This document shows, in pieces, positions 1 through 64,000 of a DNA stretch of 64,000 bases (its first letter is position 1; every line of letters begins with the position of its first letter). The position numbers were made by a program, and so were the translations under genes. The stretch is from positions 13,125,969 through 13,189,968 of the forward strand of contig NC_090288.1 of the NCBI RefSeq assembly GCF_037392515.1, in the 5' to 3' direction. The notes below the pieces were generated by a model. It was given only the letters and a program-made list of their open reading frames with translations. It ran no database searches and was not told where the DNA came from. The DNA is from Haliotis asinina. Taxonomy: Eukaryota; Mollusca; Gastropoda; Lepetellida; Haliotidae.

Positions 1-371
1 CCCTAGGGCAAAATATCACTTTGTCATGGTGATGTGACATCATGAACAATGCTATGTTGTTATCTTTCTTCTGTGACTTTACATTCTACATGGGTAATGG
101 CAACAATGGGTAACCGGCCTGTTTTTTTAAAGTAGATTTGGGCTTATTTTACTCAAGTTGACTTGGAAATTGAAATGAAATGAAATGAAATGAAATAAAA
201 TATTCATGTCCATATCATACTATGTTTACGACACTCATGCCTAAATGTGAGTATATCCCTCACTCTCCCTCAGAAAATACCAACATTTAGGCGCTTGTGT
301 GGTAAATATGATAAGATATGGGTAATTTTTTACCTTGCGACATTGTTTAGTTAATTCATCATGACTTGACA

Positions 372-617
372 GGCTTTAGACCTATCGTGAGTTCTTTGTA
401 GATTAGAGTGGTCTTCAGCAAACCATGCTCGTTGTAAGAGGTTACTAACATGATTGGGTGGTCAGGCTCACTGACTTGGTCAACACATGTCATCAATTTC
501 CAGTTGCGTAGATTGATGCTCATCCTGTTGATCACTGGATTGTTTGGTCCAGACTCTGTTATGTACAGACTGCCACCATATGGCAGGAATAATGCCGAAG
601 GTGGCGTTAAACAACAG
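372..617 (+). repeat. Dispersed SINE-like repeat, family A
   Basis: Shares blocks with other copies in the window: CAGCAACCCATGCTTG-like, GGTCAGGCTC.CTGACTTGGT, ACACATGTCATC, TTGATCACTGGAT, CCATATGGCAGGAAT. It ends with a GGCGTTAAA tail. Open frames across it on either strand are chance. Confidence 0.75.
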
Positions 618-690
618 AACAAAAGATCAATTATCCACCTGATCATCCCATGGTCCCTCTTGCCTAGCCACCATATCACTGTTGGAAGAT

Positions 691-805
<115 letters not shown>

Positions 806-965
806 ACTCACTTTCCTTTGCCTCGCTTGGTATCCATTCTTGTAATGTGTTTTCTCTTACAATTCACTCTCAGCTCCACTCAGCTCCTCTGCGCTCTGTT
901 TCCACTCCACGCCACTCCACTCCACTCCAATCCAATCCACTCCACTCTTCACTACAAACCTACAG

Positions 966-1111
966 GTGGTGGGGTAGCCCAGTGGTCACACCAAAAGCCC
1001 GGGCCTCAATTCCTCTCATGGGCACAATGTGTGACGACCATTTCTGATGTCCCCTGCCATGATATTGTTGTAATATTGCTAAAAGCGACGTAAAACCACA
1101 CTCACTCACTG
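966..1111 (+). repeat. tRNA-derived SINE-like repeat, family B
   Basis: Starts GGTGGGGTAGCCCAGTGG (tRNA A-box-like) and carries a degenerate B-box-like CCTCAATTCC. It ends AATATTGCTAAAAGCGACG followed by CACTCACTCACT. This is the commonest repeat of the window. Confidence 0.75.
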
Positions 1112-1308
1112 CAAAACCTGAACCCACACAACTCATCTGTCACTCTTACTGATCCACCATCAGCTGCAGAATGTTCCACTAACTCTCAAAATTCGCCATC
1201 ACTCTGCCAGTCCTTCACAGTCACTCCATTTTCTCTCTCCCATCTAGAATCCCTTTCCATCAATTTTGTGCTGTTTATGCGATCTTCACACTGTCACATC
1301 TTTTTCAG

Positions 1309-4300
1309 AAACAGAAACTAACAAATCCAGATCCTGATGCCCTTGACCTTGAGCTGTTCGGACTTTGGCAGACGGAGATCTACATCCCTCCACCTGCTGT
1401 TGATGTAGGTTCTGAAATTATCACATCAAAATTATTATTATTATTATGCTCATTTTGTATGTTGAATCTAATGTGCATGTTTTTCTGGAGTATGCTCTGT
1501 TCTTGTAGGGCAAGATTCAGCGGAATGTATACGGGAATGTGGAGCTGTTTAAACCATGGATGTTGCCAGGGGGAACGGTGCACCTGCAAGGTAAATGTCT
1601 TCATCACTGATGTATTTCATGTTCAGTATGTAGGAAACATCTAGTCTCTGAAATAACGTAGAGAACAATATGGTTTAAGACTCTTCATTCAGAATCTATG
1701 GTAATAACCGTACATGGGGTATATTTGTTTGAGCATCTGTATGACTGTGTAGTCAGAGAATAACTTTTGAAGATGTGGGTTACAACTGGACTTAAGCATC
1801 ACATGCTTGTCCTAAGAGACAACTGATAGGCTCCAGTGTTCAGGTTCTCATGGTTGATGCCTTTCACCAATGACAACCTTGGCCTTAACCTGCCTCGCAC
1901 TGAATGAGTCAGTGATCTGATGTGACATATTTCATTTATAGCCATTGAGAGCTCCCTGGTTCATTTTACTTTTAGCATGGGGCAGGTTAAGGTTGTCACT
2001 GATGAACGGGCACAACACAACCCTGTTTGCAATGAAAAAATGCATGTATAATCTTTATGACAGTATGATGAACAAGTCTCTGAAAGAATCCCAGTTAGTG
2101 CGCTGACAGGTGCCATCAGTTCAGCATGTTTTGGTGTATACTGTGAACTAAACAACAAAATAGATCAGTTGCTGCTGCAAATTCTCAGCTGGGAATCGAG
2201 GTCACAATTTTTCAGAAGACCCCAGCTCCTAAAGTACTGCTTCCATTTTAGTGCTGTATGTCTCAATCTTTGTTGACAAATCTAGAGTCTCGAAATGTGT
2301 GCATACTTTGGATGGGATAGATCAGTGATCATTGTTGAATTTGCCCTTGGTGTGTTGACCTCGTCACATTCCTTTCCATTTATATGCTAAGACCCCGTTA
2401 ATGACGTTCCTTGATGGCAGTTTTTAGCGTTACAAGCCCCAGTGGACAAAGTTACATTTCAATACATGATGCAGTACATGTCTAATAACCTCAGCATGTC
2501 TGGATGCAGTTTCCATCACCAAAAAGAATAAATGGATGCCCACTGATTTATTTTTCAGGTGATCAGAGTTAGTTTTGTGTGATTTTTTATGTCATGGTAC
2601 AAAAAGAAAGACCTCGAAAACATTTTCACATGATCAAAGACATTGTCTGTATTGCTTTCTACGTTACGTGTACCAGTTGTCTTGTCTGGGACCAGCATAA
2701 GTTAAGAATAGTGTTGTCAGTTAACCAGAACACTGACCAGGATATTTGTTGTACAGGATTCCCAGGCCTGAACCGAGTCGCGAAGAAGCTGAACCTGGAC
2801 GTTGCACCGGCCATGGTGGGGTGGGACACTCACTGTGGCTTCTCTCACCCTCTGTGAGTTGATGGTAGAAGGAATAAGAACATCTTGTCATTGATCTGCT
2901 GTTGCTATCTGCATGAACGTTTACACCTGATTGTATTTTGCTGATGCAATATTGGTGTCAGTTGTTATTTTGGTGTCTGATGGATTAATGTTTGTTTGTG
3001 AAAGATGGACATCTAGTGATATTTCATAGGTGCAAGATTTTTATATGTTACTTTGGTGTGTGAATGAATTATGTCTGATGTTATTTTGTTCCTGCAAGAT
3101 TGATGTCTGATCCTATTTGATAGGTGCAAGAATGATAGCTAGTATTTGTTTTGTTAAAGCAGGATTGGTTATATGCAGGATAAACAGTTGGGTGTTTTAT
3201 TGTTGTTGTCTGGTGATATTAAGTCGTGCATAGGGTTGACATCAGGAAATGATATTGTTTGTTGTGTGCAGGATTGATGGCTGGAAATGTGTGAAGGGTT
3301 GACATGAGGAAGTAATATTGTTTGTTGTGTGCAGGATTGATGGCTGGAAATGTGTGAAGGGTTGACATGAGGAAGTAATATTGTTTGTTGTGTGCAGGAT
3401 TGATGGCTGGAAATGTGTGAAGGGTTGACATGAGGAAGTAATATTGTTTGTTGTGTGCAGGATTGATGGCTGGAAATGTGTGAAGGGTTGACATGAGAAA
3501 GTAATATTGTTTGTTGTGTGCAGGATTGATGGCTGGTAATGTGTGAAGGGTTGACATGAGGAAATGATAATGTTTGTTGTGTACAGGATTGATGGCTGGA
3601 TTGTGTGTGAGGAGCAGAAAGACATCCTGATCGCTGCATGGGACGAGGACCAAGAGATTCAAAAGCAGAGGGAGAGAGAGGTACGTGGCAATCAAATAGA
3701 GGCCAGGATTTGCTAAACCCTAACCCACTCACCAATACCCTGCTTTGTGCAAAACAAGGTGTTCCCGTCAGAAATCGGACAGTTGACCTACATACTTCAC
3801 CCTGCAGCTGCCGACAAGCGTTTTGTGTCCCAAAAGAATTAAATAGCTACCACTACCTCTTAAATCTGTGTAATGGAGAACGTAGGGTCTGGTAAATTTG
3901 CAATGCAGTTGTATTTGTCTCTCTTCACAGATTTTACATAGTGTTAAGTATTGATAAGTTCCCTTTTCCTTTGACAATTGCTTTCTGTTAATTTAAGCAT
4001 ATGAGTAAGTTTGGTTTTCCGCCTCTGTGAACAGTACTCCAGTACTAACTCACAGCTTCATGTTGGAGAAAATCGTGAAGTGATTCAGGTCTCAGATGTA
4101 AGATTTTTTTATGAAACTCACAAACATGAGTATGGTACAGAAACCAGGAAACATCATCAGCCAGCCTGGGATTTGAACCTGTGAGTAGGTGCCTGGCTTG
4201 CCCAAGGAATGAAACTATTCTAAATGAATTTCTTCATGTTGGGCAACTATTCGAAGCCAACTTCTGATTTTGGTCTTATTACCCATTGTTGTAGTTTAAA

Positions 4301-6427
4301 CACCGGTAAAGAATGGAAAAGAGGCATGTTTCATGTCGTCATCTTGGTGCATGGGTGGTCTTCATGTCTTGAGACACCGAAAGTGGCTGTGTACAGATGT
4401 ACACACCCTCTTGGATGTATGTGTGGTTGGAGTTTTATCGAAGCTTTTGACATCTTAAATCTGCATCAGTACAGACATCTCCACTACATCAAGCTGACAT
4501 GATGGGAGAAGTCACTAAACTCATGATTGGTTCCATACCCTAATCTTTGTTTATTGATACAATGATAATTCCTGTCGCTTGCACGGTTGGTTTAAAGGAA
4601 GGTGGCATAGCCCAGTAGTTGAAGTATTCACTTGTCATGCCAACAGTATGGGTTCAATTCCCCACTTGAGAACAATGTGTGAATCACATTGCTTGTACTA
4701 CTTTTGGATTATTTTACTCACTCCCTCTACGTAAAATGACCTGTGAAGGTCCCAGGGTAGAATAGGCCTTCAGCAACCCATGCTTGCCATAAGAGTCGAC
4801 TATGCATGTCGTAAGAGGTGACTAACGGGATCAGATGGTCAGGCTCGCTGACTTGGTTGACACATGTCATCGGTTCCCAATTGCGCAGATTGAAGCTCAT
4901 GTTGTTGATCACTAGATTTTCTGTTCCAGATTCACTCACTCACTCACTCACTCACTCACTCACTCACTCGAGGTCATAAGGTAGCTAAGTGGTAATCACA
5001 TGGAAGGCCTGAGTTCATTTCCCAACATGGGCACAAAGTGTTTGATTTATTGCTCAAAGTTCATCTTGCTAAACATTTCAGCTTCATGTGAATCAAATCT
5101 TTTCACAGTTTATGTACACAGATAGTTTGATCATTATATTTTCAAAAACTGCAAAAAAAACCTTCCAACCCAGCTTTAGATGAAAATCCTAGAATTCATA
5201 TTCTGTGGCTGTGCTAAGAGCATTGTACTGAAATATGTCCTGTACATCAACAGAAAAGGGAGAAGCGGGTGCTAGGCAACTGGAAGCTGTTGACACGATC
5301 CTTGCTCATTAGAGAGAGGCTGAAAAAGCGATTTGATCTGCAGGTGAGTTATCTATTTAAAACAGTTTGACGGCAGTATCCCAAATATGACATGGAATTG
5401 TGAAAAGTTCCTGACACACAGATTGCAGTTATGTCCCCAGCAGTGTTAGCTAAAGGGTACTAGGTATCTGGCTTGATATGTTGGTTGATAACATCTAAGC
5501 TGCAAGGATAAAATACAGCATGTTTGATTTAATCCTTTGTTTATTTTTGCTTCATGACTAGGGCTGCAATGATTCAGTTTGATTCATCAAAAATCGAATC
5601 TGGAACCTAGTTTTGATTTTCAATAACCATTGTCACTATTTCGATTAGATATTTGAATACCTATTTAAATTATTTCCACACAGCCAGAACGTAATTTTGA
5701 TTCCCAAAGCGTGCATTTATTAGCACTGGAATAAGGTGAGATTTGATTGGTTGATGCCAAGCTTATTATCCAATAAGAACTGTTGGTAGTAGACATCGCC
5801 AAGTTGATAATGTATTTCATGACGAAAAAAGACAACTCTGAGAGTTAAATGGAATCTCATGTTTTCACTTTTTTGAAGAATCACACTGAAAATAATCAAA
5901 TGACCTGCATCATGATATTTATGCAAGTGTCCCTTGATAAGTAGGTTATCTTTCTAGGAGCTAAAACACTTTGTACATCCAGTACAGAACTCCCAGTTGT
6001 GGTGTTCAGTTTTGTTCACAGGATAGAGCTAACTTGTGAAACAAAACTTGCAAGTCAAAACTTGCAAGTGATGCTGTGTTGAACTGTTATCACTCCAAAG
6101 TATATGAACACAGCATTCTTGGTATTTTCAGTTCAAAGACTGGGCTTCATGTATTAATGTTCTAGTATATTTTAGGCTAGAGTCCCATGCTTATATGACC
6201 TTTGTCATGTATATTTGATGATTTATCAATGTGTATTATGATGATGTTTGATGTATTATTTGTGGATGGTTTGTTGTCAGGATACAAACGCTGAGGAGGA
6301 GAAGGAGGATTGTGGGGCGGAGGTGGCAGGAAAGGGAGAGAAGGCTGTGGATGTTGTTCACTCGTGGCCGGCAAACAGGCAGAAGGGGAAGCACAAGAAG
6401 TTGTCAGGAAACACTGAGACTATGTGA
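1309..6427 (+). CDS. XPC: XPC DNA damage sensor, C-terminal six exons (5' part outside window)
   Basis: Exons 1309-1404, 1509-1590, 2757-2853, 3587-3680, 5254-5343 and 6281-6427 (TGA) join into one open frame of 201 residues with GT-AG introns. XPC/Rad4 binds helix-distorting lesions in the nucleus and starts global-genome nucleotide excision repair. Recognisable parts in order: the end of beta-hairpin domain 2 ([10 protein letters not shown]), beta-hairpin domain 3 ([37 protein letters not shown] block, [13 protein letters not shown]), then [18 protein letters not shown], which matches the centrin-2-binding helix of vertebrate XPC, with its Trp and Leu anchors kept. The last exon is a Lys/Glu-rich tail where human XPC contacts TFIIH. 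The tail (49 codons) is short compared with human as I recall it. The transglutaminase-like and BHD1 parts lie upstream of the window. Oddity: 63-bp repeats at the fourth exon's acceptor. The family call is secure; exact exon edges are read by eye. Confidence 0.95.
3241..3598 (+). repeat. 63-bp minisatellite containing XPC splice acceptor and exon edge
   Basis: Six copies at an exact 63-bp period. Each copy holds TTTGTTGTGTGCAG followed by GATTGATGGCTGG. The AG dinucleotides end at 3271, 3334, 3397, 3460, 3523 and 3586; only the last is the real acceptor of the exon starting at 3587. Weaker related fragments (TGCAAGATTGATGTCTGA near 3095-3115) lie upstream and may be older copies. Use of any decoy acceptor would meet an in-frame stop within about ten codons (TGG AAA TGT GTG AAG GGT TGA, or TGG TAA in the fifth). 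Because 63 is a multiple of 3, the - strand shows long but meaningless repeated frames. Confidence 0.95.
4598..4715 (+). repeat. SINE-like repeat, family B
   Basis: GGTGGCATAGCCCAGTAG (A-box-like) and GGGTTCAATTCCCC (B-box-like, close to GGTTCRANNCC). The 3' part is degenerate and runs into the next repeat. Confidence 0.65.
4742..4930 (+). repeat. SINE-like repeat, family A
   Basis: Blocks AATAGGCCTTCAGCAACCCA, GGTCAGGCTCGCTGACTTGG and ACACATGTCATCGGTTCCCA match the other family A copies. It runs into the (ACTC)n tract. Confidence 0.75.
4931..4970. repeat. (ACTC)n microsatellite
   Basis: Ten ACTC units directly after the family A copy; this simple repeat is the usual end of both SINE-like families here. 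Confidence 0.9.
4971..5042 (+). repeat. SINE-like repeat, family B, 5' fragment
   Basis: AAGGTAGCTAAGTGGTAA and GAGTTCATTTCCC resemble the A-box and B-box of family B. The fragment ends after GGGCACAAAGTG. Confidence 0.5.
5559..5900 (+). mobile_element. hAT-like MITE, truncated copy
   Basis: Begins TAGGGCTGCAATGATTCA and runs about 80% identical by eye to the complete element at 6760-7156. The far inverted repeat is missing. It lies in the last XPC intron. Confidence 0.6.
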
Positions 6428-6759
6428 GCTGTGTTACTGTCAATGGGATATGTTTGCAGGGAACAATGAGATGTGAACAGCTATGGCAAAGTATGAAATT
6501 GTGAACAGCTCTAATTTCATGGGAGATACATGGACAGTGTAGCGAAATGTGACATATGTAGCTGTTGCTAGTGAGATATATGAATAGCTGGTTATAGTGC
6601 ACATATTTTCTTGAATTTCTCAGGAGTTGTTTCCCCTGGCTGGTTCCTATGGAAACACTTCAGTCTGAAACGTCGTTCAACCAAAGTTACATAACATGTC
6701 TCAAAGATGTTTACTTCTTTGTAAAGTTTCTCCAGCTGGAAGAAATGGCTGATAAGTAC

Positions 6760-7156
6760 TAGGGCCGCAATGATTCAGTTTGATCCATCAAAAATCAAAT
6801 CTGACACCTTACTTTTGATCTCAATAACCATTATCTCTATTTCTATTCGATATTTGAATAACTGTTTTAATTATTGTCACACAACCTGAACCTAATTCAG
6901 ATTAGTCCAGCAGTTTCAAGCACTGAAATAAGGCGAAATGTGATTGGTTGACACCGGGCTTATCATCCAATGAGAATTGTTGCTAGTAGAAATTGCCAAG
7001 TTGATGATGGATTTCAAAATGGCTAAAAAACTGACCCTGAGAATTCATGAAATCTGATGTGTTTTCTTGTATGAAGGATCAAATCAAAGATAAAATCGAG
7101 GGTCAAGTATTGAAAATCGAATCGAATGCAGTTGTGGGTGAATCATTGCAGCCCTA
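6760..7156. mobile_element. hAT-like MITE, complete, in the XPC 3' region
   Basis: 397 bp with terminal inverted repeats TAGGGCCGCAATGATTCA and TGAATCATTGCAGCCCTA. Flanking 8-mers ATAAGTAC and CTATGTGC agree at 5 of 8 positions, compatible with a decayed 8-bp target duplication as in hAT elements. No transposase frame is present. It lies downstream of the XPC stop codon and would be inside the 3' UTR if the poly(A) signal at 8058 is used. Confidence 0.6.
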
Positions 7157-7439
7157 CTATGTGCCTTTGTGAAACTGGTCAAACCCATGGTGCTTCTGTG
7201 AAAGAATATGTTCCAAGTGTCAAATGTTTGAGATGAGTAACAACAGGTCAGACGAGGTTAGAGGGTGGGTGTTTGACATCAAGTCATGATTGTGTAGGTC
7301 AATGCCCAAGATGTCAGTCACTGCCCAGACTTGATTATTACAGACCACTGTTATGTAGCTTCAGTATGGCTAAGGGTGATGTTCAACAAACCCATGATTG
7401 TCACTGCCTATCCTTTATGGTCCAAGAACTTGTGATGAT

Positions 7440-7675
7440 ACAGGTATAATTGATCCTCAATAACCCATGCTTGTTGTAAGAGACAACATGAGATTGAGAC
7501 AACATGAGTCAGACTCACTGACTTGGTTGACACTTGACATTGTATCCTAATTGCGTAGTTCGATGCTGTTGCTTGCTGGGTTGTGTGGTCCAGACTCCAT
7601 TATTTACAGATTGCTGGAATATTGCTGGAATATTGCTGAGTGCAGCATAAAACTAAACTCATTAACTCACTGAAA
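7440..7675 (+). repeat. SINE-like repeat, family A
   Basis: CAATAACCCATGCTTGTTGT, CAGACTCACTGACTTGGTTG, then GGAATATTGCTGAGTGCAGC and an ACTCATTAACTCACT end. The tail is the one also seen in family B. Confidence 0.7.
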
Positions 7676-8057
7676 GTCCCAGTTAATGACTTTGTACAGT
7701 CACTAGTCATTTAGTCCACATCAGGTAACAATCCAGACGAACAAGTTGTCCGCAAATATTATTTTTAAACATAATCATTCATCTGCATTATGCTGCGGCC
7801 AACCTGATGTCACAATGGTGTTTGATCTTAACACATGGCTCCAGACCAAGGAACCTAGGGAGGCAACTCATGGTGTCACTCATCACATCCCATCATCATC
7901 CTTCATGTGCTTATTGTTGTTTTATATATGGCAGCATTATACAGAAAATTCAGGTTTGTGACAACTGTCATTCCAAGAGCAAATGTTTAAATACAGATTG
8001 ATAGTGTTTACAGTTTTATACTAAAAATATAATTAGAATGTGGGACTTTTTGACATT

Positions 8058-8063
8058 AATAAA
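8058..8063 (+). promoter_or_regulatory. Candidate XPC poly(A) signal AATAAA
   Basis: First canonical AATAAA that I see after the XPC stop codon at 6427. It implies a 3' UTR of about 1.65 kb that includes a MITE and a SINE-like copy. Inference only. Confidence 0.4.
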
Positions 8064-9084
8064 CAAAGTCAAGAACAGCTTCCATTTTGTATTATTTTTC
8101 ACAGCAGACAACATTATCTTCAGGATGTTGGTTTTGACTGTCTCTGTGGCCAGTTGGTCAGCAGGTTTTCCCAGAGATGACTTCTGATGTTTACTTGATA
8201 GACTCTCTACCTAGAGACCCACAATGTGCTCTATTGGATAGACTCTACCCAGTGGAGTTTATAGACCCTGTACACGAAGAACCTTAATGTGGTCGTGTAC
8301 CTGAAGAACCTTAATGTGGTCGTGTGGACAAGACACTAAATGGTGTTCCCCAATGTGATCTAGCAAGTAGAACCTGTCCTGAGACACCTTAGGAATTAGG
8401 GAATTTTGTGATTTAAATTGTATTCCTAAAACCGTGTTACAGACATGACTCTTTATCCAGGGACCTGCAATCAAAAGATACGAAGCAAGTCTAATGAGAT
8501 ACAGGTGTATAGTTTTTCATGAAACAAGACCAACCATATACTCAGCATTCACACAAACACATTTTGTTTCAATTTTAAATATCGAACAAACTGATAAAGA
8601 AAATGACAGTTGTGTTTGAATAAACCATGAAACAACAATTTTGAATAAAATTTGGCACTACAGTATGTAGTTGTCTGGATAGTGGATTTAACGTCTGTCT
8701 TGAGTGAGGAAAGCAAACAGTTCAGTGTGTGGTCATGTGGAGGAAACAAGAACTTGTCAGCCTGGGGCTCCTTCCATGAAGCAATTCTTATTAAGGTTAA
8801 CGGTAACTCCCATTCTTTAACATTACATTAAAGTTACTTAAGTGACTTACGATCAACTTAGTGCTTTGTGAGAGGAGCCCTGGAGTCAGTATACTGAGTC
8901 CGAGTTGGATATCCATGTCAAACTCATGCCGTCTATCTGAGCAGTCTGTAGCATCACATCCAGCCTCCAAGAAGTAGACACATACATGTGCATAGATGTC
9001 TCTGTGTAACTGCTTTATGCTTGAACATGTGAAACCCCCTTTCACATCAAGGATGAGGATTTATCAATTGACTGGAATTTTTGC

Positions 9085-9200
9085 GCTCTTTTAGCAATAC
9101 TGAGATATATCAGGGGACGTCAGAAATGGGCATCATATATTGTACCCATGTGGGGATTCAAACTGGGGTCGTTGTGACGGGTGAACACTTAAAACACTAG
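9085..9200 (-). repeat. SINE-like repeat, family B (inverted)
   Basis: Contains TTTTAGCAATACTGAGATAT, then ATGTGGGGATTCAAACTGGG (inverted B-box region), ending near CACTAGGAAGTGGAC. Confidence 0.55.
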
Positions 9201-9727
9201 GAAGTGGACTGCCAAAAGTGAACAAATGCCTGCAGAAAATATTGAAATTTTTTCAGGAAGTTTCAGAAATTTAACCTTCAGATGATGATAATGTACAGGT
9301 AACTGAAGATAAGATATACGGATGATTGACTTCTTATCACGAGCAACATTTAGATGCTTGATATCACTGTCAGAACCTTCACCGAAACATCAGTCCTCAT
9401 GGTAAATAAAGGAATGATCTATCCACATATCTTATCCTTACATAGTACTCTTAAATTCTATATGCCTCTCAAATAAATTGCTTCAAATTATGCTTTAGGG
9501 ATGTTGATTTCTGTCTGTTATTAAGAACAAAATGTCGAGAATTAATAAATGTATTGCATCTCATACCAACAGTTAAACATGGATAATTTTTTTATAATTA
9601 GTTTCAAGAATTCATGATGTCGTCACTTCAACTTTTGTTCCACTTGATTCCATGTGAGACTACAAGTTAAATCTATAACTAAAGCACCTCGTCAACAAGC
9701 ACTAGCTTACCACTGTTGAAATACAAA

Positions 9728-9850
9728 GCCAGGTTGACCATATGGTCAGGCGCGCAGACTTGGTTGACCTGTCATTGTATCCAATTTGCACAGATCGATG
9801 TTCATTCTGTTGATCACTGGACTGTGATCCAGCCATGATTATTCACACAG
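9728..9850 (+). repeat. SINE-like repeat, family A, partial
   Basis: TTGACCATATGGTCAGGCGC, GACTTGGTTGACCTGTCATT and CTGTTGATCACTGGAC match the middle of family A. Confidence 0.6.
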
Positions 9851-10107
9851 CAACGCCATGTCATTGGTAAAAAACTGATAAAAGCTGTTTAAAATCATAC
9901 TCTAGGTTTGAAACCTATTTCTAACATATCTGACACACTAGCAACATTACTTTCTACACTACAAATTTAATTCCATATTATTGTTATAACTGTATCTAGC
10001 CAGTTATAACATTAACAATAATATGGAAAGAACTTTGGTTCTGTGTTTTCTGTACTTTAATGGTTGTAAAAATAAATGTTGGAGAGTTCAAACCAAATAA
10101 TCATAAT

Positions 10108-10113
10108 TTTATT
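10108..10113 (-). promoter_or_regulatory. Candidate poly(A) signal of the UQCC5-UQCC6 transcript
   Basis: AATAAA on the - strand (TTTATT on +), the first one seen downstream of the UQCC6 stop at 11127. It gives a 3' UTR of about 1 kb. Inference. Confidence 0.4.
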
Positions 10114-11126
10114 CATTTCAAGTCAACATATTTACAATTCACCACTAAATCACACACGTTCACACAGCACTATACCGACACCTTGTTTCCTTTCACTGAC
10201 TAATTATTTTAGGACAAACCCTCAGAGGGCCCCTTTCAAGGGACCAACCAAATAGCTCTATGAATTGTTTACAGTCAGTTTACAGGTCACTCAAATGTAA
10301 GTATAACCCTTCTGTCAGTTTTGTAAACAATCAAAATCCCTAAATCCCTGCAGAAACGTACAGCAACTTCTGTAGTAGCTAAAGATACCAAAAGTAGTGT
10401 AAAAGCACTCTTTCTCATGGCATCCATTCATTGTAACATCCTTAATGTGCAACCTCAAAGCAATTAATTTCCAAAATGATAACCATTCGAAATGAGATTT
10501 GTTATGCTGAGAAATAGAAAGTTTACAGCACATGCAAATATTGACTGACTGGTTGCCAACAAATCTAAAAGGAAACTACATGTATTAAATAATCTATTGT
10601 ATGTTCCTCCAGTTTTTACATTTCATAATGGCAACCCCCAATTACTAGCCTCTAAAAATCAAAAGGAACACTGGCACTATCTGTCTTGACTGGGAGCATA
10701 ATATCACAAGTCGAAGTAATTATTGTTAATAACAGTGTATAAAATAAGCCAAAAACTCAGCCAGACATCAGGCTTGGTGACATGTTATCAGCCCAAAATG
10801 GATTTAACTAGACTGTACACCAAGAATTCACTCAGATGTATGGAACATGCACCAGACCATCAGGTTGGCTAGCTGTAAATTTAGATGGTCTGTCAGAAAC
10901 CTAGCCCCTCTCAGGGCTTATTTCATATATTGATAATAACATTTTTCTTCTTGTCATGAAATTCAACAAATTTGTTATCCATAAAATGTTACATTGCTTC
11001 CAACTTCTAAATTCCCAGCGAAGATTTGATTCGACGGCATGACATCTGTTGTCATCTTTTCATCTGTTAATGCTAGTACAGCACAGAGTCTTTGAATAAT
11101 GTCCTTTTCCAGGATGTCAACTGATG

Positions 11127-12199
11127 TCAGCTCTTGGACCTTTCCAAAGCAATCTTTTTCCTTTCCTTTTCAATCAACTCGTCCATGTCCTGTAAATAAA
11201 CATACAATCAGAGAGTGCAGCTTAGGGCTGTCACAATTCACTCCTCTAACACTGTACAATCAGCAAGTCAAACAGTATGTATACCAACATCCAATGGCCA
11301 ATCAAAAATCATAATATTTCCGATGATCTATGGCCCTATAATTTTATTACCTCCCTCTACTTTCTTTTCATCCAATCAGGTGTCTACGCTGGGAATTTGA
11401 GCATACCAATCACATCTAACTTTCGCTTTTTAAATTATTTTTAACTGATTAAACTTGGGAACACAAATCATGCAGAGGAATTTTGAAAGGGGTAGAATGA
11501 GTTCTTGCATATAGTTCTCTAAAGTTTCGCACCTGACAATTTGTTTACATGATCTCACCCAAATCTGAGTTGCACTGCAAACAAACCTTCATAGCTGCGA
11601 CCACTATCTTTGTTGACACTGGCAAGCTACATTGTAACGGTGACTCAGCTGATTGGCTACTGTGAGAATGGGAGCCAGCAAAGGGAGCCTCAGATGCATC
11701 CAAGGTATAGTGGAGATTTATACGTATACCCTTGGGATATCGAGGATGATGTACCTACATCCAAACCACAATCAACAAATCTTACAAAATGTCTGCCAAC
11801 ATCCAAATGAGGAACATCAAGTCAAACATGTGTCCCTACATACAATAGCCAATCAGTAAGTCAAACATTATGTATACCCACATACAATAGCCAATCAGCA
11901 AGTCAAACATTATGTATACCTACATCCAATAGCCAATCAGCAAGTCATACATTATGTATACCCACATCCAATAGCCAATCAACAAGTCCAACATTATGTA
12001 TACCCACATCCAATGGTCAATCAACCTTTCAAACATTATGTATACCCACATCCAATAGCCAATCAACAAGTCAAACATTCTGTGTACCTACATCCAGCGG
12101 GCGATACATCATGTGTATTGTCTGTGACCCAGCAAACATGGACAACATAGCTGCTGCTGTGAAGCGCAGATATCGGCCCCAGGTCACACCAGCAGGCAT
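11127..12199 (-). CDS. UQCC6: UQCC6 (Brawnin/C12orf73), mitochondrial complex III assembly peptide, second cistron
   Basis: Two exons, 12199-12092 and 11189-11127 (TGA), joined across a 902-bp GT-AG intron in phase 0, encode 56 residues. The N-terminus MPAGVTWGRYL, the hydrophobic segment around residues 11-25, the following H..YRPLD and the Lys/Glu-rich helical tail match the Brawnin family (human MPAGV..YLK..., ...YYRPDLTIPE). The product is a small inner-membrane protein needed for complex III assembly. There is no separate promoter: the ATG lies 42 nt downstream of the UQCC5 stop codon inside the same exon, so it reads as the second cistron of one mRNA. The start context has A at -3 (ATCATGC). 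Oddity: the donor after residue 36 is part of a 42-bp tandem repeat that fills much of the intron. Length fits the family (about 60-70 residues). Confidence 0.92.
11806..12095. repeat. 42-bp minisatellite at the UQCC6 splice donor
   Basis: GCCAATCA-type anchors recur at 11848, 11890, 11932, 11974, 12016 and 12058, an exact 42-bp period. On the - strand the unit includes TTGGATGTGGGTATAC or TTGGATGTAGGTATAC, a copy of the real exon end and donor CTGGAT|GTAGGT at 12092/12091. A related fragment lies at 11255-11300. Confidence 0.9.
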
Positions 12200-12241
12200 G
12201 ATGAGATGTAAAGAAACCAGTATTCAAGTGATACAATCAAC
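12200..12241 (-). other. 42-nt intercistronic spacer between UQCC5 stop and UQCC6 start
   Basis: The spacer is pyrimidine-rich at its 3' half (GGTTTCTTTACATCTCATC before the ATG). It contains no ATG, no AG acceptor with an obvious tract, and no poly(A) signal. The two frames therefore appear to be read from one mRNA, by leaky scanning or reinitiation, rather than from separate transcripts. Confidence 0.8.
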
Positions 12242-14861
12242 CTAGGATGATGCTTCCTCAAGCTCTAGAGCTTTTCTGATGGCTTGCTTTCTCTTGTATA
12301 CAGAATCTGAAATGACCAGAAAACGGTTCAGATACTCTTGTGAATACCAAGATTATATACTTAGCCTGTGGTCTGTAGCTTGAGTAAATTCTTTGAGTGG
12401 CATGTTTAGAAGTTGGTGAATCAGGTAAGGACAAACTTTATGGATGAGCAACTTCTTTAATCGGGTGAAGCGACGTTTTGATACAGCTTCTTGTATCGTC
12501 AAGCGAGTATGAGCATACAGCTTCGTGTATCGTTGTCAGGCAAGTATGAGCATACAGCCTCGTGTATCGTTGTCAAGCAAGTATGAGCATACAGCCTCGT
12601 GTATCGTTGTCAAGCAAGTATGAGCATACAGCTTCTTGTATCGTCAAGCAAGTATGAGCATACAGCTTCATGTATCATTGTCAAACAAGTATGAGCATAC
12701 AGCCTCGTGTATCATTGTCAAGCAAGTATGAGCATACAGCTTCGTGTATCGTTGTCAAGCAAGTATGAGCATACAGCTTCGTGTATCGTTGTCAAGCAAG
12801 TAAGAGCAAGTTGATACAAGAAGCTGTATCGAAATGTTGCTTCACCTGATTAAAGAAGTTGCTCATCCATAAAGTTTGTCCTTATCTGTAGCTTGAGCAA
12901 CCAATAATACAAGAAGACAAAGTCATCAGTATCCCCCACAATGGTAAAATAATCTTCATGAAAATGTCAAGGTGATTTAACTATGGATCCATGTTGTCCC
13001 AGTGGTTGATGAATGATGGCATGATAAATATGTCTTCTTCCCATTGATCTAATGGAAATATACATATGTAAACTATCTATACACTAGCATGCTTGTATCA
13101 ACAACCGTCTGCCTGAGTTCTTCCACAGTCTGATGCACCCCAGTAATGCTGATACAGAAACAGAGTGGCACTGTTGATTTATGTCATTAGGTTCTTGAAT
13201 ACCCAGAAGGTAGATACAGGGTATTGAAAGGTTTTAAAGACCTGCTCCTGAAAGGTGCACTACCACCAATTTCAAAGTAGAACTTGTTGCCATCCTCAAT
13301 GCCAAAACAATTTATTCAGAAATCCATAACTATCAAAAACAAACAGTTCACTACCAGACCTTTCTATGTGCCTAGTTTGGTGAAAAAACATCTAACAGTT
13401 TTTAAGTTCTCCACATGAAAAGTACCATCACCAGTTTCAGTTGAAATCAAACTTATTGTCATAGAAACACAAGTTTTGTTTTACTCATAAATCCAAAACT
13501 ATCAAAAGGCACCAGTTCACCACTAGAACTATCTATGTGCCAAGTTTGGTGAAGAAGTACATTGAACTGTTTTAAAGTTCTGCACCGGAAATGAGCACAA
13601 CCACCAGTTTCAGTTGAAGTCAAATTTTATTCAGAAATCCAAAACTGAGGAACAGCATCAGTTCTCCAAAAATAAATATTTATTGATTTTCATGATCTAC
13701 TAAGATGAATTTGCACAGATGGAAAGACAGTATCCAAAGTAATAGTAAAAGTTGTAGTCAAATGGGCAGAGACTAAAAGTCAAATTGAACAAAACCAAAA
13801 CTCAAAAAAGGCCAAGAAAAGGGCCAAAAATTTATTTTCATAAATTACATAATAAAATAGTGCTTCATTTGTTGACGATAAATGAAATTTGAACACCAAG
13901 GCAGACAAACTTGTCTCAGTCCAAGTAAGTCCTCAGGTAAGCAGTACATTGTACTTCCTATTAACTGATTCCTAATTAGTCGTTAATTGATCCATAACCG
14001 TTGAATGAACTTCCTTGTTAATTGGAGATGTTAACAATCAAAACCCTATTTGTGACTAGATTTATACATGTCAGCAACCAGTTATCCCCAACACCTGGCT
14101 GTAGAGCTTGAAAAGATAGCTTGACTTGTACTTAACCACAGTACTTCACACATAGACACATCACAAAAGCAATAGGCTACGAGAGTTCAACTCAAGCTGT
14201 CTGTTCAAGCGCAGCTGCTTGGTGTTGGCAATAACTGGTCGCTAGCCAGTAGAGTATCTGAGTGAGTTTAGTTTTTTGCCAAGCTCAGCAATATTCAAGC
14301 TACATGGAGGCGGTCTGCAAATAATCGAGACAATCCAGTGATCAACAGCATGAGCATTGATCTTAGCAATTGGGAACCGATGACATGTGAAGTCAGCGCT
14401 AGTCGCCTCTTACAACAAGCATACTCGCCTTTTATGGCAAGCATGGGTTGCTAAAGACCTGTTCTACCCCGGATCTTCACGGGTAAGTACTAAAGTAGGT
14501 GTATTCAAGGTATGTCACTGGCATTGTCAGTCACCTGTTCACTTGATACTCTGTAAGAGGGTTACTGCTGTATCAAATTTGTTTAATTGTATGTTATGTT
14601 GAAATGGAAGTGTTGTGTCCGATAAAGTACACAAATCACGGAGAGGTAAATTTGACCTTCAAAATCACTGTCATCATGTGATCGAAAATTGAACAAATTG
14701 TTCCACTTACAAAAGTTAACTTCTCCAACATGCCACTTGATCATTGAAAATTCAACAGTAGCTCCAAGAACAAAGAAGCAAGGAAGGAATCTGTAAATGC
14801 CAAAAGTTCGCTTTCCTGGCCATTTGTCTATAACAGATCGAATAAATTGATCGACTGACAT
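12242..14861 (-). CDS. UQCC5: UQCC5 (SMIM4), mitochondrial complex III assembly factor, first cistron
   Basis: Exon 14861-14711 (ATG at 14861-14859) and exon 12306-12242 (TAG) join in phase 1 across a 2404-bp intron and encode 71 residues. The core PGKRTFGIYRFLPCFFVLGA, the following TVEFSMIKWHVGEVNFY and the basic VYKRK tail align with human SMIM4 (PGKQRFGIYRFLPFFFVLGG..., VGQETFYDVYRRK). It is a single-pass inner-membrane protein, with the membrane segment about residues 22-38, that acts with UQCC6 in complex III assembly. The start is chosen by the family length (about 70) and A at -3. The next cistron starts 42 nt after the stop in the same exon, with no ATG in the spacer. Two short upstream ORFs precede the ATG. 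The promoter carries NRF1- and YY1-like sites, typical of nuclear genes for mitochondrial proteins. Confidence 0.93.
12422..12888. mobile_element. Fold-back element with about 75-bp inverted repeats and a tandem-repeat core
   Basis: Left arm GGTAAGGACAAACTTTATGG.. and right arm ..CCATAAAGTTTGTCCTTATC are near-perfect inverted copies that extend through GATACAGCTTCTTGTATC. Between them are about nine copies of a 35-40 bp unit with AGTATGAGCATACAGC and TTCGTGTATCGTTGTCAAGC. No transposase frame. It lies in the UQCC5 intron. Confidence 0.75.
12889..14249. other. Rest of UQCC5 intron
   Basis: No exon seen. At about 13240-13665 there are 2.5 diverged tandem copies of a roughly 185-bp unit (CCACCAGTTTCAGTTGAA..TCTATGTGCCAAGTTTGGTG..). 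The remainder is AT-rich. Confidence 0.55.
14250..14490 (-). repeat. SINE-like repeat, family A (inverted)
   Basis: GTGAGTTTAGTTTTTTGCCA, CAGCAATATTCAAGCTACAT, CAATTGGGAACCGATGACAT and GCAAGCATGGGTTGCTAAAG are the reverse complement of the family A blocks. Confidence 0.75.
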
Positions 14862-14905
14862 TATTACATTGTGTAAACAAGGAATTCGTGCATGGCTAAA
14901 TGGGC

Positions 14906-14916
14906 GCGGCCATTTT
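14906..14916 (-). promoter_or_regulatory. YY1-like site (AAAATGGCCGC)
   Basis: Fits the AANATGGCNGC motif that often sits just downstream of the start in promoters of mitochondrial genes. Its ATG also opens a five-codon upstream ORF ending TAG. Confidence 0.5.
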
Positions 14917-14924
14917 GTTCTTTA

Positions 14925-14936
14925 ACGCATGCGCAA
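14925..14936 (-). promoter_or_regulatory. NRF1-like binding site
   Basis: TTGCGCATGCGT on the - strand; the core GCGCATGCG matches the NRF-1 consensus YGCGCAYGCGCR apart from the ends. NRF-1 controls many nuclear genes of the respiratory chain. Confidence 0.6.
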
Positions 14937-17900
14937 TGGGAGTAATAGCGAATTGCTGCTTTATAAAACTATATTTGATTGGGTCCTTTGTAATCACTTT
15001 GGCCAATCAGTAGTAGTTTGTTAATCGGGCCACTGTTCGAAACAAAGCCAACATGGAGTGAACTGGCGCTCGCTGAAGCTGGAAAAAAATCTCACTGAAG
15101 GTACATCTAGAGGCTCCCGCGGTAAATGCTATTGATCGTCGTTATCTTTAACGCTCTCTTTCCCCGTTGCTCCTTCCTTTCGGCCCAACATCAATGCGAT
15201 CGCAGAGTAGAGCTGCATGAAAATTACAGCAAATGTCATATCATCAAAACCTTTTCTTGTAGATCATCATCCGCTGACATTACATTATGGAAGGTTGTTA
15301 TTTCATGTTCGATTTTTTAAACATCAAAACTAGCTCTTCATATCAAACGGCAGTTTCCCATCAAGTTGTGACTACAGGGACTGGTTTTTGTATTGGGAAC
15401 CAAATTTGGATATTTCTTCGTGGTAAATTGGTTGCGTTGCCGATTTTGTCGACACGTTGTAGTGAAAACGTTTCTCCCAGATCTAGGTCTAATCACCCAG
15501 TCCAGTGCGACCATGTTAATTAGCATCTGCAGATGATATTTATACATGGAAAATGAGAGAAAATTCACATCGAAATCGTTATTGTTTGTGAACAATATTA
15601 CTTTGGACTAATTTTGGACCATTGTGGGCCAGGTGTAAACTGTCAGATCTAGAATATCAGAGACTGCCATTATTGTGTTTTTGATTTTACATGTCTCGTT
15701 CCATAGGATCACTTTCCTGTATGATTTGTAACCTAATTCCACTTCTAAGTACTTTCAAGCTTTGATGTCCCATATAATATTCTCATTAAAAGTAAAATAA
15801 TCACACTATTATTGCAATTTGTATATATAACTTCTTGAACAGAAAAAAGGCTTATTACTCATCTTTTTACCAAATCCCTGGAAGTTCACATTGTCTTGAC
15901 ACATCATCTCTTTGTTGTATTTGTTATGAAAATATTGCAGATCTTTAATGTTAGTAAGCATGAAAGGCAGTATCTGGTACTGGCATTTTGTGTCAGATGT
16001 CATGCATTCTGAGCTTACTCTTCTGGCAACCTCATAAAAATATCTTGTTCGTCTTTTGAACCCAAAAAATCATTTTCAATTTGCATTCACTATTAATAAA
16101 GTTAGTATGATGTTTACTGAAATTTTATGTTAGTGTAAAATATCTTTTCACATGTTTGACACAGGTTGAAATGTTATGATTTGGATATCGGTGTCACTAA
16201 TTTGAATAGTTACTTTAGAATTACAAGTATCTTATTATCGTAATTATGGCATACTTGTGATTGTGGATATCACTGAGGGTAATTAAAATAATTCAACATA
16301 AACATGGCATGTCATCACTGGTCATCATTAGCAGGTAATACAATGCACATCATCCTTGTGATAATGAGGGGTATGTGATGTAGTCAAATGGAGAAAGTGT
16401 TGGCTAATCAATCAAAAGAGAAGTGTTTGATTTCCCTCATGGATGCATTCTGTGAACTATGTGGTATACCCCTTGTGTGATGCATAGTTGTGACATGTGT
16501 CAAGAACTCTGTCACAAGTGTATAGAATGGATGCAGAAAATATACAGTATAGGGGTGTTTCCTGTTCTCACGGGTTTCCTATTCTCGCGGTAAACACATT
16601 TTCTGCCGAGGTCGATGATGCGTGATACTTAGCGGTTGTTTACATCATTGACCAGTAACTAGGAAGTGGCCCAAGTCTGTGAATTATCAAATATGTGCAG
16701 TGTAACAAATACTCGTGAGTTTAACCAACTTGGAAAAATCATAACTCCCCCACCCCACACCCCCCCACCCTTCCTGATAAGATTCCCCTTCCTTACACCT
16801 AATAACGTTACTTTGTTACTTTCTCGTTGTACCACGAGAATAGGAGAGTCTCGAAATGTCAGCAGCGTCTGGAAATGTCAGCAGCGGAGGACCATGTTTT
16901 CCTTCAAACTCAAGTGAGATAATACACTTGATGGATCAAGCAGGTGATAGATGCAGATGTTAGAGTGGAAATCTCTTCATTTAAAAACAAGCATACATAC
17001 GAAAAGAACTGTTTATATTATTTTTTAGCTGATATTTGTAAGTACAGCGAGAATAGGAGACGTCAGTATATACTGCGTTACGACAGATGCACATTATAAT
17101 TCACCTTGCCACATTCTTGACAAGAAGTAAAATTATAAACTTCCTGTAAATAAAGTTATTATTGCTCTTACCGATAAGAAAACTACATCCTTTCACTAAT
17201 TTTCTCTAAATATATATTTCCTGAAAGAACTTTAACGGTGGTTAAAGCAGTTTTGAATTCTACTGACAAGTTATTGTATGAGGACGCCGTCGGTTCCAAA
17301 TGCATTACCGTGATTCAAATACTCAATAACACCCGGAAATTGGCCAACACATGATGTTTATCTCCTAAATATAATCCTTTCAGAGCTGATTTAACTGAGG
17401 ATCCTTTTTGTGCCAGTAGTTGTTAAACATGCTAAATGTGACATGTGCTCCATTGGTGTGTGGGTGACCTAAGGAAAGATTATGAAAGCTTATTCTGGTC
17501 AAAACTGAAACTTTGCACAAACATGCAAAACTAGGTTTCATCTTGGGGGAGGGGACATTTGTTGAAAATATGAAAATGGACAGTGCATTAACTTGATTAT
17601 TATTGACATTACATTTGTTATAATGATCATGAATATGAAACTTGGGCTCAGTATTACTCGTTGCACAGAGCAGTGGACTAGCAGCTAGTCTCTGAAATGG
17701 ACATATTTTACTGAAAAAATGTTCATAGTGAAAAAACATAATATAATGAAATGGAGCCATGAGTTTTTCTTCATTTTCAGAGACTAAACAAATCTGTAGA
17801 GCGATAATTTCTTGGAATTTCTCAACACATGCAAAGATTCTTATCACCCATTACTGACACGCCACTGAAGGTGTATGTGACAGGACTTTTTATTGCCCCC

Positions 17901-18379
17901 AACATCAACCTACCCAGCCGGACCCTAACTCCCTCTCACAGTGGTGTGGGCAGCTCAGGGGAAGTATCAAGTGTCACAACCAGATAGCTCAGGGTTAGCA
18001 TCTCTTGAGACTAATTCTATGGCTGGAAAACTGGATGTATCCAAAACTCCAACAAAGATATCAAATATAATTTTTCTGTCAAATCAAAATATTCTGTCTG
18101 CATTATAAACGGCAGTTTGATTGAAATCACATGGAACAGGAGAAAACTGTTTATTGGAAGTAGTAGAGTAGTAAACAGAGCCATGTTTTTGATTGAAATG
18201 TTTTGCAAGTAACAGTTAACAGGAAATGTTCAACACACACAGTGTGTAGAAAATGTTCACATGAGGTCACTCATATGGACAATACTTTGTGCTGTCTTGT
18301 AAAACCCTTTGAAAGACTGCCATCGATTTGTACCAGTCCTGTGGAACTGAAGTCACAAAACAACTGAGATAGAAAAAAC

Positions 18380-18928
18380 AGTCTGTTGTACAGATACTGA
18401 AGCAAATATATCCAAGAAAACCCATGCAAGTCTAGAAAATGTAGCAAGTCTACATTCCCTTAGCTTCTGCAAATGAAGAAAGTCTCAGTCTCCATTTTAT
18501 TATGTTATTCTTATTTTTTTACTATGACCTTTTCCCAGTAAAATATGTTCATTTCAGAGAGTAGTTGTTAGTCTACCGAAGACATTGTGAGTCAAGGGAC
18601 TCACTCAGGAAGACAATATCCCAGGAAGGAAGATCAGGAATTTTGGATAAAAAATACCCCGACACATGTTGCCTGGCGATGAGAGGACAGGGCAGGAGGT
18701 CCTAGCCAAGTGTGGGGCCATGGGGGAGCTGTGGGGGAGCCTCTCCATGAATTTATACTAAACACCAGTGACAGCTAGAGATCAACCGATAATTACTAAC
18801 CATATACTGGCTATGAATTCAACAGATTGGTACACACCCTGAAGCTATGGAAATCTAGACTTGCCACATTTTCTAGACTTGCATGGACTTTTTAGGATAT
18901 TTATACTTCAGCGTCTGTACAACAGACT
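18380..18928. mobile_element. Inverted-repeat (MITE/fold-back) element, about 549 bp
   Basis: Left arm CAGTCTGTTGTACAGATACT..CATGCAAGTCTAGAAAATGT and right arm ..CATTTTCTAGACTTGCATGG..GTCTGTACAACAGACT are inverted copies over about 79 bp with some mismatches. No coding frame. Confidence 0.65.
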
Positions 18929-20479
18929 AAGAGTCTTACAAACCCTAGGAGAAGGTCCTGACAGCTAACTTTTCACATGACCAATCAGAACACAGCTCAC
19001 CAAATCGCTGTAGTTTCATTCACACATACTGTTTGAACCTTTATCTCGAAAATGCTGGTATGTGAACGATTCCAAATGCTGTCTTCTGCACGATCACTTG
19101 TGAGTAATACACTTGCAGTTATTCACAACACTGAGTAAACAGTCGCAGAAAATAGCATTTTCATAAATATTCCAGTTTATCTTGTGGAAACATAAGCTAA
19201 TAAGAGAAAATGCAAAAACACTTCCAGCAGAAACTCAAACTGAATTCTGAAGAATTGAAAAGATTAAACTAGTCAAAGGTGATTTTGAACAGGAACCGTA
19301 AGTCCTGTAGAACCCTAAATAGTAACCATTGAATAAGTGGTCAAATTCGTTCAGCCGTCTCACATTTGATTGGACAGTCATTTGCCACTGAAATGTTAAC
19401 TGATGCCACCTTCTACAAGGGTTTTTTAGACTCAGTATAGCAGTGTAACAAATAATACTGCACCTATGTTTACTTAGCCTGAAATATGTAGGAACAGATA
19501 TATTTCCAGGTATGGAAAAGAGGTTTGTTATTACGAAAAAGAACTCGCTATAGTAAAGATAAATTTGTAAGAATTATAAAGACAAAAAACATTGATGCCA
19601 CTCATTCACATACACTAGTATAATCCCCAACCTAACATCATTCAGACAAGAATGTAAGGCTGCTGACTGGAAGACTTGGGACATTAGGAATGGTCACTAC
19701 ACCTGTTTTATATTCCTGATATTTTATTTGCGAAAAAATAGATTTGCTTTTGCTTCAGGCTTTCATAAAAATGTACGACTCTTGGCAGTATGGTTTTACT
19801 TGATGCATACATGTGGTTCCTGTACTTTCAAGTGCAAGGTTTGAGCGTGAGATACGTTGTTGTTTGTCTTTAAAAAGATAAGTCCCTGATGTGGCACCAT
19901 TAAACATTTATGCAGCAACATTATGACGTCCTGATGGAAAACTGTCAGTCAACAATGCAAAGGAGTGGTGATAAAGCTGGAGCCATAGTCGCTGGTTTAA
20001 CCTCAAATCCACATCGAGAGACTTAAAGTACTTGTTTTCTTCTGCTTGGTGCTTGTCTTTAAAGGGAAGACACAAGGAATGATCTGACCAAAAACAAGGC
20101 ACAATTGTGAAAAGTGACCACTTTCACAATCAATGTCCTCTCTCATAAACATTTAAAGTGTTGAAGATGGTACCTAGAATTTACTCTGCCAAAGTCTTAT
20201 TTTGCCAATTCTCCAAAAGGTAAAGAGTCCTCTGATAGTTACGTTTCAAATGATATTTTTGTTGGAGCAATGTATGCTGGACCAACCGGAATCAAACTGG
20301 CCATCTGAATCAAACCGGCCATCGGAATCAAACTGGCCATCGGAATCAAACTGTGTTATGTCAGGCTGTGAGTTATTTCCTTATTTTGTCCAAGCAATGA
20401 AAACACATAAAACTGTAAACATGATCCGGGATGAGTTTTCCTTAGTACCAGATATTGGAGGTTCAGTGATTGAGGGCTT

Positions 20480-20640
20480 GAAGTTTTGAATTTAGTTTTA
20501 AGCCACCTTTAGCAAATTTCCAGCAACACCACAACAGGGGACAGGAGAATGGGCATCACACGTTGTACACATGGGGAATCAAAGCAGGTCTTCAGAATGA
20601 CAAGCAAACACTAACCATTAGGCCACCCCACTGCCCTGAT
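20480..20640 (-). repeat. SINE-like repeat, family B (inverted)
   Basis: GCCACCTTTAGCAAATTTCC, ACATGGGGAATCAAAGC and AACCATTAGGCCACCCCAC (inverted A-box) identify a reverse copy. Confidence 0.65.
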
Positions 20641-22790
20641 AGTGTGTTTGAAACACTAGTTTTTCCAAATCAATATGTTTGTTAGTTTGTCAGCACTATT
20701 TATGCTTCTGATTCTCATTGAAGTGGAACAGGTTTACAATCAGATATCATCAAGCTGAAATAAATGTTTAAAGTTGTGTGAAAGCCAACTTTTTCACTGA
20801 TTTATCAGAAACATCTCCATGTCAGTTCTATTTTTTTTTTAATTGATGTGGTTTGATGATTTCTGAGAAAAAGGTGCAATAAGATGCTGAGAAGATATTT
20901 TTTGTAATTTGATGTGTGTTCATCATATGCATGGATATTGATTATGTTCATGTGACACATATTTGATGCAGTACTTTGTTGCAGGTCCCCTATCCCCAAG
21001 CTCTGGGCCACACCAGTATTTTCCTTCCCAGTATTGGTCACAATAGGAACATGGATGAAAGCGTGCCCATATTGTGAGTATAACCAACCAAAGCTTATGG
21101 CAGCGGATTTACACTAAGCATTAAACAAGTCCAGTTTAGATGTGTGGATTAATATTTAATTTATGCAAATGCAGACAACTGACTCACTGTTTGTTTTGAC
21201 TCAACAGTAATAGAATGCCTAGCGTCTGTGCCAGATGCTTTTGACTCTACCAGTAAGAACACCCCAGTTGAGACTTCTTGTGGAATTTTTATCTTTTTGC
21301 TTAAGATTTGACTTTTGATTGTGTGCAAATGGGCTGTAATAAAACAGCTAGTCATCCTTGCTTATTGCATCAATGAATAATGTACCAGTATACCACTCTT
21401 AAAGTGATGGAATGTGGGCTAAGGTCACTTTGTGGAAGGGAGCCCGAGACCAATTTACAACAACATTTTGTTCTTTTGTTTGGTTAGAATGAGACTGAAG
21501 TTACTGGTTCAGACAGTTACACACTCCATTTTTAATGAAGAGAATGACAATTATCACTGGCCATGTTGCATGGAATCACGTAATGACATTAAAGTAATAC
21601 CATCCCCATCTTTATAAGCAGGAATACCTGTCATGGATAACACTTATCTGATATGAATAAACTCAGACTAAGTTAGAGGTTTAACTCATATCAGTTTGAA
21701 ATATACCAAACTCATGTTCAGAATTCTATGCCACATCACTGACCGGACACAATCATGACATCTCTGAACTGAGGCCAGGGTCTGAAAATTTGTGCTGGTT
21801 CTGTGGTCCCTGACTTAGTGACGAATAGAAATTCATCATAAGTTTGTAGTGGTCCTGGAGGCTACTGAATTTTGTATTGATAGGTCATTAAATCTACAAA
21901 CGTTCTTCAGACAACCGAAGAACAGACTGGACCACTAATTATTATCGACTCACTGGTTCTAATGTCTTGAAGGGAAATTTGAAAGTTTTTTCCCCCTGTT
22001 GAAGCTTGTTTGAAATAAAAGTTAAACTGTTTCTCAACCGGGCATGTTTAATGTTTTTGTATTTTGTAATCAAGATGTTCAAAACTCCAAGCCCATTCTG
22101 TTGTCCCAGTGTCTTCATGCTTCACTGTCTTCATACTTCAGTGTCTTCATACTTTATTGTTTTCATACATCACTATCTTTATACTTCACTGTCTTCATAA
22201 TCCTTGTCACTGTTTTAGCTTCAGCGTTGGTAGTTGTTTCTGTGTAACTGTGTAAACAATATGCAACAACAAATATCAGTGTTATTTCTACTCTGCACCT
22301 GATAGATTTTCTGAAAAGAAAATCATTCACTTGATTATCTGCATATCTTTATCATGTATATAGTTTTACACCTAGCTTCAATTTTGATTTTTCATTAAGT
22401 GGCAAATAAGAGCATGTTTCACCAAAATAGAACATATTTTTGTCTGTTTTGACAACTTTGGCTTTCTGTGTGATTAGTGTTGTATAATCAAAACTGGGTT
22501 TTAGTAAACTTTTACACAGTAGTGATGTGCGTGCAGTAAGGGTGGAATGAAATATAAACACAATTGTATTTACTGTACCAAAGTTTTGCCGAGATTAAAA
22601 AAAGTAATCAGAGTAATTATAAAATCATACAGATCAGTAAGCTACACCATTTCATTACTTTAAAGGACCATCATATTTTCACTTTTGTCCCTTGAAAATA
22701 GTGATTGGGAACCACTGTACCCATAAATTTGACGTTAAAGGTAAATTCCTGCTATGAGTGTATTGTTGTGTGGGCTCTCATGTCAGTTGT

Positions 22791-22920
22791 GGGACATTGT
22801 GGTAGCCTAGTGGTTAAAGTGTTATGCTATCAGCCCGAGTTCATGTGTACAAAGTGTGAAGCATATTTCTGGTGTTCCCTGCTGTGATATTGCTGGGATG
22901 TTGCTAAAAGTGATGTAAAA
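22791..22920 (+). repeat. SINE-like repeat, family B
   Basis: TGTGGTAGCCTAGTGGTTAA (good A-box), CCCGAGTTCATGT (weak B-box), then TTCTGGTGTTCCCTGCTGTG and TTGCTAAAAGTGATGTAAAA. Confidence 0.75.
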
Positions 22921-23005
22921 CTCACTCACTCACTCACTCACTCACTCACTCACTCACTCACTCACTCACTCACTCACTCACTCACTCACTCACTCACTCA
23001 CTCAC
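22921..23005. repeat. (ACTC)n microsatellite, about 85 bp
   Basis: Uninterrupted CTCA units forming the expanded tail of the preceding SINE-like copy. Confidence 0.97.
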
Positions 23006-24080
23006 CGGTATCAGTTGTTTCCCTTGTTTCCCAGTGTATTGTGTCTAGTGTGTGTAGTCAGCTAGTCGTGATTATGTATGTAGTGAGCACTCACCAAGTA
23101 CTCGTGGTTCAACCAAGTCAACACTGTCAGCAGTTTTACATCTACACTTACGTATAAAGAACGTAAATAAATTGTTCAAAACAACTTGGCCACTTTAGTT
23201 TGTTCACCAGTATGCTCAAAGTTTGTTGCAAGAGGCTATGTAAATACTAATTTGATCACAATGGCTGCCGAAACTGATTCTTTTTGGGGTAGTCATACAA
23301 TGTTTCACTTTCAATAACAAACATTCACAAGAAGAAGTCTGTTCCATAGAACTTTGAAAAAACTCTACTAGCCAGAACATGGGTCTTTGTCATTACTAAG
23401 TCTTGGTATGTATATTGACTATACCAGGGATGGCAATTTGCCACTGATCCGCAGATTCAATCAAATTTATTTCAAACCGATCAATTTTGTGAAATGTCTG
23501 AAACCCCCATTTGATGACACAATATTAAGTTTTGAGCTGAAAACCGATTTTCCTGTTGCCAAACCTGCTGTACTCACTTGACCAAAGAACCCGTAACTAG
23601 CATTAGGTGTCAGACTAGTGACTAGCGTTGTCAATCAGTTGAAAATATCTACAATCAAGTCATACTTTCAACTATTGTCTGACAATGATTGAATAGGATG
23701 TGAACAGGTGCATAGCAAGACAGTTCTTTTGTGTAAGCCGGATAGGTTGCAGATCTATATATTTAGATGGTATTTAGAAACAATCATGTGTAAACCCAGG
23801 CTTTTATTTTTTACAGTGTTAGCTATGCCCCTGGTGAACATATTAAAGATATACTGGGCATGTATATATTACTGTATTTTGTGTTATTTGGAATGAAAAG
23901 GCTACATTGTACTTAGCTCCAGTAGCACTGTGTGCTGGTATAAACACAGCCATCCACTTGTTTGGATAGACTTGGACAGTTCAGGTGTAATATTGCTGAT
24001 TAGGCAAACTGTTCTTCACGCTGTCACTGTATTGATGTAGCATGTGTAGTCTCAGCATGTTTGACATATACTTATTGCAG

Positions 24081-24230
24081 TACCCCAGCCCAGTTCCAAC
24101 TCCCAGCCAGATTCCAACAGATACCCAACCCACTGCCCATCAACATGATGCGGCCGGGGCCTCCCGGCGCTATGGTCAAAGCATACAGTAGTATGATGTT
24201 TGACTATTGCAGCACGCCTGCTCAGTTCCA
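24081..24230 (+). repeat. TDG: 132-bp in-frame duplication at the TDG exon acceptor
   Basis: TATTGCAG followed by ACCCCAGCCCAGTTCCAACT at 24081 recurs as TATTGCAG followed by CACGCCTGCTCAGTTCCAACT at 24213, exactly 132 bp (44 codons) downstream and in the same phase. The second copy is a ready-made alternative acceptor that would give a protein shorter by 44 codons or move the start downstream. Confidence 0.8.
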
Positions 24231-27200
24231 ACTCCCAGCGGGGTTCCAGCAACTCCCTGACTCCATGCCTATCAAACAGGAGCCTCAGGAGCCTCATCCG
24301 TCTCAGCCTGCCCCAGGCAGTCAGCCCCCAACCAAGTCCAAGGCCAAGAAGAAGAAGGTTAAGAAGGAACCACAAGACAAGTGAGAGAATTGGATAACAA
24401 TATATCATGGCATATCAGTGTATGAAACTCCTTCAAAACACAGGAAGCCCATAGTGCTTATAACTACAAAATGTTGCCGGCCCTGTTGACATGTAACCAG
24501 CCCCATATTAAATATAGCGAATTGAGATATGGCGTTAACAGAAAGTAATCAATGAATTACTTGTAGTGAGGTAAACTTAAACATATGCCAAAGCACATTT
24601 AATAAACCTTGACTTGGTGGTCACCGTTGATTCATTCAGTGTCACTGCCATCAGAAAAGAACATTATTCATTGGTTGAAAGCATTCTTGAGACCAGTCAG
24701 TACTAGACAGTTAGTGCTAAGTAAATGAGAAGGTTAATCTGTGGAAGTTACAGTTTTATTGATCATGAACTATGCAGACATCATTGAGTTACCACAGTTG
24801 AAAATTATTTTCGAAACATATCCCATAGTCATTGACATGGTCGAATATATACCCTTGGAAAATGTATTGGCGCACAGGGCCAACTATGAAATATAGTTGT
24901 ACGCCCGCCATGTAACTAGCAAGCAGTAGGCCGCCAGGCAGACACTATTTCGTTCACTGGACAGATCTCTACAAGGAATAGTTAACAGGCAGTTTGCTCC
25001 AAAACTCTCCATTTGAAATGTGAGCGACAGGCCAACTTCTTGCTTTTGGTCTGGTTCAGTGTGCACTACCAACACGTAAAACGGAACCAATTCACGCTTT
25101 GATATGTTACAAATTCATTATGAAATGCTCATTTACAGCAAAATAGTTATAAAACTGACATATTTTTCACTTGTTGTTAGTTTACAGCATTATCATTCCT
25201 TCAATGTCTAAGTTCAATATGCACTGACATGATGGGTGATAATGAGCAAAACATCGTGGAAAATCGGCTTGTCATTTCCTGTTTACAAAACTAACAGGGT
25301 CAGTGCTGAGATTGAAATTTAGTATGAATATATTGTTTATATGATGACAAATTGGTAAGTTAGCAAGCACCAACATGCATGGGATTGCAATCACCAATCA
25401 AATGAAACATCCACATGAATTGTTCAAGTGGAATCTTCCCCATGATTTATCAATGTCTCCGAGAGAGGTAGTGAAATTACATCATATTTGCTTGCTCACA
25501 CACTCATTCCCTCTCTCTGAAATGACTCTGTAGGGCACAGGTCGAGGAGGGAGAGGATGGGAAGGCCCCGAAGAAGAAGTTAAAGCAAGAGAAGATTACG
25601 GAGCATCTCACAGTGAAGAAGAAACGTGACCGCTTCAATGGCATGCCTGAAGAAGAGGTGGTTCTGAGACTGTTGCCAGATCATTTGGTGGAAAATCTGG
25701 ACATTGTGATTGTAAGTGAAGCACACTGAGAACAAGCTATTAAACATTCAATATTCCAAGTTTATCAGGGTCCTTGAACTTTCATGATATAGTGTTTGAT
25801 TTGAGACCCACTAACTTTACCATCTTAGGCCACTTTGTTTAGATTTCTATATAAATTCTCGATTTATGATGAAAGATTGATCAAGGCATCTCAACTTCAA
25901 TTTGTTGATCAGGATTTACCTGATACTGACAGACATGTTTCTATGGAAACTACTTAAAAGTTCTGTGTCATTTTACTCAGATTTGTGCTAATTTGTTTTG
26001 TTATCTTGGCATCACATGCACTATGTATGAATAATTACATATCTTTTAAACTGTCACCCAAGTATTGAGACAAATAGCCATTTAGTTTAAGTAAATTAAA
26101 CCAGTATAAGCAGTATTACGAGTGATACTGAACCTAACTTTACTGAAGCTGATTGCCATTGAAACTACTTTTAGTGGCAGATTTCATTCCTACAGACATT
26201 GTTGGATCAATCAGCATTTCCATTTTGAGTTGAACTGATTTGAAACTTACAATAAACATGTTAGTTATACCACCTTTATGATATTAATCCGTGTTAGAAT
26301 ATGTTGTCTGTAAAACTGGGCTCAAGATGATTTTTCAACATCAGGACTACATACTTTCATTTTTTCAATTTAGTTTTACGAGAAAAACTTAAGAGAACAT
26401 TTAGACTACTCAGTCACATTTTATGGAGTGTGATATTAGTTATAGTTCATTCATTATTCATATGATTCCCCAAACACAAGGGAAACCTCAATGTGTAGCT
26501 ATATCATAAATTCGACTTTGGGACAGTGCTTGAAATCAGATACAACTACGTCTATAAGTGATTATAAGACCATGGACCATTGTTTCAGTGCGTATCTGGT
26601 ACGTTTTCTAAAATATTTCCTACAATAATTTGGTGCATTTTTGTTAGGTTAACCGAACATATGACAATACAGCCCATATCTGGAGCCTTGTGTAGTACAT
26701 GCATTTCATAAGAGGCTTTGGGTGATCAGGCTCTATAACTTAGCTTCAAGATGTCGTTGCATCGATGTAGGTTGAGCAATGCTCATGTTTTTGATTATTT
26801 GATGCTGCCATACAGCTTGAATACTGCTGAGTGAAACAGTAAACAATAATCAAACCAAATGGTATTAGCTATACATAATAATCACTACATTCCTCTGTCC
26901 AGGTTGGAATCAATCCAGGACTGTTTGCTGCCTACGTTGGACACCATTATGCTGGGCCGGGAAACCATTTCTGTAAGTGCACCGAAACTCAAAATAATCC
27001 ATCAGCTTGGTAGCATGTGAGTTTAGATTTATGCCGCTTTTAGCAACATCACGGCATTGTATTCCGGAAATTGGCTTCACACAAGTGGAGAATGTCGATG
27101 TGGAGAATCGAACACAAGTCTTTGGTATGATGAACGAATGCTTTAACTGCTGGGCTACCCCATGGCCCCTCCATCTACTTAGTGCAATGACATAATGTAC

Positions 27201-30200
27201 ATTCTGCTCTCTTTTCAAAAAGAAATTTAAAAAAAATAAGCAATAAAAGATTGAAGGTAACAAGTCCAGAATCTTTTTACACAAGATCCGATATTTTACC
27301 AATTTTAGAATCAGTCAGTGTAAATATAACAAATATAATTATGCCGATGGAAAAGAAATTAGTCACAGGATAGTTTAGAAGAATGCCCACACAATATTTT
27401 TCTCCATGCATATATCTCTAACAAATTTAGATCACATAGTGACACGTAACTTTACCCTCTTCTTCCAGGGAAATGTCTGTACCTGTCAGGTCTGATCCCA
27501 GAACCCATGAATGCTTACCAGGATCATGAACTTCCCAACTTCGGCATTGGCTTCACAAATATTTGTGCTAGAACAACAAGAGGAAGTGCAGATCTGAAGA
27601 GGTAAGGGACATAACTCTCACTCACTTCCTGAAGTGGCCTTTAGAAGCAGGTATGATAAAGAGGAACACTAGCAAATACATGTTGTCTCTCCATAAAAAC
27701 TGTTTCTCTTCTATCTTGCTCTATAATAAACAGTTTTAAGACAAGTTGGGTACAGATTGTGGAGGTCATACAAGTCAGTTATGGTCTGAACCTTATACAT
27801 GTACACTGAAGGAAAACAGTAATGTGAAAATACTAGATTTGCAGTAAGCATTGTTTATTACTATCATGACAATATGACCAGCTTCAGTTTGTGCAACCCT
27901 GCATAGTTCTTCCCACATTAAAATTTCCAGTCACAGAACTGACATGCCGTTTTTATTGCAGGAATGAAATCAAGGAGGGAGCCAGTATACTGAGGGAGAA
28001 ACTACAGAAATACAAACCAAAGATTGCGGCATTTAATGGAAAAGGTAACTCATTCTTATAGAAAATGGCTGTTACTTTTTGAGCGATCAGTTCAGTTATC
28101 CCCTGCCACAAGGTGAGATGTATTTATCATACTACATTACTCGCCTGTATAGTGTGTGTAAAGCAAAATCAAGTACAGTTGTGCCCCGTTTATCCAAACA
28201 CTTGTGTTTTTATTGAAATAGTCTGGATAAGCGAATTTTCGCATACTGTAAACTGTCTTATTTCCACGCCTTTAAATTTTTGCGAGTGATGGTCACTAAA
28301 CCTTTTCATGCCTTCTTATTTTCGCGAGGTGATCTTGTTACAGGAGCGTTTCTAAATGTTTTTACATGACACGTAGGTGCGTGACCACTGAGCTGTTATA
28401 AAATAAACGATTTGCAAAGTGATTTAACAACAAATTGATGTAATTGATTTCAGAATTAATTCTTTTTAATTAGGTGTTAGAGCAATGAAAATAGACTGTG
28501 ACTGAGCAGTGTTAATCCAGATTAGCCCAGCGGTGACACGTGATTGAGCAATGACACCTGTATTGTTTTTGTGTTGTTCACTTACCTGAATAGAGTGTAT
28601 GATACATCTATATTATCGCATGTTTTTATTCTCGCGTCATGAAGTGTGATGCGAAGTTCGCGAAAATTAAACGGTCGCGAAAATTTGGCTGTTTACAGTA
28701 TCTGAACCACAGTCCGTATGTACAAAGAAACGTACAAAGAAATGAACATAGTAGGCATCAGGCATAATCTTTATTTATTACATATAAACAAATATCAGTG
28801 CATACATAAAATGTCTCATGCCTGTTCATGCAGTTTTGCTCGCTTGAAGAAATCAGTCATAGCTTTTTGCACTGGCTGTGTAGAAAAGCGAGAGGACTTT
28901 CACTGGTCAGTTCGTCACTGTCGACATTCACAAGATCATTGGCAGTAACAGTCACAGTTGCAACTTGTAGGATCATAGTGCATCAACAAGGCCATGTACT
29001 CTTGTGGGTCCTCATTAGATTGGATAATATCCACATGACGAAAGCAGTTAGCAATTGTCTTTTCGCTCACATCTGTTGAGACTTTGCTTGATCATCCGGA
29101 TTAATTAATTATAGTAACAAATTGACACATCTCAAAATTAACTCAGTGTCACCATGCTACTCAGAAGTAGTTAATCTTCTCACGCTTCAAAGACTGCCGA
29201 CTTGTTTCATGTTATGGCACACAAGGCCCTCAGTAATTGCGTGTGTAAACATGCAGGTGCTCAGCCATCCAGATATACGAGACAAAAAACGGCACATAAT
29301 TTAGTGTTTTGTAAGTGAAAATGACAGTACGGTTGTGGAAACCGGATTTACTGATAGGTGAGTAATTTTACAACGTTGTGAATTCGTTTTAATGAATTTT
29401 TGTTTGGAAGGTGAGTTTTCCGGATATCTGAGGTTCGGATAAAGGGGGCACGACTGTACCTAAAGTGAGTCCCTGAAAGCCAGGGGAAATTTAAGTTAAA
29501 TTCTGGACATAATGAGATTAATAATGGCATGAAACACAGAAAGAAGCCATTCAAAATTCCCCACTAGACCACAGGATAAGTGAGTGAACAATATTTAGTG
29601 GTCCAGTCTGAACTTCACTGGTCCAAAATAACATTCACAGATTTACTTAAATATCAATTGAAATTTCATTGGCCACAAAGCACTGAGGTGATCATAAGTC
29701 ACTAAGGTAACCTAAGTGTAATGTTAACTTTTTAAAGACTGCCTCATGAAAAAATGAGCACTACAAACTTATCATTCAGTGGTCCTGATGAATTTTTACG
29801 AGCCGGGGACTGCTGGAGCAGCTTAAATTTTTAACACTGATGAAAGGTGATCAGGGTGACTAGTATGGTTTTGCGTTTCTTTTAGCAATATTTCAGCTTT
29901 ATCACAGCAAGGACACCACAACTGTGCTCCTCACATTACACCCACATGGGGAATGGAACCCGGGCCTTCAGTATGGCAAGCAAATGCTTGAACTACTTGG
30001 CTACCACAGGTACTCATTGTCATGTTTATCAAATACTTGTGTCACTTCCAGATGTTTGGTGTTTTTGCAGGTATATATGAGGTGTACTGTGGCCACAAGA
30101 ACTTCATTCTGGGTAAACAACCTGAGCCAGTGGAAGGAACAAATACAGTAAGTGAAGACAGGACAGCTGTACAAGAATTCAGACTGTTTAGCCAGTGTAT

Positions 30201-31443
30201 TACGTAAGGTCCATCTGACCACCTGAACTAGCCAGCCAGATGGCCTGGTGCAAATTTTAGATGTTTCAAAAACTTTCATACATCTGAGTGAATTCTTGGT
30301 GTCTGGTCTGGTTAAATCCATTTTGGGCTGGAAACAGTTTGAAGTTACCAGCCCTGGTATCTGGCTGGGGTTTCAGCTTATTTCATACAGTGGCTATTGC
30401 ACACAGCTACTTGAAGCTTCAGTAATTCTCTCATCCCAGTAGCAGACTTACCATTATGAAATTGTTAAACAGATGGTTGTTGTTCTGTTCATATATATCA
30501 GTTAACATATTGAACTGAACCATTTTCCAAACAATATGCTATTTTTATAAATAAAACATAATGCTGTGTTCATTGTTGTCAGATGGTATATGTGATGCCG
30601 TCGTCCAGTGCTCGATGTGCTCAGCTTCCAAGAGCTGTTGACAAAGTCCCTTTCTACTTGGCCTTGAAGAAGCTGCGGGACCACTTGCGAGGAGACCAAC
30701 CAATCCTTGATGACTCTGAAGTCTGTTTTCCGAACCTGGAACTCAAGATCAAAACTGAGCCCAAAGTTGAACTTGATGCTGATGGCCAACCTATCAAAAC
30801 TGAGCCAAAACCAAAAGCTGAAGCAAAACCCAAATCCAAAGGCAAGAAAAGTAAAGCCCAAAGTCAGTCCCAAACTAGTCAGCCCCAGAACATTCCAGTA
30901 CCAACTAGTCCTGGTCAGACGGCCAATGAGATGTGGTCTGCAGTGAAGCAAGAGAAGCCATATGACCCAAGTGAGTATGGCGGACAGCCTTATGGCACTC
31001 CGATATCTGCTGCTTGTGCTGTTCCCCTGTCCACTCAAATGATGCCAGTGTATCAAAACACTCACATATACTCCCAGCCAAATGGACAGAGTAGCACACA
31101 GAGTCAAATAGCCATCCACAATGGCACAAAGTCCACAACTCAAGATGATATGGGAAGGACTGTACCAAGCACAACAGCAGTTTTCTACCCAGCTTCAGCA
31201 CAGCCGATGTACCAAGGGCAGATGTACTCCCAGGGGTCTTTCTTACAACAGTTACAGGAACCGAACCTGACCAATGACACAAACTCACAGACCTGGCAGT
31301 ATCCCTCCTTCTCAGCCAACCAAATCCTGGATGACAGCTCAGCCAATAAGACAACAGAAGGCAATGATTCATCTGAAGTTGTCCAGATCAAAACAGAACC
31401 TGAGGATTATGGCTATACTGAGATTCCTTTCAACAGCATGTAG
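24145..31443 (+). CDS. TDG: TDG, G/T mismatch thymine DNA glycosylase
   Basis: Exons 24081-24380, 25534-25711, 26903-26972, 27469-27601, 27962-28044, 30071-30147 and 30583-31443 (TAG) join in one frame with GT-AG introns. If translation starts at the in-frame ATG at 24145, the protein has 545 residues; any coding upstream exon is not found. TDG removes T or U from G mispairs, and 5-formyl/5-carboxylcytosine, in the nucleus. Visible features: a basic Lys-rich N-terminus; the [19 protein letters not shown] block; [22 protein letters not shown] with catalytic-site Asn142 (human Asn140); GIGFTN; FNGKGIYEV; and [10 protein letters not shown] with the insertion-loop Arg270 (human Arg275). VKQE at 380-383 corresponds to the human SUMO site. 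The C-terminal exon is longer than in human and rich in Gln/Ser/Pro. Oddities: seven psi-K-x-E motifs and a duplicated first acceptor. It shares a promoter with UQCC5-UQCC6. Confidence 0.95.
26690..26860 (+). repeat. Degenerate SINE-like repeat, family A
   Basis: GTAGTACATGCATTTCATAA, GGGTGATCAGGCTC, CAATGCTCATGTTT and CTTGAATACTGCTGAGTG keep the order of family A blocks. In a TDG intron. Confidence 0.5.
27010..27178 (-). repeat. SINE-like repeat, family B (inverted)
   Basis: GCCGCTTTTAGCAACATCAC, GAGAATCGAACACAAG (inverted B-box) and TTAACTGCTGGGCTACCCC (inverted A-box). In a TDG intron. Confidence 0.75.
28246..28698. mobile_element. MITE nested in the pogo-like element
   Basis: CTGTAAAC..GTTTACAG ends flanked by TA on both sides. 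The inner TIR continues as TTATTTCCACG / CGCGAAAATTTGG, with many TTTTCGCG words. No coding frame. Confidence 0.65.
28815..29070 (-). pseudogene. pogo/Tigger-like transposase C-terminal remnant
   Basis: On the - strand from 29070 the reading [15 protein letters not shown] matches the C-terminal motif of pogo-family DDE transposases (T..NCFR..G). After about 50 codons it is stopped; a frame change continues as [18 protein letters not shown] before another stop. The catalytic domain is missing, so the element is non-autonomous. Confidence 0.6.
29865..30010 (-). repeat. SINE-like repeat, family B (inverted)
   Basis: TTTTAGCAATATTTCAGCTT, GGGGAATGGAACCCGGG and TTGAACTACTTGGCTACCAC (inverted A-box). 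It lies 60 bp upstream of a TDG acceptor. Confidence 0.7.
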
Positions 31444-32926
31444 CAGTCATCATTGTGTACACGTATCATACAAATATGTCTGTCAGTTCACGAGATGGCG
31501 TACAGCTCAGGGTGTTTTGCAAAACCCATCATCGTGCTATGACTGGTGTAACTGATACTTTCAGGTGTAATGTCAGATTTCAAAGCTCCAAGTCACTGGT
31601 GATTAATTTGAAATGAAGATAAATAGCATATCATCATTGTGACTGTGTCAGATATTACTGACATTACAGCAAGGATTTATCTGGATCTGCTCACATGCTG
31701 ATATTTAGCCCCCAATCAGTAAATGTCAGTAAAAATCTTAAATTGAATGAAGTTTTTTCCAATTGCTGTTTTCATAGATTTAAAATTAGAAATTCTGTGG
31801 CTGTATTTTTCAAATAGAACACTTTTTTCTTTTCTTTTTTGGATTGAAAACAGAGAGGCCAATAAATTGCAAATTGCTTAAAATCTGGCGTAAATTCCTG
31901 TCAGGCTTATGGTTGTGAAAGATATTCCTATTCAAGGTTTGTTTGAGTTTCCAGACAGCAAGCGTCTTAGAATGAAACTTGTAAATCTGAAAAATGGGCA
32001 TTAGCAGATGTTAAACATACCAAACAGCAAAAGAAACGCAAGTTTCCAACATATGAAACCTCATGAATTAAAAGTAAGCATTCTTGTGTATGTCTTTTAT
32101 TTAAAAACTTGAACATCTCCACCCCCCAACCAAAAAACGAAAACAGTTGCATTTGTTTTCCTGTTCACTATATCAACAGACCATGGACATGGAAGCAGAT
32201 AGAAATCTGACTTTGCACCATTATAGATAGACTTCTGGCAGACTGCTGTGGAGGAAACGGCCTTGATATATTTGCATAGATTTGTGAGAGATTAATATTT
32301 ACTCATATCCTCCTGTTAATAATCATGTTCCATGTCATAATTGATCTCATTCTAGGCATTACTGTCTGAAGTAGTCCGAAGGTGCAACAGAACTCGATAA
32401 TAACTTCTGAATTTGCACACTCTATGCCAAGGCAAGTCTTGAAAATATCAAGCGTTAATACACACATGTGAGTGTCTGACCTAACACATTCGACTCAACT
32501 TGAAATGCCTGAAACATTTGTTTTGTTTAAGTATGTTGAAAGGATGCTTTTTTCCATTTGTAACAAATGGGAAGACTTGATCTACAGTTTGTACCAGTGC
32601 TGAACTGACCTCAGTGTATTTGTATTTTCATCACAGTGCTGTTGTGGTTACCATGGTTACTGGGGTATGGAAATAGTTGCATTATTTAGTTTGATTTTTT
32701 GTTAACTCTGAAGAACTGAAACATCCATGGGTCTGACATATATATTTTACAATGATCTATTTTCATTACAACATACTGATTACAACACCACTTTAGACAA
32801 AGAAAGTGTTTTATGTCTAAAGTTAATGTTAGTCTTAAGATGCATCAGTGTACATAGATATGGACCATCTTATGTTGACTAAATAGGATAAAGAATATTT
32901 AATAATATAAATACAGAATTATGTAA

Positions 32927-32932
32927 AATAAA
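32927..32932 (+). promoter_or_regulatory. Candidate TDG poly(A) signal AATAAA
   Basis: AATAAAAG about 1.5 kb after the stop at 31443, followed by a GT-rich stretch (CCTGTGTATTGTAAG). Another AATAAA with a GT/T-rich follower is at 35581. Which is used is unknown. Confidence 0.35.
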
Positions 32933-35900
32933 AGCTGGCTTGTCAAACCTGTGTATTGTAAGATTAATGTTGGGAACACAAACATGATTACACTGTGGTT
33001 AGTATTCATGATTCTTTAATCTGTAATTTAGCAAATCAAGAAAACTTCGTTTTGAAGACTTGTATGTGGTTTAACAGGGTGTAGTTTTGAGAATATTTGT
33101 ACTTGCTTTATCAGAAGTGAATATTCTGTTCAATTTTTCTGCCCCTTTTTCATGTTCTATTTACTGCACCCTTTCAACAATGAAGATTGCTTTCGGGTAA
33201 CAGGAATACTTGTGTTTGTGCCATCAACTTGAAGTCAGCAATTCTGTTGGTGCTTTATGCATTGTTTTCATGGGTAAGGTCAACAAGAACTGTCAAATCA
33301 TGAACACCAGTTTTTTATATCATGATTGTAGATGATAGATTGTTCATAACCTGTGTGTTAAATCATGATATTCTCCAAGTTATTTTCAATTGACCTCATA
33401 CCTAATGAATGTTTGGTGAAGCCCAGCAATATTACCTAACCACTGTTTCCACAAGGTTTGACAGCAATGCCTACAAGCCCCACGTTTCCGTTGGTTCCAC
33501 GCACCTGAGACTTTGTGAATATCATTTTACATTGTGCTTACTTCTCTTGTAATGGCAATATGCTGAAAAGCATTTTCAATTTGTCCATATTTCACACTTA
33601 TGGTTCAGTGCTTGAGGATGCATAAATCATTGTATTTATATTGTCTGTCATGGTTACCATGGTTACCAGGGCACTATTAATTTTATTTACAAAAACAAAC
33701 TTTATAAAGAAGTTAATATTCATAATTTCTGCATATGGCTCTTCCATGATGTTAGGAGAAGAGGCCCATGAGGCTGAGTCACAGGGTTGTGTCCCTTAGC
33801 AGTGAAAGGATCAACTAATTGTAGGATCCTTTTTGCCTAAAAGGCAAACGCTTGGATTACACAGAAATGGTAAATATCTAAGAACAGTGTCATTTAAACT
33901 CACTGCTGCAAGGCAATATTTTTGAAAGTTTCAATGTGAGTTTATATTTCAACAGTATTTCAGCCCGGTCGTGAGTTAAATTTTCAAAGTAAGCCCTGGT
34001 AAGCAGACATCAAGTGAGCAGAAAGACGCGTTCAACATTTCTTCATGTCCCGTCAATATCTGTACTGTATATACATCACCAAAATGAATTGTTCAGACGC
34101 TGTTGTAATTTGATGGATATTGATTTTTTACAGTGTACAGTTTACTGTTGTAAGTTGTTTATTTGGTATGTGTTGTCTGATTTTATGATTTTGTTGACTT
34201 TTTAGGTAAATTGTAATTAGAAATATTAGTCTTTATATTGGAATTGTACAACTCAGCTACAATTTACGTTTTTATCTTGCTGGTTGATATCTGTTTGATT
34301 AAGCAATGATATGTTAAATACATTATGGGCTTATGAGGCATTTTATTGTTTTCTTATATTTAAGATCAGTTTACTGACTTAATCAAAATTAGAATCAATA
34401 TTGTTAGAGAACAAACGATTGCAGTTTTTAGCTACTAGTTTAGTTGTTTTGCGAAGAGAATGGATATTTTAATGAAGCATTTCAGCTGTTTTGAGTCATG
34501 TGGCATTATTTCGTAAGAACTGTCAAGATTTGTCTCATGTACTAGCTAATTACCAGGTGTTTGCGGTTACAGAAGCATCATCTTTTTGTATATGAAGAAA
34601 TTAGAAGGACTACTTAAGGTTACAACTGAATCTAAGGTCCATCACGAAGAAGATAACTAACAAATGACTATTTTGCCTAGTATGACCCATGTGTATTTTA
34701 GACCATTACCAGAAGTACACTTCAAGTTCCATTATATTAACCAATGTCCACGGTGTTTGTATGTCACAGTACGTATTTTGTGGTTGTGTTGGGTGCTTTT
34801 AATGAAAGTTGTTGAAGTGAAATTTAAGAAACAAATCTGACAGAACTGATTCACTCTTTGGGACTGCTACAAACACGACCACTGTACTTCAGTGGAAAGA
34901 CATCATCCATTACTCATTACTTATGTTTTGGTGCAAGTTGTAACTGAGAAACAGGATCGTTTATGTTTGGTCTTTGAATTATTTGGTCCTGTAATGAATA
35001 TCCACGATATAACTGCTTCAAAATTTTATACATCAATGCAGTTACTGTTTTGTGATATTCCAATCTTTCTAAACAGTTTTAAATGGAATACCTCCTTATC
35101 ATGCATTTAATGGATGCACATTATTTTGTCATCTTAGTATGTGGACTTGTCACAGTGATTGCGAGAATGTGAGTCAAATCTAGCCCAGAATTGAAAAGGA
35201 ATGTTATCTTTTAGACAGTTGCCTGTTTGACTTTGGGATAGTCTGACATCTTTAGTTTATAGTACAAGGACAAACATGTAACCTGAAAAATGTTACCTGG
35301 TCTCAGCATAGTTCTGCAAGGATGTCTATCCTCTCTAGGTATAAACAACCTATGAACTCGTTCACTTTATTCTTCCACTAGTGTAACTTCAAACAAAGGA
35401 AATACGTACACAAACATCCCAAGTAAGCACTTTTGCCAACTACCAATTTCTGCATGAAAAAAACATTAATTTTACTGTGAATTCATCTGTGTACTTGATG
35501 GTGTATATAGTGCCTTCTTTGTCCTAGAGCAGAACATGTATGCTTGCTTCGATGAGGATGCGAGAAATGTAGTAGGTGTTAATAAAGCTGTCTCTGTTAC
35601 CTTGTAATTTTAGGCAAGTAAAAAATTGTTACCATCTGTAGTATTTTTCAAATCATGAAAAATTCAAATCAAAGGAGAATTTTTTTTCACGTCATCTAAA
35701 GATAGCTATCTTGATTCAATATGTATCTATTTCCCAGATTGTTTTGTCTTCCAAAGTTTTTGTGTCTTGCCAAAATTTTGGGTGACTGATTTTGTTAAAA
35801 ATCAACAATGGCCAGTTTTGATCCTTAAAGATATGTTGTTGTATATTAATGCACACATACTACTAGATATTTGTAATAAGCACCAAAATAGTTATCCTCT

Positions 35901-36774
35901 GCAAAAGGTTTGATCCTTGGCAAATAGAGTGTACGATGATGTGTACTGTTTAAGTTACATTTTAGTCCATGTACACTGGTGTCACCATGGTGACATTTCC
36001 TGAAATGAAATCGTGTTGCACATGACATTTCATACTTTCCTACTCCAAACAGAAATCAGTGCAATATATTTTTTGATGCAAGTGCATGTTCATTTATCTC
36101 ACGATTAGGCCACTGAGTTCTTGGCTGGAAATTATAAATGCCATTGTCATCAAGGTTGCCATGGGTAGCTCATAAACTGTTTTGACATGACAATATTGTA
36201 AGTTTACTAAGGCTGAAGGAGATTAACACTCATGTTTATGATAGCTTTGTGGAACTTATCCAGCTTGATCTTTAAAGGATCACTGAATGTGGCTATTGTA
36301 TGTCCATCTTCTCCCCCCAGGGTGGAAGTTAAAGGGAATCGAGAATCCTTGAGATTTCATCCTTTTTTGAATAACCTTAAATCATGTTTGATTTTAATCA
36401 CTTTACGGTATAGGAATGACCCATACCAGTAACGACACAGTGGGTTAATAAAAGATTTAATATTAATGTATTTCACTGATATTCTTAATCATGATTAATG
36501 ACTCATTGCCTGTTCATCAAGCTTGAATTGTTGGTCAGGCGGTTCATGACATTGTTACCTATTAAATTGTATGAACACATTTCTCATACTTTCACAGAAA
36601 GTCAAACCATTACCAGCAGTTGGTAACTTCAGGTCAAGTATTGATAACTTAGGTTCGCTGTTGAAAACTTCAGGTCAGCCGTTGATGAGAAAAAAGCTAC
36701 AGAAAAAAGAAAACACCTTCATGTGCATGAGAAGAATTTCAGTGTATTCAGATAATGAAAACTGGGTTTACTTT

Positions 36775-36985
36775 TACACCACAGTCAGCAATATTCCAGC
36801 TATATGGTGGCTATCTGCAAAAAAATTAAGTTTAGACCAGATAATCCCGTGATCAACATCATGAGCATCGATCTGTACAATTGGGAACAATGGCATGTCA
36901 ACCATGCCAGCGAGACTGACCACCCAATCTTTTTAGTCGCCTCCTACAACAAGCATGGGTTACTGAAGATCAATTCAAACCCGAA
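36775..36985 (-). repeat. SINE-like repeat, family A (inverted)
   Basis: CAGCAATATTCCAGCTATAT, TGATCAACATCATGAGCATC and CTCCTACAACAAGCATGGGT are the reverse complement of family A blocks. Confidence 0.75.
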
Positions 36986-37679
36986 CATTCATGGGCTAGA
37001 GCTGGATCGTTTAGTGATGGAGTTCTGCTATAAACATGAATCAGTTAACTGAAAGTTGCATCATATCAGTATCAGCTTCTTCATGATGATAAAGGTAACA
37101 CAGCATATGTTGCTTTGTATTATATGCAGTAATTTATTACATTGCATCATTGTATCATGATGCATCCCAAGCAAGTCCAGAACAAAACAGTTTATTTGGC
37201 TAGTAGTTTCTTTGTAGCCAACCATCTCTCCATAGACTTCTAACATTATAGATATATAGTTTAGTATTTTGATGAAGTTCTAGTAGGTGTCTTGTTTTAT
37301 GTTATTGAAGATTTGAATGTGGATGTAGACTGAGTGATATAATTGCTGAAAGTCGGCCTGTGTTTCCTTATACTAACTGTTTAAAGTGTTTGTTGATATA
37401 CAATGTTTAGCTTTACATATTTATGTGAACTAAATTATGTGAATCAGATATTGTACTGTATATGTATCACCCTTTTTATGGTGAACAAATGAAATATAGT
37501 TTCATAGCATTTTACAAATGTTTTGTTGTTTTGTGATTAGTGATGTCTATCTGCCTTGGGAGGAGATAATTATTTTTTCTGCAAATCTGCATGTTTATCA
37601 GGAATGGCAATTTTCCATGTCAGCAGATTTCTACTGATTTTATTTCTAAACTGGTTACACATTGTGTCATTGAGTGATC

Positions 37680-37800
37680 GAGTTAGTGAGTTTAGTTTTA
37701 TGCCTACTCAACTATATGGCGGCTGTAAGTAAATAATCAAGCCTGGACCAGTAGATTTGTATGGCAAGCATGGGTTGCTGAAGGCCTATTCTGCCCAGTA
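37680..37800 (-). repeat. SINE-like repeat, family A (inverted, internally deleted)
   Basis: GTTAGTGAGTTTAGTTTTAT, ATGGCGGCTGTAAGTAAATA, then directly GGCAAGCATGGGTTGCTGAA: the two ends without the middle. Confidence 0.65.
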
Positions 37801-39135
37801 CATTGTGTCATTGAACTTGATATTTGATGACCGTTGTGTTTATCGCTGAAAACAGATCATCCCTGGTTGACATCCCTGGTTAAATCATTGTTATGTGATC
37901 CAGCTGCCTGCCTGTGTTAATGATTTCACAATAGGTACGTTTGTTTGCTACCAGATAAATTTCACCTTGTTGGGAAGTACACTTCACAATATGTTCACAA
38001 TGCCAGATTAAAATTCCTGCCCTACGGTCTAGAAGCAGCAAGACATTAGCGGCTTGTAGGAAACATTACCGTGTTAGTGTAATTAAGATATTATTTACCA
38101 GATAAATTGATAGCCCGTGGCATAACAGTTAAAATATAACGAATATTCCATGTTTAATGAATGCCATTTTATGCATACGCAAAATTATTGCAATCTGGGA
38201 ATCGCACAAGCTGTAGCTTATATCATATGACCCCATGTTGTGATTAAGGAGAAAAATGAACATGCCCTTACGTGTCTTTGTGAGCAGTGCCGCTAGATAA
38301 ACTCAACATTTGCGGGAACACGGTTTTTAGTTTGATGGTCACTTGACTTTCAGCTGGGTGAACAAAAGCAAGTTTGAACAGACTTTCGTGCCTAAGGTGA
38401 GAGCACAAGTATAACGTGTGCTTCCATGAAGGAAAGGACTGAAGTCCTGGAAACTAGGAAACTCTCAGAAGTCAAGTTGCTAAACGCGGTCACTCATCCA
38501 AAGACTCACCGCTCTAAACGTTGCTAAACTTCATCTGTGACCTGCGCACACAGGACCAGACGTGTAATTCATATATTTGGTATAAAATACTTTATTAATA
38601 GACAAACACAGAACATACACCAGGTGTGCTAAAACACTACTGCTTAAAACGTGTTAATCTAACACACCATATCGTAACAGCCCTAACATACACAGAACAT
38701 TAAAAGATCTAAATAAGCTTTGTGCAGAAGAAAGATGCAGACTGCTACGAGTGGATGGCAGTCGAAAGCTATGGGTCAGTAAAAGCTAAAGTCTGAAACG
38801 ATAGGAACCTTGACAACAGTCCAGTGGAGAGACTGAACCTGACAAAGATCACTTACCCTTAACAATCGACCCCAGACTAGTTGCTGCGACCAGCTTACCA
38901 GTGAGTAAGTAAAGGGGTGCAAATGTTTGTGTAAACACAGGCGAGTTTGATAATGACAGAGTTTTAGACTTTATATCTAAGTTTAGGATAATGAATGTAG
39001 CACATTTTCTTGACACACTCGTACAGTTTTATATGGATTTAGATCCAACATGACGCCAGTTCTTAAATCGAGAATGCGTTTTTACTTTTTCTTGTGTGAC
39101 AATAATTATCAGGTAACGAACTCTTTAATAGTGAT

Positions 39136-39300
39136 TTGGGGGCGTTGGGGTAGCCTAATGGTTAAAGCATCCCTTCGTCTGAAGACCCGGGTTCGACTCG
39201 CCACGATGGTACAATGTTTGAAACCTATTTCTGGCGTGCCCCGCAGTGATACTGGTGGAATATTGAAAAATATGGCGTTAAACCATACTCATTCACTTCC
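39136..39300 (+). repeat. SINE-like repeat, family B, well preserved
   Basis: GGGGTAGCCTAATGGTTAAA (A-box) and CCCGGGTTCGACTCGCC (B-box, matches GGTTCRANNC) point to tRNA ancestry. The body TTCTGGCGTGCCCCGCAGTG is followed by the tail GGCGTTAAACCATACTCATT. Confidence 0.8.
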
Positions 39301-39377
39301 TTTAATAGTGACTGAAATTGTGCAAACTTCTTCATCTTGGTCAACATTTTTACATATTCATAATTAAGCAGAATGTA

Positions 39378-39383
39378 TTTATT
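39378..39383 (-). promoter_or_regulatory. GH26 gene poly(A) signal 3 nt after the stop codon
   Basis: On the - strand the stop TAG (39389-39387) is followed by TGA and then AATAAA. If used, the 3' UTR would be only about 25 nt. No other canonical signal was noted close by. Confidence 0.45.
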
Positions 39384-39386
39384 TCA

Positions 39387-40820
39387 CTAGGAGTACATGT
39401 TTGGCATGTTATTTCCCCACAGAGTGGCCGGGTCGTTGAAGAACTTCAGGAAGTCGACTGCTGCGGGATGTCCCTTATATGGTGTGTAGGGATGACCGCA
39501 CTTCCGGTCACCATTACACCTGTTAACCCACGTAGATAAGTACGCAATGCCAAGAGCTGTCTTACTCTCCTTCATGGGTTTGAGGACTAGGTCCATCCAT
39601 AAATTGGGATGGGTATCTACATTGGGCTTGTTAGATCCGAACTCAGTCACAGCCGCTATCTTATTCCTTCTCTGGGCTACATCGACAATGGTCTCGATTT
39701 TAGCGATAAGATCTGTGGGATTTCTTGAAGACGACCCGCTGTAGTAGTAGTCGAGACCGATTACGTCGACATAGTCGTCACCAGGGTAGGTGAGCATATA
39801 TTCATGGTTATCTATCGCCGCCCCGGGACTGTACGCGTAGAGGACGTTGTGGACGTGTTTGACGTCACGGAGGTAGCGGACAAGGAACTGCCAGAGTTGC
39901 TTGTACTCGTCCGGGGTGTTTTGGGCTGCATTTCCCATCCCCCAGAAAAACCATCTACCATTCATCTCGTGGTAAGGACGGAATATTATTGGGATAAGCT
40001 TACCCTGGGGATCTTTAAACTTAAGCGCCCATTCTGCGATTTTGTCCAGATTCTCTGTCAAGTTAGCGTTATTCGGGCCACCAGGGAGTAGTTTTTGGAT
40101 GGTGTGAGCCACGTCCCCGTGGTCGTCCTTAATGTAGAAGCTCCCTCCCGTTACTGGGTTGCTATGGTGCCATGAAAAGGTAATAACTTCCCCTCGAGAA
40201 TAGGCTTTGTGGGCAAGATACGTCACGGTGTCAAGATAAGACGGTATTAGATCCCGGAGATCCATACCCATGATGCCCGGATGCTGGTTCGTGACTGAGC
40301 AGACGTCACAAAGTTCATCGTTATCCTTATTGTGTGCCTGTTGGCTCTAGTGAATACAAAACGAAAATATATATATATACGAAATGGAAAAGAAAGTCAT
40401 TTCGATAAAAAGGTAGTTCACGCATTAGCATCTAATTCTCAAATCATCTTCGTAAATACGGATGACAGTTTTAACGTAAATTCTGGAACTGTTGAAAATT
40501 TAACCCTTTCCTCGTCATTCGCGTCTCTCCGTCAGCAATCGGAATGACAAGGACGATAATGAAAGTCGCCAACTCACAGTGAAGACCCATCCTTTGGTAT
40601 TTCCATTCTCGTAAACGTGGTACGGAGAGTGACCGCCATATTCACCCCACTGTGTCGATCCCTGCATCCCAAATACGAACCTGGTGCCGTCACGTGACAG
40701 CTTCAATAGATTGCTGTACAAATTTTTCGTCTCCAAGGTTGCCTGTTGATCGATCGGAAGACCATAGCAGGCATATTTGATCGCAACCAACAGAAGCAAT
40801 CTCTTCAACACAGGCACCAT
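39387..40820 (-). CDS. Secreted GH26 beta-mannanase-type glycoside hydrolase
   Basis: Exon 40820-40578 and exon 40337-39387 (TAG) join in phase 0 across a 240-bp GT-AG intron; 397 residues. Residues 1-20 are a clear signal peptide (MVPVLKRLLLLVAIKYACYG). The rest is one GH26 (beta/alpha)8 domain: GMQGSTQWGEYGG, SVTNQHPGIMGMDL, FSWHHSNPVTGGSFY (around 137), IIFRPYHEMNGRWFFWG with acid/base Glu205, YPGDDYVDVIGLDYYY, and VTEFG with nucleophile Glu313. The pattern is closest to endo-1,4-beta-mannanases (EC 3.2.1.78); related GH26 activities (1,3-xylanase, lichenase) cannot be excluded. An algal-food digestive role is inferred from the secretion signal and organism guess. GH26 is mainly bacterial and is patchy in animals, so an old transfer is possible, but the intron and flanking mollusc repeats show it is resident nuclear DNA. 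Its 5' end is about 0.4 kb from the tandem array. Confidence 0.93.
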
Positions 40821-40984
40821 GCTGTCGTATATTATGGTTCTGATGTACTGTTACATTCTGTAAAACACGACAGGTCAGCTTATCTGACTTTCCAAGGACA
40901 ACAGCTGTTATCTGTTCTGAATAGATATAAACAAACGAATTTGTGTTCAAGAAACAATTTAACAACACGCTCAATATCCCAGCT

Positions 40985-41150
40985 ATCTCACGGCAGTCCA
41001 TAAATATTCGAATCTGGACCAGACGGTCCAATGATCAGCATCACGAGGATCGATGTACGCATTTGGAATAGGATGACAAACGTCAACAAAGTCAGCGAGC
41101 CTGTTCACCTCGTCCCGTTACTCGCCTCCTACGACAAGTATCCGTTGTCT
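40985..41150 (-). repeat. Diverged SINE-like repeat, family A (inverted)
   Basis: GTCCAATGATCAGCATCACG, GAGGATCGATGTACGCATTT, AAGTCAGCGAGCCTG and CTCGCCTCCTACGACAAG follow family A order in reverse. Confidence 0.6.
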
Positions 41151-41292
41151 ATCAGGGACGCACTTACGACAATAACTGTCCCAGTTTTAAATAACAAAAT
41201 TTAACTTTATAATCTGGATCAAACATGACCATTACGAGAGGACCACAACCGCTCTTCCACTCTTAGAATATGTGCACATATATAAAGACGAT

Positions 41293-41433
41293 GTGGGGTG
41301 GTAGGGTAGCCTTGTGCTTAAAGCGGCAGGGCCCGGATCCATTCCCCAAATGGGTGAAGCCCATTTCTGGTGTCCCCCGCCGTCATACAGCTGGAACAAT
41401 GCTGAAAGCAGCGTTAAATCCCACTCACTCACT
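41293..41433 (+). repeat. SINE-like repeat, family B, in array unit 1 (also 44574, 47855, 51136, 54427, 57720, 61013)
   Basis: GGTGGTAGGGTAGCCTTGTG (A-box), then GGATCCATTCCCC here or GGGTTCCATTCCCC in later units (B-box), TTCTGGTGTCCCCCGCCG, tail and CACTCACTCACT. It sits at the same place in all seven units, so it was inserted before amplification. In unit 1 the tail reads ACAGCTGGAACAATGCTG and differs at many sites from the others. Confidence 0.8.
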
Positions 41434-42311
41434 ATAGACGAGGTGACGGTTAAACAACCACAAAGAGTGAAGGGAGACCACTCTCGATCACTCACCATTT
41501 CATGTAACTTAAAGTAAGTGAAGTCATCGTAAAATATTTAGAGTTCCGACATCCAGTTTGTAGTTATAGCTGCACAAGACTATTGACGTCGTCATTTCCA
41601 TCACAGAGAGCTTGTTAAAAACTCGATTAGAAGACAGCAACACAACGGGACAGCGCAAACGATCCCTCAATATTTTCATTAGTTTACTCTTACAGAATCT
41701 TCAAGTTCTGTCACAATAAAACAGACTTGGTTCAATTGCCTCTCCTGTTGTGTTACTGTCACCTAGTTGTTAGTAGGTCCAAAGAAGGAAGAAAAACAGA
41801 CTCGTGTGTATACCATTCATCAATATTTATTACATATCCAAAAATAGAATGGTATGTGCTTAAAGAAAATATTCGAATTGGGGCCAAAAGGGAAGAGTTG
41901 TCCTCTCATTAGGAGAGAAATAACATAGAAATGTCAGCCAAAGGGTATGCCAAAATATAACTTGATCGAAAGGGTGTGTCCAAAGGAAAGCCCAAAAATG
42001 TAGCCAAAAAACCGACCAAAGAGGTACAAATGGGATAATGGGGTAATGTACGGATACCCAAACAAGTCGTCCAACCTGAAAACATTTACAGCCAACCAAC
42101 TACGTATGCAAACCACATCAACATCACATATACAGAAAACAAATACACCATATTCTCCCTCATTCTCTCTCTCACCCTCTCTCTCTCTCTCTCTCTCCCC
42201 AATCAGATGTAACTTTACAAAGTGGGTCACACACCTACATATACACATATACAGTAGTGCCACACACGCACTCACGCACTCACGCACTCACGAGCACACT
42301 AGATGAGGAAT

Positions 42312-44321
42312 CTACGAGAATACTCTCCTGAAGAAGGCAGCCACTCTCCTCAGCGCCTTCCTCACGGGATGAATATCCTCCACGAAGCTGTCGTCGTCCT
42401 CGTCCTCATAGACCCAGTAGTCACTGTCGTCGTCACTTGGGACAGGATAGTAGTCGACATAGGTGATGGTGACTGGGGCAGGGAGCGTCTCTCCGTGGTC
42501 AGGGCGGGCCCAGAACGGGGTGAAAACACTCAGAGGGTCGGGAGAGGGACTCGGGGATGAAGCCAGGGGACGCTACATTGGTGAGTGGGGAGGGTGGGAT
42601 AAAGGAGTGTCATTGGGCGAGGTTTACAGGAAGTTTTTATGTGAAGAATACCAGAAAAAGGTCACAGTCCATAGCCCCAGATTACGCATTTTATGAGACA
42701 GTGCCCCAAGACAAACAGACTATGCTGACAGATTGTTAGAAAGAAATGTTAAGGACTAAATGGGAGAGGGGTACCCGGGGATTGATTTTTAGCACACCGT
42801 AACAGAGAAAATACAATGAAATGTCTCTACTATGCACAGGACGATTGTGGAAGCATAGAGAAAAGAAGAAAACTATTCCGTCCAAGTTGAAGAAGATGTA
42901 GATAAAATGCATACACAGTCGGATTCCTCATCCAGCGACGGCCATAGACTAGCAGCAGGAGTGACATGATACCGGATCATGTCTTCCCGTGCTGAAAATA
43001 ACCAAAAACAACAAGTTAAAATGCACATTACACTACATGAAGAGTAATTTAGAGACCGTCGAAGATATAGTAGACAAGCGGATTGCCGATAAAATAGACC
43101 ATGAAGCTAATGGAGTCCCGTTTGGGACAAGTATCGGCCACGAGAATGTGTTACAAGAATAATAATGGGCATTTAATCACTGCTTTGGTATACAATCCAT
43201 CTATTAGAATAGCCACAAAAGGCCGACTATTTTCATGAAAAGCTGATAAAACAATATGCCCAAACTATGCCTTATAAACAGTCACAATATGTCAAAAGGA
43301 TTATAAAAGTACCGTCCGTCGTTCATAAATAGCGAGAGCTTTCATTTCGCGGACAGAATACACATTAAACAGGTACACATTTGGGAATTTTCACAAAATT
43401 GCAAATGGCGGCCAGTCATCCCCACTGTTGCTACGGTCAAACTACGGCCAATTTAAAGTCAATCTACACTTTTAACACTTTAAAATACAATAACGGACTG
43501 CTTGAATACCTTGAATATGCAGCCTTGTAAACATCTTGACAATAGCAGAACTTGGAAGGATGTCGTAGTCAACGAAATGCAGAGCGATAGGTAGCAAGAG
43601 CAATGGCGATTCTGTTAAGAACAGAGGGGACCGTTGGCAACGACAACGGTAACTACATGGAAACGAAGTCAGAACGAGGCGTCATCGAATGTTTCCGGCA
43701 ATGCCAAGCAGGCGGCTATAGTCGGATCTCATGGTGTCAAACACCTGGCGATTTTTAGGGTTTTAGCCGATGCCTACGGGTTCAAACGTCGGATATGCCA
43801 TAGTTCACTACCACGCCTTATCTGGTAGATCTTAAAAGCACACTGTCAGTTCTCCAAAGCCCTGTTAAGATGAGCACCAGTGAGTAAAGTTGAGGATTCG
43901 TTTTCAGTCAGAAAGATACAAGTCTTCCCATTCCCCTTTTTGTTATTTCACATAAGAGTATATCAGAGAGGGAAACTAAAGTCTATGCACGTGTAGTGCC
44001 GCATATAGTGGGCAGATATACGTTAAAGTCATTTTCACCCAGTTGAAAATTGATAGACGTTAGGGACCATTTGTTTCCATAGAACTGTGGAAGAAAGACC
44101 TTACTCTCTCTAAACAAAGACGGAAACGATTGCAAATAAGGAAGCACATCCTCTTTTGTCGGTCGTTGCCGTGGTTGCCGTCGGTGATATAAAGAAGTGC
44201 ATGTTGTGTTTGTTTGAACCCCGAATTGAAAGTGGCAAACTGATGAACGTAAATAGTTGCTGGCAAAATCCCTACATCTGACGTGGACACCGTTTGTTGG
44301 TTTGTAGCTCGTGGTGTACAT
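42312..44321 (-). CDS. Array gene copy 1: unrecognised 184-residue protein, acidic then cationic C-terminus
   Basis: Proposed coding exons 44321-44105 (ATG), 42991-42915 and 42572-42312 (TAG), with donor AGA|gtaagg, acceptor ttttcag|CA, donor TGT|gtatgc and acceptor aatgtag|CGT behind a long pyrimidine tract; phases 1 and 0 agree. A poly(A) signal AATAAA (41831-41826) follows. I do not recognise the family. Seen: no signal peptide; PTKEDVLPYLQSFPSLFRE and MIRYHVTPAA blocks; a Ser/Pro stretch about 103-110; an acidic run about 146-163 (SDDDSDYW, YEDEDDDSF); then HPVRKALRRVAAFFRRVFS, an amphipathic helix with about +7 charge. Such acidic-then-cationic order occurs in antimicrobial precursors, but there is no secretion signal, so function is open. 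This edge copy has its presumed exon 1 donor changed to GTTAGT. The start could also lie in another exon. Confidence 0.6.
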
Positions 44322-45592
44322 TTACAGGCTGTTGGTAGGTGCACTAATTGCTGCGGAAAGATAAGCTATGCAATTCGACTGATAAACGCTCGCTAATAGT
44401 CCGACAAGAGTGGCCTCCCTTCGTTCATCAGCCAGGACCAAGCTGGATAAGAGAGACCAGTCCAGCCATTCCTTTAAATACACTAACAGCTCATCGACCT
44501 GCTTAATGACCACTCGACGAAGAGCACAACCGCTCTTCCACTCTTAGAATATGTGCACATATATAAAGACGATGTGGGGTGGTAGGGTAGCCTTGTGCTG
44601 AAAGCGGAAGGGGCGGGTTCCATTCCCCAAATGGGTGAAGCCCATTTCTGGTGTCCCCCGCCGTATACAACTAAAACAATGCTAAAAGCGACGTAAAATC
44701 CCACTCACTCACTATAGACGAGGTGACGGTTAAACAACCACAAAGAGTGAAGGGAGACCACTCTCGATCACTCACCAGTGCACGTCATTTAAAGTAAGTG
44801 AAGTCATCGTAAAATATTTAGAGTTCCGACATCCAGTTTGTAGTTACAGCTGCACAAGACTATTGACGTCGTCATTTCCATCACAGGGAGCTTGTTAAAA
44901 ACTCGATTAGAAGACAGCAACACAACGGGACAGCGCAAACGATCCCTCAATATTTTCATTAGTTTACTCTTACAGAATCTTCAAGTTCTGTCACAATAAA
45001 ACAGACTTGGTTCAATTGCCTCTCCTGTTGTGTTACTGTCACCTAGTTGTTAGTAGGTCCAAAGAAGGAAGAAAAACAGACTCGTGTGTATACCATTCAT
45101 CAATATTTATTACATATCCAAAAATAGAATGGTATGTGCTTAAAGAAAATATTCGAATTGGGGCCAAAAGGGAAGAGTTGTCCTCTCATTAGGAGAGAAA
45201 TAACATAGAAATGTCAGCCAAAGGGTATGCCAAAATATAACTTGATCGAAAGGGTGTGTCCAAAGGAAAGCCCAAAATGGTAGCCAAAAACAGACCAAAG
45301 AGGTACAAATGGGATAATAGGGTATTGTACGGCTACCCAAACAAGTCGTCCAACCTGAAAACATTTACAGCCAACCAAATACGTATGCAAACCACATCAA
45401 CATCCCATATAGAGAAAACAAATACACCATATTCTCCCTCATTCTCTCTCTCACCCTCTCTCTCTCTCTCTCTCTCTCCCCAATAAGATGTAACTTTACA
45501 AAGTGGGTCACACACCTACATATACACATATACAGTAGTGCCACACACGCACTCACGCACTCACGCACTCACGCGCACACTAGATGAGGAAT

Positions 45593-47602
45593 CTACGAGA
45601 ATACTCTCCTGAAGAAGGCAGCCACTCTCCTCAGCGCCTTCCTCACGGGATGAATATCCTCCACGAAGCTGTCGTCGTCCTCGTCCTCATAGACCCAGTA
45701 GTCACTGTCGTCGTCACTTGGGACAGGATAGTAGTCGACATAGGTGATGGTGACTGGGGCAGGGAGCGTCTCTCCGTGGTCAGGGCGGGCCCAGAACGGG
45801 GTGAAAACACTCAGAGGGTCGGGAGAGGGACTCGGGGATGAAGCCAGGGGACGCTACATTGGTGAGTGGGGAGGGTGGGATAAAGGAGTGTCATTGGGCG
45901 AGATTTACAGGAAGTTTTTATGTGAAGAATACCAGAAAAAGGTCACAGTCCATAGCCCCAGATTACCCATTTTATGAGACAGTGCCCCAAGACACACAGA
46001 CTATGCTGACAGATTGTTAGAAAGAAATGTTAAGGACTAAATGGGAGAGGGGTACCCGGGGATTGATTTTTAGCACACCGTAACAGAGAAAATACAATGA
46101 AATGTCTCTACTATGCACAAGACGATTGTGGAAGCATAGAGAAAAGAAGAAAACTATTCCGTCCAAGTTGAAGAAGATGTAGATAAAGTGCATACACAGT
46201 CGGATTCCTCATCCAGCGACGGCCATAGACTAGCAGCAGGAGTGACATGATACCGGATCATGTCTTCCCGTGCTGAAAATAACCAAAAACAACAAGTTAA
46301 AATGCACATTACACTACATGAAGAGTAATTTAGAGACCGTCGAAGATATAGTAGACAAGCGGATTGCCGATAAAATAGACCATGAAGCTAATGGAGTCCC
46401 GTTTGGGACAAGTATCGGCCACGAGAATGTGTTACAAGAATAATAATGGGCATTTAATCACTGCTTTGGTATACAATCCATCTATTAGAATAGCCACAAA
46501 AGGCCGACTATTTTCATGAAAAGCTGACAAAACAATATACCCAAACTATGCCTTATAAACAGTCACAATATGTCAAAAGGATTATAAAAGTACCGTCCGT
46601 CGTTCATAAATAGCGAGAGCTTTCATTTCGCGGACAGAATACACATTAAACAGGTACACATTTGGGAATTTTCACAAAATTGCAAATGGCGGCCAGTCAT
46701 CCCCACTGTTGCTACGGTCAAACTACGGCCAATTTAAAGTCAATCTACACTTTTAACACTTTAAAATACAATAACGGACTGCTTGAATACCTTGAATATG
46801 CAGCCTTGTAAACATCTTGACAATAGCAGAACTCGGAAGGATGTCGTAGTCAACGAAATGCAGAGCGATAGGTAGCAAGAGCAATGGCGATTCTGTTAAG
46901 AACAGAGGGGACCGTTGGCAACGACAACGGTAACTACATGGAAACGAAGTCAGAACGAGGCGTCATCGAATGTTTCCGGCAATGCCAAGCAGGCGGCTAT
47001 AGTCGGATCTCATGGTGTCAAACACCTGGCGATTTTTAGGGTTTTAGCCGATGCCTACGGGTTCAAACGTCGGATATGCCATAGTTCACTACCACGCCTT
47101 ATCTGGTAGATCTTAAAAGCACACTGTCAGTTCTCCAAAGCCCTGTTAAGATGAGCACCAGTGAGTAAAGTTGAGGATTCGTTTTCAGTCAGAAAGATAC
47201 AAGTCTTCCCATTCCCCTTTTTGTTATTTCACATAAGAGTATATCAGAGAGGGAAACTAAAGTCTATGCACGTGTAGTGCCGCATATAGTGGGCAGATAT
47301 ACGTTAAAGTCATTTTCACCCAGTTGAAAATTGATAGACGTTAGGGACCATTTGTTTCCATAGAACTGTGGAAGAAAGACCTTACTCTCTCTAAACAAAG
47401 ACGGAAACGATTGCAAATAAGGAAGCACATCCTCTTTTGTCGGTCGTTGCCGTGGTTGCCGTCGGTGATAAAAAGAAGTGCATGTTGTGTTTGTTTGAAC
47501 CCCGAATTGAAAGTGGCAAACTGATGAACGTAAATAGTTGCTGGCAAAATCCCTACATCTGACGTGGACACCGTTTGTTGGTTTGTAGCTCGTGGTGTAC
47601 AT
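45593..47602 (-). CDS. Array gene copy 2 (184 residues, unrecognised)
   Basis: Coding exons 47602-47386, 46272-46196 and 45853-45593. A non-coding exon 1 is proposed at about 47812-47769 with donor GAGCT|gtaagt, acceptor ctttccgcag|CAATTAG at 47632/47631 for exon 2, and a TATA-like TATATAT at 47846-47840. Poly(A) signal at 45111-45106. Residue 43 is Phe. Introns are about 137, 1113 and 342 bp. All splice dinucleotides are intact, so this copy is the best reference for the unit. The protein is described under copy 1. Confidence 0.62.
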
Positions 47603-48873
47603 TTACAGGCTGTTGGTAGGTGCACTAATTGCTGCGGAAAGATAAGCTATGCAATTCGACTGATAAACGCTCGCTAATAGTCCGACAAGAGTGGCCTCCC
47701 TTCGTTCATCAGCCAGGACCAAGCTGGATAAGAGAGACCAGTCCAGCCATTCCTTTAAATACACTTACAGCTCATCGACCTGCTTAATGACCACTCGACG
47801 AAGAGCACAACCGCTCTTCCAGTCTTAGAATATGTGCACATATATAAAGACGATGTGGGGTGGTAGGGTAGCCTTGTGCTGAAAGCGGAAGGGGCGGGTT
47901 CCATTCCCCAAATGGGTGAAGCCCATTTCTGGTGTCCCCCGCCGTATACAACTAAAACAATGCTAAAAGCGACGTAAAATCCCACTCACTCACTATAGAC
48001 GAGGTGACGGTTAAACAACCACAAAGAGTGAAGGGAGACCACTCTCGATCACTCACCAGTGCACGTCATTTAAAGTAAGTGAAGTCATCGTAAAATATTT
48101 AGAGTTCCGACATCCAGTTTGTAGTTACAGCTGCACAAGACTATTGACGTCGTCATTTCCATCACAGAGAGCTTGTTAAAAACTCGATTAGAAGACAGCA
48201 ACACAACGGGACAGCGCAAACGATCCCTCAATATTTTCATTAGTTTACTCTTACAGAATCTTCAAGTTCTGTCACAATAAAACAGACTTGGTTCAATTGC
48301 CTCTCCTGTTGTGTTACTGTCACCTAGTTGTTAGTAGGTCCAAAGAAGGAAGAAAAACAGACTCGTGTGTATACCATTCATCAATATTTATTACATATCC
48401 AAAAATAGAATGGTATGTGCTTAAAGAAAATATTCGAATTGGGGCCAAAAGGGAAGAGTTGTCCTCTCATTAGGAGAGAAATAACATAGAAATGTCAGCC
48501 AAAGGGTATGCCAAAATATAACTTGATCGAAAGGGTGTGTCCAAAGGAAAGCCCAAAATGGTAGCCAAAAACAGACCAAAGAGGTACAAATGGGATAATA
48601 GGGTATTGTACGGCTACCCAAACAAGTCGTCCAACCTGAAAACATTTACAGCCAACCAAATACGTATGCAAACCACATCAACATCCCATATAGAGAAAAC
48701 AAATACACCATATTCTCCCTCATTCTCTCTCTCACCCTCTCTCTCTCTCTCTCTCTCTCCCCAATAAGATGTAACTTTACAAAGTGGGTCACACACCTAC
48801 ATATACACATATACAGTAGTGCCACACACGCACTCACGCACTCACGCACTCACGCGCACACTAGATGAGGAAT

Positions 48874-50883
48874 CTACGAGAATACTCTCCTGAAGAAGGC
48901 AGCCACTCTCCTCAGCGCCTTCCTCACGGGATGAATATCCTCCACGAAGCTGTCGTCGTCCTCGTCCTCATAGACCCAGTAGTCACTGTCGTCGTCACTT
49001 GGGACAGGATAGTAGTCGACATAGGTGATGGTGACTGGGGCAGGGAGCGTCTCTCCGTGGTCAGGGCGGGCCCAGAACGGGGTGAAAACACTCAGAGGGT
49101 CGGGAGAGGGACTCGGGGATGAAGCCAGGGGACGCTACATTGGTGAGTGGGGAGGGTGGGATAAAGGAGTGTCATTGGGCGAGATTTACAGGAAGTTTTT
49201 ATGTGAAGAATACCAGAAAAAGGTCACAGTCCATAGCCCCAGATTACCCATTTTATGAGACAGTGCCCCAAGACACACAGACTATGCTGACAGATTGTTA
49301 GAAAGAAATGTTAAGGACTAAATGGGAGAGGGGTACCCGGGGATTGATTTTTAGCACACCGTAACAGAGAAAATACAATGAAATGTCTCTACTATGCACA
49401 AGACGATTGTGGAAGCATAGAGAAAAGAAGAAAACTATTCCGTCCAAGTTGAAGAAGATGTAGATAAAGTGCATACACAGTCGGATTCCTCATCCAGCGA
49501 CGGCCATAGACTAGCAGCAGGAGTGACATGATACCGGATCATGTCTTCCCGTGCTGAAAATAACCAAAAACAACAAGTTAAAATGCACATTACACTACAT
49601 GAAGAGTAATTTAGAGACCGTCGAAGATATAGTAGACAAGCGGATTGCCGATAAAATAGACCATGAAGCTAATGGAGTCCCGTTTGGGACAAGTATCGGC
49701 CACGAGAATGTGTTACAAGAATAATAATGGGCATTTAATCACTGCTTTGGTATACAATCCATCTATTAGAATAGCCACAAAAGGCCGACTATTTTCATGA
49801 AAAGCTGACAAAACAATATACCCAAACTATGCCTTATAAACAGTCACAATATGTCAAAAGGATTATAAAAGTACCGTCCGTCGTTCATAAATAGCGAGAG
49901 CTTTCATTTCGCGGACAGAATACACATTAAACAGGTACACATTTGGGAATTTTCACAAAATTGCAAATGGCGGCCAGTCATCCCCACTGTTGCTACGGTC
50001 AAACTACGGCCAATTTAAAGTCAATCTACACTTTTAACACTTTAAAATACAATAACGGACTGCTTGAATACCTTGAATATGCAGCCTTGTAAACATCTTG
50101 ACAATAGCAGAACTCGGAAGGATGTCGTAGTCAACGAAATGCAGAGCGATAGGTAGCAAGAGCAATGGCGATTCTGTTAAGAACAGAGGGGACCGTTGGC
50201 AACGACAACGGTAACTACATGGAAACGAAGTCAGAACGAGGCGTCATCGAATGTTTCCGGCAATGCCAAGCAGGCGGCTATAGTCGGATCTCATGGTGTC
50301 AAACACCTGGCGATTTTTAGGGTTTTAGCCGATGCCTACGGGTTCAAACGTCGGATATGCCATAGTTCACTACCACGCCTTATCTGGTAGATCTTAAAAG
50401 CACACTGTCAGTTCTCCAAAGCCCTGTTAAGATGAGCACCAGTGAGTAAAGTTGAGGATTCGTTTTCAGTCAGAAAGATACAAGTCTCCCCATTCCCCTT
50501 TTTGTTATTTCACATAAGAGTATATCAGAGAGGGAAACTAAAGTCTATGCACGTGTAGTGCCGCATATAGTGGGCAGATATACGTTAAAGTCATTTTCAC
50601 CCAGTTGAAAATTGATAGACGTTAGGGACCATTTGTTTCCATAGAACTGTGGAAGAAAGACCTTACTCTCTCTAAACAAAGACGGAAACGATTGCAAATA
50701 AGGAAGCACATCCTCTTTTGTCGGTCGTTGCCGTGGTTGCCGTCGGTGATATAAAGAAGTGCATGTTGTGTTTGTTTGAACCCCGAATTGAAAGTGGCAA
50801 ACTGATGAACGTAAATAGTTGCTGGCAAAATCCCTACATCTGACGTGGACACCGTTTGTTGGTTTGTAGCTCGTGGTGTACAT
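48874..50883 (-). CDS. Array gene copy 3 (184 residues, unrecognised)
   Basis: Coding exons 50883-50667, 49553-49477 and 49134-48874; poly(A) signal 48392-48387. Residue 43 is Leu, as in copy 1; otherwise as copy 2, with which it shares private non-coding variants (GGCGAGATTT, CAAGACACACAG). Splice sites intact. Confidence 0.62.
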
Positions 50884-52164
50884 TTACAGGCTGTTGGTAG
50901 GTGCACTAATTGCTGCGGAAAGATAAGCTATGCAATTCGACTGATAAACGCTCGCTAATAGTCCGACAAGAGTGGCCTCCCTTCGTTCATCAGCCAGGAC
51001 CAAGCTGGATAAGAGAGACCAGTCCAGCCATTCCTTTAAATACACTTACAGCTCATCGACCTGCTTAATGACCACTCGACGAAGAGCACAACCGCTCTTC
51101 CACTCTTAGAATATGTGCACATATATAAAGACGATGTGGGGTGGTAGGGTAGCCTTGTGCTGAAAGCGGAAGGGGCGGGTTCCATTCCCCAAATGGGTGA
51201 AGCCCATTTCTGGTGTCCCCCGCCGTATACAACTAAAACAATGCTAAAAGCGACGTAAAATCCCACTCACTCACTATAGACGAGGTGACGGTTAAACAAC
51301 CACAAAGAGTGAAGGGAGACCACTCTCGATCACTCACCAGTGCACGTCATTTAAAGTAAGTGAAGTCATCGTAAAATATTTAGAGTTCCGACATCCAGTT
51401 TGTAGTTACAGCTGCACAAGACTATTGACGTCGTCATTTCCATCACAGAGAGCTTGTTAAAAACTCGATTAGAAGACAGCAACACAACGGGACAGCGCAA
51501 ACGATCCCTCAATATTTTCATTAGTTTACTCTTACAGAATCTTCAAGTTCTGTCACAATAAAACAGACTTGGTTCAATTGCCTCTCCTGTTGTGTTACTG
51601 TCACCTAGTTGTTAGTAGGTCCAAAGAAGGAAGAAAAACAGACTCGTGTGTATACCATTCATCAATATTTATTACATATCCAAAAATAGAATGGTATGTG
51701 CTTAAAGAAAATATTCGAATTGGGGCCAAAAGGGAAGAGTTGTTCTCTCATTTGGAGAGAAATAACATAGAAATGTCAGCCAAAGGGTATGCCAAAATAT
51801 AACTTGATCGAAAGGGTGTGTCCAAAGGAAAGCCCAAAATGGTAGCCAAAAACAGACCAAAGAGGTACAAATGGGATAATAGGGTATTGTACGGATACCC
51901 AAACAAGTCGTCCAACCTGAAAACATTTACAGCCAACCAAATACGTATGCAAACCACATCAACATCCCATATAGAGAAAACAAATACACCATATTCTCCC
52001 TCATTCTCTCTCTCACCCTCTCTCTCTCTCTCTCTCTCTCTCCCCAATCAGATGTAACTTTACAAAGTGGGTCACACACCTACATATACACATATACAGT
52101 AGTGCCACACACGCACTCACGCACTCACGCACTCACGCACTCACGCGCACACTAGATGAGGAAT

Positions 52165-54174
52165 CTACGAGAATACTCTCCTGAAGAAGGCAGCCACTCT
52201 CCTCAGCGCCTTCCTCACGGGATGAATATCCTCCACGAAGCTGTCGTCGTCCTCGTCCTCATAGACCCAGTAGTCACTGTCGTCGTCACTTGGGACAGGA
52301 TAGTAGTCGACATAGGTGATGGTGACTGGGGCAGGGAGCGTTTCTCCGTGGTCAGGGCGGGCCCAGAACGGGGTGAAAACACTCAGAGGGTCGGGAGAGG
52401 GACTCGGGGATGAAGCCAGGGGACGCTACATTGGTGAGTGGGGAGGGTGGGATAAAGGAGTGTCATTGGGCGAGGTTTACAGGAAGTTTTTATGTGAAGA
52501 ATACTAGAAAACGGTCAGAGTCCATAGCCCCAGATTACCCATTTTATGAGACAGTGCCCCAAGACAAACAGACTATGCTGACAGATTGTTAGAAAGAAAT
52601 GTTAAGGACTAAATGGGAGAGGGATACCCGGGGATTGATTTTTAGCACACCGTAACAGAGAAAATACAATGAAATGTCTCTACTATGCACAAGACGATTG
52701 TGGAAGCATAGAGAAAAGAAGAAAACTATTCCCTCCAAGTTGAAGAAGATGTAGATAAAATGCATACACAGTCGGATTCCTCATCCAGCGACGGCCATAG
52801 ACTAGCAGCAGGAGTGACATGATACCGGATCATGTCTTCCCGTGCTGAAAATAACCAAAAACAACAAGTTAAAATGCACATTACACTACATGAAGAGTAA
52901 TTTAGAGACCGTCGAAGATATAGTAGACAAGCGGATTGCCGATAAAATAGACCATGAAGCTAATGGAGTCCCGTTTGGGACAAGTATCGGCCACGAGAAT
53001 GTGTTACAAGAATAATAATGGGCATTTAATCACTGCTTTGGTATACAATCCATCTATTAGAATAGCCACAAAAGGCCGACTATTTTCATGAAAAGCTGAC
53101 AAAACAATATACCCAAACTATGCCTTATAAACAGTCACAATATGTCAAAAGGATTATAAAAGTACCGTCCGTCGTTCATAAATAGCGAGAGCTTTCATTT
53201 CGCGGACAGAATACACATTAAACAGGTACACATTTGGGAATTTTCACAAAATTGCAAATGGCGGCCAGTCATCCCCACTGTTGCTACGGTCAAACTACGG
53301 CCAATTTAAAGTCAATCTACACTTTTAACACTTTAAAATACAATAACGGACTGCTTGAATACCTTGAATATGCAGCCTTGTAAACATCTTGACAATAGCA
53401 GAACTCGGAAGGATGTCGTAGTCAACGAAATGCAGAGCGATAGGTAGCAAGAGCAATGGCGATTCTGTTAAGAACAGAGGGGACCGTTGGCAACGACAAC
53501 GGTAACTACATGGAAACGAAGTCAGAACGAGGCGTCATCGAATGTTTCCGGCAATGCCAAGCAGGCGGCTATAGTCGGATCTCATGGTGTCAAACACCTG
53601 GCGATTTTTAGGGTTTTAGCCGATGCCTACGGGTTCAAACGTCGGATATGCCATAGTTCACTACCACGCCTTATCTGGTAGATCTTAAAAGCACACTGTC
53701 AGTTCTCCAAAGCCCTGTTAAGATGAGCACCAGTGAGTAAAGTTGAGGATTCGTTTTCAGTTAGAAAGATACAAGTCTTCCCATTCCCCTTTTTGTTATT
53801 TCACATAAGAGTATATCAGAGAGGGAAACTAAAGTCTATGCACGTGTAGTGCCGCATATAGTGGGCAGATATACGTTCAAGTCATTTTCACCCAGTTGAA
53901 AATTGATAGACGTTAGGGACCATTTGTTTCCATAGAACTGTGGAAGAAAGACCTTACTCTCTCTAAACAAAGACGGAAACGATTGCAAATAAGGAAGCAC
54001 ATCCTCTTTTGTCGGTCGTTGCCGTGGTTGCCGTCGGTGATAAAAAGAAGTGCATGTTGTGTTTGTTTGAACCCCGAATTGAAAGTGGCAAACTGATGAA
54101 CGTAAATAGTTGCTGGCAAAGTCCCTACATCTGACGTGGACACCGTTTGTTGGTGTGTAGCTCGTGGTGTACAT
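52165..54174 (-). CDS. Array gene copy 4 (184 residues, unrecognised)
   Basis: Coding exons 54174-53958, 52844-52768 and 52425-52165; poly(A) signal 51673-51668. Residue 7 is Thr instead of Lys. It has silent changes GAG to GAA in the terminal exon and GAT to GAC in exon 2, shared with copies 5-7 where visible. Splice sites intact. Confidence 0.62.
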
Positions 54175-55457
54175 TTACAGGCTGTTGGTAGGTGCACTAA
54201 TTGCTGCGGAAAGATAAGCTGTGCAATTCGACTGATAAACGCTCGCTAATAGTCCGACAAGAGTGGCCTCCCTTCGTTCATCAGCCAGGACCAAGCTGGA
54301 TAAGAGAGACCAGTCCAGCCATTCCTTTAAATACACTTACAGCTCATCGACCTGCTTAATGACCACTCGACGAAGAGCACAACCGCTCTTCCACTCTTAG
54401 AATATGTGCACATATATAAAGACGATGTGGGGTGGTAGGGTAGCCTTGTGCTGAAAGCGGAAGGGGCGGGTTCCATTCCCCAAATGGGTGAAGCCCATTT
54501 CTGGTGTCCCCCGCCGTATACAACTAAAACAATGCTAAAAGCGACGTAAAATCCCACTCACTCACTATAGACGAGGTGACGGTTAAACAACCACAAAGAG
54601 TGAAGGGAGACCACTCTCGATCACTCACCAGTGCACGTCATTTAAAGTAAGTGAAGTCATCGTAAAATATTTAGAGTTCCGACATCCAGTTTGTAGTTAC
54701 AGCTGCACAAGACTATTGACGTCGTCATTTCCATCACAGAGAGCTTGTTAAAAACTCGATTAGAAGACAGCAACACAACGGGACAGCGCAAACGATCCCT
54801 CAATATTTTCATTAGTTTACTCTTACAGAATCTTCAAGTTCTGTCACAATAAAACAGACTTGGTTCAATTGCCTCTCCTGTTGTGTTACTGTCACCTAGT
54901 TGTTAGTAGGTCCAAAGAAGGAAGAAAAACAGACTCGTGTGTATACCATTCATCAATATTTATTACATATCCAAAAATAGAATGGTATGTGCTTAAAGAA
55001 AATATTCGAATTGGGGCCAAAAGGGAAGAGTTGTCCCCTCATTAGGAGAGAAATAACATAGAAATGTCAGCCAAAGGGTATGCCAAAATATAACTTGATC
55101 GAAAGGGTGTGTCCAAAGGAAAGCCCAAAATGGTAGCCAAAAACAGACCAAAGAGGTACAAATGGGATAATAGGGTATTGTACGGATATCCAAACAAGTC
55201 GTCCAACCTGAAAACATTTACAGCCAACCAAATACGTATGCAAACCACATCAACATCCCATATAGAGAAAACAAATACACCATATTCTCCCTCATTCTCT
55301 CTCTCACCCTCTCTCTCTCTCTCTCTCTCTCTCTCCCCAATCAGATGTAACTTTACAAAGTGGGTCACACACCTACATATACACATATACAGTAGTGCCA
55401 CACACGCACTCACGCACTCACGCACTCACGCACTCACGCGCACACTAGATGAGGAAT

Positions 55458-57467
55458 CTACGAGAATACTCTCCTGAAGAAGGCAGCCACTCTCCTCAGC
55501 GCCTTCCTCACGGGATGAATATCCTCCACGAAGCTGTCGTCGTCCTCGTCCTCATAGACCCAGTAGTCACTGTCGTCGTCACTTGGGACAGGATAGTAGT
55601 CGACATAGGTGATGGTGACTGGGGCAGGGAGCGTTTCTCCGTGGTCAGGGCGGGCCCAGAACGGGGTGAAAACACTCAGAGGGTCGGGAGAGGGACTCGG
55701 GGATGAAGCCAGGGGACGCTACATTGGTGAGTGGGGAGGGTGGGATAAAGGAGAGTCATTGGGCGAGGTTTACAGGAAGTTTTTATGTGAAGAATACTAG
55801 AAAAAGGTCACAGTCCATAGCCCCAGATTACCCATTTTATGAGACAGTGCCCCAAGACAAACAGACTATGCTGACAGATTGTTAGAAAGAAATGTTAAGG
55901 ACTAAATGGGAGAGGGGTACCCGGGGATTGATTTTTAGCACACCGTAACAGAGAAAATACAATGAAATGTCTCTACTATGCACAAGACGATTGTGGAAGC
56001 ATAGAGAAAAGAAGAAAACTATTCCGTCCAAGTTGAAGAAGATGTAGATAAAATGCATACACAGTCGGATTCCTCATCCAGCGACGGCCATAGACTAGCA
56101 GCAGGAGTGACATGATACCGGATCATGTCTTCCCGTGCTGAAAATAACCAAAAACAACAAGTTAAAATGCACATTACACTACATGAAGAGTAATTTAGAG
56201 ACCGTCGAAGATATAGTAGACAAGCGGATTGCCGATAAAATAGACCATGAAGCTAATGGAGTCCCGTTTGGGACAAGTATCGGCCACGAGAATGTGTTAC
56301 AAGAATAATAATGGGCATTTAATCACTGCTTTGGTATACAATCCATCTATTAGAATAGCCACAAAAGGCCGACTATTTTCATGAAAAGCTGACAAAACAA
56401 TATACCCAAACTATGCCTTATAAACAGTCACAATATGTCAAAAGGATTATAAAAGTACCGTCCGTCGTTCATAAATAGCGAGAGCTTTCATTTCGCGGAC
56501 AGAATACACATTAAACAGGTACACATTTGGGAATTTTCACAAAATTGCAAATGGCGGCCAGTCATCCCCACTGTTGCTACGGTCAAACTACGGCCAATTT
56601 AAAGTCAATCTACACTTTTAACACTTTAAAATACAATAACGGACTGCTTGAATACCTTGAATATGCAGCCTTGTAAACATCTTGACAATAGCAGAACTCG
56701 GAAGGATGTCGTAGTCAACGAAATGCAGAGCGATAGGTAGCAAGAGCAATGGCGATTCTGTTAAGAACAGAGGGGACCGTTGGCAACGACAACGGTAACT
56801 ACATGGAAACGAAGTCAGAACGAGGCGTCATCGAATGTTTCCGGCAATGCCAAGCAGGCGGCTATAGTCGGATCTCATGGTGTCAAACACCTGGCGATTT
56901 TTAGGGTTTTAGCCGATGCCTACGGGTTCAAACGTCGGATATGCCATAGTTCACTACCACGCCTTATCTGTTAGATCTTAAAAACACACTGTCAGTTCTC
57001 CAAAGCCCTGTTAAGATGAGCACCAGTGAGTAAAGTTGAGGATTCGTTTTCAGTCAGAAAGATACAAGTCTTCCCATTCCCCTTTTTGTTATTTCACATA
57101 AGAGTATATCAGAGAGGGAAACTAAAGTCTATGCACGTGTAGTGCCGCATATAGTGGGCAGATATACGTTCAAGTCATTTTCACCCAGTTGAAAATTGAT
57201 AGACGTTAGGGACCATTTGTTTCCATAGAACTGTGGAAGAAAGACCTTACTCTCTCTAAACAAAGACGGAAACGATTGCAAATAAGGAAGCACATCCTCT
57301 TTTGTCGGTCGTTGCCGTGGTTGCCGTCGGTGATAAAAAGAAGTGCATGTTGTGTTTGTTTGAACCCCGAATTGAAAGTGGCAAACTGATGAACGTAAAT
57401 AGTTGCTGGCAAAGTCCCTACATCTGACGTGGACACCGTTTGTTGGTTTGTAGCTCGTGGTGTACAT
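55458..57467 (-). CDS. Array gene copy 5 (184 residues, unrecognised)
   Basis: Coding exons 57467-57251, 56137-56061 and 55718-55458; poly(A) signal 54964-54959. Coding sequence as copy 4 but Lys at residue 7. Nearly identical to copy 6 over the whole unit, including GTCCCCTCATTAGG and GGATATCCAAACA in the 3' flank. Splice sites intact. Confidence 0.62.
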
Positions 57468-58750
57468 TTACAGGCTGTTGGTAGGTGCACTAATTGCTGC
57501 GGAAAGATAAGCTATGCAATTCGACTGATAAACGCTCGCTAATAGTCCGACAAGAGTGGCCTCCCTTCGTTCATCAGCCAGGACCAAGCTGGATAAGAGA
57601 GACCAGTCCAGCCATTCCTTTAAATACACTTACAGCTCATCGACCTGCTTAATGACCACTCGACGAAGAGCACAACCGCTCTTCCACTCTTAGAATATGT
57701 GCACATATATAAAGACGATGTGGGGTGGTAGGGTAGCCTTGTGCTGAAAGCGGAAGGGGCGGGTTCCATTCCCCAAATGGGTGAAGCCCATTTCTGGTGT
57801 CCCCCGCCGTATACAACTAAAACAATGCTAAAAGCGACGTAAAATCCCACTCACTCACTATAGACGAGGTGACGGTTAAACAACCACAAAGAGTGAAGGG
57901 AGACCACTCTCGATCACTCACCAGTGCACGTCATTTAAAGTAAGTGAAGTCATCGTAAAATATTTAGAGTTCCGACATCCAGTTTGTAGTTACAGCTGCA
58001 CAAGACTATTGACGTCGTCATTTCCATCACAGAGAGCTTGTTAAAAACTCGATTAGAAGACAGCAACACAACGGGACAGCGCAAACGATCCCTCAATATT
58101 TTCATTAGTTTACTCTTACAGAATCTTCAAGTTCTGTCACAATAAAACAGACTTGGTTCAATTGCCTCTCCTGTTGTGTTACTGTCACCTAGTTGTTAGT
58201 AGGTCCAAAGAAGGAAGAAAAACAGACTCGTGTGTATACCATTCATCAATATTTATTACATATCCAAAAATAGAATGGTATGTGCTTAAAGAAAATATTC
58301 GAATTGGGGCCAAAAGGGAAGAGTTGTCCCCTCATTAGGAGAGAAATAACATAGAAATGTCAGCCAAAGGGTATGCCAAAATATAACTTGATCGAAAGGG
58401 TGTGTCCAAAGGAAAGCCCAAAATGGTAGCCAAAAACAGACCAAAGAGGTACAAATGGGATAATAGGGTATTGTACGGATATCCAAACAAGTCGTCCAAC
58501 CTGAAAACATTTACAGCCAACCAAATACGTATGCAAACCACATCAACATCCCATATAGAGAAAACAAATACACCATATTCTCCCTCATTCTCTCTCTCAC
58601 CCTCTCTCTCTCTCTCTCTCTCTCTCTCCCCAATCAGATGTAACTTTACAAAGTGGGTCACACACCTACATATACACATATACAGTAGTGCCACACACGC
58701 ACTCACGCACTCACGCACTCACGCACTCACGCGCACACTAGATGAGGAAT

Positions 58751-60760
58751 CTACGAGAATACTCTCCTGAAGAAGGCAGCCACTCTCCTCAGCGCCTTCC
58801 TCACGGGATGAATATCCTCCACGAAGCTGTCGTCGTCCTCGTCCTCATAGACCCAGTAGTCACTGTCGTCGTCACTTGGGACAGGATAGTAGTCGACATA
58901 GGTGATGGTGACTGGGGCAGGGAGCGTTTCTCCGTGGTCAGGGCGGGCCCAGAACGGGGTGAAAACACTCAGAGGGTCGGGAGAGGGACTCGGGGATGAA
59001 GCCAGGGGACGCTACATTGGTGAGTGGGGAGGGTGGGATAAAGGAGAGTCATTGGGCGAGGTTTACAGGAAGTTTTTATGTGAAGAATACTAGAAAAAGG
59101 TCACAGTCCATAGCCCCAGATTACCCATTTTATGAGACAGTGCCCCAAGACAAACAGACTATGCTGACAGATTGTTAGAAAGAAATGTTAAGGACTAAAT
59201 GGGAGAGGGGTACCCGGGGATTGATTTTTAGCACACCGTAACAGAGAAAATACAATGAAATGTCTCTACTATGCACAAGACGATTGTGGAAGCATAGAGA
59301 AAAGAAGAAAACTATTCCGTCCAAGTTGAAGAAGATGTAGATAAAATGCATACACAGTCGGATTCCTCATCCAGCGACGGCCATAGACTAGCAGCAGGAG
59401 TGACATGATACCGGATCATGTCTTCCCGTGCTGAAAATAACCAAAAACAACAAGTTAAAATGCACATTACACTACATGAAGAGTAATTTAGAGACCGTCG
59501 AAGATATAGTAGACAAGCGGATTGCCGATAAAATAGACCATGAAGCTAATGGAGTCCCGTTTGGGACAAGTATCGGCCACGAGAATGTGTTACAAGAATA
59601 ATAATGGGCATTTAATCACTGCTTTGGTATACAATCCATCTATTAGAATAGCCACAAAAGGCCGACTATTTTCATGAAAAGCTGACAAAACAATATACCC
59701 AAACTATGCCTTATAAACAGTCACAATATGTCAAAAGGATTATAAAAGTACCGTCCGTCGTTCATAAATAGCGAGAGCTTTCATTTCGCGGACAGAATAC
59801 ACATCAAACAGGTACACATTTGGGAATTTTCACAAAATTGCAAATGGCGGCCAGTCATCCCCACTGTTGCTACGGTCAAACTACGGCCAATTTAAAGTCA
59901 ATCTACACTTTTAACACTTTAAAATACAATAACGGACTGCTTGAATACCTTGAATATGCAGCCTTGTAAACATCTTGACAATAGCAGAACTCGGAAGGAT
60001 GTCGTAGTCAACGAAATGCAGAGCGATAGGTAGCAAGAGCAATGGCGATTCTGTTAAGAACAGAGGGGACCGTTGGCAACGACAACGGTAACTACATGGA
60101 AACGAAGTCAGAACGAGGCGTCATCGAATGTTTCCGGCAATGCCAAGCAGGCGGCTATAGTCGGATCTCATGGTGTCAAACACCTGGCGATTTTTAGGGT
60201 TTTAGCCGATGCCTACGGGTTCAAACGTCGGATATGCCATAGTTCACTACCACGCCTTATCTGGTAGATCTTAAAAGCACACTGTCAGTTCTCCAAAGCC
60301 CTGTTAAGATGAGCACCAGTGAGTAAAGTTGAGGATTCGTTTTCAGTCAGAAAGATACAAGTCTTCCCATTCCCCTTTTTGTTATTTCACATAAGAGTAT
60401 ATCAGAGAGGGAAACTAAAGTCTATGCACGTGTAGTGCCGCATATAGTGGGCAGATATACGTTCAAGTCATTTTCACCCAGTTGAAAATTGATAGACGTT
60501 AGGGACCATTTGTTTCCATAGAACTGTGGAAGAAAGACCTTACTCTCTCTAAACAAAGACGGAAACGATTGCAAATAAGGAAGCACATCCTCTTTTGTCG
60601 GTCGTTGCCGTGGTTGCCGTCGGTGATAAAAAGAAGTGCATGTTGTGTTTGTTTGAACCCCGAATTGAAAGTGGCAAACTGATGAACGTAAATAGTTGCT
60701 GGCAAAGTCCCTACATCTGACGTGGACACCGTTTGTTGGTTTGTAGCTCGTGGTGTACAT
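58751..60760 (-). CDS. Array gene copy 6 (184 residues, unrecognised)
   Basis: Coding exons 60760-60544, 59430-59354 and 59011-58751; poly(A) signal 58257-58252. The coding sequence appears the same as copy 5. Splice sites intact. Confidence 0.62.
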
Positions 60761-62035
60761 TTACAGGCTGTTGGTAGGTGCACTAATTGCTGCGGAAAGA
60801 TAAGCTATGCAATTCGACTGATAAACGCTCGCTAATAGTCCGACAAGAGTGGCCTCCCTTCGTTCATCAGCCAGGACCAAGCTGGATAAGAGAGACCAGT
60901 CCAGCCATTCCTTTAAATACACTTACAGCTCATCGACCTGCTTAATGACCACTCGACGAAGAGCACAACCGCTCTTCCACTCTTAGAATATGTGCACATA
61001 TATAAAGACGATGTGGGGTGGTAGGGTAGCCTTGTGCTGAAAGCGGAAGGGGCGGGTTCCATTCCCCAAATGGGTGAAGCCCATTTCTGGTGTCCCCCGC
61101 CGTATACAACTAAAACAATGCTAAAAGCGACGTAAAATCCCACTCACTCACTATAGACGAGGTGACGGTTAAACAACCACAAAGAGTGAAGGGAGACCAC
61201 TCTCGATCACTCACCAGTGCACGTCATTTAAAGTAAGTGAAGTCATCGTAAAATATTTAGAGTTCCGACATCCAGTTTGTAGTTACAGCTGCACAAGACT
61301 ATTGACGTCGTCATTTCCATCACAGAGAGCTTGTTAAAAACTCGATTAGAAGACAGCAACACAACGGGACAGCGCAAACGATCCCTCAATATTTTCATTA
61401 GTTTACTCTTACAGAATCTTCAAGTTCTGTCACAATAAAACAGACTTGGTTCAATTGCCTCTCCTGTTGTGTTACTGTCACCTAGTTGTTAGTAGGTCCA
61501 AAGAAGGAAGAAAAACAGACTCGTGTGTATACCATTCATCAATATTTATTACATATCCAAAAATAGAATGGTATGTGCTTAAAGAAAATATTCGAATTGG
61601 GGCCAAAAGGGAAGAGTTGTCCTCTCATTAGGAGAGAAATAACATAGAAATGTCAGCCAAAGGGTATGCCAAAATATAACTTGATCGAAAGGGTGTGTCC
61701 AAAGGAAAGCCCAAAATGGTAGCCAAAAACAGACCAAAGAGGTACAAATGGGATAATAGGGTATTGTACGGACACCCAAACAAGTCGTCCAACCTGAAAA
61801 CATTTACAGCCAACCAAATACGCCTGCAAACCACATCAACATCACATATAGAGAAAACAAATACACCATATTCTCCCTCATTCTCTCTCTCACCCTCTCT
61901 CTCTCTCTCTCTCCCCAATCAGATGTAACTTTACAAAGTGGGTCACACACCTACATATACACATATACAGTAGTGCCACACACGCACTCACGCACTCACG
62001 CACTCACGCGCACACGCGCACACTAGATGAGGAAT

Positions 62036-64000
62036 CTACGAGAATACTCTCCTGAAGAAGGCAGCCACTCTCCTCAGCGCCTTCCTCACGGGATGAATAT
62101 CCTCCACGAAGCTGTCGTCGTCCTCGTCCTCATAGACCCAGTAGTCACTGTCGTCGTCACTTGGGACAGGATAGTAGTCGACATAGGTGATGGTGACTGG
62201 GGCAGGGAGCGTTTCTCCGTGGTCAGGGCGGGTCCAGAACGGGGTGAAAACACTCAGAGGGTCGGGAGAGGGACTCGGGGATGAAGCCAGGGGACGCTAC
62301 ATTGGTGAGTGGGGAGGGTGGGATAAAGGAGAGTCATTGGGCGAGGTTTACAGGAAGTTTTTATGTGAAGAATACTAGAAAAAGGTCACAGTCCATAGCC
62401 CCAGATTACCCATTTTATGAGACAGTGCCCCAAGACAAACAGACTATGCTGACAGATTGTTAGAAAGAAATGTTAAGGACTAAATGGGAGAGGGGTACCC
62501 GGGGATTGATTTTTAGCACACCGTAACAGAGAAAATACAATGAAATGTCTCTACTATGCACAAGACGCTTGTGGAAGCATAGAGAAAAGAAGAAAACTAT
62601 TCCGTCCAAGTTGAAGAAGATGTAGATAAAATGCATACACAGTCGGATTCCTCATCCAGCGACGGCCATAGACTAGCAGCAGGAGTGACATGATACCGGA
62701 TCATGTCTTCCTGTGCTGAAAATAACCAAAAACAACAAGTTAAAATGCACATTACACTACATGAAGAGTAATTTAGAGACCGTCGAAGATATAGTAGACA
62801 AGCGGATTGCCGATAAAATAGACCATGAAGCTAATGGAGTCCCGTTAGGGACAAGTATCGGCCACGAGAATGTGTTACAAGAATAATAATGGGCATTTAA
62901 TCACTGCTTTGGTATACAATCCATCTATTAGAATAGCCACAAAAGGCCGACTATTTTCATGAAAAGCTGACAAAACAATATACCCAAACTATGCCTTATA
63001 AACAGTCACAATATGTCAAAAGGATTATAAAAGTACCGTTCGTCGTTCATAAATAGCGAGAGCTTTCATTTCGCGGACAGAATACACATTAAACAGGTAC
63101 ACATTTGGGAATTTTCACAAAATTGCAAATGGCGGCCAGTCATCCCCACTGTTGCTACGGTCAAACTACGGCCAATTTAAAGTCAATCTACACTTTTAAC
63201 ACTTTAAAATACAATAACGGACTGCTTGAATACCTTGAATATGCAGCCTTGTAAACATCTTGACAATAGCAGAACTCGGAAGGATGTCGTAGTCAACGAA
63301 ATGCAGAGCGATAGGTAGCAAGAGCAATGACGATTCTGTTAAGAACAGAGGGGACCGTTGGCAACGACAACGGTAACTACATGGAAACGAAGTCAGAACG
63401 AGGCGTCATCGAATGTTTCCGGCAATGCCAAGCAGGCGGCTATAGTCGGATCTCATGGTGTCAAACACCTGGCGATTTTTAGGGTTTTAGCCGATGCCTA
63501 CGGGTTCAAACGTCGGATATGCCATAGTTCACTACCACGCCTTATCTGGTAGATCTTAAAAGCACACTGTCAGTTCTCCAAAGCCCTGTTAAGATGAGCA
63601 CCAGTGAGTAAAGTTGAGGATTCGTTTTCAGTCAGAAAGATACAAGTCTTCCCATTCCCCTTTTTGTTATTTCACATAAGAGTATACCAGAGAGGGAAAC
63701 TAAAGTCTATGCACGTGTAGTGCCGCATATAGTGGGCAGATATACGTTAAAGTCATTTTCACCCAGTTGAAAATTGATAGACGTTAGGGACCATTTGTTT
63801 CCATAGAACTGTGGAAGAAAGACCTTACTCTCTCTAAACAAAGGCGGAAACGATTGCAAATAAGGAAGCACATCCTCTTTTGTCGGTCGTTGCCATGGTT
63901 GCCGTCGGTGATAAAAAGAAGTGCATGTTGTGTTTGTTTGAACCCCGAATTGAAAGTGGCAAACTGATGAACGTAAATAGTTGCTGGCAAAGTCCCTACA
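62036..64000 (-). CDS. Array gene copy 7, 5' end cut by the window edge
   Basis: Coding exons 64000(cut)-63829, 62715-62639 and 62296-62036; poly(A) signal 61550-61545. By period the ATG would be at 64045. Two amino-acid changes against the other copies: Arg74 to Gln (CACAG at the exon 3 start) and Ala120 to Thr (GGTCCAGAAC on +). Splice sites remain intact. Confidence 0.6.

Follow-up and report, generated by a model that had tools for sequence, protein, structure and literature searches.

The locus described here raises two questions: whether the small proteins UQCC5 and UQCC6 are produced from one message in this mollusc, and how jawed vertebrates came to carry them as two genes. We analyzed a stretch of 64,000 nucleotides (the window), in which both frames lie on the (-) strand with UQCC5 upstream and meet inside one exon, a bicistronic architecture. 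UQCC5 coding exon 1 (14711..14861) contains codons 1-50 and the first base of codon 51, and ends at the donor TTT/GTAAGT. Intron 1 (12307..14710, 2.4 kb, GT-AG) interrupts the UQCC5 reading frame and carries a MITE-like element that includes a 37-bp tandem array. The shared exon 2 (12092..12306, acceptor TTTCAG/AT, donor GAT/GTAGGT) is composed of the UQCC5 C-terminus with its stop codon (12306-12242, TAG at 12244-12242), a spacer of 42 nt (12241-12200), and UQCC6 codons 1-36 (12199-12092, ATG at 12199); the coordinates that an earlier note had given for this exon were exact on re-check. Intron 2 (11190..12091, GT-AG, phase 0) interrupts UQCC6 and holds donor-like repeats in a 42-bp tandem array, and UQCC6 coding exon 2 (11127..11189, acceptor TTTACAG/GA) encodes DMDELIEKERKKIALERSKS followed by a stop codon ending at 11127. 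The spliced frames encode 71 aa for UQCC5 and 56 aa for UQCC6. They are in register (42 = 3 x 14) and are separated by the TAG and by a second in-frame stop, TGA, within the spacer (12200..12241). The spacer contains neither ATG nor AG, and because AG is absent, it offers no splice acceptor for an exon carrying UQCC6 only.

Both proteins were identified by Pfam. The spliced UQCC5 (SMIM4, sloth1) matched PF15114 (UPF0640) at residues 5-63 of 71 with 108.7 bits against a cut-off of 27, and UQCC6 (C12orf73, sloth2) matched PF14990 (DUF4516) at residues 1-45 of 56 with 68.4 bits against the same value. Five homologs of UQCC5, one of them named 'sloth 1' of Rhynchophorus, and 13 of UQCC6, including 'protein brawnin', were found. 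Both splice junctions sit within conserved protein sequence and the homologs run across them, with the exception of one of the five UQCC5 homologs. The names UQCC5 and UQCC6 occur in the accessible text of PMC10199267 and PMC9953451. The source genome (1.14 Gb) was searched exon by exon with a loose first look, and it returned one match for UQCC5 and two for UQCC6 (its two exons), all at this locus; no separate copy able to supply either protein was detected in the 1.14 Gb. Direct evidence of co-transcription would come from a retro-copy of the spliced message, and the UQCC5 protein search of the genome showed none. The sequence, the frames, the gene identities, the shared exon and the single locus are direct observations.

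Bosch 2022 (PMC9681215, accessible text) proposed that the two proteins are paralogs of each other. When shallow alignments of UQCC5 (6 sequences) and UQCC6 (14 sequences) were compared with hhalign, no alignment was obtained (probability 0.03 of 100), so this comparison did not support paralogy. Searches of the PDB gave no convincing relative: one was empty, and the five chains in another (spectrin, and synthetic or alphaREP proteins; best E 0.0014) were judged to be chance matches. No relative was present among the 77 and 40 stretches that fit the patterns of the two alignments in viral contigs, or among the 216 that fit the UQCC6 pattern in contigs of prokaryotic genomes. Rfam had no match in the window.

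The absence of ATG from the spacer was evaluated against chance levels from the (-) strand of the first 41 kb of the window. The ATG-free spacer of the earlier note is present, but it is unremarkable, as 39% of 42-nt stretches (and 10% of 107-nt stretches) also lack an ATG; after this computation it was dropped as evidence. Three ATGs occur between the starts of UQCC5 and UQCC6, compared with a mean of 6.0 per 255 nt, and 17% of stretches have three or fewer, so a depletion is not clear. These three, within UQCC5, open frames that close at least 42 nt ahead of the UQCC6 ATG. The start contexts are AATA-ATG for UQCC5 and CATC-ATG for UQCC6, both with A at -3 and neither with G at +4. Three short upstream ORFs of 5, 9 and 1 codons (14864..14913, (-) strand) all close before the UQCC5 ATG, and they belong to the message only if transcription begins upstream of them.

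Signals for the beginning and the end of a transcript were also considered. A palindrome resembling the core of what we take to be the NRF1 motif, GCGCATGCG, lies at 14926..14934 on the (-) strand; it is the only one in the window, where 0.03 are expected, and 3 of 100 shuffles contained one. Further upstream, two CCAATCA boxes (25 in the whole window) stand in opposite orientation at 14976..15009, reverse at 14976 and forward at 15003, in a stretch with a CpG o/e of about 1.1 against 0.57 overall. We regard this stretch as a candidate promoter; it does not rank among the 15 most CpG-rich 300-bp stretches, and CpG is higher elsewhere in the window. A promoter between the cistrons was assessed indirectly, through CpG content and motifs: the CpG o/e is 0.23-0.45 around the spacer and reaches 0.9 in the tandem repeat of intron 1. 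The claim that the frames have no poly(A) signal between them holds for the spacer but not for the introns, since intron 1 has four AATAAA (13836, 13684, 13631, 13316) and two ATTAAA (14587, 12461) on the (-) strand, and intron 2 has one AATAAA (11348). Messages that are truncated or carry UQCC5 only are therefore possible through the AATAAA signals; polyadenylation inside intron 2 would spare the UQCC5 frame. Downstream of UQCC6, an AATAAA at 10108..10113 on the (-) strand is a candidate poly(A) signal by consensus match only.

Taken together, the locus is very probably a bicistronic gene of the sloth1/sloth2 kind, present in one copy and giving one message for both proteins, and its sequence is read most simply as encoding a single bicistronic mRNA. 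In favor of this reading are the Pfam scores, the homologs running across the splice junctions, the shared exon, the single locus, the AG-free spacer, the closing of the frames opened by the inner ATGs ahead of UQCC6, the upstream stretch with raised CpG, the NRF1-like site and CCAAT boxes, the low CpG around the spacer, and the co-transcript known from a fly gene of like layout; against it are the intronic AATAAA, start contexts unlike those of the fly, CpG peaks elsewhere and ATGs that are not clearly depleted. For the promoter, transcript, mode of translation and function, we infer the following course. One promoter near 14.9-15.0 kb would give one primary transcript, and removal of the two introns would leave a mature message with UQCC5 (71 codons), 42 nt, and UQCC6 (56 codons). 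Both proteins would be translated from it, UQCC5 by first initiation and UQCC6 by ribosomes that bypass the UQCC5 start or restart after UQCC5. The two small membrane proteins may then act jointly at an early step (cytochrome b) of complex III assembly, a role carried over from work in fly and human. The single bicistronic message that the earlier note had put forward thus agrees with the gene identities, the shared exon and the single locus, although the note placed the later split of the gene too broadly.

Two overlapping transcription units, with UQCC6 driven by its own promoter inside intron 1 or exon 2 and each message read for one protein, are an unlikely explanation. The 2.4-kb intron 1 does hold repeats that might carry a promoter, including the tandem array with a CpG o/e of 0.9. 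However, the last coding segment of UQCC5 and the start of UQCC6 share one exon with an AG-free spacer, so UQCC5 messages include the UQCC6 start barring intronic polyadenylation; moreover, CpG is low at the spacer and the NRF1-like site occurs only upstream of UQCC5. The same lack of AG bears on an operon resolved into two messages by spliced-leader trans-splicing. Such systems are present in some animal groups, but trans-splicing needs an AG upstream of the UQCC6 ATG, and the nearest one is the UQCC5 stop codon TAG itself, which makes this reading very improbable. A fusion protein formed by stop-codon read-through would suit a spacer divisible by 3 that keeps the frames in register. It is extremely unlikely given two in-frame stops and homologs that are separate proteins of 51-82 aa, in a search that admits only lengths near that of the query.

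A single bicistronic gene is not new in kind, since wide conservation of the two-cistron arrangement, which the earlier note does not mention, has been published. The accessible text of Bosch 2022 (PMC9681215) reports bicistronic sloth1/sloth2 in fly, where the co-transcript was demonstrated, and 'similar bicistronic gene architecture' for the orthologs of choanoflagellate, sea squirt and lamprey, whereas in jawed vertebrates it finds the two genes unlinked. Drosophila melanogaster sloth1-sloth2 (CG32736/CG42308) is like the mollusc gene in its families, its order with UQCC5 first, its single strand and its candidate single message. In contrast, the fly spacer is 5 nt with shifted frames, and the fly starts are ACAC-ATG (weak) followed by CAAA-ATG (strong), a pattern that is absent at this locus. 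The same source gives human SMIM4 (UQCC5) on chr 3 and C12orf73/BRAWNIN (UQCC6; 12q23.3) on chr 12 as unlinked genes, which confirms that they are on different chromosomes in human. An ancient gene kept in a mollusc and later split agrees with that account, but the split is not vertebrate-wide: because lamprey retains the linked form, it is assigned to jawed vertebrates. The accessible parts of PMC13303939 and PMC7066179 contain nothing on bicistrony.

The neighbors of the locus bear on how the split occurred. TDG (thymine DNA glycosylase) lies at 25571..31443 on the (+) strand, as detected by tblastn with mollusc TDGs and a PDB match to TDG; its exons, with approximate edges, are 25571-25717, 26903-26980, 27471-27602, 27957-28046, 30070-30150 and 30583-31443, and the first exon was not located. 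On the opposite side of UQCC5-UQCC6 are Rad4-family exons (2687..5349, (+) strand; via P0055, Pfam PF03835 and PF10405), presumably of an XPC-like gene, where BHD_3 scored 24.1 bits, below its own cut-off of 27. PF01501 (GT8, for GLT8D) had three matches in the mollusc genome, all on contig C16, a different chromosome from that of the locus, and none on C9. One of these (L025) holds a 278-aa frame that we take, by motif, to resemble xyloside xylosyltransferase, whereas no 200-aa frame is present in another (L026); GLT8D itself is probably not among them, and they give no support for ancestral linkage. A human HSP90B1 fragment gave nothing convincing in the 264 kb searched (one row, E 7.4).

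TDG adjoins UQCC6 in human and cattle, and it adjoins the UQCC5-UQCC6 pair in the mollusc. Human UQCC5 is grouped with STAB1, NT5DC2 and GLT8D1, and cattle UQCC6 with STAB2, NT5DC3 and GLT8D2. This TDG adjacency and the paired vertebrate blocks are new here, neither being mentioned in the earlier note, and together they suggest that the split was a block duplication with loss of opposite cistrons. We consider it reasonably likely that no cistron moved away, and that genome duplication early in vertebrate history instead doubled the entire block, bicistronic gene included: the STAB1-NT5DC2-GLT8D1 block would have kept UQCC5 (SMIM4), and the STAB2-NT5DC3-TDG-GLT8D2 block UQCC6 (C12orf73) beside its ancestral neighbor TDG, which the undivided mollusc gene still adjoins. 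This history was not found stated in the literature open to search.

Bicistronic messages are rare in animals. The mollusc case would extend the set of fly, sea squirt, lamprey and choanoflagellate to Lophotrochozoa, and would support a pre-animal origin of this gene. Its spacer and start contexts provide a natural variant for testing the balance of two proteins in one complex. The TDG neighbor and the paired blocks turn the statement that vertebrates split the gene into a specific, checkable history. If that history is true, an operon-like gene would have been divided by complementary loss, with degeneration acting on cistrons and not on enhancers.

The UQCC5 and UQCC6 frames lie in register on the minus strand, with a TAG and a TGA between them. 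Strand reading and scripted splicing placed UQCC5 coding exon 1 at 14861-14711 (donor TTT/GTAAGT) and its C-terminal segment between the acceptor TTTCAG/AT at 12306 and the TAG stop at 12244-12242, giving a spliced product of 71 aa. After a 42-nt spacer (12241-12200) that contains neither ATG nor AG, UQCC6 opens with the ATG at 12199 and runs for 36 codons to the last exon base at 12092 (donor GAT/GTAGGT); its second coding exon extends from the acceptor TTTACAG/GA at 11189 to a stop ending at 11127, and the spliced product is 56 aa. These coordinates reproduce all those of the earlier note. The ATG-free spacer that it described is present but not unusual, since ATG is absent from 39% of 42-nt stretches; the corresponding values are 10% for ATG in 107-nt stretches and 9% for AG in 42-nt stretches, all counted in overlapping stretches of the same strand over the first 41 kb of the window.

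The 71-aa protein matched PF15114/UPF0640 at 108.7 bits and the 56-aa protein matched PF14990/DUF4516 at 68.4 bits (cut-off 27 for both). PF15114 was equated with SMIM4/UQCC5 because a Rhynchophorus homolog is named "sloth 1", and PF14990 with C12orf73/UQCC6 because insect homologs are named "protein brawnin" and "ubiquinol-cytochrome-c reductase complex assembly factor 6". Homologs were found and aligned for UQCC5 (n = 5) and UQCC6 (n = 13). Across the UQCC5 junction, four of the five homologs read on as VNFY; the fifth, P0005, departs once VNF has passed. In UQCC6 the junction directly precedes D37, a residue present in 90% or more of the 14 sequences in the alignment. Two curated-family matches 42 nt apart within one exon are not a product of chance. 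An exon-wise search, loose in its first step, of the source genome (1,143,192,487 bases, 159 contigs, with the window at C9:13125969-13189968) gave one match for UQCC5 (exon 1) and two for UQCC6 (both its exons), all at this locus; it detected no one-cistron copy or retro-copy elsewhere, though a diverged copy could escape such a search.

Because the last UQCC5 and first UQCC6 coding segments share one exon, a complete UQCC5 message would include the UQCC6 start, unless polyadenylation occurred within UQCC6 or intron 2. Intron 2 contains one AATAAA, at 11348, and another at 10113 is a candidate transcript end. Upstream of UQCC5, the CpG o/e is about 1.1 vs 0.57 for the window, in which richer stretches exist elsewhere; it is 0.23-0.45 for 300-bp stretches beginning at 12001-12201 and climbs to 0.9 within the intron 1 tandem repeat. 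The upstream region also holds GCGCATGCG at 14926-14934, found nowhere else in the 64 kb (0.03 occurrences expected), which we take to be an NRF1 motif, and two CCAATCA boxes in opposite orientations at 14976 and 15003 (25 such boxes across the window). Intron 1 contains a MITE-like element (12426-12884) whose 72-bp terminal inverted repeats (94%; 12426-12497 and 12813-12884) enclose a 37-bp tandem array. Intron 2 opens with a 42-bp tandem array (11838-12096) whose unit repeats the UQCC6 donor GGAT/GTRGGTAYAC. Six of the nine GATGTRGGT occurrences in the window fall in this array, namely the true donor and five decoys, and splicing from a later decoy would lead to a stop after a few added codons.

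In the fly, leaky scanning was proposed by Bosch et al. because the sloth1 start context is weak and that of sloth2 strong (PMC9681215). In contrast, both contexts here (UQCC5 aataATGt, UQCC6 catcATGc) have A at -3 and lack G at +4. Three further ATGs lie within UQCC5, at +38, +117 (in frame) and +130, which is no clear depletion (mean 6.0 per 255 nt; 17% of stretches have three or fewer). All three frames close ahead of the UQCC6 ATG, by 148, 42 and 65 nt, without overlap. A message starting just above -52 would carry upstream ORFs of 5, 9 and 1 codons, of which the first, having both A at -3 and G at +4, has the strongest start context and the other two finish 2 nt ahead of the UQCC5 ATG; starts higher upstream would bring extra ORFs of 2 and 15 codons. 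We hold, weakly, that these upstream ORFs and the short UQCC5 frame may permit mixed leaky scanning and re-initiation at UQCC6. A role for both proteins in early complex III assembly is presumed by transfer from PMC9681215 and PMC12455275, in which the human proteins act in a complex with C16ORF91.

The fly sloth1/sloth2 message is reported as bicistronic, and "a similar bicistronic gene architecture" is described for choanoflagellate, sea squirt and lamprey (PMC9681215); molluscs were not mentioned in the main text of that paper by word search. On its sequence, the Haliotis locus is a further member of this kind. The earlier note's reading of an ancient gene, predicted to be bicistronic here and split later in vertebrates, is right in outline, but it is not new in kind, as PMC9681215 has it already; the same paper confirms that the human orthologs are on different chromosomes. 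The part worth following is the history of how the vertebrate pair split.

Two DNA-repair genes flank UQCC5-UQCC6, both on the plus strand. TDG was recognized as six exons at about 25571-31443 by tblastn with mollusc TDGs and a PDB TDG match, and its first matched exon lies 10.7 kb from the UQCC5 start, the first TDG exon being outside the matched set. The interval from 15 to 24 kb showed no further recognizable gene; all four of its stop-to-stop ORFs of at least 90 aa fell below the Pfam cut-off. Of the first ten named TDG relatives, six are from Liolophura, Octopus, Sinanodonta, Elysia, Batillaria and Lymnaea, and the best-scoring is from Macrostomum; we take the ten to include six molluscs, two annelids and one tick, and Macrostomum to be a flatworm. 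XPC-like exons (2687-5349) lie on the far side from TDG. P0055, a Batillaria gene model, fuses an XPC-like part with a TDG-like part in a single protein and so hints that both genes are close together in that snail as well; the fusion is probably an annotation error betraying adjacency. The ORF L004:2949-4130, without a Pfam match, is presumably the XPC start; about 25 kb before it is a 406-aa QRICH1/DUF3504-domain ORF (L007:6621-7838, plus strand), possibly derived from a mobile element. Among the long ORFs listed, C9:13044364-13044930 (minus strand, stretch L011) is presumably reverse-transcriptase-like, by its motif. Beyond TDG, a glycosyl hydrolase family 26 (mannanase-like) exon was found at 39390-40346 (minus strand, 159.4 bits). 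A macrosatellite of 3.3-kb head-to-tail units runs gapless for at least 122 kb, covering 41225-64000 of the window and continuing to at least C9:13289968 (L013-L022). Among the units listed, full ones are 97-99% like the first, and a partial unit at the left edge 94%; on the opposite side of the gene, C9:13101407-13104120 holds a related copy in inverted orientation (87-93% alike). Rfam gave no match in the window, and Pfam none in the two macrosatellite ORFs tested.

The vertebrate cistrons lie in two blocks that we take, by gene name, to be paired by the putative paralogs STAB1/STAB2, NT5DC2/NT5DC3 and GLT8D1/GLT8D2. Human SMIM4 is listed for chr3:52.54-52.90 Mb with STAB1, NT5DC2, PBRM1, GNL3 and GLT8D1 (PMC5545733; SMIM4 is also listed there in PMC6906185 and PMC9734053), and the cattle order is STAB2, NT5DC3, HSP90B1, C5H12orf73, TDG, GLT8D2 (PMC10818672 Table 5; the STAB2-to-GLT8D2 run also in PMC8888742). 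Since the STAB, NT5DC and GLT8D pairs join the blocks, both cistrons of one ancestral gene sit in paired blocks. Duplication of the block followed by loss of opposite cistrons is the account we consider fairly likely; a stray relocation would seldom reach the paired block, by our rough estimate that each block takes up about 0.4 Mb out of 3,100 Mb. Against block duplication, HSP90B1, TDG, PBRM1 and GNL3 are without a partner in the opposite block in the published gene lists, and GT8 genes of this genome were found only on another contig (C16), with none on the 66.3 Mb of C9, GLT8D itself being probably undetected. A search of 264 kb of genomic sequence did not find HSP90B1. Lamprey retains the linked form, which bears on when a split by block duplication would have occurred relative to each duplication. 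Bosch et al. state that both ORFs derive from one ancestor and "became unlinked", with the mechanism unstated (PMC9681215). By term search, no ohnolog or synteny account of the split was found in the papers listed as naming both SMIM4 and C12orf73, nor any paper naming five of the six block genes together or tying bicistronic or dicistronic genes to genome duplication; most subscription papers were outside this scope, and novelty is unproven.

Human TDG and C12orf73 are presumably arranged head to head. They are described at 12q23.3 as "Neighboring TDG and C12orf73" (PMC11714271). As TDG is beside UQCC6 in human and cattle and beside the undivided gene in Haliotis, UQCC6 has retained the neighbour of the undivided gene.
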